Source: Methanolobus sp. ZRKC5
Lineage (GTDB): Archaea; Halobacteriota; Methanosarcinia; Methanosarcinales; Methanosarcinaceae
NCBI RefSeq assembly: GCF_038446525.1
Contig: NZ_CP151792.1
Span: 248,001-312,000 of the forward strand
Length of the DNA: 64,000 nucleotides
Direction of reading: 5' to 3'
This document shows, piece after piece, positions 1-64,000 of the stretch (position 1 is the stretch's first letter; each line of letters begins with the position of its first letter). The translations under genes and the position numbers were made by a program. The notes under the pieces are model-generated. The model saw only the letters and a list, made by a program, of their open reading frames with translations. It was not told the DNA's origin and searched no databases.

Positions 1-1283
1 ACAAGTTTTGCCATTATCTTTGTCTTGGAATGTTCAGGACAAAGTATCAGATGTCTTTCAATAGGTACCGGACGATACTCATACTCAATGAGTTTCGCAC
101 CAAGCTGTTTTGCACGCAGTTGTGGTTTTGCCACAGTTGCCGATAGATAAATGAACTGCGCATCTGGAGCAATGTACTTCAATCTGGCAATAGCACCATC
201 CAGACGGTGACCTCTTTCAGAATCCTCAATTGTGTGAACCTCATCTATGACAACTGTTCCAACATGACCCAGCAGGTCAGCACCACCTGTCCTGAGGATA
301 TAATCAAGACCTTCATAAGTCCCTATTATTATATCAGAATCCAGAGTTCGCGTCATAGAAGCATTCTTTGAGGTTTTGATACGTGCACTACCCACCCTGA
401 TAGATGTTTTGATACCAATAGGTGAATATCGTTTTGTGAACTGGTCATATTTCTGGTTAGCAAGTGCCACCAATGGTACAAGATAAAGCATCCTGCCCTT
501 CTTTCTTAGAATATTCTCAACACCTGCCAGCTCGGCTATCAAAGTCTTACCTGTGGCTGTAACAGACGTAACAAGCTGGTTCTGCCCTTTAAGAAGACCA
601 TTTTCCACTGACAGAGCTTGTACCGGCAGAAGAGTTTCAGATTTTGCAAGAAGCAACTTTTTAAAGCTCTTGTGCAGAGGCAGGTCCTTTATCATTTCCT
701 TTGATACGGAAGTGTTTGCAGCAATGGAATCAAACTTTGTAAGCTCACGGTCCAGCTCATCAGGACTTATCATGGCCATGGTCCTGTCAAGATCCTTTGT
801 CTTAAGCATTATATCTTCAAACCGCTGACATACTTCATCCCCGTAATTTACATGGGAACTTTTGAGCGTACGGAAGAGTTCTTCCCTTGCACATTCCTCA
901 CATAATTTACCCCGATGATATCTAATTGAGCGTCTGTTCAAGAAATTGAACTTGTTATTCAGCAGGCAGAATCTGCATGCATTTACAAGATCTGCACTGA
1001 GCTGAAAACCCTGAAGCATTTCAATAAATCTGGCAGCCTGCTCATCATCGCCACCTTTTGCTATCATTATACGATCGGCGATCCTTATAAGGTCGACAAA
1101 TTCCGATGGTGACCTGTACTCTCCTTTCCCATCAGTTTTAACCTTGAATTTATGCGGACGCGGGCCTGCATCAGTCTGCCTCAGGACAAGTTCACCGACA
1201 AAAAGAGGTTTTTTCTTTTTATCCCGTATCGGCAGGATAATAATTTTGGACCTTTCGGTGCTTGCAAGTATCCAGAGAGTCAT
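1..1283 (-). CDS. DEAD/DEAH-box (DEVH) superfamily 2 helicase, N-terminal part (cut by window edge)
   Basis: The first ~427 residues are visible; the gene runs off the left edge. An N-terminal ~100-residue region precedes a CxxC...CxxC cysteine set (about residues 102-130) that may bind zinc. Then come helicase motif I (TATGKT, about 241-246), motif II as DEVH (about 344) and motif III SAT (about 378), so this is an SF2 ATPase of the archaeal Ski2/Hel308-like or DUF5814-linked type. The ATG at 1283 begins MTLWILAST and is the first in-frame ATG before the intergenic promoter region shared with the divergent gene at 1393. The substrate (DNA or RNA) cannot be told from this part. The fold assignment is firm; the exact family name is inference. 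Confidence 0.85.
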   Translation of the reverse strand, partial: MTLWILASTERSKIIILPIRDKKKKPLFVGELVLRQTDAGPRPHKFKVKTDGKGEYRSPSEFVDLIRIADRIMIAKGGDDEQAARFIEMLQGFQLSADLVNACRFCLLNNKFNFLNRRSIRYHRGKLCEECAREELFRTLKSSHVNYGDEVCQRFEDIMLKTKDLDRTMAMISPDELDRELTKFDSIAANTSVSKEMIKDLPLHKSFKKLLLAKSETLLPVQALSVENGLLKGQNQLVTSVTATGKTLIAELAGVENILRKKGRMLYLVPLVALANQKYDQFTKRYSPIGIKTSIRVGSARIKTSKNASMTRTLDSDIIIGTYEGLDYILRTGGADLLGHVGTVVIDEVHTIEDSERGHRLDGAIARLKYIAPDAQFIYLSATVAKPQLRAKQLGAKLIEYEYRPVPIERHLILCPEHSKTKIMAKL

Positions 1284-1392
1284 TGATGGTCTTTGATAAC
1301 TGATAGTCTATAAATACTATTGTATTTGCCTGAAAGAAGTATTTTATAATATTAAACCATATATAATAACTTAGTATAATTGAGGATGAAAA

Positions 1393-2226
1393 ATGCTGGA
1401 TTCTAAAAACATGATGGAAACTGGAACCATTAACTTTGAAGCCGAATCCAGAGATGAGATCGAACCTTCCCTTTATCAAAGTCTTAAAAAACAGGAACAA
1501 AATCAGGTAGTTGAAGATGAATTCCGCCTGAGTTCAACTGGAATTTTAGCTCTTGACAGGACAATGGGAGGAGGTTTGCCGGCTGGATCGCTTACATATT
1601 TTTCAGCGGACCCACGTTCAATGTCTGAGGTCTTTCTTTATCAATTCACACAATCACGCAAAACCTATTATTTCACAACAAGCAGGAAACCAAGGTTTGT
1701 GCTCAATGATGTGATAAACCTTGGATTTGACCCGACGAACATCATCTTTGTGGACATATACAGTGAGTACTATTGTACCGCATGTGGGGATAAATCCGAT
1801 AATGTAGGTAACGAATTCATAGATGCCAAAATAATAGATTTCACCGAGTTCAACCTGCGCAACATTGCAAATGATTCAAGCGGCGAAGAAGTGAACATAA
1901 TCTTCGATTCATTCTCATTCTTTATGGAACTTACTGTAAACAAAGGATACATTAAGCAACTGGTTAATGTACTCTATGAAACAACAAAAGATCTTGGATG
2001 CCTGACATACCTTTATGGATTGAACAACACTAACGCACAGGATGTTGAGAGCTTTACTTTCAACGTATGCGATGTTATATTTGAGTCGATGCTTGACAAA
2101 GGAGCGGACAAAGTAGCATGCAAACTTGCAATTCCAAAGATAAGAGGAATGGTTCCCAGTGAAGAGATTATAAAATTCAAGATTAGCGAAGGTATACAGA
2201 TCGATACATCCAAGGATATTGCATGA
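1393..2226 (+). CDS. RecA/KaiC-superfamily ('HTR-like') protein with degenerate Walker A
   Basis: A 277-residue protein with the KaiC/RadA-like opening 'STGILALDRTMGGGLPAGS'. The following P-loop position, normally GxxGSGKT, reads ADPRSMSE, so the nucleotide-binding Lys and Thr are missing. The downstream 'FDSFSFFMEL' stretch occupies the Walker B position. Methanogens have a family of such inactivated RecA-superfamily proteins proposed to act in signal transduction. The N-terminal ~45 residues are acidic and probably disordered. The ATG at 1393 follows GAGGATGAAA, a usable ribosome-binding site. It is divergent from the helicase at 1283. ATP hydrolysis is unlikely; the role is unknown. Confidence 0.75.
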   Translation: MLDSKNMMETGTINFEAESRDEIEPSLYQSLKKQEQNQVVEDEFRLSSTGILALDRTMGGGLPAGSLTYFSADPRSMSEVFLYQFTQSRKTYYFTTSRKPRFVLNDVINLGFDPTNIIFVDIYSEYYCTACGDKSDNVGNEFIDAKIIDFTEFNLRNIANDSSGEEVNIIFDSFSFFMELTVNKGYIKQLVNVLYETTKDLGCLTYLYGLNNTNAQDVESFTFNVCDVIFESMLDKGADKVACKLAIPKIRGMVPSEEIIKFKISEGIQIDTSKDIA

Positions 2227-2245
2227 TATCCATCTGTCCTAAATT

Positions 2246-3040
2246 TTAAAGCTCTGCATCCGAGGTTGCCAGAGAACAATTACAGCCATCTTTTTCCGGA
2301 AGAGATTGTATCACATCTGATAGTACATCCCTCAATCTGTTTTTTATGCCTGCGAGAGTATCAAGCACCTCACTAACTGTCATTTTGCCCGTTCCCAGAC
2401 CACATGCATCATTGGTCACGGTACAAATAGATGCATAGCACATGTTCAGTTCTTTTGCCAGCACTAGCTCAGGCAGACCGGTCATGCCGACAACATCCCC
2501 GAATTGTCGCATCATACGTATTTCTGCTTTTGTTTCAAATCTTGGACCTTCAGTACAGGCATAAACACCTTCTGAAAAACCAATATTTCTTTCAGTAAGA
2601 GAATCACTTATAAGTTGACGTATCTGAGGACAATAGGGTTCACTTACGTCCACATGTACCGTCCTTTCATCAAAGAATGTTGAAGGCCGGTTCTTAGTAA
2701 AATCAATAAAATCATTGGGCAAAAAGAAACTTCCAACAGGATGATTTTTCATAGTGCCTACAGAATTGGTGGCTATTATTCTCCTCACACCCAATTCATG
2801 TATGGCATGGATATTGGCCCTATTGTTAAGCATATGAGGTGGAACATGCCGGTCACCATCTGCATGTCTGGGTATCAATGCAACATTCCGGCCTCCGATT
2901 TCCAGAGTATAGACGAGGACATCGCCGTAAGGAGTGTTCACAGCCAATTCCTGATATGAACCTTCAGAAGTGAAAGCAACCCCACCTATTAGAGCGGCAT
3001 GCAGATCCAGATCATGATACATGTTCTCTTTTTCCTGCAT
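2246..3040 (-). CDS. 5'-methylthioadenosine/S-methyl-5'-thioinosine phosphorylase family protein
   Basis: A purine nucleoside phosphorylase of the MTAP family (264 residues; the family is usually ~255-280). Hallmarks are ALIGG near the N-terminus, 'TNSVGTMK', the base/ribose-binding stretch 'CTEGPRFETKAEIRMM', 'GDVVGMTGLPE' and 'VTNDACG'. It should cleave methylthioadenosine, or methylthioinosine made by a deaminase as described for Methanocaldococcus, feeding purine and methionine salvage. An internal ATG seven codons in (MYHDLDLHAALIGG) would also give a full-length family member. The stop is TAA. It lies five bases downstream of the DUF373 gene, so the two are probably cotranscribed. Adenosine versus inosine specificity cannot be read from the sequence. 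Confidence 0.85.
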   Translation of the reverse strand: MQEKENMYHDLDLHAALIGGVAFTSEGSYQELAVNTPYGDVLVYTLEIGGRNVALIPRHADGDRHVPPHMLNNRANIHAIHELGVRRIIATNSVGTMKNHPVGSFFLPNDFIDFTKNRPSTFFDERTVHVDVSEPYCPQIRQLISDSLTERNIGFSEGVYACTEGPRFETKAEIRMMRQFGDVVGMTGLPELVLAKELNMCYASICTVTNDACGLGTGKMTVSEVLDTLAGIKNRLRDVLSDVIQSLPEKDGCNCSLATSDAEL

Positions 3041-3044
3041 AGTT

Positions 3045-4148
3045 TTACCTTTTAGACTTTTTCCCGGTCGCCTGCGGATTATTTGATACTTTGATTCCCG
3101 TCAGTGCAAGGATGATAGCGAATACTATTGAATAGACGAATAGTTCCAGTCCTGAACGCGGATCACTTATGCCGCTTCCAAGCACCGGGCTCATTGACAT
3201 AATATAACTGGTGGATCCCCAGAAAAGGAAACCTATGGACACCACAAAGAAAGCAGGTATCAGGTACCGCCTAAAAGACTCACCGCGTTTCTTACAATCT
3301 ATAATCTTTCCCGCATCTGCAAAAAGGATTGCCAGAATGTAGATCCAGATAGTCTTGTTAATGAAAGCTGTGAATAGCGGGACAACTCCATAATACCAGA
3401 TGCCTTCTGACGTGTAAAATGACCACACATCCATAAGACCTAACAAAGTAGCCACTACTATTAAGAAAACTGCCGTTGCATAAGTGAAAAATGTCATTCT
3501 TCCTGAATGGAAAGAGTCTTTTAACTGCTCCCAGTAGAAAGTAACTGTATCGCTGAATCCACGGTAAAGCATATAGAGACCCACAGCCGCCAGAATACCT
3601 ATGATAGCACCCTGAGAATAGTTAATCAGCAGGAAGAAAGCATAGATAAGAGATGCAAGTCCCAGCGGAACAAAGAATGTCTGGGATATTTTGGGGTCAT
3701 TAAAAGCATGTTTGATTATGTAGTATGTACTTTCCAGGTTAGCACTCTGCATTACCACGATTCTTCTTACAGAATCTATCTTGATCCTTGACTGGACAAT
3801 AGGTAGCAACGTTTCATCCTCAGCACCATCAGATACGAATATCGCAGATTCTGCCGGGAACTTCTTCAGGATCATATCAAGCTGGTTAGCTATCTTCTGG
3901 TCAGAGATTATACCAATGTTCCTGTCGCCTGCAAAGGTAATGATTTCCGCATCTACTCCCCTTGCAAGCAAGTCATCAAGTATCTTGACACCTCCGAAGA
4001 TCGTGTTAGTATCAGAATCTTCGGGGTCTGCTGTTGCAAGCTTTACTGCTGCCTCTATATTAGCTTCTTTACCTATCAGAGGTACCTGGACATTCGCTTT
4101 GTCCCCAAGGTCATTATCCCTGTCTATGCAGATTACCAGTGTTTGCAT
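3045..4148 (-). CDS. DUF373 family membrane protein
   Basis: A 367-residue archaeal protein. The N-terminal ~150 residues are soluble and begin MQTLVICIDRDNDLG; the pattern '..GVKILDDLL..VDAEIITFAGD' is typical of DUF373. The C-terminal half holds about six hydrophobic segments (roughly residues 155-350), ending in a Lys-rich tail. The combination suggests a cytoplasmic nucleotide- or ligand-binding-like domain anchored in the membrane; no function is known for the family. The mtnP-like gene follows after four bases. Recognition is at family level only. Confidence 0.8.
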   Translation of the reverse strand: MQTLVICIDRDNDLGDKANVQVPLIGKEANIEAAVKLATADPEDSDTNTIFGGVKILDDLLARGVDAEIITFAGDRNIGIISDQKIANQLDMILKKFPAESAIFVSDGAEDETLLPIVQSRIKIDSVRRIVVMQSANLESTYYIIKHAFNDPKISQTFFVPLGLASLIYAFFLLINYSQGAIIGILAAVGLYMLYRGFSDTVTFYWEQLKDSFHSGRMTFFTYATAVFLIVVATLLGLMDVWSFYTSEGIWYYGVVPLFTAFINKTIWIYILAILFADAGKIIDCKKRGESFRRYLIPAFFVVSIGFLFWGSTSYIMSMSPVLGSGISDPRSGLELFVYSIVFAIILALTGIKVSNNPQATGKKSKR

Positions 4149-4248
4149 GAAACTCCTGTAGATATTTATAACGAAAATATAAATAGATACTGATAAATCA
4201 GTATCTGTAAAGAACTTACAAAAAAGATAAATAAAATGTCCTATGATT

Positions 4249-4878
4249 TTAAGGAATTATCTTTTCAATAAGCAAGCGAGCCCATTTAAGTTTCTTTTTC
4301 TTAATAGGATCGACATTACCATCATCAAAATCAAAACCTATGAGAGTTATACTGGCAGCGCCGAATTCTTTTGCAAGATAGACGCACCGGTCACCATCGC
4401 TAAAACCTCCGAAGTTGTACACATTGTCCAGAGATTTTGCCTGTGTGCTTCCAATCATTCTTGTCAGCCAGGGAACATACATCTCAAGTTTATCAATGTT
4501 GTCACCATGTGCATGCACCACCATCAAGCACCCTTTTTGATTGGCAACTATCTCTTTATCGACATCGCCATCAAGATCAGTGACTATGATCTCAGGAATG
4601 ATATCACGGTCAACAAGCACAGCAGCTGCTCCATCGGCAGCTATTATAACAAAATCATCTGCGTTGACAAGCTCCAGTTCATCCCTGAGTAACGGAGCAT
4701 TGCCGCACACAAGTATATCTTTTCCTTCGATTAACTGATGAAGCCTAAGAACACCAGTAGTATTTGAGGTTTTGAGCATACCAGAGAGGATGAGAGCAGC
4801 CTGCTCATCACCTTCCCTGCTAAAGCCCATGTCATTTAATATGGACTCGTAAATGGGCTCCCATTCATTAAAGTCCAT
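4249..4878 (-). CDS. mptE: 6-hydroxymethyl-7,8-dihydropterin diphosphokinase, MptE type
   Basis: A 209-residue protein of the DUF115/MptE family. It shows 'DILVCGNAPLLRDEL', the nucleotide-binding-like 'IIAADGAA', the acidic 'VTDLDGD' (probable Mg-diphosphate ligands) and 'VVHAHGDN'. MptE transfers diphosphate from ATP to 6-hydroxymethyl-dihydropterin, the step before coupling to the aminobenzoate moiety in tetrahydromethanopterin synthesis (established for the Methanocaldococcus homologue). It lies six bases downstream of ileS in the same orientation. Its pathway product is the C1 carrier used by Mch, which is encoded elsewhere in this window. Confidence 0.85.
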   Translation of the reverse strand: MDFNEWEPIYESILNDMGFSREGDEQAALILSGMLKTSNTTGVLRLHQLIEGKDILVCGNAPLLRDELELVNADDFVIIAADGAAAVLVDRDIIPEIIVTDLDGDVDKEIVANQKGCLMVVHAHGDNIDKLEMYVPWLTRMIGSTQAKSLDNVYNFGGFSDGDRCVYLAKEFGAASITLIGFDFDDGNVDPIKKKKLKWARLLIEKIIP

Positions 4879-4884
4879 ATATCC

Positions 4885-7800
4885 TCAGTTAACCTTCGAT
4901 ATACCAATCTTCATGGATATGCCTTCGACATTCCAGTCCTTCTCAAGGGATCCGGAAGTGTCGACATCAAGACCTATCACCTGAACATTTGAACGGGTCT
5001 CTTTTGCGATGAACTGTTCACGATCAAGCACAAGATCCAAAACTCTTTCGTCATTGATCTGTATGTGTGAACTAATGTTGTCATCAACTGCAAGATCGAG
5101 CTCTTTTCGCATGTCCTGCACCCTGCGGATAACTTCCCTCGTGAAACCTTCAGATTCAATCTCACGGGTGAGGTTTGCATCCACATAAATGGCACCTGCA
5201 CTTGACTGAGCACTCGCAACCATTTCAGGCAATGCCTCAGTGAAGTTCACCATTTCAGGCTTAATTGTGACTTTTCCACCAGGTATCTCAAGTTCGAACT
5301 CCCCTTCCAGAGCTAGTGCAGTCTTCAACTCAGTAGCGTCAGTCTGTTTTATAGCTCCAATGACCTTGCCGGCATCGCCTTTAAATACTGGGCCAATGGC
5401 ACCGTGCTCTGGATTTACCTCAAATCCAAGTTCATCCCATGATTCGCCTATACCTGTTAGCACAATGTCCTTGGAATTAGTCTGATCCATGAGCACAGAC
5501 TTGAGATCCATCACAGCATCGGCTGCCTGCTGATTCTCAGGAGTGAGCACTATGCGTGATACAGGCCATCTAAGCTTCCTGCCTACCTTCTGACGGGCAT
5601 TGGATGCAGATTCCACAATTGAACGAGCCATTTTCATGTGAGCTTCAAGATCCTTGTCCACGAGGCTCTCATCGATAACCGGCCAGTCGGTCATGTGAAT
5701 TGATACCGGAGCATCTGGATAAACGTTCTTCACAAGATTCTGGTACATCTCCTCAGCCAGGTGTGGCATGAATGGTGCAATCACCTTTGCAGTCAGGACA
5801 AAAACATCATACAATACACGATAGACTGCAAGCTTGTCCGGATCGTCAGCCTCTACCCAGGTTCTTGGCCTGATAAGCTGGATATACCATCTGGAAAGAT
5901 CCTCAAGGACGAACTCGTTTACAGACCTCAGTGCCCTGTGCAGTGTACACTTGGCCATGGCATCATCCACATCAGCAATGAGTGACTGTGCCCTGGAAAG
6001 TATCCACCTGTCCTCTTTACGCAGATGTGGCCTGACAGACTCAAGTGATACCTTTGAAGGATCGAACTTGTCAAGCACCATATAAGGCAACGGGAAACGA
6101 TACACATTCCAGAGAATGTTTAGTGTCCTGTTGATGTTCCCAAGTTCATCCGGGACGAATTTCAGGTCATCCCAGGGTGAACTGGAAGAGAGTACGAAAC
6201 TACGCAGTGTGTCTGCACCGAACTTCTCAATGACGTCGACTGGTGCAATGACATTACCAAGACTCTTTGACATCTTCCTGCCTTTGTCGTCAAGAGTAAA
6301 ACCATGCATCAGCACACTCTTGTATGGAGCCTTACCGAAAGCCACCATACTGGCACCAAGTTGTGAATAGAACCATCCACGAGTCTGGTCCTGCCCTTCT
6401 GTGATGAAGTCTGCAGGCCACCATTCATCAAATTGTTCCTTTTGCTGCGGGAATCGCAGGGTTGCCCATGAAGCTACGGCTGAATCGAACCAGACATCAA
6501 AGACATCTTCCACACGCTTCATCTTACCACCGCACTGGCAGTCCAGCAAAACCTCATCCACGTATGGTCTGTGAAGTTCAATATCTTCAGTAAGACCTGA
6601 CATTTCCTGAAGTTCTTCTTTTGTACCCATGACATGCAATCTGTCACAGCTATTACACATCCAGACAGGTATCGGTATACCCCAGTATCTCTGGCGTGAT
6701 ATGCACCAGTCACGTGCTCCCTCTACCCAGTCCTTAAACCTTGCAGAACCTGCCCAGTCAGGATACCAGTTTACTTTCTCGATTTCTGAAAGCATCTCTT
6801 CCTTTAGGTCACCTATTTTAATGAACCACTGTTTGGTAGCAAGATAGATAATAGGAGTCTTACAGCGCCAGCAATGTCCGTACCTGTGTTCAATAGTTCC
6901 TTCTGAGAGTAGGTTGCCACGTTCCTTAAGATCCTCGATAATGACTTTATTGGCCTCACGGATGTGCATACCAGCATATTCACCTGCTTCTTCGGTGTAA
7001 CGTCCGTCAGGACCCACTGGACAGAAGATAGGAAGACCGTTCTTCTTACCGACCTCAAAATCGTCCATACCATGCCCGGGGGCAATGTGTACACAACCAG
7101 TATTCTCTGCGGTCACAAAATCAGCAAGATAGATGCCGTGCTCCATAGATGCCTGTTTTGGCACCATGTCATGCAGCGGACTTTCGTAGGAAAGTGATGT
7201 GAGGTCCTCGCCAAGCATTGTATCCAGCACTTTATAATCAACATACCTTCCTTTCCTGAGCAGAGCTTCCATAAGTTCGGAGGCCACAATAAGGACTTCT
7301 TCCTTACCATCTGAAGCCACAGCCTTTACTTTTGAATACTCAAATGACGGATGTACTGCCACTGCAACATTGGAGGGGATGGTCCATGGAGTTGTGGTCC
7401 ATATGACAACAAAAGTGTTCTCTTCACCGTTTATCTTGAATTTGACAAATATGGAAGGATCTTTGCGTTCCTCGTACTCGACTTCAGAATCTGCAATTGC
7501 CGTTTCGCAGCGCGGACACCAGTTGACCACACGTTTTCCCAGCTCCAGTAAATTTTTATCCTGGGCCTGCTTGAGGGTCCACCAGGCAGCCTCAATGTAC
7601 TCATCCTTGAGTGTCATATAAGGATCTTCCCAATCAAGCCATGCACCAAGCATCTGGAATTGACCGGTCATATCATCCTTCTGAGTAAGAGCAAATTCCT
7701 TACATTTCTCGATGAAATTGCCAACACCATATGCCTCAATATCCTTCTTGGAGGTAAAACCAAGGGCACCTTCCACTTTAACCTCTATTGGAAGTCCATG

Positions 7801-8061
7801 CATATCCCAGCCTGCACGGTCAATGATATCATGGCCGTTCATGGAACGATATCTTAAAATGGAGTCTTTGATTATCTTATTCCAGGCAGTCCCCAGATGT
7901 ATATGCCCAGTGGTATATGGTGGACCGTCCACGAAAAAGAACTTTTTTCCACCCTTTCTGTGCTCACGTACCTTGGAATAGGCATCGACCTCTGTCCAGA
8001 AATCATGTACCTTCTTCTCTATTTTCTGTGGGTCGTATTGATTGGTGATCTCCTCTATCAT
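4885..8061 (-). CDS. ileS: isoleucyl-tRNA synthetase
   Basis: A full-length class I synthetase of 1058 residues that charges tRNA-Ile. Visible hallmarks: the HIGH-type motif HIHLG at residues 53-57, the 'DMHGLP' and '[13 protein letters not shown]' editing/CP1 segments, '[14 protein letters not shown]', and the KMSKS loop at 596-600. Cysteine pairs (WCPRC near 182, HCWRC near 397 and CNSC near 469) are probable zinc sites. The C-terminal ~400 residues form the anticodon-binding and archaeal-type extensions. The stop is TGA. mptE follows after six bases. The start ATG at 8061 gives [12 protein letters not shown], as expected for archaeal IleS. Confidence 0.97.
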
Positions 8062-8268
8062 ACGGATTCTCCATGCTTAAAACTTGATTGTAAATATAAC
8101 TGTAATAGTAAGTGTGCTATTTCTACTGCAATATTCAATTTAAATATATTGCATCGGGATAAACCTTTTCTCTTCATGTGATTGAATTTGTTTTCAACTA
8201 AGGGCTTCGTGAACTACCCCTCAGCTAAAGACTCAGGGGTTTTTCGCTCCAAATTATAAAAAAAGAAG
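8062..8268. other. ileS upstream region with an IS200/IS605-like end hairpin
   Basis: This stretch carries the ileS promoter on the minus strand and no gene. Around 8205-8245 the sequence 'GTGAACTACCCCTCAGCTAA' followed by CTCAGGGGT forms a stem with eight of nine pairs. This resembles the hairpin usually found at the right end of IS200/IS605 (tnpB-type) elements. No tnpA or tnpB remains nearby, so it is either a decayed end or a chance terminator-like hairpin. Confidence 0.35.
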
Positions 8269-8462
8269 GTAACTATTCAGCCTGATAAAAACGCTATCAA
8301 TAACAATCTTGACAAAAAGTTGAAACGTAAATTTCATTAGAATCATTTATTTTGATTGTTGCTATTGATTGCTTTTTTGATTGTTAGATTGTTAGTGAGC
8401 AGACATCTCTATTTCGATGAAATCAGTACCAATAGGCAAATCGTGCCAGGCTGAATAGTTAC
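8269..8462 (+). mobile_element. 194-bp miniature element (MITE), copy 1
   Basis: A non-coding 194-bp element with 15-bp terminal inverted repeats GTAACTATTCAGCCT. These are identical to the ends of the IS66-family element at 46184-47805. It is flanked by the 8-bp direct repeat AAAAGAAG (8261-8268 and 8463-8470). The right-hand repeat includes the first base of copy 2, so copy 1 jumped into the left end of copy 2. It differs from copies 3 and 4 by one base by eye. The interior has repeated GATTG units and no open reading frame of note. Confidence 0.93.
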
Positions 8463-8469
8463 AAAAGAA

Positions 8470-8663
8470 GTAACTATTCAGCCTGATAAAAACACTATCA
8501 ATAGCAATCTTGACAAAAAGTTGAGACCTACATTTTATTAGGATCATTAATTTTGATTGTTGCCATTGATTGCTTTTTTGATTCTTAGGTTGTTAGTGAG
8601 CAAACATCTCCGTTTTGATTAAATCAGTATCAATAGGCTAATTGTGGTAGGCTGAATAGTTAC
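8470..8663 (+). mobile_element. 194-bp miniature element (MITE), copy 2 (older)
   Basis: Same length and same 15-bp termini as copy 1, but about 21 differences by hand count (~89% identity), so this is the oldest copy here. If copy 1 and one of its duplications are removed, copy 2 is flanked by AAAAAGAA on both sides (8260-8267 and 8664-8671). This is a perfect 8-bp target duplication of the size made by IS66-family elements. It sits in the gap between ileS and the lipoprotein gene ending at 8699. Confidence 0.92.
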
Positions 8664-8698
8664 AAAAAGAAATAAAAGCCAGATATCCATGAAGGATA

Positions 8699-9553
8699 TC
8701 AGAGCTCTTTCACAAGGCGGAAACCAATATAATTCTTGTGGCTTCCATCACCGATACTATCCCTGTCAGATGAACGGCAGTTTGATTCTGCATTTTCCCA
8801 GCTTCCACCACGGATCACTCTTCTGTCAACCCCACCTGTCCATTCACTTCCATCGGTTGGTGCTTTCTGGTAGTTGCTGTGGTATTCATCAGCCACCCAT
8901 TCAGCGATATTGCCATGCACATCGTAAAGACCCCATGGATTTGCTTCCTTCATACCAACTGGGCGTGTTTTGTCTTCAGAATTATCATCATACCAGCCAT
9001 AACCCACCAGCATAGATTCATCATCACCAAATGAGAAAGCCGTATCTGTACCAGCCTTAGCTGCATATTCCCATTCAGCTTCAGTAGGCAGACGATATGT
9101 GTCAGTATCTTCCATTTTATTGAGCTTATCAATGAATTTATTAGCATCAACCCAGGAAACTTTCTCAACAGGCAGATCAGCACCTTCAAAGTAAGATGGA
9201 TTGGTGCTCATTACTTCATCCCATTGCTCCTGAGTTACCTCATAAATACCCATATAGAAGTCATTTCCAATAGTTACCTCATGTACAGGCCTCTCATCTT
9301 TGTCACTGTACAATTCATCTTCCAGTGCACCCATGAGGAAAGATCCTTCTGGAATTTTCACAAATTGCATTCCAATTGAATTGGTAAAGCTAGTATCGTC
9401 GACCTCTATTTCCTCGGGGACAGAATCAACTTCTGCGAGCTCCTCATTTTCTTCATCGGTAACGTCATCTCCGGAATCAGTACAGCCACTACCAATGACC
9501 GCAACCATAAGGATGACACCCATAATAATTGTCATGTATAATTTTTTGTTCAT
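8699..9553 (-). CDS. lipoprotein with formylglycine-generating-enzyme-like (SUMF1) domain
   Basis: A 284-residue exported protein. A signal peptide ends in the lipobox IGSGC at Cys24, followed by an acidic linker (residues ~28-55). The SUMF1/FGE-sulfatase fold then runs to the end ('GMQFVKIPEGSFLMG', 'YEVTQEQW', 'RLPTEAEWEYAA', 'WGLYDVHGNIAEWV', 'VIRGGSW', 'GFRLV'). The catalytic cysteine pair of true FGE, just after GGS(Y/W), is absent: GGSW is followed by ENAESNC with one Cys further on. It is therefore probably not a sulfatase activator, and no sulfatase lies nearby. Many bacterial and archaeal members of this fold have other or unknown roles on the cell surface. Confidence 0.8.
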   Translation of the reverse strand: MNKKLYMTIIMGVILMVAVIGSGCTDSGDDVTDEENEELAEVDSVPEEIEVDDTSFTNSIGMQFVKIPEGSFLMGALEDELYSDKDERPVHEVTIGNDFYMGIYEVTQEQWDEVMSTNPSYFEGADLPVEKVSWVDANKFIDKLNKMEDTDTYRLPTEAEWEYAAKAGTDTAFSFGDDESMLVGYGWYDDNSEDKTRPVGMKEANPWGLYDVHGNIAEWVADEYHSNYQKAPTDGSEWTGGVDRRVIRGGSWENAESNCRSSDRDSIGDGSHKNYIGFRLVKEL

Positions 9554-9791
9554 AGACCTATCCTCTTACGTATAACAACCTAAACAATATTGGATTTTAT
9601 TCCTGCACTCAATTTAAGTTCTTTGGTTTGTGCTCTGTGCAAGAATGAAAAATAAGAAATATAGTCAATTAATTAGAAAAAGCACCATTTACATAATAAA
9701 GTTGATAGGCACCCTTTTGTTGGATAAAGAGGTACCTCATAAAACTCCAAACACCCGCACAAGCAAGTTTGTCCAACTTATATTGATAACA

Positions 9792-10427
9792 CTAGTTGCT
9801 GATAGATTCTGCTTTTCTCTCAAGAAGTATATCTTTGCACCTTTGTAAATCCTCAACTGTATTGATATTGAGTGCCAGTTCAATATTATCCAGTACAAGG
9901 CTTACATAATCCTGTTCATGATCAACATCATTACCGTCCATTATATTGATCCCTGAAGGAACTATCAATTCCCCTTTCCCCTCCCAGTTAAAAACCGTAT
10001 CGGGACGGATGCCAAGACTTTTACAAACACATATGGGGGAAAAAATCGACATTGCCGGTTTCCCACATGTCTTATACTCTTTTATTACCTTTTCAAGAAG
10101 CTCTGGTGTCAAAAGAGGCAGGTCTGCCATAAGAATAAGAAGCGGGTCCGTGATACAAGCAGCCTTTACTGCATACACCATATCACCCACATAATTACCT
10201 CCACCCGTTGGAATCACCATTACCTTGCCATCATACTTTTCCTGGATAAAGGATGCGGTCCTGGGGGTTGCAGGGGAAACAGCAACATATATGTCACCAA
10301 TGCTCCCAGTCCTTTGCAGAGTATCGATCACATAAGTGATGAGAGGCTTTCCCAGTAGTTCAACACAGGGTTTTTCACCCATATCAAGCCTGCTTCCAAA
10401 TCCCCCTGCCATTATTATAGCGTCCAA
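9792..10427 (-). CDS. cobY: GTP:adenosylcobinamide-phosphate guanylyltransferase
   Basis: The archaeal non-orthologous replacement of CobU: it makes adenosylcobinamide-GDP from the phosphate and GTP. The protein has 211 residues with the nucleotidyltransferase signature 'DAIIMAGGFGSRLDMGEKP', 'GKPLITYVIDTL' and 'LLILMADLPLLTPELL' (metal-binding Asp). The start is TTG at 10427, giving MDAIIMAGG as in other CobY; the next ATG would cut into the conserved motif. The start overlaps the end of cobS by 13 bases. It is last in the operon and ends in TAG. Confidence 0.9.
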   Translation of the reverse strand: MDAIIMAGGFGSRLDMGEKPCVELLGKPLITYVIDTLQRTGSIGDIYVAVSPATPRTASFIQEKYDGKVMVIPTGGGNYVGDMVYAVKAACITDPLLILMADLPLLTPELLEKVIKEYKTCGKPAMSIFSPICVCKSLGIRPDTVFNWEGKGELIVPSGINIMDGNDVDHEQDYVSLVLDNIELALNINTVEDLQRCKDILLERKAESISN

Positions 10428-11236
10428 ATAATACCTCCATACATTAATGTCAATGTGATGGTCATCAATGCCACTATCCTTCCGATCTCATTGGAAGCAC
10501 CAATGACATCACCATTGACACCACCAAAATGCCTGTTGCTTACGTTAAGTAATATCAGTGTTGCTGCAATCGCTGCTATGAATGGGATGATACCGACAAT
10601 TCCAAGACCAAAATAAAAAGATGAGCCAAGGCAGGCAATACTACCAATTACAAAACCTATAAGATATTTAGGTACTGTGGTTTTGTTCACGAGTATAGAA
10701 CCCAGTCCTTCATGGATAGGTTTACCAAATGCTGCAATTGTCAGCATAGACTGCATTGCACTTACCTCAGATACGAACATTGCAAAGAAGAATATGCGTG
10801 CTACATCTGCAGTAGTTGAATACAGAACAATGGATTCACCATAAAGTGATGTAAGGGTCGCGTAGAATGCAATGATAATAAGAGCTGCATATGCTACCCC
10901 TCCTATCCCCAGAGACATATCCTTCAGAGCTTTCAATTTCTTTTCCACTGAACCGTGGGCTGTCAGACCATCACCAAGATCAGCTATCCCATCCAGATGA
11001 TTCAGACCGGTAATATAGTAAACAAAAGCAATGATAAGTACTGCGCTTATGGAAATTGGCAGAAAGCTTATGAGAATATAGGCTACGACACCCATCAATA
11101 GACCAAGTACGATACCTACGACCAGATGCAGGTAAGTTCTTTTGAAGAACTCATCAAGACCCTCCATGGTGATTCCCACGGGGATGGTTGACAGGAATCC
11201 GAAGCTGGAACGAAGAGCTAATAAAAACCCGGTCAT
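10415..11236 (-). CDS. cobS: adenosylcobinamide-GDP ribazoletransferase (cobalamin synthase)
   Basis: An integral membrane enzyme (273 residues, about six to seven hydrophobic segments) that joins adenosylcobinamide-GDP to alpha-ribazole(-phosphate), closing the nucleotide loop. The family motif 'YYITGLNHLDGIADLGDGL' with its acidic Mg ligands is intact, as is 'GVNGDVIGASNEIGR' near the C-terminus. The start overlaps the cobZ stop by four bases (ATGA) and the end overlaps cobY, so translation is probably coupled through the three genes. Confidence 0.92.
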   Translation of the reverse strand: MTGFLLALRSSFGFLSTIPVGITMEGLDEFFKRTYLHLVVGIVLGLLMGVVAYILISFLPISISAVLIIAFVYYITGLNHLDGIADLGDGLTAHGSVEKKLKALKDMSLGIGGVAYAALIIIAFYATLTSLYGESIVLYSTTADVARIFFFAMFVSEVSAMQSMLTIAAFGKPIHEGLGSILVNKTTVPKYLIGFVIGSIACLGSSFYFGLGIVGIIPFIAAIAATLILLNVSNRHFGGVNGDVIGASNEIGRIVALMTITLTLMYGGIIWTL

Positions 11237-11874
11237 CCTGCTATCACATCACTTTTGTTTTTCAGGTCTTTTTTTTCTTCTTTCTTAGTTTTACCGGATG
11301 AAAGTGCCGATTCTGCCATGGCTCTTGTATACATACTAGCAGATACACCACCGATAAGCCCACCTATTATATCGTCCATGAAAGGCCCAAGTTTTGAGAG
11401 AATGCCGGGTTTTTGCTTGTCAAAACGCACGAACTCGAACATTCCTTTGTCGCCACTGATATATTTGGAGATGCTCATGCCAAGAACCTCATCTGCAATT
11501 ATGAAGGTCAGATCCTTTTCGTATGAACTTTTACTGATATTAGGTAATCTGCCTGCACGACCTTCTTTTTCAAGAAGTATCCCTGAATATACAAGCATAC
11601 AGAGGTTTGCATCAAATAGGGCTATATTAAGTTCGTACAGGAATTTTTCCTCTGCAAGCTCCCTTGTTTCGATGCCCGGGTGTGGAACATATAACTCCAA
11701 CGCAGTGTCAACAAGCATCTGAACAGTTATTCCTTCCTCTTCAAGGATATCAATGATATCCCTGGTGACATCACCTTCCAGTTCTTTAGACTGGTCTTTT
11801 TTCCGGTCTTCTGATTCTATATCCGATAATTTCATTGTTATCACTTTGGAGAGATTTGTCAAATTTAATTTCAT
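11233..11874 (-). CDS. cobZ: alpha-ribazole phosphatase, CobZ type
   Basis: A 213-residue protein matching the archaeal CobZ family, first characterised in Methanosarcina mazei. It removes the phosphate from alpha-ribazole-5'-phosphate (or adenosylcobalamin-phosphate). The core 'LVDTALELYVPHPGIE..EKFLYELNIALFDANLC..VYSGILLE' and the Gly/Asp-rich 'FMDDIIGGLIGGVSASMYTRA' stretch are present; the fold is related to PgpA phosphatases. A second ATG 14 codons in (MKLSDIESED) is an alternative start. Nine bases separate it from cbiB upstream, and it overlaps cobS by four bases. Confidence 0.85.
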   Translation of the reverse strand: MKLNLTNLSKVITMKLSDIESEDRKKDQSKELEGDVTRDIIDILEEEGITVQMLVDTALELYVPHPGIETRELAEEKFLYELNIALFDANLCMLVYSGILLEKEGRAGRLPNISKSSYEKDLTFIIADEVLGMSISKYISGDKGMFEFVRFDKQKPGILSKLGPFMDDIIGGLIGGVSASMYTRAMAESALSSGKTKKEEKKDLKNKSDVIAG

Positions 11875-11883
11875 CTGTCAATA

Positions 11884-12858
11884 CTATGTCAAAATTATTA
11901 GTAAAGATACAATAATTGCAAATAATGATGCTACAAGAGTTATCCATGAGGTCAACTTGATGTCTTCGGAGACAGGATAAACGAAGCCTTCACCCAGTAC
12001 ATATGTATTAGGTTTTTCAAGCTTTATCCTTAGTGCACCTGCAACTGATGCCATGGGAAAACCTGAGTTTGGAGATGGGGTTTTCAAGCCATCTGCAAGT
12101 CCGCTTTTCAATGCACTTTTGTAATCCGGTACTTTGATCCCGCGATAAACTAATCTGATTGTCAGAGTTGCTGCAGAAATAAAGAGAACGGACAAACGGG
12201 CAGGCACCCAGTTGAGCACATCATCAAGCTTTGCAGAGAACCAGCCCATATCCCGGTGACGTTCATCCATGTACCCCACCATAGAATCAAGGGTACTTGT
12301 CGCTTTAAAAACATATGCTGCAATCAGTCCGAAAGGACCAAAGCATGCATAGAACAACAGTGGGGAAAGAATGCCATCTACATAGTTCTCTGATGTTGTT
12401 TCAATGATAGCCGACGATATATGGTTTTCATCCAGCTTTGATGTATCCCTGCTTACATACATGGATAATTTTTGCCTGGCACCGTCAAGCTTTCCTGCAT
12501 CCAGCTCTTTCCGGACCTCATCTGCAGCACCAGAAAGACAGCGTACAGCAAATGTTGCCTTGAGGAAATAAGCAGCAACAATATAACGTAGCGGAGCGGG
12601 AATATTTTCAACCCCCATGAAGAGCAATACAAGATATGCTATAAGACTGCCAAATAGTATAGTGCTAAGGCCCATGAATATTCCATAGAGCTTTCTGTGG
12701 GTCTTAGGGACATTTTTCTTGAAAATAGCTATCAATTTACCCATCCAGACAACCGGATGAATTGCAGCAGGTGGTTCGCAAAATACCAGATCCAGGGCAT
12801 AGGCTAACAGAAGCACTATCGCAAGTTCACTTGCGTCAGCCTGTACCGGCAGCATCAT
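11884..12858 (-). CDS. cbiB: adenosylcobinamide-phosphate synthase
   Basis: An integral membrane amide-bond-forming enzyme (324 residues) that attaches aminopropanol phosphate to adenosylcobyric acid. Recognised by 'LAYALDLVFCEPPAAIHPVVWMGKLI' at the N-terminus, 'SRDTSKLDE', 'IETTSENYVDGILSPLLFYA' and 'FKATSTLDSMVGYMDERHRDMGWFSAKLDD'. Four to six membrane segments are visible. It overlaps the upstream cobD by four bases (ATGA). Its substrate, aminopropanol phosphate, is the product of that neighbour. It ends in TAG. Confidence 0.93.
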   Translation of the reverse strand: MMLPVQADASELAIVLLLAYALDLVFCEPPAAIHPVVWMGKLIAIFKKNVPKTHRKLYGIFMGLSTILFGSLIAYLVLLFMGVENIPAPLRYIVAAYFLKATFAVRCLSGAADEVRKELDAGKLDGARQKLSMYVSRDTSKLDENHISSAIIETTSENYVDGILSPLLFYACFGPFGLIAAYVFKATSTLDSMVGYMDERHRDMGWFSAKLDDVLNWVPARLSVLFISAATLTIRLVYRGIKVPDYKSALKSGLADGLKTPSPNSGFPMASVAGALRIKLEKPNTYVLGEGFVYPVSEDIKLTSWITLVASLFAIIVSLLIILT

Positions 12859-14360
12859 AAGTTATTCTCCATTACTTCCTTCCAGGCCTTCTCAGTGCTT
12901 TCTTTATTGAGTCCATCTACTGTGAACACAGATAACAGTTCATCAACAACTTTTTCCTGATGAACTATAGTGCATTTAAGACAGCTCCATACCTGTCCAC
13001 CACTGGAACTCTCAATCCAGTTGCCCCCGGTGCGATTGTCCTCACACGGATAGAACGGACAGAAGCAGAATGTGCAGTCCTGTCCTTCAAAATGGCAGGG
13101 ATAATAATCACAGTCTGTATTGCTACCCCGACGGCCACATTCTGCTGCTGCTGCTTTTATATTTTCTTCAAGTTGGATTTTTGCCTGTTCCCGGCCCCAT
13201 TCATATATTACCTGACGAATAGTAGATGCGATAAGTTCATTTTCTTCTCTTTTACGTATAGCTATTCGAATGAAACTAGGACCTATGTTCTGGAATGAAT
13301 TACAATCACGTATCAACACACCATGGGAGGCCATACGTTCTGAAAGCTCAGATGAACTCATGGCAAGATCGGATATGTCCACGAAAATATAGTTCACACT
13401 GCTTTCAAATGGCTTAAAACCCCGACGTGAGAATTTTTCCATGAGGAATTCATATTCCTTTCTTATAAAAGCCCTGGATTCTATCAGGTACTTGCTGTTT
13501 GCTCCCCCTTCCATACTCAAAAGGGCAGTTGCAACAGTATCTGCAATACATCCCATATTCCAGGAAAGCCTGGCATTGTTAAGTACACCGGCAAATTTCT
13601 TTGAAGCTATACCAAAACCCATCCGGATACCAGGAATAGCAAAAGCCTTTGTGAGGGAGCGCTGGATAAAAAGATAATCATTTTCCTCAACAAGATATGC
13701 AACACTCTGCTCAGGATCTGCAAGTTCTATGAATGCTTCATCTACAAAGAGAATGGTCTTATGAGCTGCACATATATCTGCAAGTTCTTCTATTTGCTCT
13801 TTTAATAGTAGTTTTCCTGTAGGGTTATTGGGATTGCACACAAAGAGAATTTTAGCTTCATCAAGCAGGTTATCGTCAAGATGGAAGATATCTTCCTGAG
13901 CAACGTATTCTATTTGTGCCCCCATAACCTTGCACTGCATCTCATATTCACTGAATGTGGGCGTGGGAATCAGTACAATATCCCCTTCACTTATTACACA
14001 TTCAGCAACCAGCCTGATGATCTCAGTTGAACCATTGCCTGGAATTATGTTCTCATGTGTTATCCCCATACCAACAAAATCAGCTGCTGCTGTCCTGTAT
14101 TCCATATAACGGTTATCAGGATACTGTTCTAATTTTTCAAGTCCGGTATTAAGAAGATCCTGTAGGTCAAGTTCCGAATCAGCCTGTTCAAACGGGGTTC
14201 CAAAAGGATTCAAATTTGCACTTGCATCCAATATATCTGACTCAGGTATCCCATATCTCTGGGAACTTTTTCGGATCAGTCCGCCATGCGCACATGGCTC
14301 AAGACTTAGAAGATATTTCTTTACCGGGAGAGATGATCTTTGTTCTGTCACAATAATCAA
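12855..14360 (-). CDS. cobD: threonine-phosphate decarboxylase with C-terminal Cys-rich domain (probably also L-threonine kinase)
   Basis: A 501-residue two-part enzyme. Residues ~25-385 form a class I/II PLP aminotransferase fold: CNPNNPTG with Asn179, 'LFVDEAFIEL' (PLP Asp) and the Schiff-base lysine Lys238 in 'RSLTKAFAIPGIRMG', all intact. The last ~100 residues carry a conserved cysteine cluster (CDYYPCHF, QDCTFCFCPFYPC, WSCLKC). The homologous M. mazei protein MM2060 was reported to be bifunctional, phosphorylating L-threonine and decarboxylating the product, with the Cys-rich domain required for the kinase part. It supplies aminopropanol phosphate to CbiB. Its own TATA-like element lies at 14376-14397. 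Confidence 0.92.
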   Translation of the reverse strand: MIIVTEQRSSLPVKKYLLSLEPCAHGGLIRKSSQRYGIPESDILDASANLNPFGTPFEQADSELDLQDLLNTGLEKLEQYPDNRYMEYRTAAADFVGMGITHENIIPGNGSTEIIRLVAECVISEGDIVLIPTPTFSEYEMQCKVMGAQIEYVAQEDIFHLDDNLLDEAKILFVCNPNNPTGKLLLKEQIEELADICAAHKTILFVDEAFIELADPEQSVAYLVEENDYLFIQRSLTKAFAIPGIRMGFGIASKKFAGVLNNARLSWNMGCIADTVATALLSMEGGANSKYLIESRAFIRKEYEFLMEKFSRRGFKPFESSVNYIFVDISDLAMSSSELSERMASHGVLIRDCNSFQNIGPSFIRIAIRKREENELIASTIRQVIYEWGREQAKIQLEENIKAAAAECGRRGSNTDCDYYPCHFEGQDCTFCFCPFYPCEDNRTGGNWIESSSGGQVWSCLKCTIVHQEKVVDELLSVFTVDGLNKESTEKAWKEVMENNL

Positions 14361-14375
14361 AGCATGTAGTAAATA

Positions 14376-14397
14376 GGAAATATATTAACCTGTTCAA
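14376..14397 (-). promoter_or_regulatory. cobD TATA-box region (duplicated)
   Basis: The minus strand here reads TTGAACAGGTTAATATATTT, a TATA-type element ~16-38 bases upstream of cobD. It matches the element upstream of the paralogue at 15931-15952 (TTGAATAGTTTAATATATCT). The promoter therefore appears to have been copied with the gene, and both copies can be transcribed on their own. Confidence 0.5.
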
Positions 14398-14414
14398 TTG
14401 CACCTCAAAAAATA

Positions 14415-15929
14415 TCAGAGCAGAGGCTCAATTATTTCCTTCCATGCCCTCCTTATGTTCTCATCGGTGTCTCCGTCAGCCATAAGTGCATCAAGCACCA
14501 TTTTGGCGACTTTTGGTCTATGCAATAAAGTACAATGTTCACAACTCCATACCCGTCCGCCGGTGGTACTTTCTATACATTTACCACCTGTCTTCTCTTC
14601 CTGACATGGATAAAAAGGACAGAAGCAGAACGTACAATCCTGGCCCATAAAATGACAGGGATAGTATTCACAGGAACCGCGCCCTGCAGCAGTTGCACCA
14701 CCATGTTCAATGGTTTCCTCAAGTTTTTCCTTGGCATCTTCCCTGCTAAGTTTAGCAAATACATCATCAAGGGTACGTATAAGCTTCTCGAATTCTTCCT
14801 TGGGGCGAACAGATATCCTGACATATCTTTTGGATCCATCAAAAAAATCACCGCATTCACGAATCATTATTCCATGAGATGCAAGGCCTTCTGTAAGCCT
14901 TACAGAATCCACAAAAAGGTCATTCACATCCACAAGCACGTAATTGGCACTACTTTCAACAGGATCGAAACCATATATGTCAAAAAAACGTTTGCTGATA
15001 TATTCTCTTTCTTTTTTGATCAGAGCCCTGGAATCATGCAGGTATTTACAATTAGTGCCACCTTCCATATTCAGAAATGCAATTCCAATGGCCTCTTCTA
15101 CCGCACCTATATTCCATGACAGCCGGGCAGAATTAAGCACACCGGACATGGAACACGAACCAATCCCATATGCTAGCCTCATACCAGGCATACCAACAAT
15201 ATTTGATACTGACCTTATAACAAAAAGATGATCATTATCTAGCGTAATGTCAGCAACACTCATATCAGGGTCAGCAAGTTCAATGGATGACTCATCAACT
15301 ATAAGCAAAGTGTTATGTTCAGCACACTTCTCTGCAAACATCACCAATGAATCTCTTGATGTAAGTTCCCCGGTAGGATCGTTCGGGTTCTCAAGAATAA
15401 CTATCTTTGCCCTTTCCAATGTCATTTTTGGAAGGGCCAGTAATTCCTTTGACGTAAATGAATGTACACGAGCACCGAAGATCTCAGCTATATGACAATA
15501 CTGTCCGGATGAAGGAGATGGAACTATTACCATATCGTCTTCATTTACAACAGACCCTATCAACAGACGTAGAAGCTCGCATGAGCCATTTCCAGGAACT
15601 ATATTTTCAAAATTGATGCCATGACCGAGAAAACCAGCAGCTGCAGTTCTTAATTCCAGATATCTGTTATCCGGATACTGTTCTGATCTTATAATAGAAG
15701 CAAAGACTATCTGCTTCTGGTCAAGTTCACTTCCCTGAAAATCAAACGGTGTGCCCAAAAGATTGGTGTTTGAACTAAAATCAAGAATATCTGATTCAGA
15801 CAGGTTATATTTTTCAGCTGATTCATGAACCCTTACACCATGATTTTTAACTTGCAATGCAAGCAAATACTGCTTCAAATGAGGTGGAAAATTTTTTTGG
15901 AACACACTTATCAACACGTGGTTACGCAC
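14415..15929 (-). CDS. CobD paralogue lacking the PLP lysine, Cys-rich domain intact
   Basis: A tandem paralogue of the downstream cobD (504 residues, same architecture). At the Schiff-base position the sequence reads 'RSVSNIVGMPGMRL': Lys is replaced by Asn243. The NPTG asparagine is also changed (NPND, Asp184). The PLP-phosphate and substrate regions are otherwise recognisable, and the C-terminal cysteine cluster (CEYYPCHF, QDCTFCFCPFYPC, WSCEHC) is fully conserved. By inference it cannot decarboxylate by the normal PLP chemistry but may keep L-threonine kinase or a metal/Fe-S role. The start is uncertain: GTG at 15929 has no clear ribosome site, and GTG at 15917 or 15905 or TTG at 15914 are possible. 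It has its own promoter, with the gap to cobD being 54 bases. Confidence 0.88.
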   Translation of the reverse strand: MRNHVLISVFQKNFPPHLKQYLLALQVKNHGVRVHESAEKYNLSESDILDFSSNTNLLGTPFDFQGSELDQKQIVFASIIRSEQYPDNRYLELRTAAAGFLGHGINFENIVPGNGSCELLRLLIGSVVNEDDMVIVPSPSSGQYCHIAEIFGARVHSFTSKELLALPKMTLERAKIVILENPNDPTGELTSRDSLVMFAEKCAEHNTLLIVDESSIELADPDMSVADITLDNDHLFVIRSVSNIVGMPGMRLAYGIGSCSMSGVLNSARLSWNIGAVEEAIGIAFLNMEGGTNCKYLHDSRALIKKEREYISKRFFDIYGFDPVESSANYVLVDVNDLFVDSVRLTEGLASHGIMIRECGDFFDGSKRYVRISVRPKEEFEKLIRTLDDVFAKLSREDAKEKLEETIEHGGATAAGRGSCEYYPCHFMGQDCTFCFCPFYPCQEEKTGGKCIESTTGGRVWSCEHCTLLHRPKVAKMVLDALMADGDTDENIRRAWKEIIEPLL

Positions 15930-15930
15930 A

Positions 15931-15952
15931 GGAGATATATTAAACTATTCAA
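15931..15952 (-). promoter_or_regulatory. TATA-box region of the cobD paralogue
   Basis: Minus-strand TTGAATAGTTTAATATATCT, closely similar to the element at 14376-14397. It lies only two bases upstream of the GTG at 15929. With the usual ~25-base TATA-to-start distance, transcription would begin near 15913, which favours one of the inner start codons (TTG 15914 or GTG 15905) and a nearly leaderless mRNA. Confidence 0.45.
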
Positions 15953-16083
15953 GTTTAGTTGTGTAAATGCCCGTTATTTTAAAACCCAACATGTAAACCC
16001 ATATTATTCACAATGCAAATCTATAAAAAGTTCTATAATGATGTGTTACACAACGGTATGTTGAATATAATGGAGATTTTCTT

Positions 16084-16866
16084 ATGGCAGATGAAATAGA
16101 TTACAATATAATTGGCGACGACATGCAGCTTGTAGAAATAGAACTTGATACAAATGAAGCTGTAAGAGCAGAAGCAGGTGCAATGATGTATATGGGACCT
16201 GGGATCAAAATGGAAACATCCACAGGTGGCGGCTTACTCAAGGGCCTTAAACGCGCAGTGACCGGTGAGAGTTTCTTTATCACAAATTTTATCCATGAAG
16301 GTTCAGGAAAAGGATATGTTGCATTTGGAGCACCATATCCTGGAAAAATAATACCACTCGACCTTGGAAAAACAGGAGGTAGCTTCCTGTGTCAGAAAGA
16401 TTCATTCCTCTGTGCAGCAAATGGTGTGGACATTGAAATCGCACTGACCAAAAAAATAGGAGCCGGACTATTTGGAGGAGAAGGTTTCATTCTTCAGAGA
16501 CTTAAAGGTGATGGACTTGCTTTTGTACATGCAGGTGGAACCATTGTTGAAAAAGATCTTGCTGCCGGGGAAACGATCAGGGTTGACACCGGATGCATAA
16601 CTGCCTTTGCCGAAAGTGTAAAATATGACATACAAATGGCAGGTGGGTTCAAGAATGCGCTCTTTGGAGGAGAAGGACTTGTGCTTGCAAGCCTGACAGG
16701 ACCTGGAAAAGTATACCTTCAGAGTCTTCCGTTCTCACGCCTTGCAGACAGAATCGTTGCAGCATCAAAATACCAGGGTGGCAGTGGAAGAGATGAATCA
16801 ACCGGAGTGGCCGGAATTGGCGGCGGTGCACTTGGAGCTATTCTAGGCGGAGACCGCTCCTTTTAA
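16084..16866 (+). CDS. AIM24 / TIGR00266 family protein
   Basis: A 260-residue protein of the AIM24-like beta-roll family, found in bacteria, archaea and mitochondria with no settled function. Visible marks are the repeated 'AEAGAMMYMGPGIKMETSTGGGLLKGLKRAVTG', 'FFITNF', 'GLFGGEGFILQRLKGDGLAFVHAGGTIVEKDL' and 'ALFGGEGLVLASLTGPGKVYLQSLPFSRLADRI', ending in a glycine-rich tail. There is no signal peptide. A ribosome site (GGAG) sits eight bases before the ATG, and a TATA element (CTATAAAAAG) lies at about 16021, ~63 bases upstream. It stands alone between the divergent cobD paralogue and a phosphoesterase. Confidence 0.85.
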   Translation: MADEIDYNIIGDDMQLVEIELDTNEAVRAEAGAMMYMGPGIKMETSTGGGLLKGLKRAVTGESFFITNFIHEGSGKGYVAFGAPYPGKIIPLDLGKTGGSFLCQKDSFLCAANGVDIEIALTKKIGAGLFGGEGFILQRLKGDGLAFVHAGGTIVEKDLAAGETIRVDTGCITAFAESVKYDIQMAGGFKNALFGGEGLVLASLTGPGKVYLQSLPFSRLADRIVAASKYQGGSGRDESTGVAGIGGGALGAILGGDRSF

Positions 16867-16908
16867 GAATAAAAATTCGCAAGTTCAACAAATGGAGAGA
16901 TCATAAAA

Positions 16909-17577
16909 ATGAGACTATTTGCTATTGCAGATCCGCATGGCAATTATTCTAAAATAGAAGAGTTGCTTGACCAGTCTGGAGATATTGATGTTGTTCTTAT
17001 TGCAGGAGACATAACAAATTTCGGGCCGGATGAAAAGGCACTGGAACTTCTGGACTTGTTTAAGCCACCAATACTTGCAGTTCCGGGAAACTGCGACCAT
17101 GAATCTATTATAAAAGTGATCGAAGATTCCAGGGCTACTAACCTCCATAATAAAGCTGTAAAAATAGATGGAGTTAAATTTGTAGGCATGGGTGGGTCCA
17201 ATCCCACACCATTCTGCACCCCGTTTGAGATAGAAGAGTGTGATTTTGAGACTAATCTCAATAGTCTGATGAATGAAACTGAAAAAACAGATGAACCAGT
17301 GGTCATTCTCACACATGTGCCACCATATGGAATCCTTGACGATGTCGGAGATACGCATGTAGGCTGCAAGGCTCTGAGTGCTTTTCTTGATACAGCTGAC
17401 CTTATTGTATGCGGACATATCCATGAAGCCAGAGGTATAAAAAAATCAGGCAAAACAACTATCGTAAATCCAGGAATGGCTGCATTGGGTTTCGCAGCCC
17501 TGATAGATATTAATGTGGAAAATCCAGAACATAATATAAATATACAGCTTATAGAAGCCCATCGAGAAGATATTTAA
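16909..17577 (+). CDS. metallophosphoesterase
   Basis: A calcineurin-like phosphoesterase of 222 residues (YfcE/MJ0936-like size). All five metal motifs are visible in order: DPHG (residues ~8-11), GDITN, GNCDH, THVPPYG and GHIHE. It should be a cytosolic dimetal phosphodiesterase or phosphatase; the natural substrate cannot be read from the sequence. It follows the AIM24 gene by ~40 bases in the same direction and may be cotranscribed with it. Confidence 0.88.
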   Translation: MRLFAIADPHGNYSKIEELLDQSGDIDVVLIAGDITNFGPDEKALELLDLFKPPILAVPGNCDHESIIKVIEDSRATNLHNKAVKIDGVKFVGMGGSNPTPFCTPFEIEECDFETNLNSLMNETEKTDEPVVILTHVPPYGILDDVGDTHVGCKALSAFLDTADLIVCGHIHEARGIKKSGKTTIVNPGMAALGFAALIDINVENPEHNINIQLIEAHREDI

Positions 17578-17610
17578 CCATCAAAATTATATTCTAATGC
17601 AGGTGATCAA

Positions 17611-18099
17611 ATGAAAGCAAAGTTATTGCTCATATTCCTGATATTACTCACTTTTTCAGTCATCGGATGTGTAGATGACACTGAAGAAACAATGAACGAT
17701 ACCAACATGACAAATGAGACAGCCGAAGACGTTGTCAATGAAACAGTTCCAGATGACATGGGCATGAATGAAACTGTTGAAGAGGAAGAAGTGTCTGAAG
17801 AAGAAGACAAGCCGCTTGAAATCGTCGAATCTACTGATCCAAAGACCTATACAATATATATGGAAAACTTCCTGACACACCCTGGTAATGTAACCATCAA
17901 CACCGGAGATACAATTGTATGGTTCAACCGCAATGACCCTACAAGGATCTTCACACTTGTAAGTAATGAAGACCTCTGGGAAAATGCAAACATTGGAAAA
18001 AGGTTAACTTACAGATACACTTTCAACGAAACGGGCACATACACATACAAAGTGCTTGGTTGGGAAGAAAGAATGAAGGGAACCATTATTGTTAAATAA
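17611..18099 (+). CDS. lipoprotein with cupredoxin-like domain lacking copper ligands
   Basis: A 162-residue exported protein. The signal peptide ends in the lipobox VIGC (Cys20). An acidic, Thr/Asn-rich linker follows to about residue 75, then one cupredoxin-fold domain ('[27 protein letters not shown]...GTYTYKVLG'). In blue-copper proteins a His follows the WxNxD segment and a Cys-x-His-x-Met set sits near the C-terminus. Here these positions are Arg, Lys and Glu, and only a Met remains, so type 1 copper binding is unlikely. Anchored outside the cytoplasmic membrane by inference. It overlaps the annotated extension of trm1, but not its likely start. Confidence 0.72.
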
Positions 18100-18121
18100 G
18101 AATGAATCTTCAGGGAACCGG

Positions 18122-19276
18122 ATGAAAGTAAGATCTGTAAAGGAAGGAAATACTGAGATCCTGGTTCCCATCCCTGCGGAAGGAGCGAATTTTGCACCAT
18201 CTGCAGCCCCTGTATTTTATAATCCGGTCATGGAGATGAATCGTGATATCTCCGTAGCTGCAACATCTGCTTTTGTTAAGAGAATGGAACCTGACCCTGA
18301 AAAGGTCATCACTTATGTGGATGCTCTTTCAGCCTCTGGCATTCGTGGACTCAGGATCTCCAATGAGCTAGGTGTCCACACAACTCTCAATGACTGGAGT
18401 GAAGAAGCCTGTGCTCTTATACAGCAGAACATAGATAATCTGGAAATTGATCATAATACCGTTGCAAGCCATAAGAATGCGAATGTACTTCTTCATGAGA
18501 AACATTTTAATATAGTTGACCTTGATCCATTCGGCACTCCCGGGCCTTTCCTAGCTGCAGCTGCCCGCTCTGTAGTCAATCTGCTCGAAGTGACAGCAAC
18601 AGATACTGCGCCTCTTTGTGGTGCCCATCTAAATTCAGGCATACGAAAATATGCTGCAATACCTTTTAATAACGAATACCACAGCGAAATGGGAGTTCGT
18701 ATGCTACTTGGAAAAATAGCCAGGGAATTATCACTTCACGATAAAGCTATGAATCCACTTCTGACCCATGCTACAAGACATTACGTGCGCACATACCTTG
18801 AAATAAAAAAAGGTGCAAAGCGAGCTGATACAATGCTGCAGAACATGGGATTTATCGCACATTGTCCACAATGTGGACACCGGGAAAGCATTCATGGTCT
18901 TGCAGTTCCAATAAAGGATAACTGTAGCCATTGTGATGGAAAAAACATAATCGGTGGGCCTATGTGGCTTGGCAAATTACATAACCCGGATTTTTGCAAT
19001 GAAACCATCACTGAACTGGAGACACGTAATTGTGGCACCAAACAGTTTGCTATCAAAATGCTTGAATTATGCAGAGATGAACTGGATATACCCATGTTCT
19101 ATGACCAGCACCTGATATGTAAAAAAGTAGGAGTTTCCGCTTCACGGATCGAAACGGTCATACAAGAACTTCAAAATCGGGGATTTTTGGCTTCAAGGAC
19201 ACATTTTAGCGGTACATCCTTTAAAACGGATGCAAATATATCGGAAATTGAACTTATTATAGCTGATATCCGATAG
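18122..19276 (+). CDS. trm1: tRNA (guanine-26-N2)-dimethyltransferase
   Basis: Makes N2,N2-dimethylguanosine at position 26 of tRNAs using SAM. Family hallmarks: '[11 protein letters not shown]', '[15 protein letters not shown]', '[18 protein letters not shown]', '[12 protein letters not shown]' (catalytic), '[10 protein letters not shown]', and the C-terminal zinc set 'HCPQCGH...CSHCDGK'. I place the start at ATG 18122 ([10 protein letters not shown], 384 residues), seven bases after AGGGA; an in-frame ATG at 18089 would overlap the preceding gene. It ends in TAG. Confidence 0.92.
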
Positions 19277-19384
19277 AAATATATACTATTTTATTTTAAT
19301 GATATATATTAAAATATATAATGCAAGGTATGATGATGTTTTTGCAAACAAGGGTTCAAAATGTATACATAAAGGGGAGCTTTC

Positions 19385-19966
19385 ATGACAAAAGAATATG
19401 CTGAGCAGCTGTTTTTACAGGAGAAACCAACCCTTGCCCTTCTGGCTATATGGTCCCTTCAGAAAACGTACGCTTCAGTTATCACAAAAGAGATAAATTC
19501 AACTTTTGCCCACACAACCAAAATACTGTCAAAAATGGAAGAACACGGTCTCTTACAATTTACAATTGAAGGTCGTGTAAAATATGTGGAACTCACTGAA
19601 CATGGGTACAACGTAGTTAATGCTCTTAAGAATCTGATAATGGCAATTGAAGGAGAATCACCAGATAGTGAAGAAGAGAAAAAGGGTGATGAGGCCACTG
19701 CACAGGACACAGAAAGCTCAGAGAATGAGAAAAAACTAACCCTGGAACACATTAGCAGGTTACACGAGCAAATAGTAACTACATATGATAATCTTTTCAA
19801 TAAGAATTCAGAGCCTCAAGAAATGAAGATGAAAATTGGTCCTTTTAGCCGGGATATCCAGTTACTTTTAAATTCAATAGAAGAGAATGAAGACCTTATC
19901 GATGACGAAGGTCTGGATAAACTCAATGAGATACAGAATATCTTTGATCTGGTAATGAAGCAATAA
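19385..19966 (+). CDS. winged-helix (MarR/PadR-like) protein with acidic C-terminal extension
   Basis: A 193-residue protein. Residues ~10-85 form a winged helix-turn-helix: 'AIWSLQKTYASVITKEINSTFAHTTKILSKMEEHGLLQFTIEGRVKYVELTEHG'. A charged linker (~95-120, rich in E, S and K) and a helical C-terminal region follow. It is probably a DNA-binding regulator; no ligand domain is recognised. A strong ribosome site (AGGGGAG) sits just before the ATG, and an AT-rich inverted TATA region lies at 19290-19320. A DUF2110 gene follows after 16 bases. Confidence 0.72.
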   Translation: MTKEYAEQLFLQEKPTLALLAIWSLQKTYASVITKEINSTFAHTTKILSKMEEHGLLQFTIEGRVKYVELTEHGYNVVNALKNLIMAIEGESPDSEEEKKGDEATAQDTESSENEKKLTLEHISRLHEQIVTTYDNLFNKNSEPQEMKMKIGPFSRDIQLLLNSIEENEDLIDDEGLDKLNEIQNIFDLVMKQ

Positions 19967-19982
19967 TTGAAAGGACAATAAA

Positions 19983-20669
19983 ATGGTCACTGTAAATCTA
20001 TTATTAAAAATCTATGGCAACCGTGAAAGAGCACTCCATTCAGCAGAAATGTTTGTAGGGAATGAATTAAAAGAGCTTGATGCTTCAGCAGAATTCTCAA
20101 TATCGGAAGATAACTGGCTTAAGGTTGACATTAGCGGAGAGGACAGCGAATTCGTTTCCAATTACCTCGTTGGTAAATTTGGTACGCCTGTCACAGAACT
20201 TACAAAGAATGAAGTTTATTCCGGCGTCATACATCAGATACGGGAAACCGAAATAATCGTTGACGTAGGAACTCTTGTAAGCATCCCGAAAAGGAATCTC
20301 ACGGTTCTTGGAGTTGGAACTGCAAAACAGATAGCAACTCGTTTTGGACTGATCAAACGTTTACCCGTAAAAGTAGAGATAACCGATGAAACAGCAAACG
20401 TGGGTGTTTTTACAAAATCACAGGCAGACCTTTGGTGGAGCTGGAAAAAATCAAGTCAGGACAGAGTGATTGCCAATGCAGTTACACGCTCTGAACTTAA
20501 AGCAGCCGTCAAAAGAACCGGTCACGCAAGAGATATCTATGGAATAGAACGACTGGGACTCATGGAACACATGATAACTTGCAGGGAAACGAGTGACGGA
20601 CCTGGAATCGTTGCTGCCATTGGCAGATTTGTTAAAGGTGAACTTGGAGTTATGAAAGCATCAAATTAA
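19983..20669 (+). CDS. DUF2110 family protein
   Basis: A 228-residue archaeal conserved protein. The body has an S1/OB-like middle section ('VYSGVIHQIRETEIIVDVGTLVSIPKRNLTVLG'), and the C-terminal half has helical stretches 'SELKAAVKRTGHARDIYGIERLGLMEHMITCRETSDGPGIVAAIGRFVKGELG'. The family is almost restricted to methanogens and relatives; no function is assigned. The RNA-binding-like middle is only suggestive. AAAGGA precedes the ATG. The 3' end overlaps the stop of the convergent msvR-like gene by four bases. Confidence 0.75.
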   Translation: MVTVNLLLKIYGNRERALHSAEMFVGNELKELDASAEFSISEDNWLKVDISGEDSEFVSNYLVGKFGTPVTELTKNEVYSGVIHQIRETEIIVDVGTLVSIPKRNLTVLGVGTAKQIATRFGLIKRLPVKVEITDETANVGVFTKSQADLWWSWKKSSQDRVIANAVTRSELKAAVKRTGHARDIYGIERLGLMEHMITCRETSDGPGIVAAIGRFVKGELGVMKASN

Positions 20670-21406
20670 AGCAGAATCATCTGGAAATGACAGGAGTCAC
20701 AATTTTCATCACAATTGCCAAGCATTTGCATTACACATTCAATGCCCAGTTTTTCTTTGAAAACACCTTCAAAAACACCTTGTGCAAAAGAGCATAAGGT
20801 CTTTTCTTCAATTGGGATTGAACGGCAGTCAAAAAAGTTATAAACAGCTATTTTAATGGGATCGTTGCTCAGTACTTTGAAATTTCCAATGTCGTGTTCT
20901 TCCCAGAAAGCCATCATTTCATCCAGTATCTGTCCCGTTTCATTTGAAACAAAATTTCTGGCAAGACTGGCTCCTACATCATTTCCTATTTTCCTCATGA
21001 TGGGATCACAATTTACCCCGTAGGCACGGAAACCATACTGCACAGCATGGAACAAACATTTCAGACAACCAAAGGAATTCATATCTGGAGAGCCTATAAC
21101 TCCAAGCATCTCACAATAATTCTTTATCCCGGGTTCCTGGGAACATGCAACGTACTGACATTTCAAAAAGTAGACTTTCTTCCTTTTATCATTCGCATCG
21201 ATAGCTTCTTCGAGTAAACTCTGGGATTTCAGGTCGTTGAGATGAACGGAAATTGTGGACTTCGCTTTTCCTGTGTACTGGACTATTTCATCAAATGATC
21301 TACAGCCACCTTTGAGAAAGTCAAGTATTTTAATCTTTACAGAACCATTAAGAGCAATAAACCCAATATCAGTGGAAAAAATGGCAGTGTTATCTCCGTT
21401 GTTCAT
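20666..21406 (-). CDS. MsvR-like redox-sensing transcription regulator (winged helix + V4R)
   Basis: A 246-residue regulator found in methanogens. The N-terminal ArsR-like winged helix is at about residues 15-85 ('ALNGSVKIKILDFLKGGCRSFDEIVQYTGKAKSTISVHLNDLKSQSLL'). The V4R domain (about 120-246) ends in a cysteine cluster, EC-x6-C-x3-C-x2-C, like that shown to sense redox state in MsvR of Methanosarcina acetivorans and Methanothermobacter. A palindrome TTCGCT-N4-AGCGAA at 21441-21456 next to its TATA box resembles the known MsvR box, suggesting autoregulation. It is divergent from taw2. Confidence 0.82.
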   Translation of the reverse strand: MNNGDNTAIFSTDIGFIALNGSVKIKILDFLKGGCRSFDEIVQYTGKAKSTISVHLNDLKSQSLLEEAIDANDKRKKVYFLKCQYVACSQEPGIKNYCEMLGVIGSPDMNSFGCLKCLFHAVQYGFRAYGVNCDPIMRKIGNDVGASLARNFVSNETGQILDEMMAFWEEHDIGNFKVLSNDPIKIAVYNFFDCRSIPIEEKTLCSFAQGVFEGVFKEKLGIECVMQMLGNCDENCDSCHFQMILL

Positions 21407-21440
21407 TCAATATCCAATAGACCAACAACGTATTTAAATG

Positions 21441-21456
21441 TTCGCTGTTAAGCGAA
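21441..21456. promoter_or_regulatory. MsvR-type operator palindrome between msvR-like gene and taw2
   Basis: A perfect inverted repeat TTCGCT-GTTA-AGCGAA. Published MsvR boxes have the form TTCGTA-N4-TACGAA (from memory), so arm length, spacing and outer TTCG/CGAA match. On the minus strand it sits directly upstream of the TATA-like CATTTAAATA (21431-21440). On the plus strand it is ~15 bases upstream of the taw2 TATA-like element (TATTTAAAG, 21471). It could therefore affect both genes. Confidence 0.6.
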
Positions 21457-21528
21457 TGAGTTGGCATCAATATTTAAAGCCTGCTGTATCATTTAATCAG
21501 CATTAAACAAATAAGAATTCAGGTTATT

Positions 21529-22542
21529 ATGATGAAAGTTATTCGTGTACCGGTAAAAGAAGCAGAAACCGTAAGGCTTAGTATAATAGAAGATGGTAAG
21601 CTTGACCCCGAAAGAAAGATAAAGGTAATTGATGCCGAAGAACGCTTCCTTGAGATACCTGTTACTGATGATATAAAGGGATTTGAAACGTACCAGCAGG
21701 AAAATGCTCTTTTCTACAACAAATGGCGTTCGCTTAAAGAAATACTTGGTGGAAACATTACGGAAACAGAACTGAGTATGTTGCCTTCGGGATGGCAGAT
21801 CCTCGGTAACATAATTATTGTTACTATCGACCCATCTGTTGACCATTTAAAAGAAAGAATTGCAAAGTCATTGATCAAGATGTATCCATCATGCAATACT
21901 GTGGTACGTGACCTTGGAATAAGCGGACAGTTCAGACTTCCTGAAAGAGAGATACTTATTGGTGACAACACTGAAACCATCAATAAGGAAAATGGATGCT
22001 TATTCAAACTCGATGTTACAAAAGTGATGTTTTCAAAAGGAAACCTGCATGAGAAATCACTCATGAGCAGTATTGGGACTAATGAAACCATAGTTGATAT
22101 GTTTGCAGGAATAGGATACTTTACCATTCCTATGGCAGTTCACGCAAAACCTGCAAGGATCATCGCCATTGAGATAAATCCGCAGTCCTGTGCGTACCTC
22201 CGGGAAAACATAGCCCTGAATCATGTGGAAGATATAGTTGAAGCAAGGAATGGTGATTGTGCCAAACTTACACCCAAGAGAATCGCTGACAGAGTACTTA
22301 TGGGATATGTGGGAACCACACACCATTATCTTGAACATGGAATCAAAGCCCTGAAAAAAAGTGGTGGAATCCTGCATTACCATGAAACTACACCAGAAAG
22401 CCTGATATTTTCCAGACCAATTGAGCGCATTGAACATGCAGCATCAAAAGCCGGCAGAAATGTGGAAATACTGGATTGCAGGAAGATCAAAAAATATTCA
22501 CCCGGCATCTGGCATGTAGTAGTAGATGCCCGGATAAGTTGA
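21529..22542 (+). CDS. taw2: tRNA-Phe wyosine aminocarboxypropyltransferase, Taw2/TYW2 type
   Basis: A Trm5-like class I SAM enzyme of 337 residues. N-terminal part: 'VPVKEAETVRLSIIEDGKLD'. SAM site: 'VDMFAGIGYFTIPMA' and 'AIEINPQSCAYLRENIALN'. Instead of the NLP methyltransferase motif of Trm5 it has 'RVLMGYVGTTHHYL' and 'GGILHYHETTPESL', which mark Taw2/TYW2. That enzyme transfers the 3-amino-3-carboxypropyl group to 4-demethylwyosine-37 of tRNA-Phe. The start could be ATG 21529 or the next codon (ATGATG), after AGGTTATT. Confidence 0.85.
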   Translation: MMKVIRVPVKEAETVRLSIIEDGKLDPERKIKVIDAEERFLEIPVTDDIKGFETYQQENALFYNKWRSLKEILGGNITETELSMLPSGWQILGNIIIVTIDPSVDHLKERIAKSLIKMYPSCNTVVRDLGISGQFRLPEREILIGDNTETINKENGCLFKLDVTKVMFSKGNLHEKSLMSSIGTNETIVDMFAGIGYFTIPMAVHAKPARIIAIEINPQSCAYLRENIALNHVEDIVEARNGDCAKLTPKRIADRVLMGYVGTTHHYLEHGIKALKKSGGILHYHETTPESLIFSRPIERIEHAASKAGRNVEILDCRKIKKYSPGIWHVVVDARIS

Positions 22543-22574
22543 ATAAAAAATGAGAGTTATATAAGCAAAAACAA

Positions 22575-22610
22575 TAATCAATTTGAACAATTTTAAACAA
22601 ATTGGATTAT
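22575..22610. terminator. hairpin between convergent taw2 and DUF2124 genes
   Basis: An inverted repeat with CAATTTG (22579-22585) and CAAATTG (22598-22604), extended by AATC/GATT with one bulged base. T-rich sequence lies on both sides. It sits between two convergent stops and so could end transcription from both sides. Archaeal termination depends more on T-runs than hairpins, hence modest confidence. Confidence 0.4.
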
Positions 22611-23107
22611 ACTTTTTTGACCTCATTTGTAAGGTCTGCATCTATGATGTAGTCAAAATCAATTACTTCCGGCCATTTTTGATCCATAAACATTGACTGG
22701 AAACAAACACCTATAACAAGTTTCTTTTCAGCTTCCTGCAATAGACCATCTATAAGCTCTTTCATCTTTTCAGGTTCAACGCCTATCTTTGGCATTGCAA
22801 GCCCGCCAAGCAGGACAACAGTGTCTGCAGAAGGGGCTGTTATGTCTCCAAGTTGCATTCCCTGGGAAGATGAAACTATCATACGTGCTTCATCAGATTG
22901 CAGATTTGGAAGGAATACCATATCTTTACCTGTGCCCCTGAGGACAAATGCCATTAGTTCCGCAAACGGTGTGCAGAAACCAACAGTACCGATAAAAGTG
23001 ATCCGCTGGGATTCTTTCACAAGTTTCCTGAATTCCGTAAGCTGGCCGCCGATACCTTTTGAAGTACTTATTATATCCATTGACTGTCTCCGAAAGAAAA
23101 AAAGCAA
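22607..23107 (-). CDS. DUF2124 family protein
   Basis: Conserved methanogen protein; the likely start is the internal ATG at 23080 (MDIISTSKGIGG), giving 157 residues, because the first nine codons are Arg/Phe-rich and unlike the family. It shows a Rossmann-like pattern ('ITFIGTVGFCTPFAELMAFVLRG', 'VVLLGGLAMPKIGV', 'LVIGVCFQSMF') with conserved Cys and Gly residues. No function is known for DUF2124. It is encoded downstream of mch on the same strand, 46 bases away, and may be cotranscribed with it. Confidence 0.75.
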   Translation of the reverse strand: MLFFFRRQSMDIISTSKGIGGQLTEFRKLVKESQRITFIGTVGFCTPFAELMAFVLRGTGKDMVFLPNLQSDEARMIVSSSQGMQLGDITAPSADTVVLLGGLAMPKIGVEPEKMKELIDGLLQEAEKKLVIGVCFQSMFMDQKWPEVIDFDYIIDADLTNEVKKV

Positions 23108-23153
23108 TACAACCTTTAAGGTTGTATCGGTATAATTTAAGCCTGTTAGAAAG

Positions 23154-24125
23154 TTAGACTTCTTTTACACCAAATGATTCCAGGAGAATTCCAGGGTTTA
23201 TCCTTCCACTTGTAAAGGATTTCTTGCTCTTGGTATCATTCACTGTTATTTTAGCTGGTGCGAACATACCTGCATCAACCTTGAAGAAGTCAAATTCAGC
23301 TTCCTTGAATGTGTTGTAGAATGGCTTACCAAAGTCCCTTGAGGTTGTGGATGGAGCCTTCTTGACAAACTCTTCTAATTTCTCTGCATCTCCGTACTCA
23401 ACTGTGTAGTATGTTTCACCACAGTAGATAATACAATCATTTGTGGAGCCCATGCATTTTGTGTCGTCACCGACAACAGGTGCAATTGGAGCAACACCGA
23501 AACCGCTTTTGATCGTGTTGATGTCAAATCCTATTGATTCAAGCTTGTGAATACCTGTCTCGACTACACGTGCTGAGATCTGGACGCAACCTGCAATTGA
23601 AGCTGTAGGTGCAACGGCAATGTAAATGTTCTCAGTATCAACACTGCAATGTTTTGCAATGTATTCAACAACCTCTTCGGTTGGTAATTCACTTGATTCC
23701 ATAACAAGGACTGCAAATTCAGAATCATCCTTGTAACCTATCTCTTCGTACAGTTCCTTTGGCTTAAGTCCGAGTGCCCTTGCAGGACCTGAACCCATTC
23801 CAAAATACTTGCCGACTGCAATTCTCCAGCCTGCATACTGGGACCCCATGCATGCAATGGTTGGATTGTCAGTAGCTACCTGAATAGCAGGTACTGGAAG
23901 ACCATTCAAATCAAACTTGGTGTAGCTTATGTCTGCAAGGTCTGCAAGACAAAGACGTGACAGATACATTCCTGCATCATATCCACCTTCTACATTCACA
24001 CCACAGTCAATTATAGTAGCACCGTTCTCAAGCTCTGTGGACTGGACCTTTAATTCTTCTTCCCAGTCAAGCATCTCATCGATTATCGCTAATCCCTTTT
24101 CGTTAACACTTATCACGTTTATCAC
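23154..24125 (-). CDS. mch: methenyltetrahydromethanopterin cyclohydrolase
   Basis: Interconverts 5-formyl- and 5,10-methenyl-tetrahydromethanopterin (or -sarcinapterin) in the C1 pathway of methanogenesis; cytosolic. 323 residues, the usual family length. Recognised by '[19 protein letters not shown]', '[13 protein letters not shown]', '[11 protein letters not shown]', '[22 protein letters not shown]' and '[12 protein letters not shown]'. In methylotrophic Methanosarcinales it runs oxidatively when methyl groups are dismutated. It is strong support for the methanogen assignment of the window. Confidence 0.96.
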
Positions 24126-24289
24126 TCTTAACCTGTTGATCGAGTGGACATTGGGCAGTTAAGAATATATAATTAGCGATTCCTGAGAAATAATAGAATA
24201 CTTACTTTTCGCTAAGCTGTGACTTTTAAGCTGAACAGATTCAACTATGGAAAAACAAATAACAATAAAAACATTCCTGAAAAAGAAAA

Positions 24290-25774
24290 TTAGATATCTT
24301 TTTTAAGAGTCAGCCAGAAGATACTACCCTTGCCCTCAGGGTTATCATCAACAGCTACGTGTCCTTTGTGCAGGTCTATAATTCTTTTAACAATAGCCAG
24401 ACCAATCCCGGTACCACGTATATCCACTTTATGCAGACGCTTAAAACGTTCAAAAACAGAGGCTTTACTGGCATCAGGTATTCCATCGCCCTGATCTATA
24501 AAGCTTATCTTCCATTTATCCACCATATCGACAATATCAATAATTACAGTACTACCCTGTGGACTATATTTGATAGAATTAGATAACAGATTAACGAATA
24601 CCCTCTCAATCATAGGATTGGCAACAGCATAGCATTCCTTTTCTGCTTGAATCTTAAGACCTATATTCTTGTCATGGACCTGATTCATAAAACCATTGAC
24701 CACATCAGCCATTATCGAGTAAATGTTAATCTTCACAAAATTTATATCGTCCACAGATTCCAGCTTTGCCAGATGTGCCGCATCATCCACCATTGAGATC
24801 AGTTTTCCTGTGGCTTCATTAATATTTTCAAGCAACTCTTTCTTATAATCATCAGACTCCATTTCAGAGAGTAATTCTGTAAAAGACTTGACAAGACTTA
24901 GAGGGTTCACCAGATCATGTCGCATAATATCTGTAAACAGTTCTTTCAAATCGTTTGAACGCTCCAGTTGCACAGCGTACTCTTTAAGCTGTTTTTCAGC
25001 TTTTTTTATTTCAGTAATATCTTCCCCTGATATCAAAATGGCTGTGGTGTTACCTGCATTGTCAAGCAATGGAGAGTCATACCATCTGAAAAGTCGCTCT
25101 TCACCAGTATTGATTATAACAGGAAATTCATGCTGTCTATATGGTTTTATCGTTCCTGATGCAAGACCATCGTAATGATTACGCACATCATTTACCGAAC
25201 TGATAGGAACAAAAGACTCTATCCATTCACGATCTATCAATTTTTCAGAACTGTAACCCAGTAGATCTATTCCTTTTTTATTAATGCGCAGAATCCGGTA
25301 ATCAAGGTCAAGTACTACAACAAGTACTCCGACATAATCAAGATAATGATAAGCTGTGTTTTTTTCCGTAAGAAGATCATCATGCATCTTTTTTATCCTC
25401 AGAAGAGAGGTGATCTTTTTATCAAGTTCGAACTTGCCTACGGGTTTCTTTAAAAATTCATCCGCCCCTACATCAATTCCTTTCTGATGATCAGCCTTAC
25501 CAGTCAAAGCTGTCACCATTATTATAGGTGTGAAATCCATCTTGAATTCTTTGCGTATGGTGCGGCAAACATCATAACCATTCATGTTTGGCATCATTAC
25601 GTCAAGAAGGATCAGATCAGGGCTCTCATTTTGAACTTTTTCAAGTGCATCCTTACCATTGTAAGCGGTTAAAATATCATATGTATCCCTAAGATAAACT
25701 GAAAGTAACTCAATATTTAATGGTTCATCATCTACGATCAGAATCTTGTATTTAGAAGACATAACTAAACACAA
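24290..25774 (-). CDS. REC-PAS-histidine kinase hybrid
   Basis: A soluble 494-residue sensor protein. The receiver domain covers ~5-125 (phospho-Asp in 'LILLDVMMPNMNG', Lys in 'FLKKPVG'). A PAS domain covers ~140-265 ('VVLDLDYRILRINKKGIDLLGY'). The dimerisation/phosphoacceptor box 'MRHDLVNPLSLVKSF' puts the His near residue 287, and a HATPase domain follows ('NLLSNSIKYSP', 'DQGDGIP', 'GTGIGLAI'). The HDLxNP form of the H-box is common in methanogen kinases. There is no membrane segment, so it presumably senses a cytosolic signal. No separate response regulator is encoded next to it. Confidence 0.9.
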   Translation of the reverse strand: MCLVMSSKYKILIVDDEPLNIELLSVYLRDTYDILTAYNGKDALEKVQNESPDLILLDVMMPNMNGYDVCRTIRKEFKMDFTPIIMVTALTGKADHQKGIDVGADEFLKKPVGKFELDKKITSLLRIKKMHDDLLTEKNTAYHYLDYVGVLVVVLDLDYRILRINKKGIDLLGYSSEKLIDREWIESFVPISSVNDVRNHYDGLASGTIKPYRQHEFPVIINTGEERLFRWYDSPLLDNAGNTTAILISGEDITEIKKAEKQLKEYAVQLERSNDLKELFTDIMRHDLVNPLSLVKSFTELLSEMESDDYKKELLENINEATGKLISMVDDAAHLAKLESVDDINFVKINIYSIMADVVNGFMNQVHDKNIGLKIQAEKECYAVANPMIERVFVNLLSNSIKYSPQGSTVIIDIVDMVDKWKISFIDQGDGIPDASKASVFERFKRLHKVDIRGTGIGLAIVKRIIDLHKGHVAVDDNPEGKGSIFWLTLKKDI

Positions 25775-25889
25775 TATAATATTACATTTATATAAACTTG
25801 CCTAGCTATATTGGACAAGCAATTCGAAAGAGGCACATCCACCCATTCCATTCGGCTTTTGCCTGCAAAAAAAAAGGAATTAACTGTTC

Positions 25890-27371
25890 CTAAAAAGCAT
25901 CATCCTGAGAGTAACTTCTTCCCAGTTTCAGGGCCAACTCTGCTTTTTTGAGTTCCTGTCCCAGATAGGCTGCGTGTTCCATTCTTGAAACAAGTTCCAT
26001 CTTAAGAATTGTGTCCATGACCTCTCTTGCACTCTTGCCGACAATGGATGCACTATCATGTTGAGCAAGGATACAGCCTTCTTTTTTCCCATGGATATCT
26101 GGAATTATGCTTATCACGATACTGCCTTTAGGGTCAAGAGTCCACATCTTGTTCTTTTCTGCCTGAACGAAATTACTTGGGAGAACAGAATCGGTACGTC
26201 TTCTTTTCTCTTTAATATCAATGAGGTCAATGCCGAGGTCCTTTGGAGAACTCTGACGTTCCTTTGAGAGCATCATCATCTGGGAAGCTTTCTTTAGTTC
26301 GGTGATGGAGCCCTGGGTCTTGTTGCTGTACTCAGGAGTAAAGAGGATGCTTGCACCCACATCTGCACCTATGCCACATAATGTTGCATTGACACCTGTT
26401 GAATCCGCATCAATAAGTTCTGTTACGTTGCCAACGCCAAAGAAGACAGGAATATCAGGGTTTTGTTTATGGAAATCCATATACCTGACAATTGAATCAC
26501 CAATTCCGTGGCCTATCGGATCAAGGACCGGATCAGCAATGAGATTATTTACGCCCACTGAATGCGCTAAGTCGATGTTATTGACGAGGCTCTCAAAGCC
26601 CTCTCCGGGGTCAGGTATAACCACAGCAGGTACACCTGCCATAGCAATGTCAGCACCAATGTCACCAATATTACTGCTGTCAAGACTGAGCACAAGATCA
26701 ATACCACAATGCAGGGCTTCTCTGATAAGTACTGGATCAAGGGTGTCAATACTCAGAGGCAAACTGGTGTTTTCCCTGGCAATTCCGATTGCACGCCTTA
26801 CATCCTCATGAGTTGCATGCAGGGAAGCTCCAAGATCTATTATATCAGCGCCTTTCATCTCAAAACTACATACCTTCAAGGCAAGAACTTCAGAATCCAG
26901 GCCTGTGGCATCAACTACCTCAGCCATTACCTTCATACGAGAATTGCCACCGATTTTCAAATTCCCGAGTATCAGAGGGACAAATGCAGCATCTTCGAGT
27001 TCCTGCACTTTTTCAAGAGCCATCTCCCGCCTGACATCTGCGAGCAGTTCACAGGCAGGTACCTCTCTGGAAAATTCCATACCTTCTGCAAACGGAAGTA
27101 CAAAACCCAGATCATAAGCATGTTTGGGCCCAAGGCGTATCTTGCATCCAAGTTCATCTTCAGCTTTTGCAAAATTACCGGACACAAGACCTGGAAGGAA
27201 AATAAGGTCGTAATCAAAACTTTGAACATGTTCTGCTATTGCCGCAAGCAGTTTACGAGGAGTAATGAATGCGGCTACTTTGGTATCAGCAATAAGCACG
27301 TCAGCAAGGTCATCCACAGCCTTGCTTACTGTCTGCTCAGCAAGTCTGCCCGTAGCTATCAGTATTTTCAT
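25890..27371 (-). CDS. dihydropteroate synthase-like protein (TIGR00284 type)
   Basis: An archaeal protein of ~493 residues from the ATG at 27371 (MKILIATGRLAEQTV). An upstream ATG at 27440 lies inside the hairpin region after ftsZ and is not credible. The N-terminal ~150 residues form a separate domain ('VLIADTKVAAFITPRKLLAAI', 'YDLIFLPGLVSGNF'). The middle is a DHPS/pterin-binding TIM barrel ('GADIIDLGASLHATHEDVRRAIGIA', 'PLSIDTLDPVLIREAL', 'VFFGVGNVTELIDADS'). A role near tetrahydromethanopterin synthesis has been supposed, but no activity is established. It is downstream of ftsZ and ends in TAG. Confidence 0.82.
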   Translation of the reverse strand: MKILIATGRLAEQTVSKAVDDLADVLIADTKVAAFITPRKLLAAIAEHVQSFDYDLIFLPGLVSGNFAKAEDELGCKIRLGPKHAYDLGFVLPFAEGMEFSREVPACELLADVRREMALEKVQELEDAAFVPLILGNLKIGGNSRMKVMAEVVDATGLDSEVLALKVCSFEMKGADIIDLGASLHATHEDVRRAIGIARENTSLPLSIDTLDPVLIREALHCGIDLVLSLDSSNIGDIGADIAMAGVPAVVIPDPGEGFESLVNNIDLAHSVGVNNLIADPVLDPIGHGIGDSIVRYMDFHKQNPDIPVFFGVGNVTELIDADSTGVNATLCGIGADVGASILFTPEYSNKTQGSITELKKASQMMMLSKERQSSPKDLGIDLIDIKEKRRRTDSVLPSNFVQAEKNKMWTLDPKGSIVISIIPDIHGKKEGCILAQHDSASIVGKSAREVMDTILKMELVSRMEHAAYLGQELKKAELALKLGRSYSQDDAF

Positions 27372-27388
27372 GAATTGAAATAGTAATG

Positions 27389-27438
27389 AAAGTAAAAAAG
27401 AATAACTGCCAAAAAGGCAGGTCCGGTATATGCCGGAC
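27389..27438 (-). terminator. two tandem hairpins downstream of ftsZ
   Basis: Reading on the minus strand after the ftsZ stop: GTCCGG-CATATA-CCGGAC (27421-27438, six perfect pairs), immediately followed by CTGCC-TTTTT-GGCAG (27406-27420), then a T-rich tail (27389-27402). It is a terminator or attenuator that would separate ftsZ from the dihydropteroate synthase-like gene starting at 27371. Confidence 0.6.
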
Positions 27439-27451
27439 AAATTGTTAGGAT

Positions 27452-28657
27452 TTAATGGATTATGTCTATTATTGAACCACCATTAGCACCGGTGTGCATT
27501 GGTTCAACAACCGGACGGCTTACTCTGTTAACAGATGTGCCTGCGCGCCTGTGTGAACGTGGTGCTTCGGATACACGATTGGAGACCGGTACACTCTCAC
27601 TGGCAATATTACACTGAGGATGACCAAGTATCTGTGCTGACTGGACACCTGTCATGATAGCCATTACACGCACTTTACCTTCATACTCGTTGCAGATACG
27701 TGCGCCCCATATAACATTTGCACTGGGTGAAAGCTCGTATGTAAGTGATGCGGCAATCTCTTCAGCTTCTTTCAGACTTAGATCAGGTCCACCTGTGATG
27801 TGTACAAGACTGCCTGTTGCGCCTTTGTAATCAACATCAAGAAGTGGATGGTTGAGTGCTGCACGAACTACATCGTCACTCTTGTCCTGGTTCTTGCTCT
27901 CACCTACAAGCATTACAGCAACGCCACCACAGCTCATGATAGCTCTGATGTCAGCATAGTCGATGTTGATAAGAGAAGGCTGTGTAATCGTCTCAGTAAT
28001 ACCTTTTACAGTCTCAGAGATAATCTGATCCATAACTGAGAATGCCTGGTCTATTGGAAGGTTTGGAACATACTCAAGGAGTCTGTTGTTATCAAGTACA
28101 ATAACGGTGTCTGCAGCACGGCGGAAGTCTTCAAGACCTTCTTCTGCCTTGACCGCTCTTGCTCTTTCAACTCTGAAAGGACTTGATACCATACCTACGA
28201 CAATTGCGCCCTGTTCTTTTGCTATCTCAGCAACTACAGGAGCTACACCGGTACCGGTTCCTCCTCCCATACCAGCTGTAATGAAAACAAGGTCTGCATT
28301 CTTGAAGATCTCTTCAAGGGTGCCGCGTGCAAGTTCTGCTGCCTTGGCACCAATTTCCGGATAACCTCCGGCACCAAGACCACGGGTGAGCGTCTTGCCC
28401 ACAAGGATCTTCTTGTCAGCACGGATAAGATCAAGGTGTTGCTTGTCAGTGTTTATTGCCACTGTTTCCGCGCCTTCGATACCCATGTTATAAAGTCTAT
28501 TAATAGTGTTGTTACCTGCACCACCACATCCAACGATCATAATCCTGGGCTGACCAAGGATATCACTGAACTGGTCGTTAACTGCGATCGACTGGCGGTA
28601 CTCTTTCTCTTTCTCTGTGTGTTTTAATGCTTCCTGGACTATTGATTGCACATTCAT
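27452..28657 (-). CDS. ftsZ: cell division GTPase FtsZ
   Basis: A tubulin-like GTPase that forms the division ring; 401 residues. N-terminal '[18 protein letters not shown]', the tubulin signature loop '[18 protein letters not shown]', '[24 protein letters not shown]' and the T7-loop catalytic region '[11 protein letters not shown]' are all intact, so it is an active FtsZ, probably the FtsZ1 type. The C-terminal ~60 residues are a variable linker ending IIDIIH. The promoter region 28658-28800 holds a tandem 10-bp repeat (28732-28752). It ends in TAA. Confidence 0.95.
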
Positions 28658-29120
28658 CCCCTCACGGATATGTTACATTTCGGTATAGTGTTATGGTTTT
28701 CAGTTGTTGCTCGAATATTACTGTAACCATGTATCAACGTTTATCAACGTTTTTGAATTCTGTAATTGCTATATTTCTCTTATTGTTTTTATACTTATCC
28801 TTTTATGCAAGTAAATAACTGATAACCAACGACAGCTTTGAAAGCCTGTCAAACGTTTCATATATCATCCTCGCATTAACCCCCTAAGAAAGGGACGGAA
28901 AGCAGACAAACGTCGAGTAGTACATTTAAGAAATGACATATATAAGTATATCCCATCGTTTTATTATATTTATGTAGTTTATATAAGTAGACAATTCAAT
29001 AATTTACCCGTATCTAACTTGAAAAAGTATATATTTTGCAAGGTATAAAGTGACAAACATATATACCTTATAAAAAGAATTAGAACCATATTCGAATAAC
29101 ACTAATGCCGGAGATTTTTT
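28658..29120. other. intergenic region between divergent ftsZ and M50 protease genes
   Basis: 463 bases without a convincing gene. Contents: the ftsZ promoter side with a perfect tandem repeat of TATCAACGTT at 28732-28752; a G/C-richer block (about 28830-28920, with ACCCCCTAAGAAAGGGA) that could be transcribed or structured but matches no RNA family I know; and a TATA-like TTATAAAAA at 29068-29076, ~50 bases before the M50 start. Confidence 0.5.
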
Positions 29121-30869
29121 TTGGACGGAACAAATATTGCATTAACACTCTTTTTTCTTTACTGGATAGCCGTAATAATACTTGACAGGAAAGGAATATT
29201 GAAAAAGTATAATATCAGCACTTACGGACCTGTCCTTATGATAAGGACAACACACGGGTTGAAACTTCTGGACAAACTTGCAGTTCCAAAGAAAGCATGG
29301 AGAGTCTATGCAGATATAGGCATCAGACTGATGTTCATTGGAATGATAGCAATGTTTCTTGTTATCATATTGTCCGACATTGCAATGATAGCTTCCATTG
29401 GAAGTAATTCAATGCCGGAGCCAAGTAAATTCAACGAGGCAAGAAACATTTTCCTCATACCCGGCGTCAACGAATTCATACCATTGACATGGGGCATAAT
29501 TGCACTTGTTGTTACTCTTATAGTACATGAGTTCTCACATGCCATACTCTGCCGCGTTGAGGACATAAGGGTCAAATCCATGGGAATCCTGCTTGCAGTC
29601 GTTCCGATCGGAGGTTTTGCTGAACCGGATGAAGAGGAACTTTTCGGCAAAAAGGAAGAAGAATACAGTGAAACAGATGACCCATACGGAGACCGAAGGC
29701 TTGGAATAGTCGTAGGCGACGATAAAGAGGAAAAAGTGGTCAGCAAAGTTGTCAAAAGTGATGAGAAAATTGCAAGCCGCAAACAAAGAGCACGTATTCT
29801 TGCAGCTGGAGTTATGGCAAACTTTGTTGTTGCACTTCTCGCATTCAGCCTCCTTTTCGGCCCGGTACTTGGATCACTTTCTCCACTCGGGGATACCATG
29901 GTCGTTGGCGTTCAGGAAGAAAGTCCTGCCTATGCAGCAGGCATTCGGGAGAACATGGTCATCACCCAGATAGATGACACTCAAATAAGCAATATCAATG
30001 ATATGTTAGAATATCTTGATGGACTTGAAACAGGAACAAAAGTTACAGTCTATGCGGCATCCGACCGGAAAATATCCAGCTATGGAGCCGAGGTCATAGA
30101 CACAGACATTGAACCGGCGGGCATACAGATACAGAGCATAGTCGATGATTCACCAGCGTCCGCTGCAGGACTTGAAGCAGGCATGAACATTCTGTATATA
30201 GATGACAGCCCAATACGCTCATACACTGATTTCAGAACCATAATGAATAACAGTGAACCAGGACAGGAAGTTATTGTGGAACTTGGGGCAGAAGATACGG
30301 ATGGGACAACAAAGCATAATGTTACCCTGGCAGAACACCCTGATGTTGAGAACAAAGGCTTTTTAGGCGTTGTTACAAGTGTGGATGGTCAGGTTAAAAC
30401 ATCCCTTGGGATTGACGTGGGAGAATTCCCCGCCACTGCTTACCTTGATCTCTTTAAGAGCATACCTCAAATGTTAACCGGAATTGCAGGATGGCTAATA
30501 CTTCTGGGACTGCCTATCATTGGTTTCGCAGGAGAGGGATTCCCGGGTTTCAGCGGAACACTGGCACAGTTCTACGAACCCATCGGATGGGCTGAACCTT
30601 TTGGAATAGGTGTATTCTGGCTTGCAAATGCTCTTCTGTGGATTGGCTGGCTGAATTTCTATGTAGGGCTTTTCAACTGCCTGCCTGCCGTACCCCTTGA
30701 TGGCGGACACGTATTCAGGGACTACATGAACGCATTCGTGTTCAGGATAACAGGCAATGAAGAAAAGGCAGAGCATGTATCTGCACTGATAGCTGCAAGC
30801 TTTGCAATGCTGATACTTTTGTCATTCCTGTTCATGATATTTGGACCATACATCGTACATGGATTCTGA
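29121..30869 (+). CDS. M50-family membrane metalloprotease (site-2 protease) with two PDZ domains
   Basis: A membrane protease (582 residues) for intramembrane proteolysis. Zinc motif HEFSH at about residues 136-140 in 'ALVVTLIVHEFSHAILCR', and the second motif 'VPLDGGHVFRD' at about 525. Between them lie a charged cytosolic-looking insert (~165-215) and two PDZ domains (~265-345 and ~345-420: 'QEESPAYAAGIRENMVITQID' and 'VDDSPASAAGLEAGMNILYID'). About six membrane segments are visible. The start is TTG at 29121, preceded by CCGGAG; no in-frame ATG lies upstream. The substrate is unknown. Confidence 0.9.
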   Translation: MDGTNIALTLFFLYWIAVIILDRKGILKKYNISTYGPVLMIRTTHGLKLLDKLAVPKKAWRVYADIGIRLMFIGMIAMFLVIILSDIAMIASIGSNSMPEPSKFNEARNIFLIPGVNEFIPLTWGIIALVVTLIVHEFSHAILCRVEDIRVKSMGILLAVVPIGGFAEPDEEELFGKKEEEYSETDDPYGDRRLGIVVGDDKEEKVVSKVVKSDEKIASRKQRARILAAGVMANFVVALLAFSLLFGPVLGSLSPLGDTMVVGVQEESPAYAAGIRENMVITQIDDTQISNINDMLEYLDGLETGTKVTVYAASDRKISSYGAEVIDTDIEPAGIQIQSIVDDSPASAAGLEAGMNILYIDDSPIRSYTDFRTIMNNSEPGQEVIVELGAEDTDGTTKHNVTLAEHPDVENKGFLGVVTSVDGQVKTSLGIDVGEFPATAYLDLFKSIPQMLTGIAGWLILLGLPIIGFAGEGFPGFSGTLAQFYEPIGWAEPFGIGVFWLANALLWIGWLNFYVGLFNCLPAVPLDGGHVFRDYMNAFVFRITGNEEKAEHVSALIAASFAMLILLSFLFMIFGPYIVHGF

Positions 30870-30921
30870 CCACATCACGTAACTCAATAAAAAGGAGTTA
30901 AGACCTGAAGGTGAGAAATAG

Positions 30922-31932
30922 GTGAAAAACGAGCATCTCTGGCACATGACCTTGTTAAAATCAGTCACTGGAGCTCTTGCCATCATACTATTCTACATGC
31001 TTCTTTTTATAAGGATAATGATCTATGAAGGTCAGACCACATACGTAAACCTTTACGATGCTTTTTACTGGGTAGTCTCCACCCTTACTACTGTAGGATA
31101 TGGAGACATTGTTGTAACCTCACACCTGGGTAAAATATTCTCAGTCTTTGTACAGTTATCAGGAATACCTCTTGTTTTCGGGATACTTTTCACCCTGATA
31201 ATTACCTGGATGGAAAAGGTGATCCATTCCAATATACCTACCAAATCTTCAAAAAAACTTAAGGACCATATAATAATATGTGGTTATAACAGGCTTATAG
31301 AAACACTTATTGAGGAATTGAATGAGAATAATGTTCCATATGTTCTTATAGAAGAAGATTCGGAGCTGGTAAAAAATCTGCTCAAAAAAAATATTCATAC
31401 CATATTTGGCTCTGTATACGAAGAAGAGACCTTAAAATATGCTAATATCAAAGATGCGCATTTCCTGATCGCGAACCGCTCAGATGAATTAAATGCAAAT
31501 ATTGTATTGACAGCCCGTAACATCAGCGATCTTAATATAATAGCCATAGTTGAAGACAGATCCAATAAAAAGTACCTTAAATATGCCGGTGCCACCAGTG
31601 TTGTTTCTCCAAAGGAAATGTTTGGAAGGTTCATTGGAAGAAAAGCAACTGATCCTTTTGTTAACAGGCTGACAGGAGCCACAGAGTTCTTTGAAGGCGT
31701 TAGCATTGTGGAATTGCCCATATACCCAAAAAGCCCCCTTGTAGGAAAAAACATGAAAAATGCAGCCATTCGGGAAAAAACCGGTGCCAATGTTGTGGGG
31801 ATGTGGAAAGGTGGAAGCTTGACCTTTATTATCAAATCGGATGAAGTAATAAAGGACAATTCTGTTCTGCTTGCAATAGGTTCAAGTGAGCAATTATCCC
31901 GTCTGAAGAAACTGACACAACACATGGAGTGA
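30922..31932 (+). CDS. potassium channel with cytosolic RCK (TrkA-N/TrkA-C) domains
   Basis: A 336-residue ligand-gated K+ channel of the MthK type. Two membrane helices flank a pore loop with the selectivity filter TTVGYGD (about residues 55-61). An RCK domain (~110-235, 'HIIICGYNRLIETLIEEL') follows; its Rossmann motif is GYNRLI rather than GxGxxG. A TrkA-C-like domain ends the protein (~250-336, 'VELPIYPKSPLVGKNMKNAAIREKTGANVVGMW'). The start is GTG at 30922. Its end overlaps the next gene, a free RCK protein, by four bases. Confidence 0.88.
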   Translation: MKNEHLWHMTLLKSVTGALAIILFYMLLFIRIMIYEGQTTYVNLYDAFYWVVSTLTTVGYGDIVVTSHLGKIFSVFVQLSGIPLVFGILFTLIITWMEKVIHSNIPTKSSKKLKDHIIICGYNRLIETLIEELNENNVPYVLIEEDSELVKNLLKKNIHTIFGSVYEEETLKYANIKDAHFLIANRSDELNANIVLTARNISDLNIIAIVEDRSNKKYLKYAGATSVVSPKEMFGRFIGRKATDPFVNRLTGATEFFEGVSIVELPIYPKSPLVGKNMKNAAIREKTGANVVGMWKGGSLTFIIKSDEVIKDNSVLLAIGSSEQLSRLKKLTQHME

Positions 31933-32636
31933 CAGGAATGGAAAATGCAACTGACAAAGGACATCTGGTAGTACTTGGATGCGGGGATGTTGGCAGGCGC
32001 GTAGTGGAAACTCTCAAATACGCCAAGATAACATTCACTGTTGTGGATTCTAATGTCCACATTTTTGAAAATGTAGACTATAACTATGTCGTGGGTAATG
32101 CAACAGAAGAAGAAATCCTTATACAGGCAGGCATTCCAAATGCAGCTACAGTTATCATATCCCTGAATGACGATACTGATGTCATGTTTGCTACACTCAT
32201 CACCCGGGGATTAAACCCAAAATCCACCATTATAGCACGGGCAAATTCCTATAAATCAATTGATAAGATCTACAAAGCTGGTGCTGATTATGTTGCAGCA
32301 CTCCCAATTGTTGCCGGTCAGATGCTTGCAAAAATGACATCTCGTTGCCTTCTTGATGTTTCATGTAAAAAAATGAATGAAGATATCATGTTATATGAAG
32401 GCATAGACATTGAGAAACACACAGTCACCAGCGATAAAGAGCTTGCAAATAAAAGTGTCGCAGACATCGACCTGAGAAATAAAATGGCATGCACCATAAT
32501 AGGAATTGAAAGAGATGGAAAAATTATCACAGACATACTGCCATCCACAATAATATTGAAAGGTGATGTTGTTGCTGTTGTTGGCGGAAAAGAAGAAATA
32601 AAGATGTTCAAGGATAAGTATGTCAAGGCCAAGTGA
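31929..32636 (+). CDS. free RCK/TrkA-type potassium-channel regulatory protein
   Basis: A 235-residue cytosolic protein with an intact Rossmann motif ('LVVLGCGDVGRRVVETL'), 'YNYVVGNATEEEILIQAGI' and 'RANSYKSIDKIYKAGADYVAALP', followed by a TrkA-C domain ('KSVADIDLRNKMACTIIGIERDGK'). The start is GTG 31929 (overlapping the channel stop) or ATG 31938. The overlap with the channel gene suggests coupled translation and a shared complex: the channel's own RCK has a degenerate nucleotide loop while this one is canonical. By inference it may be the ligand-sensing partner. Confidence 0.85.
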   Translation: MTGMENATDKGHLVVLGCGDVGRRVVETLKYAKITFTVVDSNVHIFENVDYNYVVGNATEEEILIQAGIPNAATVIISLNDDTDVMFATLITRGLNPKSTIIARANSYKSIDKIYKAGADYVAALPIVAGQMLAKMTSRCLLDVSCKKMNEDIMLYEGIDIEKHTVTSDKELANKSVADIDLRNKMACTIIGIERDGKIITDILPSTIILKGDVVAVVGGKEEIKMFKDKYVKAK

Positions 32637-32672
32637 TATACAAAAAATTACCACCTTTACGGATAGTTGCTA

Positions 32673-33425
32673 ATGGAAAACATAGTTCTTTTTCTTATAG
32701 TCTTTTGTGCATCTGCACTTTTTTCAATGATCGGACTTGGTGGAGCCATATTCTACGTGCCTTTCTTTTACTGGCTAAGTGGAGATTTTATCTCATCTGT
32801 CACCATTGCACTGCTTCTTAACACAATCACCTCAGGTTCTGCAGCCATCACATACATTAGAAAACAGATGGTTGATTTCAAAATAACAATACCTTTCATA
32901 GTTGTCACAATGATAGGAGCACTGATTGGAGCATATTTCACAATAATAATACCTGTAAATCTACTGCTTTTTATGTTTGCACTGCTTATGCTGATCGTTG
33001 GGGAAGAGATGATCTTTTCCAGAATTCAAAACGTGTACCACGGAAAACATATTAGCGGGGAAAAAAGATATGCGCTAATAGGCATCTGCGGATTGATTAT
33101 AGGAATCATATCAGGTATGCTTGGAATTGGTGGTGGCACATTTATCGTACCCTTACTACTGATATTTGGATTTACTATAAAGCGAGCTGCAGCAAGTTCC
33201 GGATTTATAGTACTTTTTACATCCCTGTCAGCATTTATGGCGCATGTATCTTCCTGGAATCCTGACCCATACATGGTGGTGTCTGTAGTGATGGCATCAT
33301 TTTTAGGAGCACAGTTAGGTTCTCACGTAATGCACGGTAAAATAAAGGCAGAAACACTTCAAAAGACGTTTGGAGTCGTGCTCCTGATAATAGCACTCAA
33401 AATTATATCAGGACTTATATTATAG
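32673..33425 (+). CDS. sulfite exporter TauE/SafE family membrane protein
   Basis: About 250 residues with seven to eight hydrophobic segments in two repeats of the TauE/SafE (DUF81) fold: 'CASALFSMIGLGGAIFYVPFFYWLSGDF' and 'GLIIGIISGMLGIGGGTFIVPLLLIFGF', each with the conserved GxGGGxxxVP-like loop. Members export sulfite, sulfoacetate or other organosulfur anions; the substrate here is unknown. I prefer ATG 32673 over TTG 32667. It ends in TAG, 42 bases before a tRNA gene. Confidence 0.85.
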   Translation: MENIVLFLIVFCASALFSMIGLGGAIFYVPFFYWLSGDFISSVTIALLLNTITSGSAAITYIRKQMVDFKITIPFIVVTMIGALIGAYFTIIIPVNLLLFMFALLMLIVGEEMIFSRIQNVYHGKHISGEKRYALIGICGLIIGIISGMLGIGGGTFIVPLLLIFGFTIKRAAASSGFIVLFTSLSAFMAHVSSWNPDPYMVVSVVMASFLGAQLGSHVMHGKIKAETLQKTFGVVLLIIALKIISGLIL

Positions 33426-33466
33426 AAACCTTTAATACAGGCTACAGCAATCAGTAGTTGCCTTAT

Positions 33467-33562
33467 GGGCTCGTAGGGTAGCCAGGATATCCTGATGGGC
33501 TTCGATGTGACCTATTGGTCCGGAGATACCCATCGACTCGTGTTCGAATCGCGGCGGGCCCG
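33467..33562 (+). tRNA. tRNA-Arg (anticodon TCG) with a 22-nt intron
   Basis: A cloverleaf can be drawn by hand: acceptor GGGCTCG/CGGGCCC, T8, D-arm with A14, G18G19 and A21, anticodon stem ATGGG (33495-33499) with CCCAT (33529-33533), loop CTTCGA with anticodon TCG at 33502-33504, T-arm TCGTG-TTCGAAT-CGCGG, discriminator G33562. A 22-base intron (33506-33527) interrupts the loop after position 37. CTTC pairs with intron GGAG to give a four-pair helix flanked by 3-base bulges GAT and ATA, the archaeal bulge-helix-bulge recognised by the splicing endonuclease. A20 fits arginine identity. CCA is not encoded. A T-run follows at 33571. Confidence 0.9.
33506..33527 (+). other. tRNA-Arg intron (bulge-helix-bulge)
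   Basis: The predicted intron sits at the canonical 37/38 position. Its core folds on itself as GACC-TATT-GGTC. Cuts are predicted inside the 3-base bulges GA^T and AT^A. Confidence 0.75.
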
Positions 33563-33694
33563 TTCTGATCTATTTTTTAGTTATACTGCGAGAGCAGATA
33601 GCTAGCTTTGTTGATACTACACTGTGAACAATGAATTGAACGGATAGTATATCATATTGGAATATTCGAACAGTGATTTTATATAAAAATAAAT

Positions 33695-33888
33695 GTAACT
33701 ATTCAGCCTGATAAAAACGCTATCAATAACAATCTTGACAAAAAGTTGAAACGTAAATTTCATTAGGATCATTTATTTTGATTGTTGCTATTGATTGCTT
33801 TTTTGATTGTTAGATTGTTAGTGAGCAGACATCTCTATTTCGATGAAATCAGTACCAATAGGCAAATCGTGCCAGGCTGAATAGTTAC
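33695..33888 (+). mobile_element. 194-bp miniature element (MITE), copy 3
   Basis: Identical by eye to copy 4 (reverse-complemented) over all 194 bases and one base different from copy 1. It has the same 15-bp termini GTAACTATTCAGCCT. The flanks AAATAAAT (33687-33694) and AAATAAAA (33889-33896) match at seven of eight positions, a slightly decayed target duplication. It lies between tRNA-Arg and the 3' end of pheT. Confidence 0.93.
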
Positions 33889-33911
33889 AAATAAAAAAGA
33901 AAATGACAGAC

Positions 33912-35534
33912 CTACTGGTCTATCAGATCGATCTCAAATCCTACAATAGGTTGTCCAAGGCCAAAGTTGACTATTACCTGTGGGAACAGTTCTCCCATGA
34001 CACCTATCTTTTTACCATTAACGATTATATCAGCCCTCCTGCCTTCCATGAAAGCAGGGTCATCTGATTCAGTAATTTCATATTCCACAAGACGTTCACG
34101 CATCAGGGCATCCACAAGTTCCCTTATTTCCGTAAAATTTGCCTGAGGACTAATGGAAACAGCTGCAAGATGCAGACCATTATTACCATTGATCACAACA
34201 TCACCAGCTTCAAAAATACGTTGTGGCAGTTCTCTGTGCTGGTTCATGGAAAGAATTTCGAGCAGGTTTGGCAATATGGTCGTTCTGACCATGGTCTGGT
34301 CCTCACTTATTGGATGTAGGACGTATGTGACATCATCCGTCTTTTCCCTGCACATCCATTCGAAGTGAACCTTCTCGCTTGTAAGAGTGAACGGCATTAC
34401 CTGTAAATAGCCAAGCCCGGTCATTATTTCACGCATATCAGAACTTATGTCAGATATGCTGTGAGATTTGCCCACTGTGGCATTCATTGGAAATACTGCA
34501 GGTATCTTCTCAAAACCATATCCTACTGCGATATCTTCAATGATGTCAGAATTATCCAGAATATCAGCACGGTAACGGGGAATCATGACCTCAATACAAT
34601 CATTTTCAAGTTCCTTTGCACCAAATCCCATTCTGTTAAGCTGTTTTATTATCTCAGCAACAGGAAGTTCCATACCAATGAGCCCATCTATCTCGGACCT
34701 GCTTAGTACCTTTTTAGCAGGACTAAGGTCCAGCGGAATGGATTCTGTGCCATCGGCATTTACCACTTTCACGTACTCGATCTGGCCACCACGCTCTGCA
34801 AGTGCAGTTGTCACAATATTGAGTGCAGTATAAACCTCGTTGCTCAAACCGGTAACATCGACCAGAAGATCTGTGGTCTGTTCAGTGACCATTGTGAGAG
34901 TACCATTAATGATCGGCGGGAAAGAAAGAACATTATCATTGGCATCAAGTATCAGAGGATACTTATCAAAATCATCAAGTATATGTGCAAAACGTGTGCC
35001 TTTTGGATGCTTCTCAAGTATTTCCTTCATTGACATTGGTTCTGTGAAGTCAAGAGGAACAAAGCTGAACTCAGGGTCTGCTGCAACATAGCGGAAAGGA
35101 GCCTGAACTTTTGAAAGGTCATGTACACCTATAGACACCTTTTTACGGTCACGTCCAAGTCCCCAGTGAAGGGACTCCTGAAGGTCCATAAGAGTCTTTA
35201 TGGCACTGGAACTGAAATTAACACCCCTGACAATAGCACAGCCAAATATAGGGCGGACAGAATCAATGTCCTTGTCTTTTGTGATCTCAACAGTGTATGG
35301 CTTTACCTCATATTCACAAAAACCGGTTTCAATGTCCAGAAAACCGCGCATTGCACGTGCAACACCTTCAACACTATAAAGGTCCGGACGGTCAGGGAAG
35401 AACTCAATATCTATAGATTCTTCTTCTATGCGCTCGATATCTGCACCTATCATAGGCACGCGCTTAATTATAGTATCCTTATCTGTTCCTGTCAATTCTT
35501 CAAGGTCATTATATGGTAAGGTTATGATCGGCAT
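33912..35534 (-). CDS. pheT: phenylalanyl-tRNA synthetase beta subunit
   Basis: A 540-residue archaeal/eukaryal-type beta subunit. It starts [16 protein letters not shown] and shows '[24 protein letters not shown]', the B3/B4 (editing) region ('[34 protein letters not shown]'), '[24 protein letters not shown]', and the B5 DNA-binding-like domain with '[30 protein letters not shown]'. It works as an (alpha-beta)2 enzyme; pheS is not in the window. It ends in TAG, 23 bases from miniature element copy 3. Confidence 0.95.
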
Positions 35535-35662
35535 CGGGTTTTCCTCTTTCCTTCCCTGGTTACTTCTAGCTATAATCTAGCAGAACATATCCAGCTTTAC
35601 ATTTAATGGTTTTGTTTAAATGCAGATTACAGCAGTAACGACGCCGAAATCAAAAATATTCC

Positions 35663-36586
35663 TCAGGCCATGATATTGAACATAGAAATTGACCGTCCTG
35701 CAAAGATAAGCACTGCCCACATAATGGGTTCACACGCTGCAAAGACATAGGATGAATAATTTTTCTTTGATTCCATTACTCTATCAATATAAGTGACAGC
35801 ATAGTAGAACATGGGCATGATGGCCAGTGTAAAGAACGGAAGCAAGCCCAGAATTACGCATACAAGGACAAAAACGATCGATACGAAATTGATCAAACGC
35901 AAAATGGAAGTATAGGCCCTTTCCCCAAACAAAGCAGGAATCGTCAAAAGACCATCTGCAATATCACCCTCCACATCCCTTACATCAAAGAGGATCTGTA
36001 TGTTCATCATCCTTATGAAAACAAAAAGTGCAAGCATCAATGCGCCATATGTTATGGGCAGAGAATAATAGACAAACAAAAAAAGTGCCATGAAAGACCA
36101 GACCAGAGAAACAAAAATATTCTTGAAAGCAGGTATCTTTTTTGTCAGTTTCTTGAAGTAACTGCCATAAAGAAGACCGAATATCAGAATGTTCAGACCA
36201 ATAAGAATTGTAACTGCATTTGTAAATGTGAAAAGAACCAGAAACAGAATAACAGATACTATGGTAACTATGAATTTGCTTTTGTTCTTGCATTGAAGAT
36301 ACCGGGCTCGATCCTCATTTGTTAATTCATCTGAAGATGCACCTGCTGAATAGTCATATAAATAGATTGCATAGAACAATAGATAAGAAACAAACAAAAT
36401 ATCCCAGCTTATAGGAATCATAAAAATCGTGGCACATGCCATTATTACAGAAACAGAACCTGTGGCAAACAGATGGCCACCAAATACTATTTCTTTCCAT
36501 AGCATACCTGCAAGCTTTGCAATGTTAGTATTAGTATTGTTAGTACCTCTAAATCGGGAACCAATGCCATGTACATTAAAACTCAT
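35663..36586 (-). CDS. UbiA-family prenyltransferase
   Basis: An integral membrane prenyltransferase-like protein (307 residues, about eight hydrophobic segments). Second Asp-rich motif 'DVRDVEGDIADG' is clear; the first is the less canonical 'YLYDYSAGASSDE', lacking the usual leading Asn. Possible roles in Methanosarcinales are methanophenazine, archaeal lipid or heme-type prenylation; the sequence does not decide. It is transcribed away from the pilus ATPase gene. Confidence 0.78.
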   Translation of the reverse strand: MSFNVHGIGSRFRGTNNTNTNIAKLAGMLWKEIVFGGHLFATGSVSVIMACATIFMIPISWDILFVSYLLFYAIYLYDYSAGASSDELTNEDRARYLQCKNKSKFIVTIVSVILFLVLFTFTNAVTILIGLNILIFGLLYGSYFKKLTKKIPAFKNIFVSLVWSFMALFLFVYYSLPITYGALMLALFVFIRMMNIQILFDVRDVEGDIADGLLTIPALFGERAYTSILRLINFVSIVFVLVCVILGLLPFFTLAIMPMFYYAVTYIDRVMESKKNYSSYVFAACEPIMWAVLIFAGRSISMFNIMA

Positions 36587-36870
36587 GAAATCTAATAGAT
36601 TTGTACATGCATGTTAAAACAATGAATATAATTATGCTTTTATAATAATATCTATGGACATTAAGCTTATATCAATGTACATATATACGTAGTTTAATAT
36701 AAAATAACAAAGGAAACACAAAGTACCAGATCGGAGTTATAAGTAAAAACATGCGCCTGGTCAATACCCTTAACAACCATTATTAGTATAATATAAATTC
36801 AATATTTATCTAAATGATAAATCCCTTATTATTTCATAATAATCTAATTCATGCATCAAATGGTGAAAAA
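36587..36870. other. divergent promoter region, UbiA / pilus-type ATPase
   Basis: 284 very AT-rich bases with several TATA-like stretches (for example near 36655-36705 and 36783-36800). No RNA or gene signal beyond that was seen. The ATPase start chosen at 36871 is preceded by GGTGA. Confidence 0.4.
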
Positions 36871-39063
36871 ATGACTGATGCCCAATTAAACATTCCTGAA
36901 AAAAATCATTCTGAAAATGGCAATAAAACTGACAATCCAGAGGAAACATCAGATAATAAAATGCCGCAAAATGAAGACCCAGCAGCAAAAGAAAACGGGG
37001 ATAAAGTTGATGCTATTCAGGATGACGAATTGCATGATAATGAAGCATCCGATGAGGAAATTGATAGTGTGGATATTCTAAAAGAGATCTCAAAAATAAA
37101 AGAATCGGAAGAGAAATTCGAAAAGGATTTTGCACACATCCTTGAGAAAAAAGAAAACAATCCGGATTCTGAAAAAGGTGATCAAGACCAGGGTTCATCG
37201 ATTGAAGACGATGTAAAAAGCGAAGATATAGGAGACGAAGAAATTGGAATATTACTTCCAAGATCACCTAACTTTGGACCTCAAAAAAGTACAAAACCCG
37301 GTGTTAAAAAAGACAATCTGATATCATTTGAGGAAGTGGAAGACAAAATTCCAGAGCCTTTAACTAAAGAAAAGGAAATAATTACTACTTCTACTGAAGA
37401 AGAAAAAGCAGATATAACCTTAGAAGAAGCAGATGAGATAACTCCTGACGTTGCTGAGGACAATGAAGAAGAAGGCGAAGAAGCAGCTAAACTAAACTTT
37501 GTTGGTAAAATAAAAAGCCTTTTCAAAAGAACGGAAATAGAAGTAGAGCCTTATGACTCTGAAATACATGGACCTATTACAGAATTCAAAGGTATTGAAG
37601 ATTATCAGGAAATCGAACGTTATTGGGTAAATGAACCATATGCTTTCATTGTTATATTGTACAATGAAGACAAAAACAATCATCTTTATTATATAGTTGA
37701 GCCGGAACTTACTGAATTTGAACATACTTTCCTTCTTGAAATAAAGGACCGACTGCGAGATGTACTACTTGTTGAAGAGATCGATGAAGATGATCAAAAC
37801 AAGGAAAATGTTCTTGAATCAAAGATCAGGTCGATCATACAGGATTACACAATAGAGATCACACCCCCGATGCTTGAAAAGATCTCGTACTACATAAAAA
37901 GAGACTTTGTCAGATTCGGCAAGATAGATGCCCTGATGAAAGATGATTCCATAGAAGATGTGTCAGGTAACGGCCATGACGTACCTATTTTTCTATATCA
38001 CAGAGCACATCAGAACATTCCAACAAATGTTGTTTATGAAGAAGATGCACTCAACTCTTTCATCATACAGATGGCGCAGAGAAGTGGGAAACATATCTCT
38101 GTTGCAGAACCGATGATCGATGCAACCATGCCGGACGGGTCAAGGATACAAATGACACTTGGGACAAGTGTAACTGCACATGGTAGTACTTTTACTATCC
38201 GTAAATTCAGTGACACACCTATCACTCCTGTTGACCTTGTCAAATGGGGCACCTTTTCATCAGAATCAATGGCTTACCTGTGGTTGTGTATCGAGAACAA
38301 TAAGAGTTTGATCTATGCAGGAGGTACTGCGTCTGGAAAGACTTCTTCTCTTAATGCTGTTTCATTGTTCATTCCTGAAAAAGCCAAAGTAATTACCCTT
38401 GAAGATACAAGAGAACTCAAACTGCCTCATCCAAACTGGATACCAAGTATTACAAGAGATTCATTCACAGCAGATGAAAGAGGAGCTGTCGACATGTATG
38501 ACCTGCTGAAGGCTGCACTAAGACAGAGACCGGAATTCCTGCTTGTGGGTGAAGTCAGAGGTAAGGAAGCTCTCACTCTTTTCCAGGCAATGTCCACCGG
38601 ACACACAACATTCTCAACCATGCACGCTGACTCAGTAGCATCTGCAATTCACAGACTGGAAAATCCACCTATCAGTGTTCCACGTACCATGATACAGGCA
38701 CTTGATATCATGAGCATACAATCCCAGACATATACCAAAGGTAAACGTGTCAGGAGAAATATCAAGCTGGTAGAGATCGTTGATATCGATCCGAATACAA
38801 GGAATATCAGGACAAATGATATCTTCGTATGGGATTCCGAATCCGATAGGTTCATCCGTACAGGTGAATCAAAAGCCCTTTTCGACATAAAAATGAGGCG
38901 TGGTTGGGGACAGGATAAGGTTAATCAGGAATTACATTATCGCCAGATGGTCCTGGAGTACATGGTAAATAATAATATTACTGACTTCCAGGAAATTTCG
39001 GACATTATTAACGCTTACCAGTCAACACCGGAAAAAATACTGAAGAAATTGAAACTGGCATAA
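36871..39063 (+). CDS. archaeal type IV pilus/type II secretion-like ATPase (GspE/ArlI family)
   Basis: Powers assembly of a type IV pilus-like surface structure. From ATG 36871 (MTDAQLNIPEKN) it has 730 residues; an upstream in-frame ATG at 36814 lacks a ribosome site. The first ~200 residues are strongly acidic and probably disordered. A linker domain follows ('GIEDYQEIERYWVNEPYAFIVIL'), then the ATPase core: 'KISYYIKRDFVRFGKIDALMKD', Walker A GGTASGKTS (about residue 485 from this start), 'TLEDTREL' and Walker B 'FLLVGEVRGKEAL', with 'MSTGHTTFSTMHAD'. The 3' end is 16 bases from the TadC-like gene, forming a two-gene operon. Confidence 0.9.
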   Translation: MTDAQLNIPEKNHSENGNKTDNPEETSDNKMPQNEDPAAKENGDKVDAIQDDELHDNEASDEEIDSVDILKEISKIKESEEKFEKDFAHILEKKENNPDSEKGDQDQGSSIEDDVKSEDIGDEEIGILLPRSPNFGPQKSTKPGVKKDNLISFEEVEDKIPEPLTKEKEIITTSTEEEKADITLEEADEITPDVAEDNEEEGEEAAKLNFVGKIKSLFKRTEIEVEPYDSEIHGPITEFKGIEDYQEIERYWVNEPYAFIVILYNEDKNNHLYYIVEPELTEFEHTFLLEIKDRLRDVLLVEEIDEDDQNKENVLESKIRSIIQDYTIEITPPMLEKISYYIKRDFVRFGKIDALMKDDSIEDVSGNGHDVPIFLYHRAHQNIPTNVVYEEDALNSFIIQMAQRSGKHISVAEPMIDATMPDGSRIQMTLGTSVTAHGSTFTIRKFSDTPITPVDLVKWGTFSSESMAYLWLCIENNKSLIYAGGTASGKTSSLNAVSLFIPEKAKVITLEDTRELKLPHPNWIPSITRDSFTADERGAVDMYDLLKAALRQRPEFLLVGEVRGKEALTLFQAMSTGHTTFSTMHADSVASAIHRLENPPISVPRTMIQALDIMSIQSQTYTKGKRVRRNIKLVEIVDIDPNTRNIRTNDIFVWDSESDRFIRTGESKALFDIKMRRGWGQDKVNQELHYRQMVLEYMVNNNITDFQEISDIINAYQSTPEKILKKLKLA

Positions 39064-39079
39064 TTACTGGTGTGATACT

Positions 39080-41263
39080 TTGACAGGAATTAAAAAAACT
39101 TCAGATGAGATGAGCAAAAAGTTGCAGTTTGACACCATTTCAGCAGAGTCACCAGAACTTCAGGATCCAGTAAATAAAAATATGGATGTCGGTCAGAAAA
39201 CAAAATCCAAAAAACTTAAAAAGAAGTTTGATGTTGATCATTATATAATAAAAACGACTGCCTATTTCCATATACTAAAAAGGATTCCCTTTGTACTGAT
39301 AGGGGATAAAATTAAAGCCAAAAGAGCAAATTATCGGAACCTTCAAAAACAGTTGAATCAGGCACGTATACCCATCTCACATGAGATGTATATATCAAAT
39401 GCCATTTTCTATTCTATTGTTGCAGGAATAGTTGGTGCTATTATTGGCCTCTTCCTTACATATACAGCTATTGTACTGGTAGGTTTACCAGATCAAATAA
39501 CAAACCTTACTTTCAGCCCCGGGCTGGCCGCACTTCTTGAATATAAGGAAATATTCCTTGGCTTCCTCATAACCATCGTTTTCATGATAGGAATGAGCGG
39601 GCTGGTCTATGCTCTTTTCATGATATTCCCCGGATTCCAGGCAAGTGAAAGAAAAGGAAAGATAGACATGCAACTTCCCTATGCTGTTACTTTTATGTAT
39701 GCACTTAGCAAGGGAGGAATGAATATCATTGATATCTTCAGGGCCATTGCAAACTCAGAAGATACATATGGTGAAGTATCAAAGGAAGTAGACTCTATTG
39801 TCAGGGACATGGATTATTTCGGTCATGATCTTAGAACAGCACTTTCCAATGCTTCCGAGATCACGCCATCTGACAGATTCCAGGACCTTATATACAATCT
39901 ACTGACAGTTATCGACAGTGGTGGTAATATTCCAAATTACTTCCGCGATAAATCAGAACAATATCTTATAAAAGCAGAAGTTGACCAGAAAGGATTCCTT
40001 GAAACACTTGGACTTCTGGCCGAATCATATGTTACTGCGTTTGTAGCTGGTCCTCTTTTTATTATCATCATGGGTGTCATGATGGCAGTTATGGGATCAG
40101 GAACAACAACAATGGTATCCGCCATCATTTATGCGGTCCTTCCTGTTGGTTCGTTGATGTTTGTAGTGATGATCAGTATTATCACACCTACAGAATTGGG
40201 CGAACCAAAGCTGCTTCCAACCAATGAGACACTTGACCATGGAATACCAAATATTCCAAAAGATCTCGAGCAGATGTTTGATGAGAACGAAGAACTCATT
40301 GATGAAACAGAAGAAAAGGTCCGTGAAAGAAGCTACTTTGAAGGATTCATTAAGTCTAAAAAATCACTGGCATTGAAGAACCTATTGAAAAATCCACTTG
40401 CACCGATGTTTCATAATCCTTTGGCAACACTCGCGGTGACAATACCACTTGCCTTGCTTGTTGTTCTTGTGCCACTGTTCATGAATATGAATAGTCTTCG
40501 TAATCCTATAGTGCTTGTTGACTTTATTGATGATAAATTAGTTCTTGCATTATTCCTGGTCATAATACCACTTTCAATATTCCATGAACTGAAGGCCAGA
40601 AGGAAGAAGAAGCTTGAGAATGGTTTTCCAGATTTTCTTAAGAAACTGGCCAGCACCAACGAAACGGGTATGACCCTCAGAGATGCCGTCAGGCTCATGG
40701 CAAAGTCAGACACTGACTCATTAAGCAGGGAAATAAAAAAAATATGGCATGATATTTTCTGGGGACTTGAGATCAACGATGGACTCATCAGATTTGCAAA
40801 CCGTTTGAGAACGCAGGTAATCACAAGATCCCTGTCACTCATAACCAAAGCTAACGAGTCCAGTGGTGACATTGGAGAAGTGCTTTTAGTAGCTGCAAGA
40901 GATGCGTCCTCTGAACAGGAAATGAAAAGAGAGCGTACCATGAGCATGATGATCTATATAGTCATTATTTACATATCGTTCATGGTCTTCGTTGGTGTCA
41001 TATACGTCATCTCCACTACATTCCTGACAGAAATGGCAGAAGCAGGACAACAAATGGCAGCGTCCGGTTCAGAGGCAGGAGGATTCCTTGGAAACTTTGA
41101 TCTTGAATACTACACACGCCTTTTCAAACATGCATCCATACTCCAGGGACTCAGTTCAGGACTTATGGCAGGTGCAATGGGAGAAGGCAGTGTACTATCA
41201 GGACTTAAGCACTCCACAATTATGATAGCCATAGGGTATACAATATTTACATTGTTCATTTGA
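39080..41263 (+). CDS. TadC/GspF-like pilus assembly membrane protein
   Basis: A 727-residue polytopic membrane platform protein with two T2SSF domains. Domain 1 is about residues 195-310 ('MQLPYAVTFMYALSKGGMNIIDIFRAIANSEDTYGEVSKEV') and domain 2 about 505-630 ('NGFPDFLKKLASTNETGMTLRDAVRLMAKSDTDSLSREIKKI'). Clusters of hydrophobic helices follow each. The start is TTG 39080 after a GGTG site; ATG at 39110 is an alternative. It partners the ATPase just upstream. No prepilin or peptidase gene is encoded next to them. Confidence 0.88.
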   Translation: MTGIKKTSDEMSKKLQFDTISAESPELQDPVNKNMDVGQKTKSKKLKKKFDVDHYIIKTTAYFHILKRIPFVLIGDKIKAKRANYRNLQKQLNQARIPISHEMYISNAIFYSIVAGIVGAIIGLFLTYTAIVLVGLPDQITNLTFSPGLAALLEYKEIFLGFLITIVFMIGMSGLVYALFMIFPGFQASERKGKIDMQLPYAVTFMYALSKGGMNIIDIFRAIANSEDTYGEVSKEVDSIVRDMDYFGHDLRTALSNASEITPSDRFQDLIYNLLTVIDSGGNIPNYFRDKSEQYLIKAEVDQKGFLETLGLLAESYVTAFVAGPLFIIIMGVMMAVMGSGTTTMVSAIIYAVLPVGSLMFVVMISIITPTELGEPKLLPTNETLDHGIPNIPKDLEQMFDENEELIDETEEKVRERSYFEGFIKSKKSLALKNLLKNPLAPMFHNPLATLAVTIPLALLVVLVPLFMNMNSLRNPIVLVDFIDDKLVLALFLVIIPLSIFHELKARRKKKLENGFPDFLKKLASTNETGMTLRDAVRLMAKSDTDSLSREIKKIWHDIFWGLEINDGLIRFANRLRTQVITRSLSLITKANESSGDIGEVLLVAARDASSEQEMKRERTMSMMIYIVIIYISFMVFVGVIYVISTTFLTEMAEAGQQMAASGSEAGGFLGNFDLEYYTRLFKHASILQGLSSGLMAGAMGEGSVLSGLKHSTIMIAIGYTIFTLFI

Positions 41264-41329
41264 ACCTATGGCAAATACTTTTTTATGATTACCGGCATTG
41301 ATATCGATAGTGGATCTCAGGAAGATATC

Positions 41330-41983
41330 ATGAAGATAGCTGGAATAGATGAAGCAGGGAAAGGACCGGTCATAGGACCTATGTGTGTTGGAGGAGTACT
41401 GCTGGATGAGGACAAAACAAACACATTGAGGAATCTTGGTGTTGCAGACTCAAAAAAGATAAGTCTTAAAAAAAGACCCCAGCTTGCCGGACAGATAGAA
41501 AAATACTCAGAAAAGGTCTTTGTCTTTGAAATAGAAGCCGGACAGATAGACGAGCTTCGAAAACTCATGAGTATGAACGACATAATGGTCATTGCATTTT
41601 CAAAAGTCCTTGGACAGCTCCATCCTGAAAAAGCCTATGTGGATGCGGCTGATGTGAATGAAGAGAGATTTGGGAGAAGACTTCTTGAAGAGTACCAAAA
41701 GAAACACCCTGAAAAAGCTGCAAATCTGTCCATAATTTCAAAACACAAGGCTGATGACACATATCCTGTTGTTTCCGCTGCATCCATCGTAGCCAAGGTA
41801 CGCAGGGACGAGTTGATAGAAGAACTCAAAAAAGATATCGGAGTGGATTTTGGCAGTGGTTATCCTTCAGACCCGAAGACGAAACTGTTCCTTGCAGAAT
41901 GGTACAAAGAAAATGAAGAACTACCTGCTTTTGTGAGACATTCCTGGAAAACTGTAGACAATTTGATGAATAAAGAAAAATGA
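41330..41983 (+). CDS. rnhB: ribonuclease HII
   Basis: Removes ribonucleotides and RNA primers from RNA/DNA hybrids. From ATG 41330 (MKIAGIDEAGKGPVIGP), seven bases after AGGA, it has 217 residues; an ATG at 41285 would add 15 residues not typical of the family. Catalytic acids are visible in 'DEAGKGP' (Asp7, Glu8), 'YVDAADVN' and in 'GSGYPSDPKT'. 'ISKHKADDTYPVVSAASIVAKVRRD' is the conserved archaeal/eukaryal segment. Confidence 0.93.
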   Translation: MKIAGIDEAGKGPVIGPMCVGGVLLDEDKTNTLRNLGVADSKKISLKKRPQLAGQIEKYSEKVFVFEIEAGQIDELRKLMSMNDIMVIAFSKVLGQLHPEKAYVDAADVNEERFGRRLLEEYQKKHPEKAANLSIISKHKADDTYPVVSAASIVAKVRRDELIEELKKDIGVDFGSGYPSDPKTKLFLAEWYKENEELPAFVRHSWKTVDNLMNKEK

Positions 41984-42029
41984 AAAAATCAAATGTCTAA
42001 AAAACGACATTTGAATATTGTAATTTCGG

Positions 42030-45000
42030 CTACTCTTCTCTTGATCTGCGCAAAATAACAACTCCAAAGATACCAACTAAACTCGCAGTGATGATCGGAT
42101 GAGCAGTAGGAACTGCAACCGGGTAATCTCCACCACTATTATCATAACCGTAGTATTCTCCAGTGTCACTATTGTTCACAATTATACCATTCGATTCTCC
42201 ACTCACATATACTATGTTAACGTAATGTCCATATTGGGAAGTCCCCTTCAACAAACACTGCATTGATTCACCAGGCAATAATGTATCAGATGGACACATA
42301 ATCTCCCCTTCCACATCATCTTCAAGCTTGATATTGAAAAGAGGAATATCTCCTGTGTTATTTATGACATAAACCCATTCAACTGCGTTTCCAATAGGGA
42401 TACTTGGGAGCGCATCAGTGTCTGCATCATATCCATTTGTAAACTTTTCGACTGAAATAGATGAGATGGAGGCATCTAAAATTTGTATAAAATGTTCTTT
42501 AGTTGATATGCATGATTCTGTAGCATCCCAAACTCTTAAAGTAACATTATAGCTACCTGCTGCATTGTATTCATGGACAGGATTCCATTCAACAGATGTA
42601 GGTGTCCCGTCACCAAAATCCCATTCACATGCAGTAGGGTTCCCAGTTGACAAGTCACTGAAATTTACAGCCAGAGGAGCAGAACCAGCCATACAATCTG
42701 CATCAAAGTTCGCCCACAAGACTTCTTTTGCATCTATTTCAAATGTTTTTTGCCTTCTTATATTATCATTGGTAGCCTTTACACTAATATGATATAAACC
42801 AGGTTGTTCAAATGCAGGAGATTCACCTTTATAAGCACCATCGTTTACTTCCACCAAATCGAACGTTTCTAATGTTAAATCAGGACAAATTACTTCCACA
42901 CCAATAGATGCGTTAGAGATTCCTTTTTGTTCATCAAAGAAATCTGCAGTTATCGTGCAGAATTCACCTGTTGAATACTCAGTTTCATCCATGGTTACCA
43001 AAAGTTTTGTTGATGTCACTGCAGAAACTGTAAAAGTATATGGCTCTGAACCTTGTACTTCAATTGCATCAATCCTATATTTCCACACTCCGGCCGGAGG
43101 ATTTCTGAGCTTGTATATCTCATACGTATTTGAAGAAACGAAGTTTATATCTGAATCCGTAGTGCCACTTTGAGAATTAGAGTCTAATAATACCTGACTA
43201 CCGTTAGGATAGAACAATATCAAATCCAGATCACTTCCCGGCCAGCTTGTTCCTACATCCATCTCATCAACTGAATTATCAACATCAAAAGTTCCTTCTC
43301 TAGATTCACCCTGAGCAATGTTACCACTTTCTCTTTCCAATTCCTGAACGTTCATAACCAAATTTCTGATCTGATAGTAGATGTCCTGCAATGCCTCGCT
43401 TGTCGGAGCATCATAGTATACTCCACCAGTCTTTGAAGATATATCTTCTAGCAAATCCTTAGCAGCTGAACTGGACAAACCTATCGAATAAATTGGCCAT
43501 CCTTTATCCACATACGCAGCTACTATCGAACTTGTGTCAACAGAACTTTGACCATCTGTTAAAAGTACATCTGCTTTTCCGTTTAGGTCATTGGCGTTTG
43601 GTCCATTTAATTCATTGTAGCCTAGCCATAAACCTGCAGCAATATCCGTTGATCCTGAAGAATCAACCTTATCAACAGCAGTTTTTAAGTTGCCTCTCGA
43701 TGTTCCAACTAGTGACAAAGAATGCCAAATACGTGCAGAACCATCAAAATCGATTACTGCCAATTGATCATCCTCAGATGCCAGATCAATAAACATCTTT
43801 GCAGCCTGTTTACGTAAATCACTAGGATCATTCGAACCCATACTTCCAGAGCTATCTATTATCAGTGAAACATCTGAATTAGATTCACATTCAACAGGTT
43901 GATAGTTACAAAGTATGCTATATGGTTGAGGGTTTGCAACACTTGTACCGTTGATTTCCAGCCTCCATTTTCCAGAATTTGGAGAATGTATACCTACCTG
44001 TTCAACAGAAACATCAGCCAGAGTAGAGTTATCTATCAAATTATTATCAGGATCATACAACTTTATATCGAGATTGTTATTTGCATCCTCCCAATAGATC
44101 AGTGTCCGAATATATTCCGCATTGTCTGGAACCTCAATATAATAGTTATTGATGTCATCATTTGTTATGCTTCCAGTTTCTTCTTCAAAGATATCACTGG
44201 ATGGATAAGAAGTTGCTAAATACCATTTCTCAGATTCATCCCATAAATCCCAACCAGAATCACCATATGATTTTCCAGTAATAGTGTATCTCCAAATACC
44301 AGCACTGGGATTATCTGAAATCATTCTTGTAATTATTGGAACTAAAAGGTCACTGGAAGATATTAATTTACTATCAGAATCAAATAGAGACAAGTCAATG
44401 TCGTCATCTGAATCTGACCAGTAAAGCATGCCCTTGTTTTTAAGCCATGGAGGAGCATTTTCAGGTACGGTGATGTTACAGTCATCATCATCGTCAGGGA
44501 ATAAACGGCCACCAACCTCATCATCAGCTACTGTGAACAGCGTACTTGCATAGACATTCAGTATACCTGCTCCATAGTCATTGTCTATGGATTCACTGAT
44601 GTTACCACCTCTGTCGACTGCCGATCCCATCAAAAGTGCCTTTATTTCAGCGGGGCTTAAATCGCGATTGTATTGTTCACGATAATGCTGAATCAGCAAA
44701 GCGGCAGCACCAGATACATGTGGCGCTGCTTGACTTGTGCCAGATTTATATGCGTGGCCACTTGGATATTTTGCAGAAGCTGGTACCAATGAAAAAATAC
44801 AATCACCCGGTGCAACAATATCTGGCTTTAAATTTCCATTTCTGGTAGGTCCTCGCGAACTAAAGTCTACGATGTTTCCGTGGCCATAAACAGAAGAAGC
44901 TCCTACAGTGATAGCTTGTTCCACATTTCCAGGTATTGTTATAGAATGCAAATTAGACCTATAATCCCTGTTAATATAAGCTATACCTTTTCCGTCTAAA

Positions 45001-46175
45001 TCATTGATAATAAGTTCATATTTTCCATCTCCTGTAGCAAAATTGTCTCTTGTTATATTGAGCTGCCAAGTACCTGTATTTGGCGAGACATTTAACGTCC
45101 GATATACTGAGTAATCAAATTCATTATCATAAACAAAAGATGTATTCAAATTTCCGTTTGGATCATAGAGAGAAATCCTAAACTTATCCTCAATAGTTTC
45201 CTTGTAGAAACATATTTTAATCTCATTTTGTGCATAAAATGGAATTACTACAGATTGCCCTTTATTAAGTCTTGAAGAATTGTGATTATCAGCTAAATTT
45301 CCAGAACTAATAACTACAATTACCCCTCTTTCAATTGCGGTTCTAACATTATTCATTTGAGTGATAAGTGGATGTGAAATATCCCAATATCCTGGATAAT
45401 TATCAGGATAGGCAGTACCAATACTCATACTGATTATATCTACTTCCTGCTCTGTTGCCCAATTAATACCTTTGGCGATATCTTCTGTTCCAGAACCTCC
45501 TCCTAGAACTTTAATGGGAACTATTTCAGAGTCTGGTGCGACGCCTTGTATCAAATTTCCATTGCACATATGTGGTTGTGAAGCTATGATACCTGCAACA
45601 TGTGTTCCGTGCCCATCATAATCCTCTACTGAATCATCCTCAGTAGATTCATCGTGAACACTGTATTGAATTAATTTTCCATCTTCATCTTTAGCAATAT
45701 TGATTAAACCGGTGCTATGGTTAATACCCGTATCGAGAACTGCTATCCTGACACCCTTTCCGGTCAAACCTAAAGAATTAGCATAGTCTGCTTGGATTGC
45801 CGGTATACTTCTATCAAGTTGTGGCTCAAAAATTGGAGCATCGGCATCAAGAATGCTTACAACATAATCAAGAACTGAGAGGTCAGATAATTTACTTATT
45901 GGAAAATCTGCTCCAATAGAATTGACCTGTTCATAAAAAGCAATATTGTAAGCACCTAAACGATTTAAATCATCGTTTACTGTTTTCTTGTTTGTAGCAT
46001 TTAACAAATCTAAATTAACATCAATTAAAATTCTAGTATTTTGGTTGGTTGTAGAGTCTGCTGAATATTCAGCAGACGATGCTTTAAAGATTTCATCATC
46101 AACTTGTTGATTTTCTATAATATCCCACCACAACATATTCTGGACTTTATCAGGTTTAGAATCGTATAAAGTCAT
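42030..46175 (-). CDS. secreted subtilisin-like (S8) protease with VWA and PKD domains, cut from its signal peptide by an IS
   Basis: 1381 residues remain from ATG 46175. Residues ~45-125: I9-like propeptide. 135-545: S8 domain with Asp148 (VLDTG), His189 (DGHGTHVAG), Asn293 (SSGN) and Ser481 (SGTSQAAPH), carrying an inserted PPC-like segment at ~310-395. 555-755: two PPC-like domains. 768-945: von Willebrand A domain with MIDAS DSSGS at 774-778. 955-1055: another PPC-like domain. 1153-1235: PKD domain. A C-terminal hydrophobic segment ends RRSREE, like a sorting tail. The true N-terminus lies across the IS at 47806-47919, and this ATG is an internal Met that now follows the IS end with no good ribosome site. 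The product would lack a signal peptide. Ends in TAG. Confidence 0.92.
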   Translation of the reverse strand: MTLYDSKPDKVQNMLWWDIIENQQVDDEIFKASSAEYSADSTTNQNTRILIDVNLDLLNATNKKTVNDDLNRLGAYNIAFYEQVNSIGADFPISKLSDLSVLDYVVSILDADAPIFEPQLDRSIPAIQADYANSLGLTGKGVRIAVLDTGINHSTGLINIAKDEDGKLIQYSVHDESTEDDSVEDYDGHGTHVAGIIASQPHMCNGNLIQGVAPDSEIVPIKVLGGGSGTEDIAKGINWATEQEVDIISMSIGTAYPDNYPGYWDISHPLITQMNNVRTAIERGVIVVISSGNLADNHNSSRLNKGQSVVIPFYAQNEIKICFYKETIEDKFRISLYDPNGNLNTSFVYDNEFDYSVYRTLNVSPNTGTWQLNITRDNFATGDGKYELIINDLDGKGIAYINRDYRSNLHSITIPGNVEQAITVGASSVYGHGNIVDFSSRGPTRNGNLKPDIVAPGDCIFSLVPASAKYPSGHAYKSGTSQAAPHVSGAAALLIQHYREQYNRDLSPAEIKALLMGSAVDRGGNISESIDNDYGAGILNVYASTLFTVADDEVGGRLFPDDDDDCNITVPENAPPWLKNKGMLYWSDSDDDIDLSLFDSDSKLISSSDLLVPIITRMISDNPSAGIWRYTITGKSYGDSGWDLWDESEKWYLATSYPSSDIFEEETGSITNDDINNYYIEVPDNAEYIRTLIYWEDANNNLDIKLYDPDNNLIDNSTLADVSVEQVGIHSPNSGKWRLEINGTSVANPQPYSILCNYQPVECESNSDVSLIIDSSGSMGSNDPSDLRKQAAKMFIDLASEDDQLAVIDFDGSARIWHSLSLVGTSRGNLKTAVDKVDSSGSTDIAAGLWLGYNELNGPNANDLNGKADVLLTDGQSSVDTSSIVAAYVDKGWPIYSIGLSSSAAKDLLEDISSKTGGVYYDAPTSEALQDIYYQIRNLVMNVQELERESGNIAQGESREGTFDVDNSVDEMDVGTSWPGSDLDLILFYPNGSQVLLDSNSQSGTTDSDINFVSSNTYEIYKLRNPPAGVWKYRIDAIEVQGSEPYTFTVSAVTSTKLLVTMDETEYSTGEFCTITADFFDEQKGISNASIGVEVICPDLTLETFDLVEVNDGAYKGESPAFEQPGLYHISVKATNDNIRRQKTFEIDAKEVLWANFDADCMAGSAPLAVNFSDLSTGNPTACEWDFGDGTPTSVEWNPVHEYNAAGSYNVTLRVWDATESCISTKEHFIQILDASISSISVEKFTNGYDADTDALPSIPIGNAVEWVYVINNTGDIPLFNIKLEDDVEGEIMCPSDTLLPGESMQCLLKGTSQYGHYVNIVYVSGESNGIIVNNSDTGEYYGYDNSGGDYPVAVPTAHPIITASLVGIFGVVILRRSREE

Positions 46176-46183
46176 TATTTCAT

Positions 46184-47805
46184 GTAACTATTCAGCCTAA
46201 CTGTTTTAATGATGCAAAAAACAATATACTATGGCTTCATTCTATGTGTTAAAAAATATTCAGTAAAATATCATAAAAAACGTCTATCAATCTGAGGGGA
46301 TTTGTATAGACCGCGAAGAAATACTTGCAGTTTATGAAGCTGGTCCAGAAGCAGTAGTAGAACTTGTAACTCGATTACTTGGGATAATTGAACATCAATC
46401 TCTCCAAATTGCACAACTTGAAGAGCGTGTCAGGCATTTGGAAGAAATGCTTGAAAAGAATAGTCGCAACAGTAGCAAACCACCTTCTACTGATTCTTAT
46501 GCACGGAATAAACCAACCGTTAAAAGTCAAAGAAAAAAGACCAATAAGCATGTAGGTGGTCAAAACGGTCATCCTGGTACTACATTAAGAATAAATGATG
46601 ATCCGGATGAAGTTATTGTTCATCCTGTTAATCAATGCGTCAATTGTGGGAGATCGTTAGCTTCTGTTCCCTCTAACTATGAAAGAAGACAGGTCTTTGA
46701 CATTCCTCCTATAACTATCAATTGCATTGAACATCGTTGCGAGATTAAAACATGTCCCAAATGTTCTCATGTAAACAAAGCTCTTTTTCCAGATGGTGTA
46801 ACTCAGCCGACTCAATACGGTCATCGAGTTAAGTCATTTGCAGTTTATTTGCACACTTACCAATTACTTCCTTATCAGCGTGTTACCAAGTTGTTCTCTG
46901 ATATTTTGGGATGCAAGATAAGTCCTGCTACTTTGGTGAACACGGAACGTAGTTGTTTTGAGAAGCTTGGAGCTTTTGAAAATACAGTGAAACATCTCCT
47001 GAAAGAATCTCCTGTCATCAATCTGGATGAAACAGGAATGAGAATAAATGCAGTTCGTAATTGGCTTCATGTGGCAGGTACAGACAAACTGACCTATTAT
47101 TTTGCACATCGTAAAAGGGGCTCAGAAGCAATGGATGCTATGGGCATATTACCAGGTTACACTGGTGTTGCAACACATGATTTTTGGAAACCGTACAACA
47201 AATATGAATGTCAACATTCATTATGTAATGCACATTTATTACGAGAGTTAACTGGAGCTTCCGAAAACAGTGATCAACAGTGGACAAAGATAATGAGTGA
47301 TCTCTTGATATGCATTAAACATCATGTTGATAATGATCTTTTAGATACTGAGCTAATTCAAAGGTTCAGTGAGGATTATGATCACATAACTTGTTTAGGA
47401 GTGAATGAAAATCCTCCTGATCCGGAATCAAATGTGCGGTCTAAAAAACGAGGACGTAAGAAGCAGACCACGGTAAAGAATTTGCTGGATAGGTTTATTG
47501 GCCATAAAGAGGATATCTTGCGATTTATGTACGACCAAAACGTTCCGTTTGATAACAATCAGGCTGAAAGAGATATCAGAATGACGAAAGTACAGCAGAA
47601 GATATCAGGTACTTTCCGCAGTAAACAGGGTGCAAAAAATTTCTGCCGTATAAGAGGATACGTGTCTACTGTTAATAAGAATTCTGAATCTGTTATCGAT
47701 GCAATTAGTGCAATATTTTATGGCAATTCATTTGTTCCAAAGTTGCAGAATTGATCGTGGATGAAGAAATCAGCTTGGTGGAAGTGAGCTAGGCTGAATA
47801 GTTAC
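46184..47805 (+). mobile_element. complete IS66-family (ISBst12-type) insertion sequence
   Basis: 1622 bp with 15-bp terminal inverted repeats GTAACTATTCAGCCT and a perfect 8-bp target duplication TATTTCAT (46176-46183 and 47806-47813). It has one transposase gene and no tnpA/tnpB, as in the ISBst12 subgroup. It interrupts the subtilase gene between codons 38 and 39 of the original frame. Its ends match those of the four 194-bp miniature elements in the window. Confidence 0.95.
46306..47754 (+). CDS. IS66-family transposase (ISBst12 type), start codon unclear
   Basis: The frame is coding-like from about 46306 ('IDREEILAVYEAGPEAVVELVTRLLG', the usual N-terminus of this family). No ATG, GTG or TTG occurs between the upstream stop at 46264 and TTG 46438. 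ATA at 46306, seven bases after GAGGGG, stands where ATG is expected. From 46306 the protein has 482 residues. Features: leucine-rich coiled coil (~20-50), 'NSRNSSKPPSTDSY', a zinc-finger-like region (CVNC...CPKC), DDE core ('NLDETGMRINAVRNWLHVAG', 'HDFWKPY', 'CNAHLLREL'), and C-terminal 'PFDNNQAERDIRMTKVQQKISGTFRS'. It may now start poorly at TTG 46438 (438 residues). Confidence 0.9.
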   Translation: MDREEILAVYEAGPEAVVELVTRLLGIIEHQSLQIAQLEERVRHLEEMLEKNSRNSSKPPSTDSYARNKPTVKSQRKKTNKHVGGQNGHPGTTLRINDDPDEVIVHPVNQCVNCGRSLASVPSNYERRQVFDIPPITINCIEHRCEIKTCPKCSHVNKALFPDGVTQPTQYGHRVKSFAVYLHTYQLLPYQRVTKLFSDILGCKISPATLVNTERSCFEKLGAFENTVKHLLKESPVINLDETGMRINAVRNWLHVAGTDKLTYYFAHRKRGSEAMDAMGILPGYTGVATHDFWKPYNKYECQHSLCNAHLLRELTGASENSDQQWTKIMSDLLICIKHHVDNDLLDTELIQRFSEDYDHITCLGVNENPPDPESNVRSKKRGRKKQTTVKNLLDRFIGHKEDILRFMYDQNVPFDNNQAERDIRMTKVQQKISGTFRSKQGAKNFCRIRGYVSTVNKNSESVIDAISAIFYGNSFVPKLQN

Positions 47806-47919
47806 TATTTCATTTGAAGAATTCACATCTTCAGCCACAGCAATCAATGCAGTTTGCAGACTAAAAAATGCTATAATCATCAAAGATGCACTCAATTTTA
47901 CATATTTCTTACAAATCAT
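47806..47919 (-). pseudogene. severed N-terminus (signal peptide) of the subtilase gene
   Basis: 38 codons from ATG 47919: a basic start (MICKKYVKL), a hydrophobic core and a likely cleavage site after AVA (about residue 29), then EDVNSSNEI. GGAGTGG sits just upstream of the ATG. The ATG overlaps the end of the preceding lipoprotein gene by 11 bases. The last codon ends exactly at the IS target duplication; deleting the IS and one duplication joins NEI to MTLYDSKPD in frame, giving a ~1419-residue exported protease. At present translation runs 11 codons into the IS and stops. Confidence 0.9.
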
Positions 47920-48733
47920 TCTTAACCACTCCTACGTCTCCATTTTCTTTGGAAACAGAAACAATACCTTCTGAAAAAACGACATCGTTAAATCCAGATG
48001 ATCCAATCTCAACTAACCAATAATCTTTTTTCTCAGTGATATTAAGTGGAAAAATACCTGCTTCAGGATATGTTTGTGTTTTTAGCTCCCAATATTGAAG
48101 AGCTTTTGAAGCTGCAAGATTTTTTTCTACCACTTCACCTCTGTCCCATGAAATTTTACCATTATTCCATGATGTGATAATTCCCCGACCACTAAAATTC
48201 TCGAAAAAATCTCCTTCAACAAATGTCTCAACTACTGACCTTGTGCCATTCTCATCATATCCATAAATTAGAAGCACATGTTTTTCAGAAGGAGAAAGAG
48301 TACTTGTCCATGGATTTGAATAAATTAATAAGGAGCCTTTGTTTGTGCCTTCCCAATATGTTTTTATTGATCTTGTTAAAAGGTCAGGATGGAGATCATA
48401 AACATACTTCATTGTAGGATTTGTTCTTGTATTTCCCACAAAAATCAAATTATTTCTTGATTTTTCAATCTCAGATGCTTCAGCAACTTTCTTAATTATG
48501 GGTCGATTTCCTGTAAGGTTCTCCAATTTATCCGCAATTGACAGGGATTCTTCAGATTCTACTGAATTTGCATTTTCACCTAGAATAATAATTACATTTT
48601 CATCGAAAATTTCAGGAATATTTCTAAGATTTACATCATTTATTGTAGTTTTAGTTTTATCTACACATCCACTCGAAAGAACAATTGATAGAAAAAGGAT
48701 TAAACTCAAAAGTAAAATTGCTGTCTTTGACAT
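47909..48733 (-). CDS. lipoprotein of unknown function, upstream of the subtilase
   Basis: A 274-residue exported protein. The signal peptide ends in lipobox SSGC (Cys23). The rest shows 'NVIIILGENANSVESEESLSIADKLENLTGNRPIIKKVAEASEIEKSRNNLIFVGN', a pattern seen in archaeal S-layer-associated or cell-wall-binding-like proteins, but I cannot name a family. The middle has 'KGSLLIYSNPWTSTLSPSEKHVLLIYGYDENGT'. Because its 3' end overlaps the original protease start by 11 bases, the two were probably translated together. A function linked to the protease, such as inhibitor, anchor or substrate, is inference. Confidence 0.7.
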   Translation of the reverse strand: MSKTAILLLSLILFLSIVLSSGCVDKTKTTINDVNLRNIPEIFDENVIIILGENANSVESEESLSIADKLENLTGNRPIIKKVAEASEIEKSRNNLIFVGNTRTNPTMKYVYDLHPDLLTRSIKTYWEGTNKGSLLIYSNPWTSTLSPSEKHVLLIYGYDENGTRSVVETFVEGDFFENFSGRGIITSWNNGKISWDRGEVVEKNLAASKALQYWELKTQTYPEAGIFPLNITEKKDYWLVEIGSSGFNDVVFSEGIVSVSKENGDVGVVKNDL

Positions 48734-48980
48734 TTTAACGGCCTTTTATAAATTAATACAAAGCCAAAGCTAATTGAATTAATTTCCATTATAATCCAAC
48801 CACATCCGACCCAAATATTATGAAATTAAATTTTTATTAACATTGGTTTGTAGCTTTTGGATTATATTAAAACTCTTCGAATTTTTATTACTAAACATTG
48901 TTACTAATCAATGTAAAAAATAAAATAAATATTTGCTATAAATAATTTACAGTTAATGTTCTAGAAAAAGAGGAAAAGAA

Positions 48981-49676
48981 TCATTTGTTGGAGATGAACT
49001 CCACCATTGATTCAAGTATTTTCAGTCCGTCCTTTGAACCTAGAATTTCCTCGGATGCTCTTTCAGGATGTGGCATCATACCAAGTACATTCTTTTTTGA
49101 ACTCAGTATACCTGCAATATTTTCCTGTGAACCGTTAGGATTTGCCTCATCGGTCACCTTGCCATCCTTGTCCACGTACCTGAAGGCTACCTGACCGTTG
49201 TCTTCAAGACTTGAAAGTGTGGATTCATCTGCGTAGAAATTACCTTCCATGTGAGCGATAGGAATACTGACCACATCTCCTTTCTTGAATTTTGAAGTGA
49301 AAGGTGTATCTGTTGTCTCGACTCTCAGGAAAGTAGGCTCGCACCTGAACTTTGGATAATTGTTAGTTGTAAGTGCACCTTCAAGAAGTCCGGATTCTGT
49401 GAGAACCTGGAAACCATTACAGATACCTACTATAGGCTTGCCTGATTCTGCAAGTTCCTTGACCGAATTCATAATAGGAGTACGTGCAGCAATGGCACCT
49501 GCTCTGAGGTAGTCACCGTATGAGAAGCCTCCCGGAATCACTATTCCTTCAAAACGTTCCAGGTTTTCTTCCTTGTACCATACAAGTTCAGCGTCAACTC
49601 CGAGAACATCCTTCAGGACATGCAACACGTCAAGGTCACAATTGCTGCCACCAAACTGTACAATACCTATACTCAT
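48981..49676 (-). CDS. purQ: phosphoribosylformylglycinamidine synthase, glutaminase subunit
   Basis: The class I glutamine amidotransferase (231 residues) that delivers ammonia to PurL in purine synthesis. 'IVQFGGSNCDLDVLHVL', 'GIVIPGGFSYGDYLRAG', nucleophile Cys in 'IVGICNGFQVL' and the His/Glu pair in 'GMMPHPERASEE' are all present. It overlaps purS by four bases (ATGA). Confidence 0.96.
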   Translation of the reverse strand: MSIGIVQFGGSNCDLDVLHVLKDVLGVDAELVWYKEENLERFEGIVIPGGFSYGDYLRAGAIAARTPIMNSVKELAESGKPIVGICNGFQVLTESGLLEGALTTNNYPKFRCEPTFLRVETTDTPFTSKFKKGDVVSIPIAHMEGNFYADESTLSSLEDNGQVAFRYVDKDGKVTDEANPNGSQENIAGILSSKKNVLGMMPHPERASEEILGSKDGLKILESMVEFISNK

Positions 49677-49924
49677 TGCAATTCCCTCAAGGATATGGCA
49701 TAATTATGGATAATAGGATTTGCAATCAGTTTCTGGCACATTTCCTCGACTGTCTCTCTTGCATCATGGATATTCTCTGCCTGAAGATCAATAGTATATT
49801 TTTTTGCTGTTCTCACACTCTCGGTTTTGTATCCCAGGTGTTCAAGTGCCCTTTCGATGGTTGTACCTTCAGGGTCAAGCATACCGCTTTTAAGTTCAAT
49901 GGTTACATCTGCTTGATATTGCAT
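49673..49924 (-). CDS. purS: phosphoribosylformylglycinamidine synthase subunit PurS
   Basis: An 83-residue small subunit that bridges PurQ and PurL in the FGAM synthase complex. Typical pattern: 'VTIELKSGMLDPEGTTIERALEHLGY' then 'RTAKKYTIDLQAEN...EEMCQKLIANPIIHNYAI'. It sits directly upstream of purQ with a coupled stop/start; purL is not in the window. Confidence 0.95.
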   Translation of the reverse strand: MQYQADVTIELKSGMLDPEGTTIERALEHLGYKTESVRTAKKYTIDLQAENIHDARETVEEMCQKLIANPIIHNYAISLRELQ

Positions 49925-50030
49925 TTAGAATCCTCATCTCTCATTTGATGATTTATATTATTATAAGATAAACTCAGGCATAAATAATAACGTCTGCTAT
50001 TATAACCTTTGCATTGCAGATATAATCTTC

Positions 50031-50642
50031 TTACTCAAGTGACCTTTTTGCATAGAGCAAACGCTGAATCATTGTTATGTGAGTAAGAACTACTATAGCA
50101 ACTATAGACTCTCCCAGATAACCACTCAAAGAGCCTGCCACAAGTATCATCATTCTCTCTGGTCTCTCAGCTACTCCGATATTCATGGACTCAACACCTG
50201 CAGCTTCCGCTCTTGAACGTACATAACTCACAAGGTAGGAACCAATTATAGCGAATACAACCCAGAGCCATAGGGGAACTGAAAGGACAGTCGTCTGTAG
50301 AACACGGCCTGCTACAACTCCATAGATAATACCCACAAAAATGATAGCATCAGCATACCTGTCACACACAGAATCAAGTACTGCACCAAAAGCTGTCATG
50401 CAGCCTTTTGCCCTTGCAACAGCACCGTCTATCATGTCAAAGAACCCGCTGAGAAGTATCAACAGTGCACCGCCTAAAAGATCACCTGTCGCAAATGCAA
50501 CTGCCGCCCAGATACTGATGAGTAAACCGATGATAGTAAGAGAATTAGGAGATAATGGCACCCACCTTACAAAGGGCAATATCGATACTCTGACAGTATT
50601 CTTTAATTCGTTGAACATATGATTTAGTTCCTGTGTCTTCAC
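50031..50642 (-). CDS. CDP-alcohol phosphatidyltransferase, probably archaetidylinositol-phosphate synthase
   Basis: A membrane lipid-headgroup enzyme (203 residues, about five to six membrane segments). The catalytic signature D-x2-DG-x2-AR-x8-G-x3-D-x3-D is complete in 'DMIDGAVARAKG...GAVLDSVCDRYAD'. The 'NSLTIIGLL' start and overall length match archaeal AIP synthases, which join myo-inositol-phosphate to CDP-archaeol. An ATG 8 residues in is a possible alternative start. Substrate choice is inferred from archaeal family members. Confidence 0.83.
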   Translation of the reverse strand: MKTQELNHMFNELKNTVRVSILPFVRWVPLSPNSLTIIGLLISIWAAVAFATGDLLGGALLILLSGFFDMIDGAVARAKGCMTAFGAVLDSVCDRYADAIIFVGIIYGVVAGRVLQTTVLSVPLWLWVVFAIIGSYLVSYVRSRAEAAGVESMNIGVAERPERMMILVAGSLSGYLGESIVAIVVLTHITMIQRLLYAKRSLE

Positions 50643-50891
50643 TGAGTCTTTTGAAGGTCTTTCTATTTCATATTTTGTATAACCTAAGTAAAAACGAACA
50701 CATCAAAAATATAATATCTCATAATGATGATACTCATTAGATATCAAAGTGTAGATATATTTAAATAGTAAATTGAGAAACCAGCAATAGTAGAACAAAC
50801 ACAACAGATTGTAAATTGCTAATACAATCTCATGATTTGCATGAAAGATCTGTGGACCTAGATTCTGCAAAAAACAAACAGAGGCAATGAA

Positions 50892-51278
50892 ATGAAGACT
50901 GAGCGCACTATTCTGATATCCGAAAATGGAAAACTGGTACTCAAGAAAATATCACTGGCATACAAGGATTCTAATGGTGAGACCGCCTACCTGTTCGAGC
51001 CGGAAAAGAAGGTTGAGAACAATAAAGAAAGCATTTACGAACATATTGAAAATAACTTCTTGCTCATAGGTCTTCTCAGGAAAGTAGATATGTCAAAACT
51101 TAGAGATGAAGAAGTTCAAGCTCTGATGCTTAGAAAGCATGAAAAGGAAGAAAGGTTTCTAAGGACAGGCAGAGCAAATGGATATAATCTCGGAGTAGAT
51201 ATAAATCCGGAAGATATACTAAAATTCTACGTCTCCTTAAAGCCGGAAGAACGTATTGCTCTGGAATGCAAACCCTGA
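50892..51278 (+). CDS. hypothetical protein
   Basis: 128 residues, not recognised. It is charged and soluble, with an N-terminal beta-like stretch (ERTILISENGKLVLKKISLAYKD), a helical Lys/Glu-rich centre and a final 'NPEDILKFYVSLKPEERIALE'. No Cys cluster, signal peptide or membrane segment. The ATG follows GAGGCAATGAA. It stands alone: ~250 bases of AT-rich promoter sequence precede it and miniature element copy 4 follows 53 bases after its stop. Codon use looks like its neighbours, so it is probably a real gene. Confidence 0.65.
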   Translation: MKTERTILISENGKLVLKKISLAYKDSNGETAYLFEPEKKVENNKESIYEHIENNFLLIGLLRKVDMSKLRDEEVQALMLRKHEKEERFLRTGRANGYNLGVDINPEDILKFYVSLKPEERIALECKP

Positions 51279-51330
51279 GCATATCACTTTTCAATTTATA
51301 TCCTTTTTTTATTTTTTTGTTTATCTCATT

Positions 51331-51524
51331 GTAACTATTCAGCCTGGCACGATTTGCCTATTGGTACTGATTTCATCGAAATAGAGATGTCTGCTCACTA
51401 ACAATCTAACAATCAAAAAAGCAATCAATAGCAACAATCAAAATAAATGATCCTAATGAAATTTACGTTTCAACTTTTTGTCAAGATTGTTATTGATAGC
51501 GTTTTTATCAGGCTGAATAGTTAC
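51331..51524 (-). mobile_element. 194-bp miniature element (MITE), copy 4 (inverted)
   Basis: In reverse orientation, identical by eye to copy 3. It has 15-bp termini GTAACTATTCAGCCT and a perfect 8-bp target duplication ATCTCATT (51323-51330 and 51525-51532). The exact duplication and identity to copy 3 point to a recent insertion. It lies between the hypothetical gene and the asparagine-synthase fusion gene. Confidence 0.95.
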
Positions 51525-51596
51525 ATCTCATTTTACATTAAATGAAAATAAAATAGAATAACGTTTACTATAGGGACTCCTGTTACGAAAAAAAAA

Positions 51597-51623
51597 GGGG
51601 TGAGGGGGTTTGGGGGAGAGGGG
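51597..51623 (+). promoter_or_regulatory. G-quadruplex-forming tract upstream of the asparagine-synthase/Dph6 gene
   Basis: Four G-runs of 4, 5, 5 and 4 separated by loops TGA, TTT and AGA: a canonical intramolecular G-quadruplex pattern. It follows a run of about ten A and sits ~150 bases before the ATG at 51773, on the coding strand, in otherwise AT-rich DNA. If transcribed it would lie in the 5' leader. A role is inference. Confidence 0.6.
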
Positions 51624-51652
51624 AAAAGCTTATGAGTATTTCAAGGTTTATT

Positions 51653-51681
51653 TTGTTCAAATAAGGATTTCTACAGAGCCA
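51653..51681. repeat. solo 29-bp repeat, possible IS5-type terminal remnant (copy a)
   Basis: Matches 59273-59301 at 25 of 29 positions, with a core AGGATTTCTACAGAGCCA. The reverse complement begins GGCTCTGTAGAAATCC, reminiscent of IS5/IS903-type ends (GGCTTTGTTGAA...). No transposase or opposite end is present, so it is probably a solo remnant. Confidence 0.35.
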
Positions 51682-51772
51682 GGATTTCAAGGCCACTTAT
51701 TACTAAGTACTCAAAGCCTTTATCAGACTGGAACGCTTTTCTGAACTAAAAACACTATTATCAACTGGAACT

Positions 51773-53956
51773 ATGTGCTCAATTACAGGTTTTTTTAATA
51801 ACGACAACGCAATGGAACATACCTTACAAGCCCTTGAAATAACAAAGAACCGGGGACTTGATGGTATAGGGATTAGTACTGAGAACGGAATTTACCTTGC
51901 AGAGAATGTTACTTCCCTTGAGTTCGATCCTGAGATTTCAAAGAGGAATACTTTAGGACATCGTCTGCACTCAATGGTCAATTTTGTGCTTCAGCCAATC
52001 GTATATAGTGGAAAGATCGTTGCTAACTGCGAGATATACAACTGGAAGGAACTCGCAGAAAAATACGATCTTGAAGCAGAGAACGATACGGATCTACTGA
52101 TAAAGCTCATCGAGAAGCAGGTCTTTGATGCAGGAAATAACTCCATCTCCCCAGCTGACATAATGCAGGTCATCGACCAGATACTACGCGAAGTCATTGG
52201 CGTCTATGCGTTTGCCTACTGGCTGGATGACACTGTGTATCTTGCAAGGGATATCGTAGGTATCAAACCACTCTGGTATAGCAATTCTGGAGGATTTGCG
52301 TTCGCCTCTGAAAAGAAGGCACTTGCAAGAACAGGATTTACAGATATCAAAGAACTCAATCCCAGAGAGATTCTTGCCTACAATATCGGAAAAGATTGTA
52401 GAGAAAAGTACAACCGGGAATTCTTTTTCATAACACCTCAACATGAAGGTAGCATTGCGGAACTAGAAAAACACATGAAAGAACTTCTGGAAAATGCAGT
52501 TTCCATACGCATGCCTGATGAGAAGTTCGGGATTCTTTTTTCCGGTGGACTGGACTCTACCATCATTGCACATATGTGCAAACTCATGGGGAAAAAACCG
52601 GGAATCGATTTTACCTGCTACACCGCAGGCCTTTCTGAAGTACAACTTCCACCTGACGTTGAATACTCCCGGATGATGGCAGAAGAGCTTGGACTTGACC
52701 TGAAGGTCAAAAGCATAGGACTGGATGAGGTGGAGACATACCTGAAAGATGTGGTCCCTCTTGTAGAAGATACCAATGTACCGAAGGTAGGAGTGGCACT
52801 GACCATGTACGCTGCATGCGTGGCTGCAAAGGAGGATGACATCAGAGTCATGTTCTCAGGGTCAGGAGCCGATGAGGTATTTGCAGGCTACGACCGTCAC
52901 AAACGTTCAACAGACATCAGCCGGGACTGCTACGCCGACGTACTGAAAATTTACGAGAAGAACACCTACCGCGATGATGTTGTTTCCATGAACAACAACA
53001 TTGAGTTGCGTGTTCCATATCTTGATAAGAGATTCGTAGACTATTGTCTAAAGATACCACCGCAGTACAAGATCAACGATGAACAGAACAAGCTCATACT
53101 GCGTCTGCTTGCTGATGAGATCGGGGTTCCCGCTCAGGTCAGCCAGCGCAGGAAACAGGCAGCTCAGTATGGAAGCCGATTTGACAAGGCCATTGGCAAA
53201 CTTGCAAAGAAAAGTGGCTACAGAACAAAGACCGAATACCTGAAGCAGTTCTACGGCCAGCCAAACCTCAAATTAGGCGTGCTTTTCAGCTCAGGTAAAG
53301 ACAGCAATTATGCAATGCATATTATGCAGCAGCAGAATTACGCAATCGAGTGCCTTATAACTATCAAGAGCCAGAATCAGGACTCCTACATGTTCCACAC
53401 TCCCAACATTGATCTTGCACGCCTGCAGGCAGAAGCCATGGGAATGCCATTAATTGAAGAGCTTACATTGGGTGAAAAAGAGAAGGAACTGGATGACATG
53501 AAGAATGCCATAATTCGTGCCAAAAACGAGTTCGGCATAGAAGGAATCGTCACCGGTGCTTTGTATTCCAACTATCAGCGCGAGAGGATAGAAAGAGTAT
53601 GCGACGAACTGGGACTAAAGGCATTCTCTCCCCTCTGGCATATCGACCAGGAAAAAGAGATGCACCAACTTCTGGACATTGGATTTGAGTTCATATTCAG
53701 CAGTGTAGCCGCATACGGCCTGAACAAGAGCTGGGTCGGCCGCATCATCGAGGAGAAGGACATTGATAAACTTGTCAAGCTCAACGAGAAGATCGGTCTC
53801 AATGTTGCAGGCGAAGGCGGTGAATTCGAAAGCTTTGTGACGGACGGACCCATGTATCACAAAAAGATAGAGATTCGGGAAATGGAAGTAATCGAGCGGG
53901 ACGAGTACACTGCAAATGTTGTTATCACCAATGCTGTACTGGTGGATAAAGAGTGA
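51773..53956 (+). CDS. asparagine synthase (glutamine-hydrolysing) fused to a Dph6-type ATP-PPase
   Basis: A 727-residue three-domain protein. Residues 2-~185: class II glutaminase with the N-terminal nucleophile Cys2 (MCSITGFF). ~235-480: asparagine-synthetase domain with PP-loop 'FSGGLDST' and 'SGSGADEVFAGYDRH'. ~500-727: a second ATP-PPase of the DUF71/Dph6 (diphthine-ammonia ligase) family with 'LFSSGKDSNYAMH', 'GIVTGALYSNYQRERIERVC' and 'GEGGEFESFVTDGPM'. Dph6 amidates diphthine on elongation factor 2 with ammonium. By inference, the fused glutaminase could supply the ammonia; asparagine synthesis is also possible. The motifs of all three sites look intact. Start ATG 51773 is fixed by the need for Cys2. 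Confidence 0.9.
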   Translation: MCSITGFFNNDNAMEHTLQALEITKNRGLDGIGISTENGIYLAENVTSLEFDPEISKRNTLGHRLHSMVNFVLQPIVYSGKIVANCEIYNWKELAEKYDLEAENDTDLLIKLIEKQVFDAGNNSISPADIMQVIDQILREVIGVYAFAYWLDDTVYLARDIVGIKPLWYSNSGGFAFASEKKALARTGFTDIKELNPREILAYNIGKDCREKYNREFFFITPQHEGSIAELEKHMKELLENAVSIRMPDEKFGILFSGGLDSTIIAHMCKLMGKKPGIDFTCYTAGLSEVQLPPDVEYSRMMAEELGLDLKVKSIGLDEVETYLKDVVPLVEDTNVPKVGVALTMYAACVAAKEDDIRVMFSGSGADEVFAGYDRHKRSTDISRDCYADVLKIYEKNTYRDDVVSMNNNIELRVPYLDKRFVDYCLKIPPQYKINDEQNKLILRLLADEIGVPAQVSQRRKQAAQYGSRFDKAIGKLAKKSGYRTKTEYLKQFYGQPNLKLGVLFSSGKDSNYAMHIMQQQNYAIECLITIKSQNQDSYMFHTPNIDLARLQAEAMGMPLIEELTLGEKEKELDDMKNAIIRAKNEFGIEGIVTGALYSNYQRERIERVCDELGLKAFSPLWHIDQEKEMHQLLDIGFEFIFSSVAAYGLNKSWVGRIIEEKDIDKLVKLNEKIGLNVAGEGGEFESFVTDGPMYHKKIEIREMEVIERDEYTANVVITNAVLVDKE

Positions 53957-54023
53957 TGTGAAATCCTATTTCAACCTACTTTAGCATAACGATAGTAAAA
54001 AATGTCAGACAGAAGATAATTAT

Positions 54024-54221
54024 TTAATATTTCTTCTGTGCCCTTTTTTGAATTGAACTGAAAGCCTTCTTGATCTCAGCATTCCTTTCATCATCCACTA
54101 TACCCAATCCCTCTTTGTTTAGGGTAACCTTTAATTCATCAAGGTCAGCCAGTATATTATCAGGTATGCTTTTTTTCTCCACCAGCTTTTGCCTGAGCTT
54201 GGTTCTTACATCTTCAGTCAT
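54024..54221 (-). CDS. small hypothetical protein
   Basis: 65 residues, charged and helical (MTEDVRTKLRQKLVEKKSIPDNILADLDEL...), ending in a basic QKRAQKKY tail. Not recognised. It lies ten bases downstream of the membrane/coiled-coil gene at 54232-54912 in the same direction, so the two probably form an operon. Confidence 0.6.
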   Translation of the reverse strand: MTEDVRTKLRQKLVEKKSIPDNILADLDELKVTLNKEGLGIVDDERNAEIKKAFSSIQKRAQKKY

Positions 54222-54231
54222 CAGAAAACCC

Positions 54232-54912
54232 CTATAATTTTTCTATAATCTCCTCGGTCAATTCCTTGCTGTCAAGGCCTTTGAGCTGAGCAACTTTCTC
54301 TATGGCATCTGCATAGCCACTATAATATGAATCTTTGAGTTTTTCTTCCATATCTTCTATTTTGTTACGTGTCTCGCTGATGATATGGGAATACTCTTTA
54401 ATCTTGTCCTCATAATTATTCTTGATAACTTCAGCGTCATGTTGATCGAGAGATTTGTCTTCATCACGCCGCTTCATCCTTTCATCAACATCTTTTTTGA
54501 TACCGAAAACTCCAATCAGGCCTGTCCAGCCTGCACCGAATGCGACAGCTTCGAGCATACTGTTGGCCAGTATGCTTGCGATCATACCTCCGACAAAGAG
54601 GTATAGTATGATCCCAAGATATCGAAAGAACCATTTTTCCTTATTCAGTTCGTTCTCCTTCCTGACAATCTCCTGCCAGAGTCGGTCTTTATCACCATTA
54701 TCAGTTGTTTCCTTAAGCAGTTCCCTGACAGACTCTGTCTGGTCCTGAAGCTCCAGTATACGAGCTGTATTCCCCATTAGTTTGTCCCAGCTACCAAGAT
54801 AGACTATTATTCCGGCACCTGTAACCCCTAAAAGAAAGAAGAAGACACCTACGGATATGTTATTCGGCCACCATATTGGCATTTCCAGTACACTTGTGAC
54901 ATTTACATCCAT
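54232..54912 (-). CDS. hypothetical membrane protein with coiled coils
   Basis: 226 residues. One hydrophobic segment at ~20-40 (GVFFFLLGVTGAGIIVYLG), a charged coiled-coil stretch (~55-95), two further hydrophobic segments at ~98-140 ('YLGIILYLFVGGMIASILANSMLEAVAFGAGWTGLIGVFGI'), then a long charged C-terminal coiled coil (~145-226). No family recognised. Topology and coils suggest a membrane-anchored scaffold or stress-type protein. Ends in TAG. Confidence 0.65.
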   Translation of the reverse strand: MDVNVTSVLEMPIWWPNNISVGVFFFLLGVTGAGIIVYLGSWDKLMGNTARILELQDQTESVRELLKETTDNGDKDRLWQEIVRKENELNKEKWFFRYLGIILYLFVGGMIASILANSMLEAVAFGAGWTGLIGVFGIKKDVDERMKRRDEDKSLDQHDAEVIKNNYEDKIKEYSHIISETRNKIEDMEEKLKDSYYSGYADAIEKVAQLKGLDSKELTEEIIEKL

Positions 54913-55093
54913 TCAATATCCCCACCAAGGTCATCAGGAACTATCATCCTGATATCAAATAATCCCCCTATGAATACTAATGATATAGACCCTGATTATA
55001 AATTATAAGATATGATCTGACAGCCGCCCCACGTAGCTGATTGTAAAACTATATATGCAGAGTTTTGAGCCTATGATATAAATCTGTTTCCTG

Positions 55094-55150
55094 CCCACCG
55101 GTTCTATGTATCATAAAAGGAGGAGGATAGAAACTAAAGTCATTGAGTGA
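55094..55150 (+). pseudogene. possible decayed fragment of a Dph6-domain C-terminus
   Basis: The plus strand reads PTGSMYHKRRRIETKVIE then TGA. The fusion protein ending at 53956 contains DGPMYHKKIEIREMEVIERD, so the order MYHK..IE..VIE is shared. No further similarity extends upstream. It may be the tail of a lost paralogue or a small duplication; the match is short. Confidence 0.3.
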
Positions 55151-55161
55151 AATGATATCCT

Positions 55162-56496
55162 TCACATCTCTCTATTATCAATAACTCTCTTACTCTTTTT
55201 TTCACTGCGTGGCAATGCTCCAATCCCAACACATTCCACATCAACGCTGATGCCTATGAAATCCTGAAATGCTTTGTTCATTTGTTTTGCTTTTTTCCTG
55301 TTGATTTCCGGGTTATCTGCATTATCGACCTCAACCCTGAAGAGCATGGTATCCCGGCCAGCATCCCTTTCAAGGACTATCTGGTATTCACTGCTCACAC
55401 CTTCCACCCTGTGAACCACATCCTCTATCTGTCCGGGGTAGACATTCACACCTTTTATCTTGATGCGGTCATCAGTGCGTCCAAGCAGGCGGTCTATGCG
55501 TGGGAAAGGACTTCCACATTCACATGGTTCAGGTATGATACGTGTGAGGTCTCTTGTCCTGTAACGTATAAGCGGAGCTCCTTCCTTGGTCAACGTAGTT
55601 ATGACAAGCTCACCAAGAGTACCGTCTGGAAGGCTCTCTCCTGTAACAGGGTCTATTATTTCAAAGAGCAGGTGGTCTGACCAGTAATGAAGACCATCAT
55701 GCTGTGAGCAATCAAGGGCAATGCCAGGTCCGTATATCTCAGTTAGACCGAAGATATCGAAAGTCTCGATACCAAGCTCGTCTTCGATACGTGCTCTCAT
55801 CTTAGGACTCCAGCGCTCAGAACCAATAATCCCAACCTTCAATTTGATACTGTCCTTCAGATCCCTTTTACTAATCTCCTCTGCAAGCAGGAGAGCATAC
55901 GAGGAAGTACTGCCAAGGACTGTGGATTTCAGGTCAACCATCATCTGAAGTTGTTTTTCCGTATTTCCCGGACCCATGGGTACTGCCATGGCTCCCAGAA
56001 GCTCTGCACCTGCCTGGAAACCTATACCTGCAGTCCACATGCCGTATCCGGGTGTTATCTGTATCCTGTCAGTATTCGTAAGCCCTGCCATCTGGTAGCA
56101 GCGCATCATCATCTCTGCCCATACATCCACATCTCTTTTGGTATACGGGATTATAACAGGGCTTCCGGTTGTACCGGAAGATGAATGTATCCTCACAATC
56201 TCTTCATCCGGTACAGCCTGAAGACCCAGAGGATAGGCATCTCTTAGCTCTTCTTTTGTAGTTAATGGGAGCTTGCTGATATCTTCCAGAGACCTTATAT
56301 CAGTGGTATCAACACTTTCTTCCTTGAATTTTTTCTGGTAGAAAGAGCTGCCCTTTGCAACCCTTTGAAGAAGCTGTCTTAGCTTGGTCGTTCTTTCTTC
56401 ATCGGATAGACCGGAATGTGTGCAACAATTCTCACTTTCACATTCACTTACATGAACCACTTTCTTTGAACCATCAATTACATGATTATCACACAT
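55162..56496 (-). CDS. paaK: phenylacetate-CoA ligase family protein
   Basis: An AMP-forming aryl-acid CoA ligase (444 residues). ATP/AMP motif 'IHSSSGTTGSPVIIPYT', 'GLTEIYGPGIALDC', 'RYRTRDLTRI' and the C-terminal 'RIKIKGVNVYPGQIEDVV' are intact; the Cys-rich N-terminus (CESENCCTHSG) is unusual. Together with iorAB it can interconvert arylacetates, aryl-acyl-CoAs and arylpyruvates, a route methanogens use to make aromatic amino acids from arylacetates. It lies 17 bases downstream of iorB. Confidence 0.9.
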   Translation of the reverse strand: MCDNHVIDGSKKVVHVSECESENCCTHSGLSDEERTTKLRQLLQRVAKGSSFYQKKFKEESVDTTDIRSLEDISKLPLTTKEELRDAYPLGLQAVPDEEIVRIHSSSGTTGSPVIIPYTKRDVDVWAEMMMRCYQMAGLTNTDRIQITPGYGMWTAGIGFQAGAELLGAMAVPMGPGNTEKQLQMMVDLKSTVLGSTSSYALLLAEEISKRDLKDSIKLKVGIIGSERWSPKMRARIEDELGIETFDIFGLTEIYGPGIALDCSQHDGLHYWSDHLLFEIIDPVTGESLPDGTLGELVITTLTKEGAPLIRYRTRDLTRIIPEPCECGSPFPRIDRLLGRTDDRIKIKGVNVYPGQIEDVVHRVEGVSSEYQIVLERDAGRDTMLFRVEVDNADNPEINRKKAKQMNKAFQDFIGISVDVECVGIGALPRSEKKSKRVIDNREM

Positions 56497-56513
56497 TCAT
56501 CTCACTCCTGCCA

Positions 56514-57119
56514 TCATTGATCCTTAGAGGCATCGTTTGTTTTTGAAACACTTTCAATTGCCATATCATAGGCCCTGCGATTGACATCCCTATATTTTTC
56601 CGGAATCATCTTTTCAAGCACATTCCACAGATATTCCACTGAGAAAGGTAAAAGACCGGCACCTGCAGCAGCCGCAATCATAGATACATTAGCTGCCCTG
56701 TATGTTCCTGCATCTTTTGCAAGACCGGTGAAATCAGCAGATATTATCTCCGGACAATTGCTCTTCAAAAACTCGAGCATCTGGTCTGGATCATATACTT
56801 CATTACCCTGGGTCGATGGTATTATTGCATGCTCATTAACCACAATGCTAGCACCTTTGCGTAAAAAACGAAGGTTACGGGCGGCTTCCCCAGGCTCAAG
56901 CCCTATCAGCAAATCTGCGTTTCCCTGCGGGATAAGCGAACCACATACATCGTCCCCAATCCTCACATGACTTGTAACTGACCCTTCTCTCTGGGCCATA
57001 CCTATTGTTTCAGCTGTAGCTACATGTAAACCGGCATTCATGGCAGCGGTGGCAAGTAAACGAGAGGCTAGTACGACACCCTGACCACCTACACCTGCAA
57101 TAAGAATATCGAATTTCAT
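56514..57119 (-). CDS. iorB: indolepyruvate ferredoxin oxidoreductase, beta subunit
   Basis: About 201 residues from ATG 57119 (MKFDILIAGVGGQGVVLASRLLA), whose first bases overlap the iorA stop (ATGA); an upstream in-frame start at 57179 would lie inside iorA and is not needed. It is the gamma/beta-type domain of 2-oxoacid:ferredoxin oxidoreductases ('GVGGQGV', 'GSVTSHVRIG', 'LIGLEPGEAARNL'). It acts with IorA on arylpyruvates (indole-, phenyl-, hydroxyphenylpyruvate) giving aryl-acetyl-CoA and reduced ferredoxin. Confidence 0.93.
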   Translation of the reverse strand: MKFDILIAGVGGQGVVLASRLLATAAMNAGLHVATAETIGMAQREGSVTSHVRIGDDVCGSLIPQGNADLLIGLEPGEAARNLRFLRKGASIVVNEHAIIPSTQGNEVYDPDQMLEFLKSNCPEIISADFTGLAKDAGTYRAANVSMIAAAAGAGLLPFSVEYLWNVLEKMIPEKYRDVNRRAYDMAIESVSKTNDASKDQ

Positions 57120-59005
57120 TGTAAGACCTCCTTCAGGACAATAGCATCTGACGGACATATCTCTGCACAGAGACCACATCCACTACAGGTATCCTGGATA
57201 ACAGGCAAACCCGAGGATATTGAAAATATAGCAGGGCATCCCAGCTGGGATATGCAGAGCTTGCAGCCTGTACATTTGTCCTCATCCACAAGATACTGAC
57301 CTTGTCCCTTGCAGATAGCAACACAGTTTCCTTTAAACACAACAGCAGAGGGACCTTCAAACTCCATGGCCTCAGCGGCTATATTCATGCACTCATCAAG
57401 GGAATCTATCTCTATGGTTCTGACCATGCCAACTCCGCAACTTTTGAGAACATCTGCTATGTCGATGATCTTTGCAGGAGAACCAAGAGCTGTTACACCT
57501 ATACCAGGATGGGGTTGATGTCCTGTCATGGCAGTGGTACGGTTGTCAAGAACTGCAACGGTGATGTCAGCATTATTATATACTGCACTGATAACGGCAG
57601 CGATTCCTGAGTGGAAAAAAGTAGAATCACCTATGAAGGACACCTGCTTTGCCTTCTGAGTACCTCTATATTCCTGTGTCTGGGACAGACCGGCGGCGAT
57701 ACTGATACCAGCCCCCATACAGAGACAGGTATTGACCATTTCAAGAGGTTTTGCATTTCCCAGTGTATAACAGCCAATATCACCTGAAAATATGGATTCT
57801 ACACCCTTTTGTGAACGTAATTTTGCGGCGGCTTTCTTGAACGCATAGAAAACTGTCCTGTGCATACAACCGGCACACAATGTGGGAGCTCTCACAGGCA
57901 AAGGAGGAATATCATTCTGCTCTATTGCAGGAGCTGAATGAGTAAGCGGAGAAATGTCATCATTGATACTTTCCAGTACCCTGTTCATACCATCGATGAC
58001 AACATCAACATCATACTCCCCACTGACAGGGAAAGAACCGTCTTTCTTTCCATGTATATTCACGTTAAGATGATATTTGCCTGCCAATTGCAGGAACTGC
58101 TCCTCAAGATACGGGTCCAGTTCCTCGACAACTATCAGGTCTGTGATATCTTTGAGGAATTCAAGGGCTGCCTTTTCAGGGAAAGGATACACAGTTCCTG
58201 CCTTGAATACTGAAAATGTACCAGGATAATTCCTTATGGCTTCCTTTGCGTAAAGATATGAAACACCCGAAGCTGCAATTCCTATTTTGCTGCTGCCCTT
58301 TGATATTGAGTTAAAAGATTCATCTGCGAAGTATTCTGAAAAACGGTATGACATAGTTATTTGAAGCTCTTCCAGCAGAGGATGTCTCTGTGCCGTTAGT
58401 TTTGGGAAAATGGTCCATCTTGTGTCTTTCACAAATCCTTCCATGTCTCTGGAAACCGGCGATAGGTCCTCGATGAGTACATCAGAACACCCGTGAGATA
58501 CACGGGTTGTGGTCCTGAGTATCACAGGAGTTTCCATCTCGTGTGATAATTTGAAAGCCAGTTTTGTCATATCATAGGCTTCCTGTGGAGTTGCAGGATC
58601 CAGTACAGGTATATTTGCAAAATGACCAAAGGCCCTGGTATCCTGTTCGGTCTGGGATGAATGTGGACCGGGATCATCTGAAACAAGAATTACAAGTGAG
58701 CCTTTAACACCTATGTAAGAAAGGCTCATAAGAGGATCAGAAGCTACGTTCAGGCCAACCTGTTTCATAGTTACCATGGCATTGGCACCTGAATATGCAG
58801 CTCCTACGGCTGTCTCAAGCGCTACTTTCTCATTAGTGGCCCATTCGGCATAGATACCATACTCTTTTGCATGAGAAGCAATGGTCTCCATAACTTCGGT
58901 AGAAGGTGTGCCTGGATAGCCGCTCGCTATCTGGACACCGGCTTTGATGGCTCCGAAAGCAATGGCTTCGTTACCCATTAATATGCGTTTACTGGTCAAT
59001 ATCAT
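57116..59005 (-). CDS. iorA: indolepyruvate ferredoxin oxidoreductase, alpha subunit
   Basis: 629 residues. The N-terminal pyrimidine-type domain has 'GNEAIAFGAIKAGVQIASGYPGTPSTE'. TPP-binding domain: 'GDIGCYTLG' and 'FIGDSTFFHSG..AVYNNADITVAVLDNRTTAMTGHQPHPG'. At the C-terminus are two ferredoxin-type sets, 'CTGCKLCISQLGCP' and 'CSGCGLCAEICP'; the first has a longer spacing to its last Cys, as in other IorA. First gene of the operon iorA-iorB-paaK, with a 312-base promoter region upstream. Confidence 0.95.
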   Translation of the reverse strand: MILTSKRILMGNEAIAFGAIKAGVQIASGYPGTPSTEVMETIASHAKEYGIYAEWATNEKVALETAVGAAYSGANAMVTMKQVGLNVASDPLMSLSYIGVKGSLVILVSDDPGPHSSQTEQDTRAFGHFANIPVLDPATPQEAYDMTKLAFKLSHEMETPVILRTTTRVSHGCSDVLIEDLSPVSRDMEGFVKDTRWTIFPKLTAQRHPLLEELQITMSYRFSEYFADESFNSISKGSSKIGIAASGVSYLYAKEAIRNYPGTFSVFKAGTVYPFPEKAALEFLKDITDLIVVEELDPYLEEQFLQLAGKYHLNVNIHGKKDGSFPVSGEYDVDVVIDGMNRVLESINDDISPLTHSAPAIEQNDIPPLPVRAPTLCAGCMHRTVFYAFKKAAAKLRSQKGVESIFSGDIGCYTLGNAKPLEMVNTCLCMGAGISIAAGLSQTQEYRGTQKAKQVSFIGDSTFFHSGIAAVISAVYNNADITVAVLDNRTTAMTGHQPHPGIGVTALGSPAKIIDIADVLKSCGVGMVRTIEIDSLDECMNIAAEAMEFEGPSAVVFKGNCVAICKGQGQYLVDEDKCTGCKLCISQLGCPAIFSISSGLPVIQDTCSGCGLCAEICPSDAIVLKEVLQ

Positions 59006-59317
59006 TCCTCTTGAATGGATAAATGGATAATATGTAAAAGAAAATCAAACAACAGATTCACATCCGGGAACGTGAAACATTGCATATATTCATACATTGA
59101 TGCTGACCTATGCACTTATTTGATGAAATATAAATGTTTTGTCACAGGTTTCAGTCATAGAAAAATCAGCTCTATAGAAATCATTTTCTATAAATTCAGT
59201 TAATCTACTACAATTTTAATACCAAGTTTCTTGTGTTTGTTGTTCCAAAAAAATAAAGTAGATGATTGTGTGTTGTCCAACTGAGGATTTCTACAAAGCC
59301 AAAAAAGGAAACTACTT
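59006..59317. other. intergenic region between iorA and a sensor-kinase gene
   Basis: 312 AT-rich bases containing the iorA promoter side, no convincing gene, and copy b of the 29-base repeat at 59273-59301. A short frame at 59015-59203 has no ribosome site and no family resemblance. Confidence 0.5.
59273..59301. repeat. solo 29-bp repeat, possible IS5-type terminal remnant (copy b)
   Basis: Core AGGATTTCTACAAAGCCA; 25 of 29 positions match the copy at 51653-51681, in the same orientation. It lies just downstream of the kinase gene ending at 59318 (read leftward). No second end or transposase is seen. Confidence 0.35.
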
Positions 59318-61183
59318 TTAGATATTGGATGGGATACTAAAACCGATCGTAGTTCCTTCACCTAATTCACTTTTTATCCAGACTTCACCATCATGCATCT
59401 CAACGAACTTTTTGACAAGGGTAAGGCCGAGGCCAGTACCTCCATATAGTCTAGTTGTCGAATAATCAACCTGTGTAAATGGCTCAAAGACTTTTTCATA
59501 CTGATTCTTTGAAATACCAATTCCTGTGTCACTAATCAGAAAAGAAACTGAATTTCCTTTGTCTTGAACATCTACTACTACAGATCCTTCATTGTCAGTA
59601 AACTTTATGGCATTGGATACAAGATTGAAAAGGACCTGTGTCAATTTAAGTTTGTCAGCTTTGATGTAGAGATCATTTGCTTCGAGACTTGTACTCAGGC
59701 AGATGTTCTTTTTTTCTGCAAGAAGGGAAACAATTGCTTCGACATCATCCAATGTTTCCCTGATACTAAATTTTTTATGCTGAAGCTCCATTTTACCGGC
59801 TTCGATCTTTGAAATATCCAGAATATCGTTTATGACGTTGAGAAGATGCTTACCACTGTTAGACACATTACTTATATACTTACTTTGTTTTTCATTGAGA
59901 CTTCCAATCCTGTTCTCAAGAAGAAAATCTGAAAAACCAATGATGGAATTAAGAGGCGTTCTCAATTCATGGTTCATATTTGCAATAAACTCGCTCTTTA
60001 TTTTATTGGCAGATTCAGCAGTATTTTTTGCATTTATTAATGCAATTTCGGCTTCTTTGCGTTTAGTCACGTCATGTAGAATACCGTTCACTGAAACAGC
60101 ATTTGCTTCTCTGTCCACTAACCACGAAACGTGATCTTCCACCCATCGTATTGTTCCATCCTTTCTTATTATGCGGTATTCTATAACGCCATTTTCCAGT
60201 ATTACCTTCATTTGTTCATATTTTGAAAGGACTTTTCCTATGTCTTCAGGGCAAATGGAACTCTCCCATGAATCCGGATTACTTAACCATTCTTCAACAG
60301 TATATCCAAAAATGTCCTCAACAGCTTGATTAATATATGTTACTGCAAAGGTTCCAGGATTCATGCAGTATACCAATTCAGAAATATTTTCAGTTAACTC
60401 ACGATATTTTTTTTCTGATTCCATCAAAGCAGCATTTACTTTTTTTCTTTCTGAAATATCTCTTATGATTGCCATATCTGCTGGTTTGCCTTTGTAATGG
60501 ATGGTAGATGCACTAATCTCAACCGGTATCTTATTTCCATCCTTTGATACGATATCGACCTCATAGCCTGATTGAATGGCTTCTCCTCTCAGTCTCTTTA
60601 CATATCTCTTTTTTACAAGATCTATATGCTCAGGTGAAATTAAATTCATTAAAGGAAGCTCATTTGCTTCATCAAACGAATAATTGGTCATATCCAGCAT
60701 TTTCTGGTTTGCATATTTAATCATGAAATCCTGGATAATAATAATTCCATCATTTCCATTTTCGACAAGGGCAGAATACTTTTCTTCCCTTTCTTTCAAT
60801 TTGATCTCCATTTTATGTTTGTAAAGGGCTATCTCTATACTGGTGAATAATTCCTTTTCTTCAAAAGGCTTGAGTATGTAACCAAAAGGTTCTGTTATCT
60901 TTGCTCGCTGCAAAGTATTGTCATCGGCATAAGCGGTAAGATACACAACTGGAATGTCAAATCGTGCATGTATCTGTTCAGCTGCTTGAATACCGTCCAT
61001 ATCCCCTTCCAGCATAACATCCATCAGCACCAAATCAGGACAAATCTCTTCCACTTTTTCGATAGCTTCTTCCCCAGACGCAACGGTAAAAGGAACTAAA
61101 TATCCGAAATCTTCCAGCCTGTTCTTCATGTCCAGAGCTGTAATAAGTTCATCCTCTACAATCAATATTTTTGATTTAGTCAT
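59318..61183 (-). CDS. REC-PAS-PAS-histidine kinase hybrid
   Basis: A soluble 621-residue sensor kinase. Receiver ~1-120 (Asp in 'LVLMDVMLEGDMDG', Lys in 'YILKPFEEKE'); PAS 1 ~135-255; PAS 2 ~265-380 with a PAC motif ('EYRIIRKDGTIRWVEDHVSW'); HisKA with phospho-His near residue 404 ('NMNHELRTPLNSIIGFSDF'); HATPase ('NLVSNAIKFTDNEG', 'DTGIGI', 'GGTGLGLTL'). It lies 18 bases downstream of the next kinase gene, so the two are likely cotranscribed, and the receiver may accept phosphate from that partner. Confidence 0.92.
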   Translation of the reverse strand: MTKSKILIVEDELITALDMKNRLEDFGYLVPFTVASGEEAIEKVEEICPDLVLMDVMLEGDMDGIQAAEQIHARFDIPVVYLTAYADDNTLQRAKITEPFGYILKPFEEKELFTSIEIALYKHKMEIKLKEREEKYSALVENGNDGIIIIQDFMIKYANQKMLDMTNYSFDEANELPLMNLISPEHIDLVKKRYVKRLRGEAIQSGYEVDIVSKDGNKIPVEISASTIHYKGKPADMAIIRDISERKKVNAALMESEKKYRELTENISELVYCMNPGTFAVTYINQAVEDIFGYTVEEWLSNPDSWESSICPEDIGKVLSKYEQMKVILENGVIEYRIIRKDGTIRWVEDHVSWLVDREANAVSVNGILHDVTKRKEAEIALINAKNTAESANKIKSEFIANMNHELRTPLNSIIGFSDFLLENRIGSLNEKQSKYISNVSNSGKHLLNVINDILDISKIEAGKMELQHKKFSIRETLDDVEAIVSLLAEKKNICLSTSLEANDLYIKADKLKLTQVLFNLVSNAIKFTDNEGSVVVDVQDKGNSVSFLISDTGIGISKNQYEKVFEPFTQVDYSTTRLYGGTGLGLTLVKKFVEMHDGEVWIKSELGEGTTIGFSIPSNI

Positions 61184-61201
61184 TTAATTCCCCTTATCCA
61201 A

Positions 61202-63070
61202 TCATTCTTTAAAGGTAATCACAAATTTTGTCCCATTGCTTCGATCAAGCTCTATATTCCCATGAATTTGTTTCACAAGTGTTGTTACCAGTTGCAAACC
61301 TAATGAATGTGAATTGCTATAATCCATGTCTTCAGGAATGCCTATCCCAATGTCGCTGACAATGAGTGTAAACATCTTATTCTCAAGATGGAATTCGATA
61401 TCTATGTCACCTTCTTCTTCTGTCTGATAAGCATACTTTAAGGAATTTGAAACAAGTTCATTGATAATCAATCCAAGAGGAATTGTTTTTTCTATACCCA
61501 TGTAAACGTCATCAACGTCCAGTTTCAGTTTGATAGCACTATTGCCTACTTTATATGTCTGGAACAGATAGGTCGCCAGATTTTTAATGTAATCACCAAC
61601 GTCTATGCTTGCCAGATCTTTTGATTGGTACAACTTCTGGTGGGCAATAGCCATTGATCTGACACGGGTCTGACTCTCCATGAAGGCAGCAATTACCTTT
61701 TCGTCAGTGAAATTCCTGGATTGAAGGTTGAGCAGACTGGAAATGACCTGGAGGTTATTTTTCACCCGGTGATGTATCTCTTTTAATAAGGTATCTTTTT
61801 TCTGAACTTCTTCTGCTTTTTTACGTTCTGTGATATCAATAAAACTCTCAATCAGGTGTATTCGCCCATCAAGATTTACAGAAGTTACATTTTTGAGGAT
61901 GGGAATCTCTTCTCCTCTTACATTTATGAGCACGTGTTCTGATTTGTTTATGGTATCTTTGAGGTCAGTGATCGGACAGCTTCCCTTCTCAGCCTTACAG
62001 ATAAAGTTGTGGCATACTTTGCCAACGATTTCCTCTTTTAAACCACCAATACTTTGAACTGCTGAAGGATTTATGTCAACGATAACATGTGTTTCTGCAT
62101 CGATAATAAGAACTCCTGTCTGGATGGATGACAGTATGGTCTTCAATTTTTCCTCGTTTTCCTGTAACGCTTTCTCTGCTTGCTTGCGTTGGATGGCTGC
62201 GCCAATTGTATCAGCCGCCGCTTTGAGAGCATCCTTTTCTACGACAAACCATTCTCTTTTATTCTTACAATCATCGAAACCAATGAATCCCCACCAATTT
62301 CCTTCCACGTGTATTGGCACTGCTGCGATGGATAATGCTTTATAGGACTTAAGGAAAGCGTGTTCAACTTCGGGTAACTCCTGAACAGATCCGGAAATCA
62401 CATCTCCAGCCCTCAAAGCTTTTACCCAGCGTTCACAACCATCATCTATGTATGATAATTTATGGGGTTCAGGGTACTCGATCTGAGAATTGATTCCAAG
62501 GCTCTCCCATTTATTGGTCTTGTATGCCCGAAGTATGCCATCTTCATCGATCATGTTTTTAAAAATGTATGCGTGATCAACATCTGTTGCCTTTCCCAAT
62601 CTCTCAAGAACTACTTGTATGGTATCATCTAAAGGGCATGGGCCCAGTAACTTTTCAGCTGCGAAACTAATTCCTTCGAGTATCGCATCGCGACTTTTAA
62701 GAGACAGTTCTGTCTTTTTTTGTTTGGTAACATCTTCCACAACACAGATGCCTCCCACCACAGCTCTGTCATTCGAAAAAACAGGGTTAGCTTCAGCTTT
62801 AATAACTGTAGTTCTATCGCTGAGGACAGATTTATACTCACCTTCAAAATATCCTGTTTCTCCTGAAAGTGTTTTTTTTACAAGCTCTATCATTTGAGGA
62901 TTTTCAGGGGACATCAGCATATTAAAACCGATTATTTTTTCTACAGCTGGTCCAATGATATTTGCAAAGCTATTATTGCAATGGGTGACAATTCCATTCA
63001 GATCATAATGGAAAATTCCTACTGGAGAATGTTCAAAGATCATACGGTGCTTGTTCTCAGAGTCCAGCAA
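61202..63070 (-). CDS. PAS-GAF-PAS sensor kinase (HisKA_2/HWE-like), C-terminal part of an amber-split gene
   Basis: 622 residues from a TTG at 63070, but the same frame is open back to the TAG at 63134-63136 and the codons between them (IIGVIATAIAVEEKRKW...) clearly continue the upstream GAF domain. PAS ~5-120, GAF ~130-285, PAS ~300-410. A HisKA_2 phosphoacceptor 'LLKEIHHRVKNNLQVISSLLNLQSR' has its His near residue 430; the HATPase has 'NELVSNSLKYA' and 'DIGIGIP'. No membrane segment. Whether this half is made on its own is unclear. Confidence 0.88.
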   Translation of the reverse strand: MLDSENKHRMIFEHSPVGIFHYDLNGIVTHCNNSFANIIGPAVEKIIGFNMLMSPENPQMIELVKKTLSGETGYFEGEYKSVLSDRTTVIKAEANPVFSNDRAVVGGICVVEDVTKQKKTELSLKSRDAILEGISFAAEKLLGPCPLDDTIQVVLERLGKATDVDHAYIFKNMIDEDGILRAYKTNKWESLGINSQIEYPEPHKLSYIDDGCERWVKALRAGDVISGSVQELPEVEHAFLKSYKALSIAAVPIHVEGNWWGFIGFDDCKNKREWFVVEKDALKAAADTIGAAIQRKQAEKALQENEEKLKTILSSIQTGVLIIDAETHVIVDINPSAVQSIGGLKEEIVGKVCHNFICKAEKGSCPITDLKDTINKSEHVLINVRGEEIPILKNVTSVNLDGRIHLIESFIDITERKKAEEVQKKDTLLKEIHHRVKNNLQVISSLLNLQSRNFTDEKVIAAFMESQTRVRSMAIAHQKLYQSKDLASIDVGDYIKNLATYLFQTYKVGNSAIKLKLDVDDVYMGIEKTIPLGLIINELVSNSLKYAYQTEEEGDIDIEFHLENKMFTLIVSDIGIGIPEDMDYSNSHSLGLQLVTTLVKQIHGNIELDRSNGTKFVITFKE

Positions 63071-63133
63071 TGCCTCTTGAACCCACTTACGTTTTTCCTC
63101 TACAGCTATTGCCGTAGCAATGACCCCTATAAT

Positions 63134-63136
63134 CTA
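63134..63136 (-). other. in-frame amber (TAG) codon inside a GAF domain
   Basis: Upstream frame ends ...FIPSKEDR, then TAG, then IIGVIATAIAVEEKRK in the same frame. The position usually holds Glu (GAG), one base from TAG. It could be a nonsense mutation or, less likely because TAG is a common stop in this window, a read-through or pyrrolysine codon. Confidence 0.85.
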
Positions 63137-64000
63137 TCTGTCTTCTTTAGAGGGTATAAAATCGTGTTGAAAAACACAGCACAGGGATCCAACGCAATTT
63201 TTCTCAAGCTTAACTCCTATTCCCATATAGGTCTTTAACGCATATAGGACCACATTTTGGTCTGTGTGTGCATATGCTGTTTCGGAAAGGTCCCTGACCA
63301 CCATCAAACGATCATTTGCACACCGTATCACGTCATAGCAAAGATGTCCTTCTGGTTCATCCAAGGGATTATAGTCAGTAGGTGTGTTCCACTGTCCCCA
63401 TGAATGAAGCAAACCCTCATCTAATCGATTGTAGAGTGCAAAGGTAGCTCCCATCAGTTCTCCGAAAAGAGCAGTAAGGTGATTGATGTTCTTCAATGGA
63501 TCAGTCCCAAAGCTTAAGAAACAGTCGTTCATCTTTCTTATGCGTTCTTCTGCCAGCTCACGTTGTTTAATCTCTTTTTTCAGAGATTTGTTGATACTTG
63601 TCACTTCTGATACATGCTGTTGAATAATTCTCTGTGACTCAAGATTGTGCATTAATGCACTCACCTGTTGGACAAATACCATGAAAGATATTCTGATCTC
63701 TTCACTTATTTCGTCATAATAATCCTTCTTTTCTGCAGATCGTCCTCCTAGAACAAATCCATGCAGATCTCCATCCTTGTAATAAGGAGCGTAAATTACC
63801 TGACACAATCCCAGCGATCCCCAGGGATTTGATGGGGCGGAAAATTCGATAAAAACACTGTCTTTTGAGTTCACAATTTCATCAGAAACTATCCATTCCA
63901 TGACCAATGGGTGTTTCTCCTCAAAACCGTAATTCTCCACGAGAGTTAAGCGATTATTAGTCGTATCATAAGTGAAGAGCGCACCGCATTCAACCTCAAA
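63134..64000 (-). CDS. GAF-domain sensor protein, N-terminal part of the amber-split kinase (cut by window edge)
   Basis: About 288 codons are visible and the frame stays open to the right edge, so the true start is outside the window. First GAF-like domain to about 63700 ('ECGALFTYDTTNNRLTLVENYGF', 'APYYKDGDLHGFVLGGRSAEKK'), a coiled-coil linker ('INKSLKKEIKQRELAEERIRKM'), then a second GAF domain ('FGTDPLKNINHLTALFGELMGATFALYNRLDEGLLHS', 'MGIGVKLEKNCVGSLCCVF') that continues past the TAG into the next frame segment. With 61202-63070 it would form one large cytosolic GAF/PAS kinase. Confidence 0.85.
   Translation of the reverse strand, partial: FEVECGALFTYDTTNNRLTLVENYGFEEKHPLVMEWIVSDEIVNSKDSVFIEFSAPSNPWGSLGLCQVIYAPYYKDGDLHGFVLGGRSAEKKDYYDEISEEIRISFMVFVQQVSALMHNLESQRIIQQHVSEVTSINKSLKKEIKQRELAEERIRKMNDCFLSFGTDPLKNINHLTALFGELMGATFALYNRLDEGLLHSWGQWNTPTDYNPLDEPEGHLCYDVIRCANDRLMVVRDLSETAYAHTDQNVVLYALKTYMGIGVKLEKNCVGSLCCVFQHDFIPSKEDR

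Follow-up and report, generated by a model that had tools for sequence, protein, structure and literature searches.

A CobD paralogue without the PLP lysine and with an intact cysteine-rich domain, encoded beside a lysine-bearing CobD in Methanolobus

From our analysis of a 64,000-nucleotide stretch of the Methanolobus sp. ZRKC5 genome (hereafter the window), two cobD genes were found in tandem on the minus strand. The upstream copy (14415..15929, GTG start, 504 aa) has Asn243 at the site of the Schiff-base lysine of pyridoxal 5'-phosphate (PLP), and the downstream copy (12855..14360, 501 aa), separated from it by a gap of 54 bp, has Lys238 together with Asn179; the two proteins are 46% identical. 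On the 3' side of the pair, on the same strand, lie genes of cobamide nucleotide-loop assembly in the order cbiB, cobZ, cobS and cobY-like. The adenosylcobinamide-phosphate synthase gene cbiB (11884..12858; TIGR00380, 278.5 bits, cut-off 165.9) overlaps the downstream cobD by 4 bp and is followed by the alpha-ribazole phosphatase gene cobZ (11233..11874; TIGR03161, 161.3 bits, cut-off 152.5), the adenosylcobinamide-GDP ribazoletransferase gene cobS (10415..11236; TIGR00317, 147.7 bits, cut-off 110), and a cobY-like guanylyltransferase gene (9792..10427) which, at 121.5 bits, stays below the cut-off of 250 for NF045495. An Rfam scan around the operon gave no match, and a scan of the operon for sigma-70-type promoters, a type not expected in archaea, returned hits at chance level. 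Further along the same strand (8699-9553) is a lipoprotein-like ORF with PvdO/GldK-type (formylglycine-generating-enzyme-like) similarity below cut-offs.

Both CobD proteins of the window combine an aminotransferase class I/II domain with a PF04071 domain at the C-terminus (Pfam). In the Lys-less protein, Aminotran_1_2 (PF00155) was matched at residues 47-386 with an E-value of 1.8e-32, so a fold-type-I aminotransferase domain is present, and the zf-like PF04071 domain (81.8 bits, cut-off 27) spans residues 419-484 (14478..14675, minus strand) with its 8 Cys and 2 His intact. The same eight cysteines and two histidines are found in the downstream copy, in agreement with an earlier sequence-only reading of this locus, according to which both copies keep all the cysteines of the C-terminal domain. 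Against the CobD equivalog model TIGR01140 (cut-off 290.55), the Lys-bearing copy passes with 292.9 bits, whereas the Lys-less copy fails with 212.2 bits. An AlphaFold2 model of the Lys-less protein, for which the input was the two window sequences only, had a pLDDT of 46.7 and was too poor to use.

We then searched P0001 against 238 genomes of the class and fetched the loci. Lys-less copies were grouped into clade A, comprising 27 Methanolobus genomes and six inferred to be Methanomethylovorans, and clade B, comprising eight genomes inferred to be Methanohalophilus; the genomes of both clades also carry a Lys-bearing CobD. The tandem pair with the Lys-less copy upstream is present in all 27 Methanolobus genomes, with lysine in every downstream copy, and the same arrangement is found in 6/6 putative Methanomethylovorans genomes, where one downstream copy is cut by the contig end. 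The sequence-only reading had proposed checking homologues for conservation of the Lys-less state, and the lysine is absent from every upstream copy (27/27 and 6/6); this occurrence in 33 genomes of two genera rules out sequencing error or chance. In the clade B loci inspected, the Lys-less copy lies directly upstream of cbiB and the Lys-bearing copy is about 20-26 kb away. Phylogenetic trees were built from 137 rows and, more carefully, from 58 rows with the pocket columns left out. The clade A Lys-less copies form one clade (support 100/100), and those of clade B nest inside the Lys-bearing second copies of putative Methanococcoides (100/100). A single grouping of both Lys-less clades is rejected (AU test, p 0.0019), which rules out a single origin, and together with the supported nesting this indicates that the lysine was lost at least twice independently. 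The exact attachment of clade A on the tree is unsure because long branches are present.

The residues named by the sequence-only reading, Asn243 and Asp184 in the upstream copy against Lys238 and Asn179 in the downstream copy, were found in the alignment as described. The two PLP-site changes are of unequal weight: the loss of lysine is universal in the upstream copies, whereas 18 of 27 Methanolobus Lys-less copies still have Asn at the position equivalent to Asn179. Lysine occupies the Schiff-base site in 95 other aligned CobD copies. Its replacement is Asn in 24/27 Methanolobus upstream copies (Asp, Arg and Gly in one each), His in 6/6 putative Methanomethylovorans copies, and Asp, Thr, Asn or Tyr in the eight of putative Methanohalophilus. 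Several further losses, absent from the sequence-only account, affect the pocket (partner numbering): none of the 41 Lys-less copies retains Thr135, Phe136, Ala209 or Lys238, so that the PLP-ring contacts (Thr135, Phe136 and Ala209) are gone, Gly248 is lost in all Methanolobus Lys-less copies, and Thr237 in most. Position 209 is Ser in 41/41 Lys-less copies; in other families, a number of Lys-bearing copies have Thr there. Arg365, the counterpart of R374 of aspartate aminotransferase (AAT), which binds the substrate alpha-carboxylate (PMC9309667), is kept in 41/41 Lys-less copies, and Ser47 and Asn51 in essentially all of them. Tyr80, which by alignment corresponds to AAT Y65, the residue that reaches across to touch the partner subunit's PLP phosphate (PMC9309667), is present in 33/33 clade A copies and in 2/8 of clade B. 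Since the Schiff-base lysine, absolutely conserved in catalytically active aminotransferases (PMC9309667), is gone, the Lys-less copy is predicted from its residues to be a pseudo-decarboxylase, which should not decarboxylate L-threonine phosphate on its own.

The Cys-rich domain has been retained to a far greater extent than the aminotransferase domain. Among 95 Lys-bearing copies, 93 positions of the N domain and 24 of the Cys-rich domain are at least 97% invariant; the three Lys-less groups keep 54, 51 and 38 of the 93 N-domain positions, and each keeps 24 of 24 in the Cys-rich domain, in all 41 copies (Fisher p 1.7e-5, 6e-6 and 1.8e-8, respectively). Median omega (NG86), taken over 47 usable species pairs that are not independent of one another, is 0.123 for the N domain and 0.055 for the Cys domain of the Lys-less copies, and 0.050 and 0.069 for those of the Lys-bearing copies. 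The pseudo-decarboxylase of the sequence-only reading is supported, with strong conservation: at a dN/dS well below 1, the Lys-less copy is a constrained pseudoenzyme and not a product of decay. In each of 15 species pairs chosen for little overlap on the tree, putative Methanohalophilus included, the N domain of the Lys-less copy has a larger dN than that of the Lys-bearing copy (15/15, sign test p 6e-5). The domain-by-copy ratio points in the expected direction in 11/15, which is not significant (p 0.12). Mean within-genus identity is 0.61 for the N domain and 0.80 for the Cys domain of the Lys-less copies, against 0.77 and 0.75 in the Lys-bearing copies. The subfunctionalisation put forward in the sequence-only reading therefore survives as a division of labour between domains in clade A, and does not hold beyond it as a universal rule. 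Single-copy CobDs invariably have Arg414 and Met480; in clade A the Lys-less copies retain both residues and their Lys-bearing partners have lost them, and the reverse is seen in clade B. In the PLP domain of the Lys-bearing copy, 106/118 single-copy-invariant positions are kept, so no matching loss is found there.

PF04071 is present in 283/391 genomes sampled across the phylum. Among the architectures sampled it is fused to CobD, to CbiZ (L170-L172), to a GDPD phosphodiesterase (L173), and to CbiH/CobJ (L040), and it also forms a stand-alone protein of about 125-130 aa, encoded just upstream of cbiB (L174, L176, L039) or elsewhere (L175). A scan of genome contigs found two distant loci only, namely a stand-alone Cys-rich protein and a CbiH fusion. 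The sequence-only reading had labelled this domain kinase-type; given its occurrence on CbiZ, CbiH and GDPD proteins, and on its own by cbiB, a distribution unlike that of a Thr kinase, the label is not supported, and the module is not one reserved for phosphorylating threonine. In a genome of another family (G362, 100% complete), the gene of a Lys-less CobD whose Cys-rich domain is intact (L179:1156-2628) adjoins one for a B12-dependent ribonucleotide reductase, and the genome lacks cbiB as well as any evident active CobD. The window's own genome holds a weak PF04071 remnant of 24.8 bits, below the cut-off, with an in-frame TGA (G000:C1:637627-637788, L180).

The window protein can be placed against several known systems. 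Methanosarcina mazei CobD (MM2060) shares its Aminotran_1_2 plus PF04071 architecture, which is seen in all Methanosarcina-like copies that we read, and in the loci read the M. mazei-type gene occupies the same place upstream of cbiB as the window pair; in contrast to M. mazei CobD, the window protein is without the PLP lysine and the contacts to the PLP ring, and its gene has a second, intact copy beside it. Tavares et al. in 2018 reportedly found the isolated C-terminus of M. mazei CobD to be without kinase activity and not required in vivo. Salmonella enterica CobD (PDB 1LC5/1LC7/1LC8/1LKC) has the homologous fold-type-I domain and shares the alpha-carboxylate Arg, whereas the window protein lacks the equivalent of its Lys216 and has the additional Cys-rich domain. 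The serine palmitoyltransferase subunit LCB1/SPTLC1 is likewise a Lys-less paralogue of a PLP enzyme found alongside a catalytic one, and LCB1 without the lysine pairs with catalytic LCB2 (PMC3794620). LCB1 is not closely related and has no Cys-rich domain, and in the window pair a heterodimer is putative. Other proteins with the PF04071 "Cysteine-rich small domain" carry the same 8-Cys/2-His module and are mostly tied to cobamide genes, whereas in the window protein the scaffold that bears it is that of a dead decarboxylase. A search of open-access literature, which covers few subscription journals, turned up no account of CobD paralogues lacking the lysine.

We favour, with a probability of about one in two, the reading that the Lys-less protein is a non-catalytic partner or regulator of CobD bearing the metal module. 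A duplicated CobD would have lost the PLP lysine and kept the scaffold, the carboxylate-binding Arg, and the intact Cys-rich metal-binding module; it would then heterodimerise with, or bind, the neighbouring active CobD and supply it with a second metal module. Its PLP-free pocket may sense or gate L-Thr or L-Thr-P, and the outcome would be a tuned supply of aminopropanol phosphate to CbiB. The form with a heterodimer partner, which the sequence-only reading also raised and which we prefer, is plausible. This reading is favoured by the loss of lysine in 33/33 clade A and 8/8 clade B copies through two origins, by the co-occurring Lys-bearing CobD (adjacent in clade A, with the Lys-less copy abutting cbiB in clade B), by purifying selection, and by the retention of 24/24 Cys-domain positions, of Arg365 in all 41 copies, and of Tyr80 throughout clade A. 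The title of Tavares 2019, as given in PMC9986279, also states that the metallocentres of M. mazei CobD are needed for optimal activity. Against it, the tyrosine that would act in trans is mostly lost in clade B, where a heterodimer of the LCB1 type may fail, and the PF04071 domain occurs also without CobD. The partner is not always needed, because G362 has a Lys-less CobD without cbiB or an evident active CobD. A more specific version, in which a repeatedly evolved PLP-free CobD subunit of Methanosarcinaceae forms a heteromeric metallo-complex that would gate the B12 linker step by iron, redox or L-threonine, is tentative and rather improbable, more doubtful than the partnership itself.

The kinase step offers another reading, one of the two put forward in the sequence-only account: the Lys-less copy would be a subfunctionalised enzyme that makes L-Thr-P from L-Thr and ATP, leaving decarboxylation to the downstream copy. 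The M. mazei homologue is reported, in a title cited in PMC9986279, to be a bifunctional L-Thr kinase/L-Thr-P decarboxylase, and the retained Arg365, Ser47 and Asn51, as well as the complementary divergence of domains in clade A, are consistent with such a split. Nevertheless, we regard it as unlikely: the Cys-rich domain is not kinase-specific, the PLP domain of the Lys-bearing copy has not undergone a corresponding loss, and neither Pfam, where PF00155 and PF04071 are the only matches and no PduX/BluE-type kinase family appears, nor the NCBIfam matches listed, which are PLP-enzyme models only, include a kinase. The metal module could instead serve the handling of corrinoids or iron independently of CobD, as suggested by its presence on several cobamide-pathway proteins, by the stand-alone forms upstream of cbiB, by the gene neighbouring the ribonucleotide reductase in G362, and by the Cys domain being the best-conserved part. 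Purifying selection on the aminotransferase domain (omega about 0.12) is stronger than seems necessary for a domain that only carries the module, and residues of the substrate type are still in place, which makes this reading rather improbable, if slightly less so than a kinase.

Two further explanations carry far less weight. An enzyme that works without PLP and catalyses a new reaction in a remodelled pocket would accord with the parallel change of Ala209 to Ser in 41/41 copies and with the fixation of Asn in most Methanolobus copies and of His in the putative Methanomethylovorans; the pocket residues differ by lineage, however, and no conserved new catalytic set was seen, so we consider it very improbable. 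That the copy is a non-functional or decaying duplicate is the least likely of all, even though its N domain is relaxed, the residue at the Lys site varies, and the Lys-less copy of one genome (G127) has two stops, an in-frame TGA and a TAG, in its N-terminal stretch (L047, ~6085-6150), pointing to a late start or to early decay there. Against it stand the presence of the copy in all 33 genomes of the two genera, nearly always with an open frame, an omega well below 1, and a fully conserved Cys domain; decay of the entire group is ruled out by its universal retention and its low dN/dS.

The Lys-less CobDs are of wider interest since PLP chemistry has been split from the metal tail in at least two independent lineages, and the unaltered partner encoded in the same genome serves as a control; a comparison of the two window proteins would be a direct help in working out what the Cys-rich module does. 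Among Methanosarcinaceae proteins annotated as "CobD", active and dead enzymes may be lumped together. If the gating metallo-complex were real, cobamide synthesis would prove to be regulated at a new level, and nature would offer one more dead PLP subunit of the LCB1 type.

Among the loci fetched, we also noticed divergent third CobD copies, again Lys-less, in one genome each of two genera (L133:3657-5165 in G139 and L177:3445-4896 in G145); they are not located beside the other two copies and share the odd motif RSISxxFAxSD. In a putative Methanococcoides genome (G093), a second CobY-like gene (L070:7633-8259) lies between two Lys-bearing cobD copies.
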